Positions 1-33,752 of a stretch of DNA of 33,752 bases are shown in pieces. The position numbers and the translations under genes are program-made. Below the pieces are notes generated by a model. That model did not search any database, had not been told where the DNA came from, and was given only the letters and a program-made list of their open reading frames with translations. The number at the start of each line of letters is the position of its first letter. The stretch's first letter is position 1. Source of the stretch: Paracoccaceae bacterium (GTDB taxonomy: Bacteria; Pseudomonadota; Alphaproteobacteria; Rhodobacterales; Rhodobacteraceae); the NCBI GenBank assembly GCA_027351005.1, contig DAIEJF010000270.1, positions 1 through 33,752 on the forward strand. The letters are read 5' to 3'.

Positions 1-729
1 GGGGGCCCCGACCGGCGTCACCTCTGCCACCAGCGTGGGCGGGAAGGCGCCGTCGATCTCGCGGGCCGCGATGCGCCGCCCGCGGATCTTGTTGGACACG
101 TTTCCCCCGTGCACGATCTGCATCCAGCCCCCCGCGCCGCCGATCTGCCGCACGGTGCCATGCCGCGCCAGATCCATGTGCTGGATCGACGGCGCCGTCA
201 CCACCTCGGCCCCGTAGGGCGCCAGGTAGCTGAAGAACGCGTTCGAACGGTGCGCCAGCCGGTAAAGCCGCCCGCGCCCCAGAATGAAACCGTTGGTAAA
301 GTTGTAGCCGCCCGGCGCGCAGCCCGCGGCCTCGACTGCCGCCTGCACCCGCTCGACATGGTCGAGCGCCAGCGCGTCGTCATTGTCAAGCCGGGTGGTC
401 AGCAGGTGGTCGGGCGCAAAGTCGAAGGTTTCGCGGATCGAGCGGGGCCAGCCCGAGGCCGGGAAGAGCCCGGTGAAATAGGGGATGAAGGGAAACTGCC
501 GCTGGCAGGCCGCGATGCGGTCGCGGAACTCGGGCGGCGTCGCGTCGTCGAAATAGATCACCCAGTGAAACCGGCGGCTCGTCTGCTCCGCGACCGAGGG
601 CAGGCAATAGCGTTCGAACAGCGCGAACCGCTCGGCCAGCCAGCCCGGCCGGTTGCGGATGGCACTTTCGCGTCCCGGCGTCGCCAGGTTGAAGCGCGTC
701 ATCAGCACATGTTCGTAGCGCGCGCCCAT
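1..729 (-). CDS. Putative rhamnosyltransferase / glycosyltransferase (3' end beyond window)
   Basis: Reverse-strand frame open from ATG at 729 to base 1: MGARYEHVLMTRFNLATPGRESAIRNRPGWLAERFALFERYCLPSVAEQTSRRFHWVIYFDDATPPEFRDRI...TTRLDNDDAL. Resembles the putative rhamnosyl transferase family (FNxxxPGRE, RLDNDDA). Not in the ORF track because it runs off the edge. Confidence 0.75.
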   Translation of the reverse strand, partial: MGARYEHVLMTRFNLATPGRESAIRNRPGWLAERFALFERYCLPSVAEQTSRRFHWVIYFDDATPPEFRDRIAACQRQFPFIPYFTGLFPASGWPRSIRETFDFAPDHLLTTRLDNDDALALDHVERVQAAVEAAGCAPGGYNFTNGFILGRGRLYRLAHRSNAFFSYLAPYGAEVVTAPSIQHMDLARHGTVRQIGGAGGWMQIVHGGNVSNKIRGRRIAAREIDGAFPPTLVAEVTPVGAP

Positions 730-920
730 TCCGGTGATCCGCCATTGCCCATCCGGCACAGGCTTAGCGCGTTTCCGATTCGCCCGCCAAGCACCCTTGC
801 GTCGGGCGGGTTGTGGGCCGTGCGGAAACGCCACAGCCGGGCCATTTCCCTTGCGGAAACGATCGCCCGCCCGGCCGTGGTCGGCAGGCGTCAGGCCGCG
901 CCTGCACCGCCGCGAAGGCA

Positions 921-936
921 TTAACCTTCCGTCAAC
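921..936 (+). promoter_or_regulatory. Candidate CtrA-like site TTAA-N7-TCAAC
   Basis: ttaaccttccgtcaac; one mismatch to TTAA-N7-TTAAC, in the divergent intergenic region upstream of the 1068 CDS. Confidence 0.25.
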
Positions 937-1067
937 CTGCCGCAGCTTCGGCACAATTCCCGGTGATACCGAAGGGCCTCGGGTGGGGGTGTCGGTCGGA
1001 GGCAATGTGGCCCCGGCCCGTTGCAATCGGGCGCGGCAGGGTTGTCGTCGCCGGAAAGGGATCGGCA

Positions 1068-1604
1068 GTGAAGACGCTTTTCCGCGTAATCGCCCTGTCA
1101 CTCATGGCCGCGGCCCCCGCCCGTGCCGCCACCATCTCGATGACCAGTGGTGGCAGCTATGCGCTGACGCCGGGCAACGCCTACCTCTTTTCGAGCGCGC
1201 TCGCGACCAGCAACGCGCCGGGCAAGGTTACCTTCCACCTGACCGCCGACGCCGCAGCCGCCCCCTTTGTCGTCGATGCCAACGTGGGCAGCATCCGCAT
1301 CTTCGGCAACCTGGTGAACCCGGTGCTGAGCTGGTCCGCCGGCAGTTCCGTTTTGGCCCAGACGGCGCTGACCCCGCTCTACAGCGGCACCACGATCAGC
1401 GGCTATACCGGCTCGCTGGCCGAACGGATCACGGCCTCGGTGCTCAGCCAGACCCTGACGCTCAGTTGGGGCAAGGTGACCGGGTCGACCTATCTGGCGC
1501 TGTCGGTCACCACGGTGCCGATTCCGACGACCCTGGCCATGTTTGCCACGGGGCTTGGCGTGCTTGTCCTGATCCGCCGTCGTGGCCGCGCCGCTTCCGC
1601 CTGA
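1068..1604 (+). CDS. Secreted protein with C-terminal VPLPA/PEP-CTERM-like sorting signal
   Basis: GTG start at 1068 with ggaaaggg upstream; N-terminal signal peptide MKTLFRVIALSLMAAAPARA; C-terminus TVPIPTTLAMFATGLGVLVLIRRRGRAASA (VPxP motif, hydrophobic span, Arg cluster). Confidence 0.7.
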   Translation: MKTLFRVIALSLMAAAPARAATISMTSGGSYALTPGNAYLFSSALATSNAPGKVTFHLTADAAAAPFVVDANVGSIRIFGNLVNPVLSWSAGSSVLAQTALTPLYSGTTISGYTGSLAERITASVLSQTLTLSWGKVTGSTYLALSVTTVPIPTTLAMFATGLGVLVLIRRRGRAASA

Positions 1605-1612
1605 CCGGCAGC

Positions 1613-2440
1613 CTATACCAACCGCCGCAGCACGGGTGCCAGCGCCTGCGCGATGTCGGCATGGGCCGCAGCCCCCGGAAGCCCGATCGCCGTGGCCGGG
1701 TCCAGCGAAGCGTCGTTCAGCCGTTCGGCCCCGGCGCTGCGCTCGGAATGCCTTTCCACCGCCTCGACGCAGGCCGCCGCCGCCTGTGCCGCCTGTTCCA
1801 GCGACGGCCGGTCCACCAGCAGGGGTTCAAGGTCCAGCCGCGGCGGAGCCCCGGCGGGCGGCGGCGCATCCGCCCCGATCCAGAGCAGCACCGCGGGCCG
1901 CTCGACCAGGTGCAAGAGCTGGCGCGTGCGGATCAGCCAGGTTGCCCGCAGTTCGTCGACCACCGAGGCGAAGCGCTGGGGCGACAGCCTCTGAAGGGTC
2001 GACAGCATGTGGCGGGTGAAGTTGAACTCGGCAAAGTCCACCTCACGAAACAGAGCGCGCAGCGGCGGCGCGGCGCGCAGGAACCGGTCGTTGCGGCGCG
2101 GATGCACTGCATAGAACCGGTTGGTCATGTTCTGCGCCCCCAGCGCCTGCACCACCACGACCCGCGCCCCGCGGCAGATTTCCAGCACGTCAGGATCGTT
2201 CAGAAACGCATCTACCCCGGCATTCACGCAGCCCAGGTTCACCATCCGCAGCCCCGTGGCGGCGCCGATCAGCGCGGGCCAGGGACGCTCGACCAGCCGC
2301 CCGTAGGTTTCGGTGCCCCCCAGCACGGCGACATAGGCGCCATCCAGCCGCTGCGGCGGCCCGCGGAATACCAGTTTCGACGCGCCATAGCGACATGGCG
2401 AATAATTCAGGGCGCTTTCGCCCAGCCGTTCGTAGGCCAT
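1613..2440 (-). CDS. DUF6473-like hypothetical protein
   Basis: MAYERLGESALNYSPCRYGASKLVFRGPPQRLDGAYVAVLGGTETYGRLVERPWPALIG...; start chosen at internal ATG 2440. Family name from recollection. Confidence 0.6.
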   Translation of the reverse strand: MAYERLGESALNYSPCRYGASKLVFRGPPQRLDGAYVAVLGGTETYGRLVERPWPALIGAATGLRMVNLGCVNAGVDAFLNDPDVLEICRGARVVVVQALGAQNMTNRFYAVHPRRNDRFLRAAPPLRALFREVDFAEFNFTRHMLSTLQRLSPQRFASVVDELRATWLIRTRQLLHLVERPAVLLWIGADAPPPAGAPPRLDLEPLLVDRPSLEQAAQAAAACVEAVERHSERSAGAERLNDASLDPATAIGLPGAAAHADIAQALAPVLRRLV

Positions 2441-2602
2441 TGCTCCCACCGTTCTTCGACTCACCCATGCGAGAGCCTGCGCCTTGGGTCTTTCCAAACT
2501 CCTAAACCGCAATTTTGAGCCGAACTTTCAATGTCTCGCGGCCTTGCGCCCGTGCCGCGCCGCCGCATAGGATGGCCGCCGCAAGCGAAGGGAGTCGGCG
2601 GC

Positions 2603-3478
2603 ATGGAAATCCGGCAGGTCGGCGTGGTCGGCGCGGGGCAGATGGGCAATGGCATCGCACATGTCTTCGCGCTGGCGGGCTACGATGTTCTGCTGACCGA
2701 CATCAGCCAGACGAGCCTCGACAAGGCGCTGTCGACCATCGACCGCAACCTCGAGCGTCAGGTCCAGCGCGGCAAGATCGGCGCCGAGGTCAAGGCCGCC
2801 GCCCTGGCGCGCATCCGCACCACGCTGAAACTGGCGGACCTGGGCCCGAGCGACCTGATCATCGAGGCCGCGACCGAGCGCGAGACGGTGAAGCAGGCGA
2901 TCTTCGAGGATCTGCTGCCGCATCTGAAGCCGACGACGATCCTGACCTCGAACACCTCGTCGATCTCGATCACCCGCCTGGCCAGCCGCACCGATCGGCC
3001 GGAAAAGTTCATGGGGTTCCACTTCATGAACCCGGTGCCGGTGATGCAGCTGGTGGAACTGATCCGCGGGATCGCCACCGACAAGGAAACCTACCAGACG
3101 CTGCTGGGCGTGGTGAACGCACTGGGCAAGACCGCGGCCAGCGCCGAGGATTTCCCCGCCTTCATCGTGAACCGGATCCTGATGCCGATGATCAACGAGG
3201 CGGTCTACACGCTCTACGAGGGCGTGGGCTCGGTGAAGTCGATCGACGAGTCGCTGAAGCTTGGGGCCAACCACCCGATGGGGCCGCTGGAACTGGCGGA
3301 TTTCATCGGGCTGGATACCTGCCTTGCCATCATGAACGTGCTGCACGAGGGGCTTGCCGACACCAAGTACCGGCCCTGCCCGCTTCTGGTGAAATATGTC
3401 GAGGCGGGCTGGCTGGGCCGCAAGACCCAGCGCGGCTTCTACGACTACCGGGGCGAGACGCCGGTGCCGACACGCTAG
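2603..3478 (+). CDS. 3-hydroxyacyl-CoA / 3-hydroxybutyryl-CoA dehydrogenase
   Basis: MEIRQVGVVGAGQMGNGIAHVFALAGYDVLLTDIS (NAD-binding GxGxMGxG), NTSSISITRLA, GFHFMNPVPVMQLVELI, DFIGLDTCLAIMNVL; gaaggga RBS upstream. Confidence 0.93.
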   Translation: MEIRQVGVVGAGQMGNGIAHVFALAGYDVLLTDISQTSLDKALSTIDRNLERQVQRGKIGAEVKAAALARIRTTLKLADLGPSDLIIEAATERETVKQAIFEDLLPHLKPTTILTSNTSSISITRLASRTDRPEKFMGFHFMNPVPVMQLVELIRGIATDKETYQTLLGVVNALGKTAASAEDFPAFIVNRILMPMINEAVYTLYEGVGSVKSIDESLKLGANHPMGPLELADFIGLDTCLAIMNVLHEGLADTKYRPCPLLVKYVEAGWLGRKTQRGFYDYRGETPVPTR

Positions 3479-3486
3479 GCGGCCCG

Positions 3487-3540
3487 CGGCCGGGGGCGCT
3501 GCCCCCGGACCCCCGGGATATTTGCGGACCGAAAATGGGG
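3487..3540. repeat. Intergenic GC hairpin element (ccgggggcGCTgcccccgg-acccccgggatattt)
   Basis: 8-bp perfect stem 3490-3497/3501-3508 followed by accccc gggatattt. Resembles a short intergenic repeat I recall as common in Rhodobacteraceae genomes; only one copy seen in this window. Confidence 0.5.
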
Positions 3541-3545
3541 TGGCG

Positions 3546-4403
3546 ATGACACGGACACTTCTGTCGCTGGGGCATGGCTATTCGGCCCGGGCGCTGGCGG
3601 CGCGGCTGATGGCGCAGGGCTGGCGGGTGATCGGAACCACGCGCAGCCCCGACAAGGCCGAGCGTCTGCGCGCCGAGGGGGTCGAGCCGCTGATCTGGCC
3701 GGGGAACGACCTTGGCCCGGCGCTGGCCGCGGCCACGCATCTGCTGAGCTCGGTTGCGCCCGATGCGGCGGGCGACCCCGTGCTGCGGGCGGACGGCGCG
3801 CGGATCGCGGCCTCGGGGGTCGTGTGGGCAGGCTACCTGTCGACCACCGGGGTCTATGGCGACCGGCAGGGCGGCTGGGTCGACGAGGGATCGGCCCTGA
3901 CCCCGGCCACCGAACGCGGGCGCGCCCGGGTGGCGGCCGAGGCTGCCTGGCGCGCGACAGGGCTGCCGCTGCACATCTTCCGCCTGGCCGGCATCTACGG
4001 CCCCGGCCGCGGCCCGTTCGAGAAGGTCCGCGACGGCAGCGCGCGGCGCATCCTGAAGCCGGGCCAGGTGTTCAGCCGCATCCATGTCGAGGATATCGCC
4101 CAGGTGCTGGAGGCCTCGATCGCCCGGCCCAATCCGGGCGCCGTCTACAACCTCTGCGATGACGACCCCGCCCCGCCCGAGGATGTGCTGTCGGAGGCCG
4201 CGCGGCTGCTTGGCCTGCCCGAGCCGCCGGCAGTACCCTATGACCCGGCCACCCTGTCGCCGATGGCCGCGAGCTTCTATGCCGAAAGCAAGCGGGTCAG
4301 GAACGACCGGATCAAGACCGAGCTGGGCGTGCGCCTGCGCTATCCCGACTATCGCGCGGGGCTGGCTGCGCTGCTGGCCGAGGAGACCCGTTCCAGCACA
4401 TAG
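3546..4403 (+). CDS. NAD(P)-dependent epimerase/SDR, YeeZ-like
   Basis: MTRTLLSLGHGYSARALAARLMAQGWRVIGTTRSPDKAERLRAEGVEPLIW...YLSTTGVYGDRQGGWVDE...FRLAGIYGPGR. Confidence 0.85.
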   Translation: MTRTLLSLGHGYSARALAARLMAQGWRVIGTTRSPDKAERLRAEGVEPLIWPGNDLGPALAAATHLLSSVAPDAAGDPVLRADGARIAASGVVWAGYLSTTGVYGDRQGGWVDEGSALTPATERGRARVAAEAAWRATGLPLHIFRLAGIYGPGRGPFEKVRDGSARRILKPGQVFSRIHVEDIAQVLEASIARPNPGAVYNLCDDDPAPPEDVLSEAARLLGLPEPPAVPYDPATLSPMAASFYAESKRVRNDRIKTELGVRLRYPDYRAGLAALLAEETRSST

Positions 4404-5158
4404 CCCCGGCTGGTCGAGGGGCCGAGCCGCGGGTGGGTGGCGATCGTATGGGCGAGCGAGGGGATCTGCCAGCTGTCCAGCACCCGGTAGCCCGCCGTCG
4501 CCAGTTCGGCCTCGAAGGCGGCACGGGCGCGGATCTGGTAGGGCACACGCGCCGCGCCGATCTGCTCCAGCGTGGTGACGGCGGCGCCGTCGCGCGTGGC
4601 GACCTTGTTCAGGATGAGATGCGCGGGTGGGGCGGGCAGGCGGCCAAGGAAGGCCGCGAAGGGCTCGTCGAGGTATTGCAGAAGCCCCGATGCCAGCAGC
4701 AGATCCACCCCCGCCAACCCGTCGAACGTCTCGGTGAAGCGGATCGCCGCGGGCAGGTGCCCCGCCGCCTGCCGGGTGCGGGCGGCGCGGATGATGGCGG
4801 GCAGGTCGTAGACGGTCCAGTCCAGCGCGCCAAGGTCGAGCAGGCGGGAAAAGGCGATATGCTTGGTGCCCAGATGCCCGCCCGCGTCCAGCACCCGAAG
4901 CCCCGGCCGCGCCAGCCGCGAAAGCCACAGGATCACCGGGTAATCCCAGAGCGCGACCTGCGCCATCTCGGCGAAGGTGACATCGACGATGGCGTCATGG
5001 TCATATCCCGCCAGCCGCGTCTTGGGCACCGCGGCCAGCGCCGTGGCGGGGTCGGGGTAGGCCCCCGCAAAGCGCGGCGCGCGGCCTGCAAGCACCCTGG
5101 CGCGGGCCAGCGCGGCCGACAGGCCAAGCCGCATCTCGCGCCGCACGCGTCCTGCCAT
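4349..5158 (-). CDS. Putative methyltransferase, TIGR04325/LIC12133-like
   Basis: FAGAYPDPATALA...GYDHDAIVDVT...LRVLDAGGHLGTKHIAF...LLLASGLLQYLDEP; start ATG at 5158 (ORF track uses an upstream GTG). Confidence 0.7.
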   Translation of the reverse strand: MAGRVRREMRLGLSAALARARVLAGRAPRFAGAYPDPATALAAVPKTRLAGYDHDAIVDVTFAEMAQVALWDYPVILWLSRLARPGLRVLDAGGHLGTKHIAFSRLLDLGALDWTVYDLPAIIRAARTRQAAGHLPAAIRFTETFDGLAGVDLLLASGLLQYLDEPFAAFLGRLPAPPAHLILNKVATRDGAAVTTLEQIGAARVPYQIRARAAFEAELATAGYRVLDSWQIPSLAHTIATHPRLGPSTSRGYVLERVSSASSAASPAR

Positions 5159-5262
5159 TCCCACGTCCTGCCCCTTCCTGTTCGGGCCAGCCTAGATGGC
5201 GGGGGCGGCGGGCGGAAGCGGGGCGGCCGGGGAAAATGCGGCGGGATTGTTGAGGGCGGGCG

Positions 5263-7179
5263 CTACGCGCGTTTGCCCACCACGGCCACGCCCAGAACCT
5301 CGAGCACCTTCGCCTCGATCTGCGGGGCGTTCATGCCGGCCACGGCGTACATGGCTTCGGGGCTGGCCTGATCGATGAAGATGTCGGGCAGCACAAGGCT
5401 GCGGAACTTCAGGCCGCGGTCGAAGGCGCCCTCTTCGGCCAGAAGCTGCGCCACATGGCTGCCGAAGCCGCCGATTGCGCCCTCTTCCACGGTGATCAGC
5501 GCCTCGTGCCCCGCGGCGAGCCGCAGGATCAGCTCGCGGTCGAGCGGCTTGGCAAAGCGGGCATCGGCCACGGTGGGCGAGATGCCCCGGGCGGCCAGCG
5601 CCTCGGCGGCCTTCTGCACCTCGCTGAGGCGGGTGCCGAAGGACAGCAGCGCCACCCGGGCGCCCTCGCGGATGATCCGGCCACGGCCGATCTCAAGTGG
5701 CACGCCGCGGGTGGGAAGTTCGACCCCCACGCCCTCGCCTCGCGGGAAGCGGAAGGCGATCGGGCCTGCGTCATGCGCGGCGGCTGTGGCGACCATGTGG
5801 ACCAGCTCGGCCTCGTCGGCGGCGGCCATCACCACCATGCCGGGCAGGTTCGCAAGGAAGGCCACGTCGAAGGCGCCCGCATGGGTCGCGCCATCGGCGC
5901 CCACCAGCCCGGCCCGGTCGATGGCAAAGCGCACCGGCAGGCGCTGGATCGCCACGTCATGCACGACCTGGTCGTAGCCGCGCTGCAGGAAGGTGGAATA
6001 GAGCGCGCAGAAGGGCTTCATGCCCCCCGCGGCAAGGCCCGCCGCAAAGGTCACGGCATGCTGTTCGGCGATGCCCACGTCGAAGCAGCGCTTGGGAAAG
6101 CGTTCGGCAAAGAGGTTCAGCCCGGTGCCATCGGGCATCGCCGCGGTGATCGCGACGATCCGGCCATCGGCCTCGGCCTCTTTCAGCAGCGCCTGGGCGA
6201 AGACCTTTGTGTAGCTTGGCGCGTTGGACGGCGCCTTGGCCTGGACCCCGGTCAGCACGTCGAACTTGGCCGTCGCATGGCCGCGGTCGGCCGCCTCTTC
6301 GGCGGGGGCGTAGCCTTTGCCCTTGCGGGTCAGAACATGGATCAGGATCGGCCCGGTGGCACGCGCCCGCGCGGTGCGCAGCACGGGTAGAAGCTGGTCC
6401 AGATCGTGCCCGTCGACCGGGCCGATGTAGCTGAACCCCAGTTCCTCGAACAGCGTCCCCCCCACGGTCATGCCTTTCAGCATTTCCTTGGCCCGGCGTG
6501 CGCCCTCCTGAAACGGTTCCGGCAGGAAGCTGACCGCGCCCTTGGCCACGGCCTTCAGGTCCTGGAACGGGGCCCCGGCATAAAGCCGCGAGAGATAGGA
6601 CGACAGCGCGCCCACGGGCGGCGCGATCGACATCTCGTTGTCGTTCAGGATGACGAAGAGCCGCTTTTTCAGGTGGCCTGCGTTGTTCATCGCCTCGAAG
6701 GCCATGCCCGCGCTCATCGCGCCGTCGCCGATCACCGCGATGGCATCGCCCACGTCCGCAGCCCCAAGGTCGCGCGCGCAGGCAAACCCCAGGGCGGCCG
6801 AGATCGAGGTGGACGAATGCGCCGCCCCGAACGGGTCATAGGGGCTTTCCGACCGCTTGGTGAACCCCGACAGCCCGTCCTTCATCCGAAGCGTGCGGAT
6901 GCGGTCGCGCCGTCCGGTCAGGATCTTGTGCGGATAGCACTGGTGCCCCACGTCCCAGATCAGCTTGTCACGGGGCGTGTCGAACACGGCATGCAGCGCC
7001 ACCGTCAGTTCCACCACGCCAAGGCCCGCGCCAAGATGCCCGCCGGTGACCGACACGGCCGAGATCGTCTCGGCCCGCAATTCGTCGGCCAGCGTCTTCA
7101 GCTCACGGTCGCTCAGCGCCTTCAGATCGGCCGGAACCGTCACGCGGTCCAGTGTCGGGGTCTGGGGTCGTTCGGTCAT
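5263..7179 (-). CDS. dxs: 1-deoxy-D-xylulose-5-phosphate synthase
   Basis: 638 aa; [93 protein letters not shown]. Confidence 0.98.
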
Positions 7180-7194
7180 CGGCCGCTCCGGGCG

Positions 7195-8061
7195 TTACAT
7201 GTCGCGCGCAATAACGAAGCGGGCACAGTGGCGCAAGGTATCCGCCGCGTCGCCATAGGGCAGCAGGGCGGCCTCGGCGTCCTCGACCAGCGCGCGCGCG
7301 CGGTCCCGCGCGCCGTCCAGCCCGAGCAGCGACACGAAGGTCGCCTTGCCGGCCGCCGCATCCTTCTGCAAGCGCTTGCCCGCCTTCGCCGCATCCCCCG
7401 TCACGTCAAGGATGTCGTCGGCGATCTGGAAGGCCAGCCCCAGCGCCGTCGCATAGGCGGCAAGCGGCGCGGGATCGGCACCTGCGATCACCGCGCCCGC
7501 CTCGGCCGACCAGCGGATCAGGGCGCCGGTCTTGCCGGCCTGAAGCCGGGTGATCTGGGCCAGCGTCAGCGGCGTGGCCGAGGTTTCGGCGGCCATGTCC
7601 AGCGCCTGACCCAGCACCATCCCCTGGGCACCCGCTGCACGGGCAAGCCCCGCGACCAGCGCGATGCGCACCTCTGCCGACCCCAGGGCGGGGTCGGAGA
7701 GAAGCTCGAAGGCCAGGGTCTGAAGCGCGTCGCCCGCCAGGATCGCGGTCGCCTCGTCCCATTTCACATGGACGGTGGGCTGGCCGCGGCGCAGGTCGTC
7801 ATCGTCCATCGCGGGCAGGTCGTCATGCACCAGGCTGTAGGCGTGCAGCGCCTCGGCCGCCGCCGCCGCCGCTACCGCCTGATCCGGCGACACCCCGTGC
7901 AGCCGCGCGCCTTCCAGCACCAGGAAGCCGCGCAGCCCCTTGCCACCCTGAACCGCGTAGCGCATCGCATCGGTCAGCGGCAGGTCTTCGCGGTGGCCCA
8001 GCACGGCCAGCAGATGCGCCTGTACCCGGGCCGCATCCTCGGCCAGAGCGGTGACGAACAT
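7195..8061 (-). CDS. ispA: Polyprenyl (farnesyl/geranyl) diphosphate synthase
   Basis: YSLVHDDLPAMDDDDLRRGQPTVH (DDxxxxD), GLAFQIADDILDVTGD (second Asp motif); starts 1 nt overlapping the xseB stop. Confidence 0.93.
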   Translation of the reverse strand: MFVTALAEDAARVQAHLLAVLGHREDLPLTDAMRYAVQGGKGLRGFLVLEGARLHGVSPDQAVAAAAAAEALHAYSLVHDDLPAMDDDDLRRGQPTVHVKWDEATAILAGDALQTLAFELLSDPALGSAEVRIALVAGLARAAGAQGMVLGQALDMAAETSATPLTLAQITRLQAGKTGALIRWSAEAGAVIAGADPAPLAAYATALGLAFQIADDILDVTGDAAKAGKRLQKDAAAGKATFVSLLGLDGARDRARALVEDAEAALLPYGDAADTLRHCARFVIARDM

Positions 8062-8294
8062 CAAAGCCCCTCGGCTGGCACGGTGCCCACCGCGCGCCCC
8101 TCGGCGGCGCGGATCAGTTCCACCTTGGCCTCAGCCTCGGCCAGCTTGTCGGCGCAGCGCTTCTTGAGCTGGGCGCCCTGCTCGTAAAGCGCGATCGACT
8201 CTTCCAGCGGCACGTCGCCCCGTTCCAACCGGGTCACCACCTGCTCCAGCGCCGCCATCGCCTCTTCGAAGCTCATTTCTGCCACCGGCTTCAT
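8061..8294 (-). CDS. xseB: Exodeoxyribonuclease VII small subunit
   Basis: 77 aa: MSFEEAMAALEQVVTRLERGDVPLEESIALYEQGAQLKKRCADKLAEAEAKVELI. Confidence 0.97.
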   Translation of the reverse strand: MKPVAEMSFEEAMAALEQVVTRLERGDVPLEESIALYEQGAQLKKRCADKLAEAEAKVELIRAAEGRAVGTVPAEGL

Positions 8295-9220
8295 CCGCCC
8301 CGCTCCTTCAGCACATCGACATGGGCGGCCACGCTTGCCGCCAAGGCGGTCAGATCATATCCCCCCTCGAGTGTCGAGACCACCCGCCCCCCGCAGGTGG
8401 CATCGGCCAGGTCACAGATCGCGGCGGTCAGCCAGCGGAAATCCTCTTCGTCCCACATCAACCCCGCAAGCGGGTCGGCCGCATGGGCATCAAACCCGGC
8501 CGAAACGATGATGAGGTCGGGGGCGAAGGCCTGTGCCGCGGGCAGGATCTGGCCGCCCCAGGCCCGCCGCATCGCCGCCCCGCCACTGCCGGGTGCCAGT
8601 GGCACGTTGAGGATCTGGCCATGCGCCCCGGTTTCATCCGGTGATCCGGTGCCGGGATAAAGCGGCATCTGGTGCGACGAGGCGAAGAACGCCCGGCCTT
8701 CCTGCCATAGCAGATCCTGGGTGCCATTGCCGTGGTGCACGTCGAAATCCAGCACCGCCACCCGCGCCAGCCCGTGATGGTCCAGCGCCCGCATGGCGCC
8801 GATGGCTGCGGTGCCGAAGAGGCAGAAGCCCATCGGCGTCTCGCGTTCGGCATGGTGCCCCGGCGGGCGGCAGGCCACGAAGGCATTCGCAGCCTTGTCC
8901 GCCAGCACCGCATCCACCGCGGCGCAGATGCCGCCCACCGCGTGCAGCGCCGCGGTCAGCGATCCCGGGGAAACCCAGGTATCGGCATCAAGCGCCTGCC
9001 CCCCCTGCGCCGGGATCGCGGCCGCGATGCGATCGACATGGGACGCCGGGTGGCAGCGTTCCACCTCGGCCCGTGCGGCCAGCGGTTCGCTCTGCCGGTC
9101 AAGCCCGGCCTGGGCGTCCAGCGCAGCCTCGACTGCCTCGATCCGTGCCACCCGCTCGGGGTGGCCCGCCGGGGTCAGGTGCCCCCGGCTTGCGGGATGG
9201 GTAAAGACCGCGGTGCCCAT
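8291..9220 (-). CDS. Histone deacetylase family protein (class II HDAC-like / acetylpolyamine amidohydrolase-like)
   Basis: FVACRPPGHHAERETPMGFCLFGTAAIGA...VAVLDFDVHHGNGTQDLLW...IIVSAGFDAHAADPLAG; ATGA overlap with xseB start. Confidence 0.93.
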   Translation of the reverse strand: MGTAVFTHPASRGHLTPAGHPERVARIEAVEAALDAQAGLDRQSEPLAARAEVERCHPASHVDRIAAAIPAQGGQALDADTWVSPGSLTAALHAVGGICAAVDAVLADKAANAFVACRPPGHHAERETPMGFCLFGTAAIGAMRALDHHGLARVAVLDFDVHHGNGTQDLLWQEGRAFFASSHQMPLYPGTGSPDETGAHGQILNVPLAPGSGGAAMRRAWGGQILPAAQAFAPDLIIVSAGFDAHAADPLAGLMWDEEDFRWLTAAICDLADATCGGRVVSTLEGGYDLTALAASVAAHVDVLKERGG

Positions 9221-9383
9221 GCGCCTCAGCACGTCGTGCCGGGGTGGTGGCGCCCGTGTGGCAGGGCGGCCCGCGCGGGCGCGAGGGGCGGGGTCTTGTG
9301 CATCCGGAACCTCCCAAGGGTGACCATCGCCCGATGCTATGCCAGGCGCCGCCGCGCGCCAACCCGGTCTGGCGGCGGGCGCG

Positions 9384-10088
9384 TCAGTCCGGCGCCAGCA
9401 TGTAGCCCGATCCGCGCACCGTCTGCAGGTAGCGCGGCTGGCGCGAATCCGCTTCGATCTTGCGGCGAAGGCGGGTGATCTGCACGTCCACCGCCCGTGC
9501 GGTGGCTTGCCCGTCGTCCCGCCCGAGGTCGGCCACCAGCTTTTCCCGGCTGACTGCCGCGCCGGGCTGGGCGGCGAAGATCCGCATCAGCTGCGCCTCG
9601 GTCGCCGTCAGCCGGATCAACTCGCTGCCCCGCCACAATTCGCCCCGCTCGATCTCGTAGCGTACCGGGCCAAGGTGCAGCACCTTGGGCCCGGTATCGG
9701 CCGGGCGCACCGCGGGCGCGCGCCGCAGGATCGCATTGATCCGAAGCAGAAGCTCCTTTGGTTCGAAAGGCTTGGCCAGATAATCATCGGCCCCCGCCTC
9801 CAGCCCCTCGATCCGGCTGCCCGTCTCGCCCCGGGCGGTCAGCAGCAGGATGGGTGTGCTTTGACGGGCCCGCAGCGCGCGGGTGAAGCTGATGCCATCC
9901 TCGCCGGGCATCATCACGTCCAGCACGATCAGGTCAAAGTCGAGCCCCGCCATCAGCCGCCTGGCATGCGCCGCGTCGCGTGCGGCGGTCACCCAGAAGC
10001 CGTTGCGGATCAGGAACTTCTGCAGAAGCCCGCGGATCCTCTCGTCATCGTCCACAATCAGCAGGTGAACATCGGCCTCGCTACTCAT
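9384..10088 (-). CDS. petR: OmpR-family response regulator, PetR-like
   Basis: Receiver LLIVDDDERIRGLLQKFL...DLIVLDVMMPGEDGI...PILLLTARGE...YLAKPFEPKELLLRI and winged-helix C-terminus ARAVDVQITRLRRKIEADSRQPRYLQTVRGSGYML. Symbol from pairing with a MarR-type gene as in Rhodobacter petPR. Confidence 0.85.
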   Translation of the reverse strand: MSSEADVHLLIVDDDERIRGLLQKFLIRNGFWVTAARDAAHARRLMAGLDFDLIVLDVMMPGEDGISFTRALRARQSTPILLLTARGETGSRIEGLEAGADDYLAKPFEPKELLLRINAILRRAPAVRPADTGPKVLHLGPVRYEIERGELWRGSELIRLTATEAQLMRIFAAQPGAAVSREKLVADLGRDDGQATARAVDVQITRLRRKIEADSRQPRYLQTVRGSGYMLAPD

Positions 10089-10594
10089 GCTCCGGCATCC
10101 TTCAGCGTCTGGTACTGGCGCCGCATCTCGGGTTCCATCATCGCCTCAAGCACCTGTCGGAACCCGGCCACCGCCTGTGGCCCTGCCGCGCGGTAGGCCG
10201 ACCGCATCCGCCCGCGCTGGGCCTCGGACAGCTCGCGCTCCAGCGCGGTGCCCTTCTCGGTCAGGAACAGGTGCCGTTCGCGCTTGTCCTTGCGGCCCAC
10301 CCGGCTTTCCACCAGCCCGTCGTCGATCAGCGTCCTGAGCACCCGGTTCAGTGACTGCTTGGTGACGCCGAGGATCGACAGCAGGTTGTTCACCGTCGTT
10401 CCGGGGCTGCGATGGATGAAGTGCATGGCCCGGTGATGCGCCCGGCCATATTCGTGCCGTTCGAGGATGCGGTCGGGGTCAGCGGTGAAGCCGCGATAAG
10501 CGAAGAACATCGCCTCGATCCCCTTGCGCAGTTGGTCGTCGGTCAGGAACAGCAGGCTTTCGCCGCCGCCCGGTCCTGCGCCACCTTCCGCCAT
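10085..10594 (-). CDS. petP: MarR-family transcriptional regulator, PetP-like
   Basis: HHRAMHFIHRSPGTTVNNLLSILGVTKQSLNRVLRTLIDDGLVESRVGRKDKRERHLFLTEKG; ATGA overlap with petR. Confidence 0.82.
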   Translation of the reverse strand: MAEGGAGPGGGESLLFLTDDQLRKGIEAMFFAYRGFTADPDRILERHEYGRAHHRAMHFIHRSPGTTVNNLLSILGVTKQSLNRVLRTLIDDGLVESRVGRKDKRERHLFLTEKGTALERELSEAQRGRMRSAYRAAGPQAVAGFRQVLEAMMEPEMRRQYQTLKDAGA

Positions 10595-10633
10595 GCCGCC
10601 GTCCCCCGATCACACCTGCCGTGCCCGTCTTCG

Positions 10634-10662
10634 ATTTTATGTCAGCCTTGTTGACTTTCCAA
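10634..10662 (-). promoter_or_regulatory. Candidate petPR promoter with internal inverted repeat
   Basis: Minus-strand TTGGAA (10662-10657), 17-nt spacer, TAAAAT (10639-10634); spacer contains GTCA-N7-TGAC (10641-10655). Confidence 0.45.
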
Positions 10663-10703
10663 GAATCAATTGTTACCCGTCCACAGATTTCACGCAATAA
10701 AAT

Positions 10704-10716
10704 GTCCGAAACGGAC
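10704..10716. promoter_or_regulatory. Palindrome GTCCG-AAA-CGGAC, candidate operator
   Basis: Perfect 5-bp arms in an AT-rich stretch directly 5' of a TATAAA, 50-65 bp upstream of the aminotransferase ATG. Confidence 0.4.
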
Positions 10717-10768
10717 CTATAAAGCGCAACTTTTGAAAATCGACCTGCGGGCTCGGACGGAGGAAGGC

Positions 10769-11638
10769 ATGTCTGACGCTTTTGACGATCGCAACGGCTG
10801 GATCTGGATGGACGGCGCATTGGTGCCCTGGCGGCAGGCCACGGTGCATGTGCTGACCCACGCGCTGCACTATGCCTCGGCGGTGTTCGAAGGCGAGCGC
10901 AGCTACGGCGGCCGGATCTTCCAGAGCCGCGCGCACAGTGCCCGCCTCATCCGGTCGGGCGACCTGATCGACATGCCGTTGCCCTGGACACTGGACCAGA
11001 TCGAGGCCGCCAAGGCCGCGCTGCTGCAGGCGAATGGCTGGAGCGATGCCTATGTCCGCGCCATCGCCTGGCGCGCGTCTGGGCTGGACATGGGCGTATC
11101 GGCCCGCCGCAATCCGGTGCGGCTGGCGATCGCGGGGTGGTCATGGGCGCCTTATTACGGCGACGCCCGGCTGAAGGGCGCCCGGCTCGACATCGCGAAA
11201 TGGAAGCGCCCCAGCCCCGAAACCATCCCGTCAGCGGCCAAGGCCTCGGGGCTCTACATGATCTGCACCATGTCGAAACACGCCGCCGAGGCGAAGGGCT
11301 GCGCAGACGCCATGATGTTCGACTATCGCGGCCATGTGGCCGAGGCGACAAGCGCCAACATCTTCTTCGTGAAAGACGGCGCGGTCCACACGCCCTTGCC
11401 CGATTGCGTCCTGGCGGGGATCACCCGCCAGACCGTCATCGACCTGCTTCGTGCCGAGGGCGTGACGGTGCACGAGCGCCATATCGGCCCGCATGAACTG
11501 GAAGGCTTCCAGCAATGCTGGCTGACCGGCACCGCCGCCGAGGTGACGCCCGTTGCCGAAATCGGCCCCTGGCGCTTCGAGGTGGGCGCCCTGGCCCGCC
11601 ATGTGATCGACCGCTATCAGGCGCTGGTGCGGGCCTGA
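10769..11638 (+). CDS. ilvE: Branched-chain amino acid aminotransferase
   Basis: HALHYASAVFEGERSYGGRIFQ...GVSARRNPVRLAIAGWSWAPYYG...AKASGLYMICTMSKHAAEAKGCADAMMFDYRGHVAEATSANIFFV...VLAGITRQTVIDL; aggaagg RBS before 10769. Confidence 0.95.
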   Translation: MSDAFDDRNGWIWMDGALVPWRQATVHVLTHALHYASAVFEGERSYGGRIFQSRAHSARLIRSGDLIDMPLPWTLDQIEAAKAALLQANGWSDAYVRAIAWRASGLDMGVSARRNPVRLAIAGWSWAPYYGDARLKGARLDIAKWKRPSPETIPSAAKASGLYMICTMSKHAAEAKGCADAMMFDYRGHVAEATSANIFFVKDGAVHTPLPDCVLAGITRQTVIDLLRAEGVTVHERHIGPHELEGFQQCWLTGTAAEVTPVAEIGPWRFEVGALARHVIDRYQALVRA

Positions 11639-11672
11639 CCCGCGCGCAAGGCTGGCCGCGCGGGGCGGGCTG

Positions 11673-11867
11673 TCAGTTGGCGTCGCCCCGCTCGATCCGC
11701 AGGAACTCGCGCAGCCGCTGGCCGGTATCGCGGCCGGTCGAGGCGGCGCGATGCAGCAGGCGTTCCGCGCGGCCCGGCCGGTTCTCGGCGTGCTCGATCG
11801 CCACATAGGCCCGCGTCCGTTCGCCGTCCTTGCCCGCACGGGGCCGGTCGATGATGTGTCTGGCCAT
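11673..11867 (-). CDS. Small hypothetical protein (64 aa)
   Basis: MARHIIDRPRAGKDGERTRAYVAIEHAENRPGRAERLLHRAASTGRDTGQRLREFLRIERGDAN; good SD gggagg on minus strand before ATG 11867. Confidence 0.6.
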   Translation of the reverse strand: MARHIIDRPRAGKDGERTRAYVAIEHAENRPGRAERLLHRAASTGRDTGQRLREFLRIERGDAN

Positions 11868-11925
11868 GCTGGTCCTCCCCTGGCAGGGCGCCAGTCTAGC
11901 ATGGACGGGGGCAAAGATCGACCGC

Positions 11926-12312
11926 CTAGCCGTTCTCGCCTGCGTGAGGGGCGGGAAGCAGCTGGGCCACAAGTCGCGCGGTCGAATGGCCAAGATCCAG
12001 CACCATCGCCTGGCCCTTCTGGGTCTCGAGCGTGATCGCCGCCATCAGATGGGTCGCCACGATCAGGTTCAGCGTGCCGGTGAAGGTGGCGGGGCGCGGC
12101 TCGCGGTCCAGCCAGCGCGCGGCCATCATCGCGGCGGGCGTGCCACCGAAACAGGCCAGCAACAACAGGGTGCTTTCCGGCACCGGCCATTCATCCGCGG
12201 CGCGTCGGCGGGCATCCACGGCATAGAGGAACATCGTCAGACCGTTGACGAACACCAGGTACAGCACAAGCGAAAGCGCCATAAACGCGGGGCTTCCGGG
12301 ATACATCTGCAT
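11926..12312 (-). CDS. DUF1294-like small membrane protein
   Basis: FMALSLVLYLVFVNGLTMFLYAVDARRRAADEWPVPESTLLLLACFGGTPAAMMAARWLDREPRPATF: hydrophobic segments and DUF1294-like DxRRA...PExxLLLLACFGG pattern. Confidence 0.7.
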   Translation of the reverse strand: MQMYPGSPAFMALSLVLYLVFVNGLTMFLYAVDARRRAADEWPVPESTLLLLACFGGTPAAMMAARWLDREPRPATFTGTLNLIVATHLMAAITLETQKGQAMVLDLGHSTARLVAQLLPAPHAGENG

Positions 12313-12383
12313 GACAGACTCTCCGCAGCGGCTGAATGTTCCGGCGACGGTCCCGCACAATCATGGCGGGAATCTGGCTGCGG

Positions 12384-13445
12384 TTACGGCATTCTTGCGG
12401 CAGGTGTCAGCCGCGCGAGCGCCCAGTCAGCCGCCTCGGCGACCGCGGGATCGGGATCGGACAGATGCGGTGTCGCGGCCGCGGCCAGTGCCGGATCGCC
12501 GCTATTGCCGATTGCGTAAAGCACGTTGCGCAGGAAGCGGTCGCGCCCGATCCGCTTGATCGGGCTGCCCGCAAAGCGCGCGCGGAACCCCGCATCGTCC
12601 AGCGCCGCAAGCTCGGCCAGTGGCGGCGCCCCGGTCCGGTCGGCATAGCCGATCTCGGCCGCGGCGACGGCGAACTTGTTCCAGGGGCAGACCGCCAGGC
12701 AATCGTCGCAGCCATAGATCCGGTTGCCCAGACCCGGCCGCAGCGCGGGGTCCACCGGCCCGCGGTGTTCGATCGTCAGATAACTGATGCAGCGCCGGGC
12801 ATCGAGCTGGTAGGGCGCCGGGAAGGCCCCGGTGGGGCAGGCATCCAGACAGGCGCGGCAACTGCCGCAATGGTCGGTTTCGGCGGCATCCACCGGCAGT
12901 GCCAGCGTGGTGAAGATCGCGCCAAGGAAGATCCAGTTGCCGTGATCGCGCGACACGAGGTTGGTGTGCTTGCCCTGCCAGCCCAGCCCCGCCGCCTGCG
13001 CCAGCGGCTTTTCCATCACCGGCGCGGTATCCACGAAAACCTTGATCTCGCCCCCCGCCGCATCGATCAGCCACCGCCCCAGCCGCTTCAGCCGCCGCTT
13101 TACCAGGTCGTGGTAATCCTTGCCGCGCGCATAGACGCTGATCGCGCCTTGCCCGCGCGCCCGCGTCGCTGCCAGCGGATCGCCCGCGGGTGTGTAGCTT
13201 TCGGCCAGCATGACCACGCTCTGCGCCGCGGGCCAGAGCGCCACGGGATCGACGCGCCAGCCCATGCGTTCGGCCATCCAGCCCATCTGCCCGTGCCGCC
13301 CCGCCGCCACATAGGCCGCCAGCCGCGCCGAAGCCTGCGGGATCGCATCGGGACGACAGATGCCCAGCCCGGCGAAGCCCTCGGCCCGCGCCCGGTCTTC
13401 CAGCGCCGCGCGAAGGTCGGCGCCCTGCATCGCTGCCCGTTTCAT
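12384..13445 (-). CDS. queG: Epoxyqueuosine reductase
   Basis: GYADR...; 4Fe-4S motifs [16 protein letters not shown] and [38 protein letters not shown]. Confidence 0.96.
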
Positions 13446-13500
13446 CTTGGTCCAAACATCCCCGGGGCAAGCGGGTGGCAAAGAGCCCCCCGCGACCGCG

Positions 13501-14166
13501 TCAGAAATCCAGGTCGGCGTAATGCGGCGGTGGCGGAAAGCCTGGCACCTGATCCATCAGCAGGGTCCGGAACGAGGGCCGCGACTTGATCTTGGCGTAC
13601 CATTCCTTGACGTTGGCATTCCGGTTCCAGTCCACGTCGCTGATGTAGTCCAGGCTCGACAGATGCGCGGCCGCGGCAAAATCGGCCAGCGTCATCACAT
13701 CCCCCGCCAGCCAGCGGCGCTGATCCAGCAGCCAGCCGAGGTAGTCGAGGTGATACTTGATCCGGGTGGCGCCATACTTGACGTTCTTGGAATCCGGGTA
13801 GCCCTGACCGCTGATCTTCTTGTTCACCCGCTCGTACAGCAGGCGCGAGGTGACCTCGTTGTGGAACTTGTCGTCGAACCAGGCGCAGAGGCGGCGCACC
13901 TCGTAGCGGTCCTCGGGGGTGCGCGGCATCAGGGCGGGTGTGGGGTGGCGTTCCTCGATCAGCTCGCAGATCGCCTGGCTTTCCGACAGGGTCATCCCCT
14001 CCAGCCGCAGCACCGGCACCTTGCCTGCCGGGTTCCGGCGCAGGAATTCCGGCGCCTGTTCCCAGTAGCGTTCCTCGATCAGCTCCACCTCGATCCGCTT
14101 TTCCGCAAGCGTCAGGCGCACCTTGCGGCAGAAGGGAGAAAGCGGAACGTGAAAAAGGCGGTTCAT
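13501..14166 (-). CDS. Glutathione S-transferase family protein
   Basis: [72 protein letters not shown]. Confidence 0.93.
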
Positions 14167-14224
14167 CTGAAGGTCGGTCCGGACTGGGGCGGTGGTTCCT
14201 CAATGCCCCGCCGCACCGCCGAAT

Positions 14225-14974
14225 TCAATCCTTGAAGCAATCGTCGCGCCCGTCGGCGGCGATGGTGCGCGCACCGTCCACGATCTCTTGCGCACGGCGG
14301 CGCAGGAAGGCCCCGGGGTGGGCCGCATTGCGCTGCTTCGGATCCGGCAGCACCGCCGCCAGCAGCGCCGCCTGTCCGCCCGAGATTGCGTCGGGCTCGA
14401 CCGCGAAGGCCCGGGCCGTCCCGGCCTTCACCCCGAAGGTGCCGGGGCCGAATTCGGCAACGTTCAGGTAGACCTCGAGGATGCGCCGCTTGCCCCAGAC
14501 CAGTTCGACGATCGGGGTCAGCAGCGCCTCCATCGCCTTGCGGGGCCAGCTGTGGCCTTGCCACAGGAAGACGTTCTTCACGACCTGCTGGCTGATCGTC
14601 GATCCGCCGCGGGTCCCGCCTGCCTCGGCCGCCGCGCGGATCGCGGCGATGTCGAAGCCCCAGTGGCGGCAGAAGTTGGCGTCCTCGGCCGCCACGACGG
14701 ACCGCGCCATGACCGGCGCGATCTTGTCGAAGGGCACCCAGGACTGGTTCACATGGCCCAGCCGCAGCCCTTCGGAAAACATGTAGGGCGTGGTGGGCGG
14801 GTTCACGAAGCGGAACACGACGATCAGGAGCAGGAAGACCCCCGCCACCCCCGCAAGCGCCCGCCGCCCCCAGAGCCGGACCGGCGGCCAGAGGCGGCGC
14901 AGAAGCGGTGGCGGAGGCGGCGGGGCCTTGCGCCCCTTGCCGCCGGTCTTGCCCTTGCCCTCTGCCGCCGCCAT
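14225..14974 (-). CDS. mtgA: Monofunctional biosynthetic peptidoglycan transglycosylase
   Basis: NQSWVPFDKIAPVMARSVVAAEDANFCRHWGFDIAAIRAA...RGGSTISQQVVKNVFLWQGHSWPRKAMEALLTPIVELVWGKRRILEVYLNVAEFGPGTFGV. Confidence 0.97.
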   Translation of the reverse strand: MAAAEGKGKTGGKGRKAPPPPPPLLRRLWPPVRLWGRRALAGVAGVFLLLIVVFRFVNPPTTPYMFSEGLRLGHVNQSWVPFDKIAPVMARSVVAAEDANFCRHWGFDIAAIRAAAEAGGTRGGSTISQQVVKNVFLWQGHSWPRKAMEALLTPIVELVWGKRRILEVYLNVAEFGPGTFGVKAGTARAFAVEPDAISGGQAALLAAVLPDPKQRNAAHPGAFLRRRAQEIVDGARTIAADGRDDCFKD

Positions 14975-15074
14975 GCGCCCCGTTCCCTGTTGCCCCCCAG
15001 ACCTAACCCGCCCGCGCGGCAAATGGAAAGGCCGTGTCGCCCGGGCCGGGGCAAACCCGCCGCGCAGATATGGA

Positions 15075-15106
15075 AAGGCCCCCGCGGCAGGTACCGCGGG
15101 GGCCTT
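15075..15106 (-). terminator. Hairpin downstream of gltB
   Basis: Perfect 13-bp stem AAGGCCCCCGCGG-caggta-CCGCGGGGGCCTT, 32 nt past the gltB stop. Confidence 0.75.
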
Positions 15107-15137
15107 CGGATCGCGAGATCGCCCTTGGGGCGCGGGC

Positions 15138-18100
15138 CTATTCGGCCGGAACCGCCTCGGCCCCTTCGCTCAGCGGGTGGGGCAGGTGGATCAGCATCTC
15201 CTTCGGGCAGACCTGAAGGAAATTGGCCCTCTCTGCCGCCCAGTCGGCCAGGATCGCGGCGGCCTTGCGGCTGCCGGTTTCCCGGGCGTGCCGTTCGACC
15301 AGCGCCTTCAGCTCGGCCTCCCAATGCGGGTGGCTGACGGCGCAGGTCACCAGCGTCTCGCCGTTGATGAAGTCTTCGGCCACGCCGTCGGGATCATAAA
15401 GGTAGGCCATCCCCCCGGTCATCCCGGCGCCGAAGTTGGCGCCGATGCTGCCCAGGATCACCGCCACCCCGCCGGTCATGTATTCGCAGCCGTTCGATCC
15501 GCAGCCCTCGATCACCACCTTGGCGCCCGAATTGCGCACGGCGAACCGCTCGCCCGCCCGTCCCGCGGCAAAGAGGTGCCCGGCGGTGGCGCCATAGAGC
15601 ACCGTGTTGCCGATGATCGTGTTCCGGCTGGCCTCCAGCGGCGAGGACATCTGCGGCCGTACCACGATCAGCCCGCCCGACAGACCCTTGCCGACATAGT
15701 CGTTCGCGTCGCCCTGAACCTCGAGCTTCAGGCCGTTCACCGCGAAGGCGCCCAGGGACTGCCCGCAGGACCCGGTCAGCTTGACCGTCAGGTGGTCGGG
15801 TTGCAGGCTGTTGTTCATCCCGAACCGCTTGACGATATGGCTTGAGGCCCGCGTTCCTATGGTGCGCAGCGTGTTGCGGACCGCGTAGGACAGCTGCATC
15901 TTCTCGCCATCCTCGAAGAAGCGGTGGCCGTCCTTGATGATCTCGGCATCCAGCGTGTCGGGCACCGCGTTGCGGGGCTTCGACCGGTCGTAGCGGATCT
16001 TCTGCGCGCCATCGACGGTGATCAGCAGCGGATTCAGGTCCAGGTCATCAAGATGCGCCGAGCCGCGCGACACCTGCGTCAGCAGGTCGGCCCGGCCGAT
16101 GATGTCATCCATCGTCCGCGCGCCGATCGAGGCCAGGATCTCCCGCACCTCCTGTGCGTAGAAGGTGATGAGGTTCACCACCTTGTCGGCGGTGCCGGTG
16201 AACTTGGCCCGCAGCGCCTCGTTCTGGGTGCAGACGCCCACCGGGCAGGTGTTCGACTGGCACTGGCGCACCATGATGCACCCCATCGCGATCAGCGCCG
16301 CGGTGCCGATGCCGTATTCCTCGGCGCCCATCATCGCGGCGATGATGATGTCGCGGCCCGTGCGCAGCCCGCCATCGGTGCGCAGCGTGATCCGCTCGCG
16401 CAGGTTGTTCATCGCCAGCACCTGATGCGCCTCGGTCAGGCCCATCTCCCACGGCAGGCCCGCGTATTTGATCGAGGTGGCCGGGCTGGCCCCGGTGCCG
16501 CCGTTGTGGCCCGAGATCAGGATCACGTCGGCCTTGGCCTTGGCCACCCCCGCCGCGATCGTGCCCACGCCCGATGACGACACGAGCTTCACCGTGACCT
16601 TGGCGCGCGGGTTGATCTGCTTGAGGTCATAGATCAGCTGCGCCAGATCCTCGATCGAGTAGATGTCGTGGTGCGGCGGCGGCGAGATCAGCGTGACGCC
16701 CGGCGTCGAATGGCGCAGCCGCGCGATCAGCTTGGTCACCTTCAGGCCGGGCAACTGGCCGCCCTCGCCGGGCTTGGCGCCCTGTGCCACCTTGATTTCA
16801 AGCTCTTCGCAGGCGTTGAGATATTCCGCCGTCACGCCGAAGCGGCCGCTGGCCACCTGCTTGATCTTGGCCGAAGGGTTGTCGCCATTCGGCTCGGGCG
16901 TGAAATGCGCCGGATCTTCGCCGCCCTCGCCCGAATCCGACTTCGCGCCGATCCGGTTCATGGCGATGTTCAGGGTCTTGTGCGCCTCGGGGCCAAGCGC
17001 CCCCAGGCTCATGCCCGGCGTCACGAACCGCTTGCGGATCGAGGTGATGCTTTCGACCTCTTCGATCGGCACCGGCTTGCCCAGCGGCTTGATGTCCAGC
17101 AGGTCGCGCAGGTGGATGGGCGGATTGGCCCGCATGGCGGCCGAATACTGCTGCCACAGGTCATAGCTCGCCCGGTCGCACGCCGCCTGAAGCATGTGCA
17201 TCGTCTGCGCTTCCCAGGCGTGCTTTTCGCCCGAGCGGCGGGCCTTGTAGAAGCCGCCGATGGGCAACACGTCGCTGCCGCCCTTCCAGGCGCTGGCGTG
17301 GATCTCTTCCAGCTTCATCTGGATGCCGTGCAGGCCGATGCCGGAAATGCGGCTGTGCATTCCGGGGAAGTATTCGGCGACCATCGCGCGCGACAGTCCC
17401 ACCGCCTCGAAATTCAGCCCGCCGCGATAGGACGAGATGACCGAGATCCCCATCTTCGACATGATCTTCAGAAGGCCCGCGTCGATGGCCGCGCGGTACC
17501 GGCGCATCCCGTCTTCCAGCGTGCCGTCCAGCAGGCCGCGGCGGATGCGGTCTGCGATGCTGTCTTCGGCCAGATAGGCGTTCACCGTGGTGGCGCCGCA
17601 ACCGATCAGCACCGCGAAGTAATGCGGGTCGATGCATTCGGCCGAACGCACATTGACGCTGGTGAAGGTGCGCAGCCCCTTGCGCGTCAGCCAGGAATGC
17701 ACGGCCGAGGTGGCCAGAATCATCGGCATCGGCACCTTGGACGGCCCCTGATGTTCATCCGTCAGCACCAGATGACCCGCGCCCGAGCGCACGGCATCCT
17801 CTGCCTCGGCGCGGATGCGTTCCAGCCCCAGCCGCAGGGCATCGGGCTCGCCCCCCACCGGGAAGGTGCAGTCGATGAAGGCCACGTTGCCGCCGAACTG
17901 GCGCGACATGACCACGAATTCCGCGTTGGCGATGAACGGGCTTTCCAGCACCAGGATCTCGGTCTGGCTGCTGTCTTCATCCAGCACGTTCTTCAGGTTG
18001 CCAAAGCGGGTCTTCAGGCTCATCACCCGGCTTTCGCGCAACGAGTCGATCGGCGGGTTCGTCACCTGGCTGAAGTTCTGCCGGAAGAAGTGGCTCAGCG

Positions 18101-19676
18101 GGCGGTACTGGTTCGACAGCACCGCGGCGGGCGTGTCGTCGCCCATGCTGGCCACCATTTCCTTGCCGTCCTCGGCCATCGGCGCCAGAACCTGTTCCAG
18201 GTCTTCCAGCGAATAGCCGGCCGCGATCTGGCGGCGGCGCAGATCGGCGCCGTCGAACATCGGCGCTTCGGGCACGTCGCGCAAGAGCGCGTTCAGGTCC
18301 ACGACCTTCTCGATCCATTCGGCATAGGGCTGCGCCGCGGCCAGGCGATCCTTCATCGCGCGGTCGTGGTACAGCTTGCCGTCGCGCATATCCACGGCGA
18401 TCATCTGCCCCGGCCCCAGCGCGCCCTTCTCGCGGATCGTGCTTTCGTCCACCGGCACCATCCCGGCTTCCGACCCGGCAATCAGCATGCCGTCGCCGGT
18501 GACCACATAGCGCATCGGGCGCAACCCGTTGCGGTCAAGCCCGCCGCAGACCCACCGGCCGTCGGTCATCGCCAGCGCGGCGGGGCCGTCCCAGGGTTCC
18601 ATCACCGCGTTGCAATAGGCGTACATGTCCGCCCAGGCCTTCGGCATGTCGGTCGTGGTCTTCGACCAGGCTTCCGGCACCAGCATCGTCTTGGCCATCG
18701 GGGCGGAACGGCCCGCACGCACCATCACCTCGAACACGGCGTCGAGCGCCCCCGAATCCGACGTGCCCGCCGGGATGATCGGCTTGATGTCCTCGGCCAT
18801 CTCGCCGAACGTGCTCGAGGCCATGCGGATCTCGTGGCTCCGCATCCAGTTCACGTTGCCCTTCAGCGTGTTGATCTCGCCGTTATGGGCCAGCATGCGG
18901 AACGGCTGGGCAAGCGACCATTGCGGGAAGGTGTTGGTGCTGTAGCGCTGGTGGTAGATGCAGAACGCGCTTTCGAAGCGTTCGTCCATCAGGTCGGGGT
19001 AGAACACCGCGACCTGCTCGGCCAGCATCATGCCCTTGTAGATGATCGACCGGCAGGACAGCGAGCAGACATAGAGCCCGTTGATCTGGCTGGCGATCGC
19101 CGCCTTCTCGATCCGGCGGCGGATGATGTAGAGTTCGCGCTCGAAGGTTTCTTCGTCCACGCCCTTGTCGTTGCGGATCAGGATCTGCTCGATCTCGGGC
19201 CGGGTGGCATTGGCCTTCTCGCCCAGCACCTCGGTGTTCACCGGAACGTGGCGCCAGCCGTAGATGTAATGACCCATCCGCAGCACTTCGGTCTCGACGA
19301 TGGTCCGGCAGCGTTCCTGCGCGCCGAAATCCGTGCGCGGCAGGAAGATCTGGCCGACGGCGATCAGCTTGCCCATGTCGGGCTCGTGCCCGGTGCGACG
19401 GATCTGGTCGTAGAAGAACGGCACCGGGATCTGCACATGGATGCCCGCGCCGTCGCCCGTCTTGCCGTCGGCGTCGACCGCGCCGCGGTGCCATACGGCC
19501 TTCAGCGCGTCGATACCGTTCTGCACCACCTTGCGGCTGGGCTTGCCCGATATGGCAACGACAAGCCCGACCCCGCACGAAGAGTGTTCGTCCTCGCTCC
19601 GGTAAAGCGAGTGGTCGTTCATGTAGGCGCGCTTGGCTTCCTCGGCGGTAACCCAGGCTTCGTCATACGTCGTCAT
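15138..19676 (-). CDS. gltB: Glutamate synthase (NADPH) large subunit
   Basis: 1512 aa from MTTYDEAWVTAEEAKRAYMNDHSLYRSEDEHSSCGVGLVVAISG (N-terminal Cys amidotransferase), QSNTCPVGVCTQ, GSxxANFGAGMTGGMAYLYD. Confidence 0.98.
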   Translation of the reverse strand: MTTYDEAWVTAEEAKRAYMNDHSLYRSEDEHSSCGVGLVVAISGKPSRKVVQNGIDALKAVWHRGAVDADGKTGDGAGIHVQIPVPFFYDQIRRTGHEPDMGKLIAVGQIFLPRTDFGAQERCRTIVETEVLRMGHYIYGWRHVPVNTEVLGEKANATRPEIEQILIRNDKGVDEETFERELYIIRRRIEKAAIASQINGLYVCSLSCRSIIYKGMMLAEQVAVFYPDLMDERFESAFCIYHQRYSTNTFPQWSLAQPFRMLAHNGEINTLKGNVNWMRSHEIRMASSTFGEMAEDIKPIIPAGTSDSGALDAVFEVMVRAGRSAPMAKTMLVPEAWSKTTTDMPKAWADMYAYCNAVMEPWDGPAALAMTDGRWVCGGLDRNGLRPMRYVVTGDGMLIAGSEAGMVPVDESTIREKGALGPGQMIAVDMRDGKLYHDRAMKDRLAAAQPYAEWIEKVVDLNALLRDVPEAPMFDGADLRRRQIAAGYSLEDLEQVLAPMAEDGKEMVASMGDDTPAAVLSNQYRPLSHFFRQNFSQVTNPPIDSLRESRVMSLKTRFGNLKNVLDEDSSQTEILVLESPFIANAEFVVMSRQFGGNVAFIDCTFPVGGEPDALRLGLERIRAEAEDAVRSGAGHLVLTDEHQGPSKVPMPMILATSAVHSWLTRKGLRTFTSVNVRSAECIDPHYFAVLIGCGATTVNAYLAEDSIADRIRRGLLDGTLEDGMRRYRAAIDAGLLKIMSKMGISVISSYRGGLNFEAVGLSRAMVAEYFPGMHSRISGIGLHGIQMKLEEIHASAWKGGSDVLPIGGFYKARRSGEKHAWEAQTMHMLQAACDRASYDLWQQYSAAMRANPPIHLRDLLDIKPLGKPVPIEEVESITSIRKRFVTPGMSLGALGPEAHKTLNIAMNRIGAKSDSGEGGEDPAHFTPEPNGDNPSAKIKQVASGRFGVTAEYLNACEELEIKVAQGAKPGEGGQLPGLKVTKLIARLRHSTPGVTLISPPPHHDIYSIEDLAQLIYDLKQINPRAKVTVKLVSSSGVGTIAAGVAKAKADVILISGHNGGTGASPATSIKYAGLPWEMGLTEAHQVLAMNNLRERITLRTDGGLRTGRDIIIAAMMGAEEYGIGTAALIAMGCIMVRQCQSNTCPVGVCTQNEALRAKFTGTADKVVNLITFYAQEVREILASIGARTMDDIIGRADLLTQVSRGSAHLDDLDLNPLLITVDGAQKIRYDRSKPRNAVPDTLDAEIIKDGHRFFEDGEKMQLSYAVRNTLRTIGTRASSHIVKRFGMNNSLQPDHLTVKLTGSCGQSLGAFAVNGLKLEVQGDANDYVGKGLSGGLIVVRPQMSSPLEASRNTIIGNTVLYGATAGHLFAAGRAGERFAVRNSGAKVVIEGCGSNGCEYMTGGVAVILGSIGANFGAGMTGGMAYLYDPDGVAEDFINGETLVTCAVSHPHWEAELKALVERHARETGSRKAAAILADWAAERANFLQVCPKEMLIHLPHPLSEGAEAVPAE

Positions 19677-19698
19677 CTTGCTCACCCTTTCCGAAGAA

Positions 19699-19715
19699 GC
19701 CCGGCGCCGCCGGGC
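19699..19715. other. Perfect hairpin GCCCGGC-GCC-GCCGGGC between the secreted ORF and gltB
   Basis: 7-bp stem, 3-nt loop, about 23 nt upstream of the gltB start; no T-tract. Confidence 0.4.
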
Positions 19716-19758
19716 AGTCTGTCCGCGCCGTGGCGTGCCGCCCGGCCCGTTGTGGCCT

Positions 19759-20532
19759 TCATCCCGCACGCCCCATGGCCGTCGAGGCCACTAATGGGAA
19801 GACGGGCCCCTGCGGCGGCAGCACCAGTTGCGATTCCACCGAATTGCAGTCGAATTCCGGGGTCATCGAGCCGAAGCCCTTCTGCCCGGGCTGGCTCATC
19901 ACCACCGGCGAATTGTCGAACGGCGTCTTGCCGGTCTCGTCTTCCCAGGTGCCCGCCCCGGCCAGGAACAGCCGCCAGTTCCGGCTGATCCACTCATGCC
20001 CCTTGGAATGCCACACCTGGTTGCCCTTGTCGTCCTTGGCGGTGGTGTCGAACTCGCTCTGTTCCAGCGTCACGCCGTTGACCACCCGCTTGACGCCGGT
20101 CAGCTTGTCGTAGCCGGTGACATGGGTCACCTTGCCCTGATCGGTCGCGGTGCTGAAGTCGTAGCTGTCGATCCCCTTGGCCAGCAGTTCGCTGAACGAG
20201 GCCGGGTTCGGCGCGTGGGGCCGGAGCGTTTCATGCGTGCCCGCGGCCAGGTCGTAGGTCTCGATCCACTGGGTTTCGGTATCGATCTTGCTGACGAAGA
20301 ACGGCCCGTTCTGGTTGAAATCCACGCGCCACTTGTCGCCCTTGGGATCGGCGTTGCAGGTGTAATGGTTCGACACCAGGCAGCCATGCATCTGCACGGT
20401 CAGGAACAGCGAGCAGCCCTTGGGCGGGGTGAAGGTTTCGGCCGCCTGCGCAGGCCGCAGCGGCAGGGCCGCCCCGAGGGCGACACCCGCGGCCAGCACC
20501 AGCCGCCGCATCGTGATTGTCTGTTCCGCCAT
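19759..20532 (-). CDS. Exported hypothetical protein between gltD and gltB
   Basis: SD ggaggg before ATG 20532; signal peptide MRRLVLAAGVALGAALPLRPAQAAE; mature part ETFTPPKGCSLFLTVQMHGCLVSNHYTCNADPKGDKWRVDF...FDCNS with four Cys. Confidence 0.8.
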   Translation of the reverse strand: MAEQTITMRRLVLAAGVALGAALPLRPAQAAETFTPPKGCSLFLTVQMHGCLVSNHYTCNADPKGDKWRVDFNQNGPFFVSKIDTETQWIETYDLAAGTHETLRPHAPNPASFSELLAKGIDSYDFSTATDQGKVTHVTGYDKLTGVKRVVNGVTLEQSEFDTTAKDDKGNQVWHSKGHEWISRNWRLFLAGAGTWEDETGKTPFDNSPVVMSQPGQKGFGSMTPEFDCNSVESQLVLPPQGPVFPLVASTAMGRAG

Positions 20533-20657
20533 CTGTCTGCCCTCCTGAAAGGTCAGCACCGCTGTCTTGTCAGTTTCGGTGCACCGGCGCCCAGCCTACA
20601 GGGGTCGATGCCAAACCGGTGTCACTTCGATGCGATATCGGTTTGCGCCGTTACCGC

Positions 20658-22091
20658 CTATTCCGCCGCCACCACGGCGGGCTGCGCCAGATAATCCATG
20701 ATCGCATCCTCCGCCTCGCGGCCGTCGCGGATCGCCCAGACCACCAGGCTTGCCCCGCGCACGATGTCGCCTGCCGCGAACACGCCGGGCAGGCTGGTCG
20801 CGTGGCTGCGGAAATCGGCCTTGACCGTGCCCCAGCGGGTGACCGTCAGGGCAGGGGCCTGCCAGTCGGCGGGCAGGTCTTCCGGCTCGAACCCCAGCGC
20901 CATGATGACCAGTTCGGCCGGTTCCACATAATCCGCGCCTTCGATGATCTCGGGCACCTGGCGCCCGCTGCTGTCGGGCTCGCCCAGCCGCATGCGCTGT
21001 ACCATCACGCCATCGACCGGGCTGCCGGTGAAGCCTTTCGGCGCCGAAAGCCAGACGAATTCCACGCCCTCTTCCTCGGCGTTCTGCACCTCGCGCTGGC
21101 TGCCGGGCATGTTGGCCCGGTCGCGGCGATAGAGGCACTTCACGCTGGTGGCGCCCTGCCGGATCGCCGTGCGCACGCAGTCCATCGCGGTGTCGCCGCC
21201 GCCGATCACCACAACCCGCTTGCCCGCGGCGTTCAGTTCGCCCGAATCGAAGGCGGGCACCTCGTCGCCAAAGCTCTGGCGGTTCGAGGCGGTCAGATAG
21301 TCGAGCGCCTTGACGATCCCGCCCGCACCCACGCCCGGCGCCTTGATGTCGCGCGCCTTGTAGACGCCGGTCGCAATCAGCACCGCGTCATGCTGGCCGC
21401 GGATCGCGTCGAAGCTGAGATCCACGCCCACGTTGCACTTCATCACGAACTGGACGCCTGCAGCCTCGAGTTGGTCGATCCGCTGCATCACCACCGGCTT
21501 TTCCAGTTTGAATCCGGGGATGCCGTAGGTCAGCAGCCCTCCCGCCCGGTCGTAGCGGTCATAGACCGTCACCTGCACGCCCTTGCGGCGCAGCACATCC
21601 GCCGCCGCAAGCCCGGCAGGCCCCGCGCCGATGATGCCCACGCTTTCCGCCCGCTCTTCCACGGGGCGGATCGGCTTCACCCAGCCTTCCTGCCAGGCAA
21701 GATCGGTCAGGTACTTTTCGACCGAACCGATAGTCACCGTGCCGTGGCCGGACTGTTCGATGACGCAGTTGCCCTCGCACAGGCGGTCCTGCGGGCAGAT
21801 GCGCCCGCAGATCTCGGGGAAGGTGTTGGTGGCCTGGCTGACCTCGTAGGCTTCCTGCAGCCGCCCCATTGCGGTCAGCCGCAGCCAGTCGGGGATGTTG
21901 TTGTGCAGCGGGCAGTGGCTTTGGCAAAAGGGCACGCCGCACTGGCTGCACCGCCCGGCCTGTTCGGCCGCCTTGGCCGCGGCGAATTCCCGGTAAATCT
22001 CGTGGAAATCCTTGGCGCGCAGGTCGGCGGGGCGCTTCTCGGGCATTTCCTTCGCCAGGGTGACGAATTGGAGCATGCGTTCCTTGGCCAT
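20658..22091 (-). CDS. gltD: Glutamate synthase small subunit
   Basis: CSQCGVPFCQSHCPLHNNIPDWL, CPQDRLCEGNCVIE, VGIIGAGPAGLAAADVLRRKGVQVTVYDRYDRAGGLLTYGIPGFKL, VVVIGGGDTAMDCVRTA. Confidence 0.98.
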   Translation of the reverse strand: MAKERMLQFVTLAKEMPEKRPADLRAKDFHEIYREFAAAKAAEQAGRCSQCGVPFCQSHCPLHNNIPDWLRLTAMGRLQEAYEVSQATNTFPEICGRICPQDRLCEGNCVIEQSGHGTVTIGSVEKYLTDLAWQEGWVKPIRPVEERAESVGIIGAGPAGLAAADVLRRKGVQVTVYDRYDRAGGLLTYGIPGFKLEKPVVMQRIDQLEAAGVQFVMKCNVGVDLSFDAIRGQHDAVLIATGVYKARDIKAPGVGAGGIVKALDYLTASNRQSFGDEVPAFDSGELNAAGKRVVVIGGGDTAMDCVRTAIRQGATSVKCLYRRDRANMPGSQREVQNAEEEGVEFVWLSAPKGFTGSPVDGVMVQRMRLGEPDSSGRQVPEIIEGADYVEPAELVIMALGFEPEDLPADWQAPALTVTRWGTVKADFRSHATSLPGVFAAGDIVRGASLVVWAIRDGREAEDAIMDYLAQPAVVAAE

Positions 22092-22161
22092 GGCGGTGCC
22101 TCCCTGCGGGATTTTGTTCGGCGGCCTTCATAAGACAGGGGGGATCGGATGAAAAGTCAGC

Positions 22162-22238
22162 CTTACTTACCTAAATACGCATTTCCGCCCGCAGGGCGCG
22201 AAAAAAGGCAATTCTCTCTCGAAAAATAGGTAAGCAAG
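22162..22238. repeat. Inverted repeat CTTACTTACCTA ... TAGGTAAGCAAG
   Basis: 11/12 matching inverted arms at 22162-22173 and 22227-22238 flanking 53 nt in an AT-rich island upstream of gltD. Confidence 0.6.
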
Positions 22239-22320
22239 TATTCCATATATCGCGAAACCCCCTGTTTTTCTGCATGTTCCGGGGACGGCAGCGGGCTGAT
22301 TCGCGATGGCGTCCGGGCCG

Positions 22321-22352
22321 AAAATGCAAACGGGGCGCCGAAGCACCCCGTT
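22321..22352 (-). terminator. Terminator of the NDUFA9-like gene
   Basis: Minus-strand stem AACGGGG-tgcttcggcg-CCCCGTT followed by tgcatttt; plus-strand arms 22329-22335 and 22346-22352. Confidence 0.7.
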
Positions 22353-22392
22353 CTTGCGGGCCAGCCCGCGGGTCTGTGCCAAAGACGCGCGC

Positions 22393-23379
22393 TCAGGTGC
22401 GCCGCAGGTTCTTGGCCGATTCCTTGATCGCGTTGTATTGCCCGGCCGGGCGGAAGCGCCACAGATACTCGGGCAGCACCGCCTCCATCGGGGTGGGCGT
22501 GATCCCAAGGTCGGCAAGCCCCTTCGCCCCCGGCGCAACCACGTTGTCACGCTTGAGGTTGCGCACCTGGTCCATCGTCAGGACGGTATTGGCGATAAGC
22601 CCCAGCGAAACGGCCTGCACCACATCCAGAACGCCCGCCATGATCGAGCCGACCCAGAATGGCACACCCAGCACAAGGCGGCGGCGCTTGATCACGGCCA
22701 GCATCTCGACCATCAGTTCGCGGAAGCTGCGCACGTCCGGCCCGCCAAGCTCGTAGACACCGGGGGCCGCCTGGCCCAGCACCGCCTTGACTGCAGCCTG
22801 CGCCACGTCATCGACATAGACAGGCTGGAACTTGGTGCCCGCGCCCACCACGGGCAAAATCGGCCCCTTGGTCGCCATGGCGCCGAAGCGGTTGAAGAAG
22901 CCGTCCTCGTTGCCGAAGATGATCGACGGCCGCAGGATCACCGCGCCCGGAAAGGCCGCCAGCACCGCCGCCTCGCCTGCCGCCTTGCTGCGGGCATAGT
23001 GGCTGTCCGACTCGGCCGAGGCGCCGATCGCCGAAATCTGGACCAGCGTCGCCGCGCCCTGCTCGGCCGCGATGCGGGCGACCCGGGCCGCGCCATCAGC
23101 CTGCACGGAATCGAAGGTGTTGCGCCCCGATGGCGCAAGGATGCCGACGCAGTTCACCACCGCATCCGCCCCATGCACCGCTGCCCTGACCGAGGCATCG
23201 TCACGGATGTTGCAGGCCACCGGCTCGACCTGCCCGACAACACCGTAGGGCCGTACGAAAATCGCCTCGTTCGGGCGGCGGACGGCCACGCGCACACGCC
23301 AGCCCTCCTTGGCCATGCGGCGCGCGATATAGCGGCCGACAAAGCCGGACCCGCCGATGATCGTGACCAGTTTCGACAT
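22393..23379 (-). CDS. Complex I NDUFA9-like NAD(P)-binding protein (atypical SDR)
   Basis: MSKLVTIIGGSGFVGRYIARRMAKEGWRVRVAVRRPNEAIFVRPYGVVGQVEPVACNIRDDASVRAAVHGADAVVNCVGIL; start ATG 23379. Confidence 0.9.
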   Translation of the reverse strand: MSKLVTIIGGSGFVGRYIARRMAKEGWRVRVAVRRPNEAIFVRPYGVVGQVEPVACNIRDDASVRAAVHGADAVVNCVGILAPSGRNTFDSVQADGAARVARIAAEQGAATLVQISAIGASAESDSHYARSKAAGEAAVLAAFPGAVILRPSIIFGNEDGFFNRFGAMATKGPILPVVGAGTKFQPVYVDDVAQAAVKAVLGQAAPGVYELGGPDVRSFRELMVEMLAVIKRRRLVLGVPFWVGSIMAGVLDVVQAVSLGLIANTVLTMDQVRNLKRDNVVAPGAKGLADLGITPTPMEAVLPEYLWRFRPAGQYNAIKESAKNLRRT

Positions 23380-23502
23380 GACGCCAGACCTCCGTAACCG
23401 TGGGAGCGCATGGAAATGCTGCTGTTGCATAGCCCTCCGGGCCACCACGCTCAAGCGCGGAATCGCGGCCCGGAAAATGCGCGAAAATCGTCTGAAGCCC
23501 TG

Positions 23503-23531
23503 TTGACACTCCCGATGCTGCTGGGTAAACC
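23503..23531 (+). promoter_or_regulatory. tRNA-Leu promoter
   Basis: TTGACA (23503-23508), 17-nt spacer, TAAACC (23526-23531), 15 nt before the tRNA 5' end. Confidence 0.7.
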
Positions 23532-23546
23532 CCGCCCCACGACATC

Positions 23547-23631
23547 GCCCAGATGGCGGAATTGGTAGACGCGCTGGTTTCAGGTACCAGTGCCGCAAGG
23601 CGTGGAGGTTCGAGTCCTCTTCTGGGCACCA
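23547..23631 (+). tRNA. tRNA-Leu(CAG), CCA encoded
   Basis: 85 nt; acceptor GCCCAGA/TCTGGGC; anticodon stem-loop CTGGT-TTCAGGT-ACCAG, anticodon CAG at 23581-23583; long variable arm; T arm GGAGGTTCGAGTCCTC; CCA encoded. Confidence 0.98.
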
Positions 23632-23645
23632 ATGCTTCGGCAGCA

Positions 23646-23685
23646 AAGGCCGACAGCCCTAACAGGTTGTCGGCCTTCTGCTTTT
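23646..23685 (+). terminator. Rho-independent terminator of tRNA-Leu
   Basis: AAGGCCGACA (23646-23655) / TGTCGGCCTT (23668-23677), perfect 10-bp stem, then ctgctttt. Confidence 0.85.
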
Positions 23686-23713
23686 CCGGGGCCTGCTTGG
23701 CCCGGGCCGGGGC

Positions 23714-23881
23714 TCAGCCCTGCGGCTTCTTCGCCTCGGCCGCCGCTTTCATCCGCGCCAGAAGCTCGGCCTTGGGGGTGCGTTCGCCGTAAGGGTTCCG
23801 GGTCGTGCCCTTGGCGTTGTGCTCGACGTGCCGCGGCGTGTTCTTGCCGGTCTTGGCGCCGCCCGATTTGCTGTAATCCAT
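23714..23881 (-). CDS. Small basic protein (55 aa)
   Basis: MDYSKSGGAKTGKNTPRHVEHNAKGTTRNPYGERTPKAELLARMKAAAEAKKPQG, stop TGA at 23716-23714, SD aggaaagga before ATG. Below the ORF track length cutoff. Confidence 0.75.
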   Translation of the reverse strand: MDYSKSGGAKTGKNTPRHVEHNAKGTTRNPYGERTPKAELLARMKAAAEAKKPQG

Positions 23882-23942
23882 CGTCCGTTCCTTTCCTGCG
23901 GTTGGCGGTCCCCATGCCTGATCGGGGCCGCGGTCTCAAGCG

Positions 23943-24416
23943 TCAGTCGGCGCAAAGCGGCCGTGCGGTGGCCGCAGCCGCCGCAAGCGCATCCTGCGGG
24001 GCCAGCGCCACCATCACCCCGCGCTGCCCGCCATTCACCACGATCTCGGGCACTGCCAGTGCGGCCGCCTCGAAGGCGGTGGGCACCTGGCGTTTCTGGC
24101 CGAAGGGCGAAATGCCACCGGTGCGAAAGCCGGTCAGCCGCTCGGCCTTGTCGGGCGGCATCATCTGCGCAGCCTTGCCGCCAAAGGCGCCGGCCACCCG
24201 TTTCATCGACAACGTCCGGTCCGACGGAATCACCGCGCAGGCGGGCTTGCCATCCACCTCGACCATCAGCGTCTTGAGCACCCGCGCCGGATCGACGCCG
24301 ATCGCCGCCGCCGCATGCAGCCCGATCCGGTCCTGCCCGGCGACATAGTCGTATTCCAGCACCCGGAAGGCGACCTTGGCCTTGCTCAGCGCGCGGGTGG
24401 CGGGTGTGGCGGTCAT
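23943..24416 (-). CDS. ybaK: Cys-tRNA(Pro)/aminoacyl-tRNA deacylase YbaK
   Basis: LEYDYV...GVDPARVLKTLMVEVDGKPACAVIPSDRTLSMKRVAGAFGGKAAQMMPPDKAERLTGFRTGGISPFGQKRQVPTAFE. Confidence 0.94.
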   Translation of the reverse strand: MTATPATRALSKAKVAFRVLEYDYVAGQDRIGLHAAAAIGVDPARVLKTLMVEVDGKPACAVIPSDRTLSMKRVAGAFGGKAAQMMPPDKAERLTGFRTGGISPFGQKRQVPTAFEAAALAVPEIVVNGGQRGVMVALAPQDALAAAAATARPLCAD

Positions 24417-24452
24417 GAGAGGCCCTCGTTGCGTTTTCCCGGGATAGCGCCC

Positions 24453-24797
24453 CTAGGGCGCCAGATAAAGACGCACCGCCTCCTGCACATGGCGGAACCG
24501 GTCGCCGCCCAGGTGCTTGCCGCCGAACCAGCGGGAGACGATGACCAGATGATCGCGCACCCCCTCGCGCTCCAGCATGCGCAGGATCACCATGCCCGCG
24601 CCCGCCTCGCCGTCATCGGCCTTCAGCGCGCCGTCGTCGCAGATCAGTGCCCAACTGTTGTGCGTGGCCTTGGCGAATTTCTTGATCCGCATCAGCTCTT
24701 TCACCAGCGCTTTCGCCTCGGCCTCGCTTCGGCAGGGGGCGCCCGAGACGGCGTATTTCGACCCGCGGTCACTGATGATGTTGTCCAGGATGCGCAT
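24453..24797 (-). CDS. YigZ/IMPACT (UPF0029) family protein
   Basis: ATHNSWALICDDGALKADDGEAGAGMVILRMLEREGVRDHLVIVSRWFGGKHLGGDRFRHV. Confidence 0.9.
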   Translation of the reverse strand: MRILDNIISDRGSKYAVSGAPCRSEAEAKALVKELMRIKKFAKATHNSWALICDDGALKADDGEAGAGMVILRMLEREGVRDHLVIVSRWFGGKHLGGDRFRHVQEAVRLYLAP

Positions 24798-24899
24798 GGC
24801 GCAGGGCTACGCGCGCGCGCGCCTCCGATCAAGCCGGGATGCGCGTTTGCCTTTTGCGCGCCGCCGCATGTAGGCTGGATGAAACCGAAGGAGGCGCCC

Positions 24900-26480
24900 A
24901 TGATCCCCCGTCTGACCTTCCACGGTGCCGCGGGCACCGTGACAGGCTCGTGCATCCGGCTGGAAACGGGGCAGGGGCAGGTCCTGATCGATTGCGGCAT
25001 GTTCCAGGGCTCCAAGACGGAAAAAGAGCTGAACTACCGCCCGTTTCCCTTCGACCCGCGCCGGATCGCCGCGGTCATCCTGACCCATGCCCATATCGAC
25101 CATTCCGGCCTGCTGCCGAAACTGGTGCGCCACGGCTATGACGGCCCGATCCACGCCACCCAGGCCACCGCCGATCTGGCCGGGGTGATGCTGCCCGACA
25201 GCGCCCACATCCAGGAAATCGAGGTCGAGCAGCTGAACCGCCGCGCCCAGCATCGGCACGGGGGGCGGGTGGAACCGATCTACACCGCCGCCGATGCCGC
25301 CGCCTGCCAGCGGCTGTTCGTGCCGCAGCCCTACGGTGCATGGTTCCCCGTGCTGCCCGGCCTGCGCGCCCGGCTCTGGAATGCGGGGCACCTGCTGGGC
25401 TCGGCCTCGGTCGAACTGGAGATCGCGGCGCCGGGCGGCCCGCTTCGTCTGCTGGCCTCGGGCGACATCGGGCCGGATTCGAAGCTGATGGACCCCGATC
25501 CGCAAGGCCCGGCGGGGGTGGATTACCTGATCTGCGAATCCACCTATGGCGACCGGACGCGCGAAGAGGCAGGCGCCGACACGCGCCGCCACCGTCTGCG
25601 CGACGAGGTCCGCGCCGCGATGAACCCCAACGGTGTTCTGCTGATCCCATCCTTCGCGGTGGAGCGCGCGCAGGAACTGATCAGCGACCTGTCGCGGCTG
25701 ATCGCGGATGGCGAATTGCCGCGGATTCCGATCTATGTCGACAGCCCGCTGGCGGAAAAGGCGACCCGCGTCTTTGCCGACCACGCCCGGGAACTGGAGG
25801 TGGGCGCCACCTTCCTCAAGGGGCTGCGCTCGCATGATCTGCATTTCACCGAGACCGTGGAACAGAGCAAGGCGCTCGACCGGCTGCATGGCTTCCACAT
25901 CGTCATCGCCGCAAGCGGCATGTGCGAGGCAGGCCGTATCCGCCATCGGCTGAAGAACTGGCTCTGGCGCGAAGAGGCGACCGTTCTTCTGGTGGGCTAC
26001 CAGGCGGCGGGCACGCTGGGCCGCATCCTGCAAGAGGGCGCGGCCACCGTTCGCATCCAGGGCGAGGAATACAACGTCCGCGCCCGGATCCGCTCGCTGG
26101 ATCTCTATTCAGGCCATGCCGACGCTGCCGAACTGGTCGACTGGGTGAAGGCCCGGCTGCCGCTGACCCATACCCTCTTTCTGGATCACGGAGAGCCCGA
26201 TGCCATCGCGGGCCTTGCCGCGCGGCTTGATGGCGTTTTGCCTGCGGGACAGATCCTGCGCCCCGCGCTTGATGCGCCCTACGAACTGACGGCGACGGGC
26301 GCCGTGGCAAGAGAGCCCGAGACCGCGCCGCGGCTGGCGCCGGAAAAGCTTGCGCGGCTGGATTGGCACAATGATGTGTCGCGGCTTTTCCTCGACATCA
26401 ACGACGCGCTGAAGGGCGCCCCGGACGAACGCGCGCGCGATGTGCTGATCCGGCGGCTGGAACGCGCGCTGAAGGCGTAG
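24900..26480 (+). CDS. MBL-fold/beta-CASP RNA-type metallo-hydrolase
   Basis: MIPRLTFHGAAGTVTGSCIRLETGQGQVLIDCGMFQGSK...ILTHAHIDHSGLLP...YLICESTYGDR...IPSFAVERAQELI...IVIAASGMCEAGRIRHRLKNWL...YSGHADAAELVDW. Confidence 0.95.
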   Translation: MIPRLTFHGAAGTVTGSCIRLETGQGQVLIDCGMFQGSKTEKELNYRPFPFDPRRIAAVILTHAHIDHSGLLPKLVRHGYDGPIHATQATADLAGVMLPDSAHIQEIEVEQLNRRAQHRHGGRVEPIYTAADAAACQRLFVPQPYGAWFPVLPGLRARLWNAGHLLGSASVELEIAAPGGPLRLLASGDIGPDSKLMDPDPQGPAGVDYLICESTYGDRTREEAGADTRRHRLRDEVRAAMNPNGVLLIPSFAVERAQELISDLSRLIADGELPRIPIYVDSPLAEKATRVFADHARELEVGATFLKGLRSHDLHFTETVEQSKALDRLHGFHIVIAASGMCEAGRIRHRLKNWLWREEATVLLVGYQAAGTLGRILQEGAATVRIQGEEYNVRARIRSLDLYSGHADAAELVDWVKARLPLTHTLFLDHGEPDAIAGLAARLDGVLPAGQILRPALDAPYELTATGAVAREPETAPRLAPEKLARLDWHNDVSRLFLDINDALKGAPDERARDVLIRRLERALKA

Positions 26481-26538
26481 GCCGCTTGCCTTTTCCGCCG
26501 CCCCCGATAGAACCGGCGGGCTGGCGAAGGGGGACGCG

Positions 26539-27279
26539 ATGCTGACGGTGGTGGTTTTTCTTGCGGGCCTCTGGGCCGGGCTTCAGAATGCGTTGGCGGG
26601 GGGCGGATCGTTCATCACGCTGCCCGCGCTGATCCTGACGGGGCTGACGCCCCTTGCGGCCAACATCACCTCGACCGTCGCGCTGTTTCCCGGGCAGGTC
26701 ACCTCGGGGCTTGCCGGGCGGCGGATGGTCAGCGGCGTCGGGCGGCTGCCGTTCTGGGTGCTGTTCGTCGTCTCGATCCTCGGCGGGGCCTGCGGGGCGC
26801 TGCTGCTGCTGGAAACGCCTTCGTCGGTCTTCGCGCGGCTGGTGCCCTGGCTGGTGCTGTTTGCCACTGCGGTTTTCGCCTGGGGCTCGTTCGGACCCAA
26901 GCGCAAGGCCCCTGGCGCCCAGATCGGCCCCGTGGGGGCCGCGCTCGCGCAGTTCGGCATCGCGGTCTACGGCGGCTATTTCGGCGGCGGCATCGGCTTT
27001 CTGATGATGGCGGCGCTGACCATGGCGGGCCTGCCGACCCGCAGCGCGGGTGCCACCAAGAATGTGCTGGCGGCGGTGATGAACGCCTCTGCGGTTGCCT
27101 TCTTCGTCACCTCGCCCCAGGTGCACTGGCTCAGCGCGCTGGCCCTGGGCAGCGGCGCGATCATCGGTGGCCTTGCCGGGGCCTGGGCGCTGCACAAGGT
27201 GAACGAGCGCCTGCTGCGCATCGTCATCGTGGGTCTGGGCATCGCGCTGACGATCGGGCTGTTCACCCGGCCGTTCTGA
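26539..27279 (+). CDS. TSUP/TauE-SafE family permease
   Basis: Multi-TM protein: AGLWAGLQNALAGGGSFITLPALILTGLTPLAANITSTVALFPGQ ... YGGYFGGGIGFLMMAAL ... ATKNVLAAVMN. Confidence 0.92.
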   Translation: MLTVVVFLAGLWAGLQNALAGGGSFITLPALILTGLTPLAANITSTVALFPGQVTSGLAGRRMVSGVGRLPFWVLFVVSILGGACGALLLLETPSSVFARLVPWLVLFATAVFAWGSFGPKRKAPGAQIGPVGAALAQFGIAVYGGYFGGGIGFLMMAALTMAGLPTRSAGATKNVLAAVMNASAVAFFVTSPQVHWLSALALGSGAIIGGLAGAWALHKVNERLLRIVIVGLGIALTIGLFTRPF

Positions 27280-27283
27280 TCCC

Positions 27284-28534
27284 TCAGGCCAGGATCCCGG
27301 GGTCGGTTCCCATGTCGAGCCCCGGGAACACCGTCTTTTCCAGCAGCCCCTTGTCCAGCCCGTACAGCCCCCGCATCGCCCAGGCGGCATAGGCCCGCAC
27401 GTCGGCGGTCGGCATCAGATCGCGCCGTTCGTAAAGCGCGGCCTCGTCCAGCCCCGGCCAGCGGCCATAGACCTTGCCGCCCCGGATCGCCCCGCCCGCC
27501 ATGAGCATCGCGCCGCCGGTCCCGTGGTCGGTGCCGCCGGTGCCGTTTTCCTTCGCGGTGCGGCCGAACTCGGTCATGGCGATCACCGTGGTCTTGCCCC
27601 AGACCGGGCCCAGATCCTCTTTCAGGGTCAGGATCGTGCGGCACAGCGCGCCAAGTTCGCGCTTCAGCACGTCGGCCTGCGCCGCGTGGCTGTCCCATCC
27701 CGAGATCGAGAAGGTGGCGATGCGCGTGTCACCCTTCAGGCGGCTTGCGGCAAAGGCTGCCAGCGGATCGGGGGCGGCGGCCGTGTTGGCAGCGGGTGCC
27801 ATGGCGGGTGCCGGCGCCATCATCATCCCGTCCGATCCGGCCCCCATCGCGTCGGCGGTCGCGGCCATCTGGTCGGTCAGGGCGATCGCCTCGGTGGCCG
27901 AGGTTCGGAACATCGGATCATCCTGATACATCCGCGCCAGCAGTCGGCGGCCCTGCGCCGACAGTTGCAGGCGCGCGTCGGGGGCCCAGCTTGCATAGGG
28001 CGCGCGGCCCAGGATCACCTTCATCTCGTCCCGCCCGACCGCAAAGGCGGTTTCCGAACTCAGCCCCGGCATCGCCTGCAACATCCGGTTCAGCCAGCCG
28101 TCCTTCACGGTCAGGTCGGGCACATCGCGCCCGGTACCGGCCTCGAGGATGTCCTGCCCGTCGAAATGGCTGCGCTTGTCGCGGTAGGGGGTCGAGACCG
28201 CGTGTGCAAAGGCCAACTCGCCCTTGGCCCACAGTGGCATCAGCGGCGCAAGGTCGGGATGGGCGGCATAGATCCCGGTCAGCGGCAGCGCCTCGCCCGC
28301 CTTCAGGGTCAGGTTGCGATAGCCAGCGAAGGCCGGATCGCCCACCGGGCGCACCACGTCCAGCCCGTCCATCGCCCCGCGCAGGATCAGCACCACCAGC
28401 CGGTTCTCCCCCGGTGCGGCAGCGAAGGTGACGGTGGTCATCAGCGGCTGCGCTGCGATGGAACAGCCCACCAGCGCGCCGGTCTTCAGGAACAGGCGCC
28501 GCGAGAGCGGGGCGGAAAGCACGGAGTCGGTCAT
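27284..28534 (-). CDS. DUF1501 domain protein, Tat signal
   Basis: MTDSVLSAPLSRRLFLKTGALVGCSIA (Tat SRRLFLK); RLVVLILRGAMDGLDVV, FDGQDILE, WDSHAAQ, VIAMTEFGRTAKENGTGGTDHGTGGAMLMAGG. Confidence 0.93.
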   Translation of the reverse strand: MTDSVLSAPLSRRLFLKTGALVGCSIAAQPLMTTVTFAAAPGENRLVVLILRGAMDGLDVVRPVGDPAFAGYRNLTLKAGEALPLTGIYAAHPDLAPLMPLWAKGELAFAHAVSTPYRDKRSHFDGQDILEAGTGRDVPDLTVKDGWLNRMLQAMPGLSSETAFAVGRDEMKVILGRAPYASWAPDARLQLSAQGRRLLARMYQDDPMFRTSATEAIALTDQMAATADAMGAGSDGMMMAPAPAMAPAANTAAAPDPLAAFAASRLKGDTRIATFSISGWDSHAAQADVLKRELGALCRTILTLKEDLGPVWGKTTVIAMTEFGRTAKENGTGGTDHGTGGAMLMAGGAIRGGKVYGRWPGLDEAALYERRDLMPTADVRAYAAWAMRGLYGLDKGLLEKTVFPGLDMGTDPGILA

Positions 28535-28543
28535 CAGAGGCTC

Positions 28544-29914
28544 CTAGCGCCGGTTGAAATCGTTCGAGGCCAGAACGAGGCCCACGCCCTCGCGCCGGTT
28601 CTCGGCCTGACGCGCGGCGTCGATCACGGTCTGGCTGGCGGCATCGGCCAGCGCCACCTGCACGAAGTCGCGCGGATCTGGAAGGTCTGGCAGCAGTTGC
28701 TGGGGCACCGCCATCGCCCATTGAATGCGCGCTGCCAGCAGCGGCGGGGTCACCCAGCCCGCCGAATCCTCGTGCCAGCCGTTCGGGCCAGGGGCCTGCT
28801 GGAACGGCTGGCCCATCCCGATCAGCGGTGTCTGCACGAACCGCTGGATCTGTTGCGGGCGAAGCCCCGCCAGCGTCTCCCGCGGGGGGGCCAGTGCCCG
28901 CAGCGCGGCGACGATGTAATCGAACGGCATCCGCACTTTGGCCCCGGGCGGGGCCCAGGCGGCGGGGTGATCGAGCATGGCGGAATAGACCGCCGTCAGA
29001 TCACCGCCCGAGCGGCGATAGGCCGCCGTCATCGCCTGCACCAGCCCCGGATCGGGCGTATCGGCCACGAAATGCACCGCGATCTTCGTCGCGATGTGCT
29101 GCGCCGTTTCCGGGCGCAGGGCGATGTCGTCAAGCGCGCGGTTAATCTGGGCCAGCTTGTCCTTCGGTGGCCCGCCGTAGGTCTTTCCCAGCAGCGTCTC
29201 GGCCGCGGGTTCCACCATGTTCGGGTTGAAGCGGAACTGGCCATCCTTGTTGTCCAGCGTCAGCCCGGTCAGCAGATAGGCGAACTGGCGCACATCGGTC
29301 TGGCTGTAACCGGCCCCCACGCCCAGCGTGTGCAGCTCCAGCACCTCACGCGCGAGGTTCTCGTTCAGCCCGCGCTTCTGCCGTTCGCCCGCCCGCGACT
29401 GCGGCCCCGAAGAGGTGATCTGGTCCAGGTAGATCAGCATCGCCGGATGGGTGACCACAGCGGTCAGCAGATCGGTGAAGCGCCCCGTCATGTGCGGGCG
29501 CACCGCCTCGTCGGCAAAGACCGAGGGGATCGCCTTCACCCGGGCCAACTTGCCCACCACGGTAAAGTGGTTGGTCCAGAAATCCTGCAACCGCTCGCGG
29601 AACCCCGAGGCGCCGTAGACCCCCCGCTGCACGAAGTTCAGCAGCGCCGCGTCGTTCATGACGTTGATCTGCCGCCGCGTTTCCTTCAGCGCCTCGGCAG
29701 CGCCGGGAACATTGGCGCGGGCATCGCGGTTGTGTTCGGTCACCTGATGCCCAAGCGCCCAGACCTGCTGCGGGTCGGGGCCGGGGAAATCGGCCAGGGC
29801 CTGGTCAGGCGCCGCCAACCCCGCCAGGATCGCCGCGGCATCGGCGGGCGCGGGGGCCAGCGGAGACAGGCCGCAGCCAAAGCGGATGGCGGCGATGGTT
29901 GCGTTTGACGGCAT
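28544..29914 (-). CDS. DUF1800 domain protein
   Basis: AIRFGCGLSPLAP..., LQDFWTNHFTV, LNENLAREVLELHTLGVGAGYSQTDVRQFAYLLTGLTL; 9 nt upstream of the DUF1501 gene. Confidence 0.93.
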   Translation of the reverse strand: MPSNATIAAIRFGCGLSPLAPAPADAAAILAGLAAPDQALADFPGPDPQQVWALGHQVTEHNRDARANVPGAAEALKETRRQINVMNDAALLNFVQRGVYGASGFRERLQDFWTNHFTVVGKLARVKAIPSVFADEAVRPHMTGRFTDLLTAVVTHPAMLIYLDQITSSGPQSRAGERQKRGLNENLAREVLELHTLGVGAGYSQTDVRQFAYLLTGLTLDNKDGQFRFNPNMVEPAAETLLGKTYGGPPKDKLAQINRALDDIALRPETAQHIATKIAVHFVADTPDPGLVQAMTAAYRRSGGDLTAVYSAMLDHPAAWAPPGAKVRMPFDYIVAALRALAPPRETLAGLRPQQIQRFVQTPLIGMGQPFQQAPGPNGWHEDSAGWVTPPLLAARIQWAMAVPQQLLPDLPDPRDFVQVALADAASQTVIDAARQAENRREGVGLVLASNDFNRR

Positions 29915-30031
29915 GGGGCCCTTCCTTGTGCGGGGTCCGAAGGTCGCTATGCCGTCAACCTTACCAGAGCCTTGGCGCCGCCCCAGTCACGTTCTCGCGC
30001 CCGGGCGGGTAGCCGCTTGCGTTGACCCCGA

Positions 30032-31270
30032 TCAGAGGGTCAGCGCGCGATCCCCGGCGGCATCGCGGATGCGCGTGCCAAGGCCCAGCCGGTCCAGCAC
30101 CGTCAGGAAGGGCTTTGGCGGCAGTTCCTCGATGTTGCGCATGCCGCCCACGTCCCAGGTGCCGTCCGCGATCAGCAGCGCCGCGGCAACCGCGGGAACA
30201 CCGGCGGTATAGCTGATCCCCTGGCTGCCCACCTCGGCATAAGCCTCGGCATGGTCGGCCACGTTGTATATGAACACCTCTGTCGCCTTGCCGTCCTTTT
30301 GTCCGCGGACAAGGTCGCCGATGCAGGTCTTGCCGGTATAGTCGGGGGCCAGGCTTGCCGGATCGGGCAGCACCGCCTTCACCAGCTTCAGCGGCACGAC
30401 CTCCTGTCCCTCGGCCGTTCTCACCGGCTTTTCCGACAGAAGGCCCAGGTTTTTCAGGACCGTGAACACCTGGATGTAGCGTTCGCCAAAGCCCATCCAG
30501 AAGCGCACGGTAGGAATGCCCAGGATCTGGCTCAGCGAATGCACCTCGTCATGGCCGGTCAGATAGGCGCGCTGGTTGCCCACGACCGGCAGATCCCAGT
30601 CCTGACCGACCTCGAACATCTGGTTGGAAACCCACTGGCCCTTCTGCCAGGACCACACCTGCCCGGTGAATTCGCGGAAGTTGATCTCGGGGTCGAAGTT
30701 GGTGGCGAACCAGCGGCCATGGCTGCCCGCGTTGATGTCGATGATGTCGAGCGTGTCGATCCGGTCGAAATGCTCATCTGCCGCAAGACGGGCATAGGCG
30801 TTCACCACGCCCGGATCGAAACCCGCGCCCAGGATCGCGGTGACGCCCGCCGCCGCGCAGGCCTCGCGCCGCCGCCATTCATAGTTGGCATACCACGGCG
30901 GGGTTTCGCAGACCTTGGCCGGGTCTTCGTGGATCGCGGTATCCAGATAGGCGGCGCCGGTCTCGATGCAGGCGGCCAGCACCGTCATGTTGACGAAGGA
31001 CGAACCGAGGTTCAGCACGATCTGCGCCCCCGTCGCCCGGATCAGTGCGGCCACCACGGCGCTGTCCATCGCATCAACCGCATGGGCGGCAAAGGTGCCC
31101 GGCACCTTCATCGCGCCCCTGGCCCGCACCCCCGCGATGATCGCCTCGCATTTTGCAATCGTGCGCGAGGCGATGTGCAGATCGCCCAGAACATCGTTGT
31201 TCTGCGCGCATTTGTGCGCCACGACCTGCGCCACGCCACCGGCGCCGATGATCAGAACGTTCCGTTTCAC
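30032..31270 (-). CDS. Carboxynorspermidine/carboxyspermidine dehydrogenase (saccharopine dehydrogenase family)
   Basis: GTG start; MKRNVLIIGAGGVAQVVAHKCAQNNDVLGDLHIASRTIAKCEAI...GAGFDPGVVNAYARLA...DINAGSHGRWFATNFDPEINFREFTGQVWSWQ. Confidence 0.92.
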   Translation of the reverse strand: MKRNVLIIGAGGVAQVVAHKCAQNNDVLGDLHIASRTIAKCEAIIAGVRARGAMKVPGTFAAHAVDAMDSAVVAALIRATGAQIVLNLGSSFVNMTVLAACIETGAAYLDTAIHEDPAKVCETPPWYANYEWRRREACAAAGVTAILGAGFDPGVVNAYARLAADEHFDRIDTLDIIDINAGSHGRWFATNFDPEINFREFTGQVWSWQKGQWVSNQMFEVGQDWDLPVVGNQRAYLTGHDEVHSLSQILGIPTVRFWMGFGERYIQVFTVLKNLGLLSEKPVRTAEGQEVVPLKLVKAVLPDPASLAPDYTGKTCIGDLVRGQKDGKATEVFIYNVADHAEAYAEVGSQGISYTAGVPAVAAALLIADGTWDVGGMRNIEELPPKPFLTVLDRLGLGTRIRDAAGDRALTL

Positions 31271-31306
31271 GGGCGGAAACTCCTTTCAGCACGACAGAGG
31301 GAAGCC

Positions 31307-32404
31307 TCAGCCAAGGCTCGATCGGTAATCCTGGTAGCCGAACTGACGGGCAACGGTGATGCTGCCGTCGATCTCGCGGATCGCGATGGCGGGCATCTGC
31401 ACGCCATTGAACCAGTTCTTCTTGACCATCGTGTAACCGGCCGCATCCAGGATCGACAGCCGGTCGCCCACCTGCAACGGCGCGGGGAAGCGGAACTCGC
31501 CGAAGATGTCGCCCGCAAGGCAGGATTTGCCGCAGATCATGAACGAATGTTCGCCTTCGTTCGGCGTAATCTTCGCAGGCTGGCGGTAGATCAGCAGATC
31601 CAGCATGTGCGCCTCGATCGAACTGTCGACGACGGCCAGCTTCTTGCCATTGTCCAGCACGTCCAGCACCGTCACTTCCAGCGAGGCGGCGTTGGTGATC
31701 GCGGCCTCGCCCGGCTCCAGGTAGACCTGCACGCCGAAGCGGTCGGAAAAGGCCCTCAGCCGGGCCGCAAGCGCCTCGACCGGGTAGTCCGCGCCGGTGA
31801 AATGGATGCCGCCCCCCAGGCTGACCCATTGAACCCGCTCCAGCAGCGCGCCGAATTCGGCCTCGATCCGGGAAAGCTGCGCATCGAACAGCGCGAAATC
31901 GCCGTTTTCGCAGTTGTAATGGATCATGAAGCCGGAAATCCGGTCGATCACCTGCCCGATCTTCGCGGCGTCCCATTCCCCCAGCCGGGAAAACGGCCGG
32001 GCGGGGTCTGCCAGATCGAAGCCGCTGGTGGAAAACCGCGGGTTCAGCCGCAGCCCGCGGGAGATGTCCTGTGCGCGCCCCTCGAACCGGGCAAGCTGGC
32101 TGATGGAATTGAAGATGATCTTGTCGGCATAGCCCACCGCCTCGTCGAACTCGTGGTCGGACCAGGCCACCGAATAGGCATGCGTCTCGCCGCCAAACTC
32201 CTCGCGCCCCAGCCGCAATTCGTAAAGCGACGAAGACGTGGTGCCCGCCATGTGCGGCTTCAGCGTGTCAAACACGGGCCAGGTGGCAAAGCACTTCAGC
32301 GCCAGAAGCGCCTTGGCGCCCGACAAAGCCTGAAGCCGGTCGATGATCGCCATGTTCCGCGCCAGCGCGGCGCGGTCGATCAGATAATAGGGTGTTTGCA
32401 GCAT
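31307..32404 (-). CDS. nspC: Carboxynorspermidine decarboxylase
   Basis: MLQTPYYLIDRAALARNMAIIDRLQALSGAKALLALKCFATW (PLP Lys), WVSLGGGIHFTGADYPVEAL, YLEPGEAAI, FMICGKSCLAGDIFGEF. Confidence 0.94.
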   Translation of the reverse strand: MLQTPYYLIDRAALARNMAIIDRLQALSGAKALLALKCFATWPVFDTLKPHMAGTTSSSLYELRLGREEFGGETHAYSVAWSDHEFDEAVGYADKIIFNSISQLARFEGRAQDISRGLRLNPRFSTSGFDLADPARPFSRLGEWDAAKIGQVIDRISGFMIHYNCENGDFALFDAQLSRIEAEFGALLERVQWVSLGGGIHFTGADYPVEALAARLRAFSDRFGVQVYLEPGEAAITNAASLEVTVLDVLDNGKKLAVVDSSIEAHMLDLLIYRQPAKITPNEGEHSFMICGKSCLAGDIFGEFRFPAPLQVGDRLSILDAAGYTMVKKNWFNGVQMPAIAIREIDGSITVARQFGYQDYRSSLG

Positions 32405-32438
32405 CGGCGGATCCCCCGGGTGGCAAGGGAAGGGTCAA

Positions 32439-32467
32439 GGCGGGGCCGTATACGGTGCGGCCCCGCC
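32439..32467 (-). terminator. GC-rich hairpin downstream of the helicase frame
   Basis: GGCGGGGCCG/CGGCCCCGCC 10-bp perfect stem (32439-32448, 32458-32467), 12 nt after the distal TGA at 32481-32479; weak T-tract. Confidence 0.5.
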
Positions 32468-32478
32468 GGGTGCAACCC

Positions 32479-32784
32479 TCAGCCCCGGCCGCGTGGGCCG
32501 CTGCGCGGCTTCAGCCGCTGCGACGGATCGGCCGGGTTCACGGGCGGTCGCCGGGGCGCGCCGGGCTTGGCCGGGCGTACGGCCTTGTCGGCGCCGGTCC
32601 AGCGCGGCTTCTTCGCCGGCCCGTCCTCGCCCGCGGCGCGCGGCCGGGCGGGGCGATCATCGGAGGACCTGGCCTCGTAGGGTTTGCCTTCGTAGGATTT
32701 GCCCCCGGCAGATTTGGCGTAGGGCTTGCGCGGCCCGTCCTCGGCCTTGGCATAGGGTTTGCGCGGCGCACCCTCGGATTTGGC
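32479..32784 (-). pseudogene. Open continuation of the helicase frame beyond an in-frame TAA
   Basis: Directly after TAA (32787-32785) the frame reads AKSEGAPRKPYAKAEDGPRKPYAKSAGGKSYEGKPYEARSSDDRPARPRAAGEDGPAKKPRWTGADKAVRPAKPGAPRRPPVNPADPSQRLKPRSGPRGRG then TGA. Confidence 0.7.
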
Positions 32785-32990
32785 TTAGGGCTTGCGCGGG
32801 GCGTCGCCGGTCGATTTCGCATAGGGCTTGCGCGGGGCGTCGGCGGCCGGTTTCGCGTAGGGCTTGCGCGGCGCATCCTCGGCGGGCTTGCCATAAGGCT
32901 TCCGCGACGCATCCTCGCTCGTCCGGGCGTAGGGCTTACGGGGCGCATCCTCGGCGGGTTTGGCATAGGGCTTGCGCGGCGCGGCGTGGA
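32716..32990. repeat. In-frame coding tandem repeat, 36 nt (12 aa APRKPYAKPAED-like), last units 33 nt
   Basis: Tyr codons at 32965, 32929, 32893, 32857, 32821 (36-nt spacing), a TAA at 32785 in the same phase, then Tyr at 32752 and 32719 (33-nt spacing). Confidence 0.9.
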
Positions 32991-33752
32991 TCTGGGCCAC
33001 GTCGCCATCCTCGCTCCGGGACACGTCGCGTGCCTCGTCGCGCGCCTTCACGCCGAACCGGCGGGCGGGCTTCACCTCGTCACGCGTTTCATACTTTGCG
33101 GCGCGGAAGGATTTCTTGCCCTGCACCGGGCCTTCGGGCGCATCGAAGCGGGCGGGTTCGCGGCGTGGCGCGCGGGCGGCCGGGCGTTCCATCGACGGCT
33201 CGCCCGCCATCCGGCTCAGCACCAGCCCCGGTTCCAGTTCCATCGCCGCGCCGAGCGCAGCCTCGAAGCCCTTCACCGCGGCTTCGGCGATCTGCACGTA
33301 GGTTTCGTCCTGCTGCACCCGGATGGCGCCGATCTCGGCCTTGGTGATCCGCCCCTGATCGCAGAGCTTCGGCAGGATCCAGCGCGCTTCGGCCCGGCCG
33401 GTGTGGCCGACCGTCAGGCGATACCAGACCGAATCGCCGAACGCCTCGCGCGGGCGCTTGGCCTCGACCGCCTGCGCGGCGGCGGGTGTCGCGGTCACGC
33501 GCAGCTCTTCCGGCGCCGAACGCCCGGCGCGCCATAGCCGCAGGAAGGCCGTGGCAAGCGCCTCCGGCCCGTAGGCGCCGGTCAGCGCGGCCACCGCGGC
33601 GGCCTCGTCCTCGGCCACCGGCGCGCCCAGTTCCGGCGCGGTCATCAGGCGGGCATCGTCGCGTTCCTGCACCTCGTCGGCCGAGGGCGCGGGGCCCCAG
33701 GTCGCGGTGACGCGCGCGCCTTGCAGGATGCGCTGTGCCTTGCGGTAGTCGC
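32785..33752 (-). CDS. DEAD-box RNA helicase, C-terminal region (5' end beyond window)
   Basis: Frame enters from the right edge: DYRKAQRILQGARVTATWGPAPSADEVQERDDARL...DbpA-like RNA-binding domain WYRLTVGHTGRAEARWILPKLCDQGRITKAEIGAIRVQQDETYVQIAEAAV, then basic repeat tail. Confidence 0.85.
   Translation of the reverse strand, partial: DYRKAQRILQGARVTATWGPAPSADEVQERDDARLMTAPELGAPVAEDEAAAVAALTGAYGPEALATAFLRLWRAGRSAPEELRVTATPAAAQAVEAKRPREAFGDSVWYRLTVGHTGRAEARWILPKLCDQGRITKAEIGAIRVQQDETYVQIAEAAVKGFEAALGAAMELEPGLVLSRMAGEPSMERPAARAPRREPARFDAPEGPVQGKKSFRAAKYETRDEVKPARRFGVKARDEARDVSRSEDGDVAQIHAAPRKPYAKPAEDAPRKPYARTSEDASRKPYGKPAEDAPRKPYAKPAADAPRKPYAKSTGDAPRKP

Follow-up and report, generated by a model that had tools for sequence, protein, structure and literature searches.

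A probably recent in-frame TAA in the repeat tail of a DEAD-box RNA helicase gene of a draft Rhodobacteraceae genome

The question raised by this locus is why a helicase reading frame, running from 33750 to 32479 on the minus strand, should be crossed by a stop codon in the middle of a tandem repeat and still carry on, open, well beyond it. In the window (i.e., the whole stretch of 33,752 nucleotides analysed) the tail of the gene is built of PRKPYAKxxxDA units, encoded by a 36-nt tandem array at 32706..32982 on the minus strand (7.9 copies by Tandem Repeats Finder) and, just as a preliminary description of this DNA had it, a tyrosine codon recurs every 36 nt (low ends at 32965, 32929, 32893, 32857 and 32821) until, at the next position in phase (32785..32787, minus strand), TAA stands in its place. 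Past it the frame is open for a further 101 codons (32482..32784, minus strand), close to the 100 or so first estimated, and takes in another two repeat units and a basic C-terminus before it reaches a TGA at 32481-32479. Two details of that description need adjusting: the two further units are present, with a period of 33 nt there and not 36, which is a small correction, and the tyrosine, said to be invariant, is so in the window and in its sister genome, whereas some Rhodobacteraceae units have tryptophan at this place. Our answer is that the TAA is, judging from comparison of sequences, very likely a private, one-base event, the frame having been longer ancestrally, and the reading we prefer, with a probability of roughly 0.57, is that one strain really carries this allele.

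The window is the entire contig C59 of a draft genome of 326 contigs, 91% complete, which has the 5′ part of the helicase gene on another contig, C6. The 321 codons that precede the TAA (32788..33750, minus strand) encode a post-core linker, a DbpA-type RNA-binding domain and RKPY repeat units, the domain (PF03880) being recognised in the window part itself with an E value of 4.8e-10 and 39.8 bits against a cut-off of 25.6. The core of this organism's helicase, with its SGRTGRAG motif, is on C6, and the intact sister protein of 768 aa presents the complete order, i.e., DEAD (PF00270, 4.7e-42), Helicase_C (PF00271, 4.5e-27) and the DbpA RNA-binding domain. That order, together with a basic low-complexity C-terminal tail, is shared with the DEAD-box/DbpA helicases (PF00270, PF00271 and PF03880; DbpA/CsdA/CshA-like), from which the window copy differs by the in-frame TAA in its tail. 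The helicase reaches none of the NCBIfam equivalog cut-offs for DbpA, CshA, CsdA, SrmB, RhlB and RhlE (348 bits against 524 for DbpA proper, NF008744), so that no named subtype is assigned and the most fitting name for the gene is that of a DEAD-box RNA helicase carrying both a DbpA-type RNA-binding domain and a repeat tail, the latter long, basic and probably disordered.

The most direct evidence on the origin of the TAA comes from the sister, L010, a metagenome-assembled genome identical with G005 and the nearest relative. It is collinear with the window across all 33,752 bases at 94-95% DNA identity, and at the site it has TAC, a tyrosine codon, in a single open frame that runs from the start to the same TGA; were the TAA a recent nonsense change, just this would be expected of the nearest relative, i.e., an unbroken frame, a sense codon in place of the TAA and a common stop downstream. 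Seen from the sister, TAA against TAC is the one-base change earlier proposed, and the suggestion of either a recent nonsense mutation or a sequencing or assembly error gains support. The tails of the two genomes differ by whole-codon insertions and deletions only, the window having one extra unit, and the other window genes compared are intact in both. Between window and sister, dN/dS is 0.13 up to the TAA and 0.27 beyond it; the relaxed selection that an old stop would imply was not found past the TAA (Fisher p 0.33-0.36, with small counts) and, as the two values do not differ significantly, the downstream part seems to have been constrained until recently.

An open frame behind a stop codon is weak evidence on its own, since 101 open codons arise by chance in about one in four resampled sequences at this base composition (P = 0.23, dinucleotide resampling, 68% G+C), and 8 of the 24 other genes of the window run on past their own stops for longer. 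This would suit a reading in which the TAA is simply the natural end of the gene and all similarity behind it is accidental. It is homology that decides, and that reading is refuted by it: the alignment with the sister protein passes the site and reaches the same TGA, and the part past the TAA carries a motif of the family, which leaves a natural stop a negligible chance. Among the three frames past the TAA, the helicase frame has the best coding score. The TGA is thus the ancestral stop, as first proposed, and the TAA a private one-base event, in view of the sister's frame, the downstream dN/dS of about 0.27 and the C-terminal motif.

The motif in question, D[TP]S[QKR]R[FLM]xxP, is present in 18 of the 26 complete tails of orthologues, where 0.003 would be expected in shuffled tails, and lies mostly 12-16 residues from the C-terminus in tails of the genus and the family, even though tail length varies greatly across both. 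In the window it reads DPSQRLKPR (32503..32529, minus strand), past the TAA, and would be lost were translation to end there. It also occurs near the C-terminus in L010, L012-L020, L057, L059, L063, L068, L072 and L073, kept at the end of otherwise fast-evolving, disordered Rhodobacteraceae helicase tails, and could represent a short linear motif for binding.

A stop in mid-tail was absent from the sister, from the complete genus-level tails and from the family-level tails read. Had the TAA been the proper end, orthologues should end at it without any homologous tail; the sister, continuing to the TGA, does the opposite. Recurrent mid-tail stops seemed at first to be present in seven other genomes of the family, and these were rejected as such: in the six that were read, the gene ends naturally at this stop, which the match overruns into flanking DNA, the seventh (G068) having no readable frame with the pattern used and standing outside the six. 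The flagged stops being natural C-termini, in none of the relatives read is a stop in mid-tail followed by homologous tail sequence, as conserved readthrough would require. The viral collection, searched for this exact stretch with third codon positions left free, gave no match.

This bears on the possibility that the TAA is read through, in a programmed or tolerated manner, to give a short and a long form of the helicase, which the preliminary description had ranked last and which the absence of mid-tail stops from the complete orthologues read also makes improbable, as no such stop is conserved. In its favour are the tail past the TAA, still in frame and homologous to the tails of the relatives, and the proline that is the last sense codon before the TAA, a C-terminal proline being described (Hayes et al. 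2002, as cited in PMC7246954) as able to slow termination in E. coli. However, read-through is reported to be lowest at TAA (PMC9348620), i.e., the least leaky of the stops; the proline is a side effect on termination and not evidence for readthrough, and the open downstream frame is fully explained by the recent origin of the TAA. An even slimmer chance attaches to a mixed case, in which a real, segregating TAA allele terminates inefficiently after the proline and yields a mixture of short and full-length proteins differing in D[TP]SxRxxxP. As for a TAA read as sense, through a change in the code or a suppressor tRNA, the open frame behind it is all that speaks for it; on the other hand, TAA closes the intact genes at 12384-13481 and 7195-8064, and does so at the same place in the sister genome. 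With TAA a working stop in these two conserved window genes, recoding is disfavoured to the point of being hardly credible.

There remain the two readings in which a full-length ancestral frame was interrupted by one base, once in the cell or once in the assembly. In the second, the TAA would be an error of the draft consensus (a wrong base call, or a mis-resolution of repeats or strains near the contig end) and the gene would be intact in the organism. The setting is one in which such errors are not surprising: the draft is broken into 326 contigs, about 1 kb separates the site, itself part of a 36-nt tandem repeat, from a contig end, and the contig end overlaps its neighbour imperfectly, 33436..33752 matching C6:1-317 (G000) at 314 of 317 positions. 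In addition, the helicase frame is the sole broken one among the genes compared over 33.7 kb, and a draft relative, G028, has the same gene over three frames, which shows that draft artefacts do arise at the helicase locus. In that relative (L061, G028:C197:8000-10797) the DTSKRFVPP end is still recognisable, and the splits are probable draft frameshift errors.

Against a consensus error, nothing else in the contig suggests that errors are frequent in it, and a second allele of the stretch is absent from the contigs of the bin. The overlap itself is informative too. Its three mismatches between C59 and C6 (GAC/GAT, CTG/CTT and CTG/CTA; window positions 33655, 33556 and 33535) are all synonymous and at third positions, which is a rare outcome for random errors, and as C6 agrees with the sister at each of them, C59 carries the derived base at all three. 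Synonymous differences at which C6 matches the sister are to be expected of true strain variants rather than of random errors and, though they come from three sites only, they point to a source sample of mixed strains. From this overlap it is about 650 bp inward to the TAA. The overlap differences, all of them synonymous, and the unbroken frames of the other genes compared favour a real allele of one strain, in spite of its being a single observation, made in a fragmented draft, near the end of a contig and within repeated sequence; a consensus error is the lesser probability of the two, and a considerable one.

Under the preferred reading of a real allele, the history of the gene could be summarised as follows. 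The original helicase frame ended at the TGA at 32479..32481 (minus strand), common to the sister, and a recent one-base change, private to the strain (or, if an error, to the assembly), turned the tyrosine codon of one repeat unit into TAA. Translation would then stop at the TAA, leaving the helicase core and the DbpA domain intact and removing the last 101 residues, including two repeat units and the D[TP]SxRxxxP motif. A shortened helicase would presumably be made, and the effect of losing the tail would probably be mild. In this it resembles other nonsense alleles and truncated genes of draft genomes, i.e., a private one-base stop in an otherwise intact and conserved frame, and differs from them in nothing unusual, the break being in a disordered tail and not in the catalytic core; the case is ordinary in kind and involves no new mechanism. 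If real, the allele amounts to a naturally truncated helicase, deprived of a conserved C-terminal motif but with its catalytic and RNA-binding domains spared, and could serve to study the role of the repeat tail. For annotation, caution is advisable: the gene of this draft is to be marked as an interrupted one, with its ancestral end at 32479, and not as a naturally shorter helicase.

The strong hairpin said to follow the TGA is there, beginning 11 nt after it, at 32439..32467 (minus strand) and identical in the sister genome. Its stem is of 10 perfect G+C base pairs, and a 62-nt segment folds at -30.9 kcal/mol (z -2.6); as an intrinsic terminator it was considered and rejected, for it was not called as one and has no U-tract. 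It sits in a stretch (about 32363-32489) of more than 100 bases identical to the sister, in surroundings that are 94% identical, which runs from just before the helicase TGA, across the intergenic hairpin and into the start of the next gene. Downstream of the helicase, on the same minus strand at 30032-32404, Pfam domains identify a PLP-dependent decarboxylase followed by a saccharopine-dehydrogenase-like gene, a pair which we take to be, probably, the carboxynorspermidine decarboxylase and synthase of polyamine synthesis.
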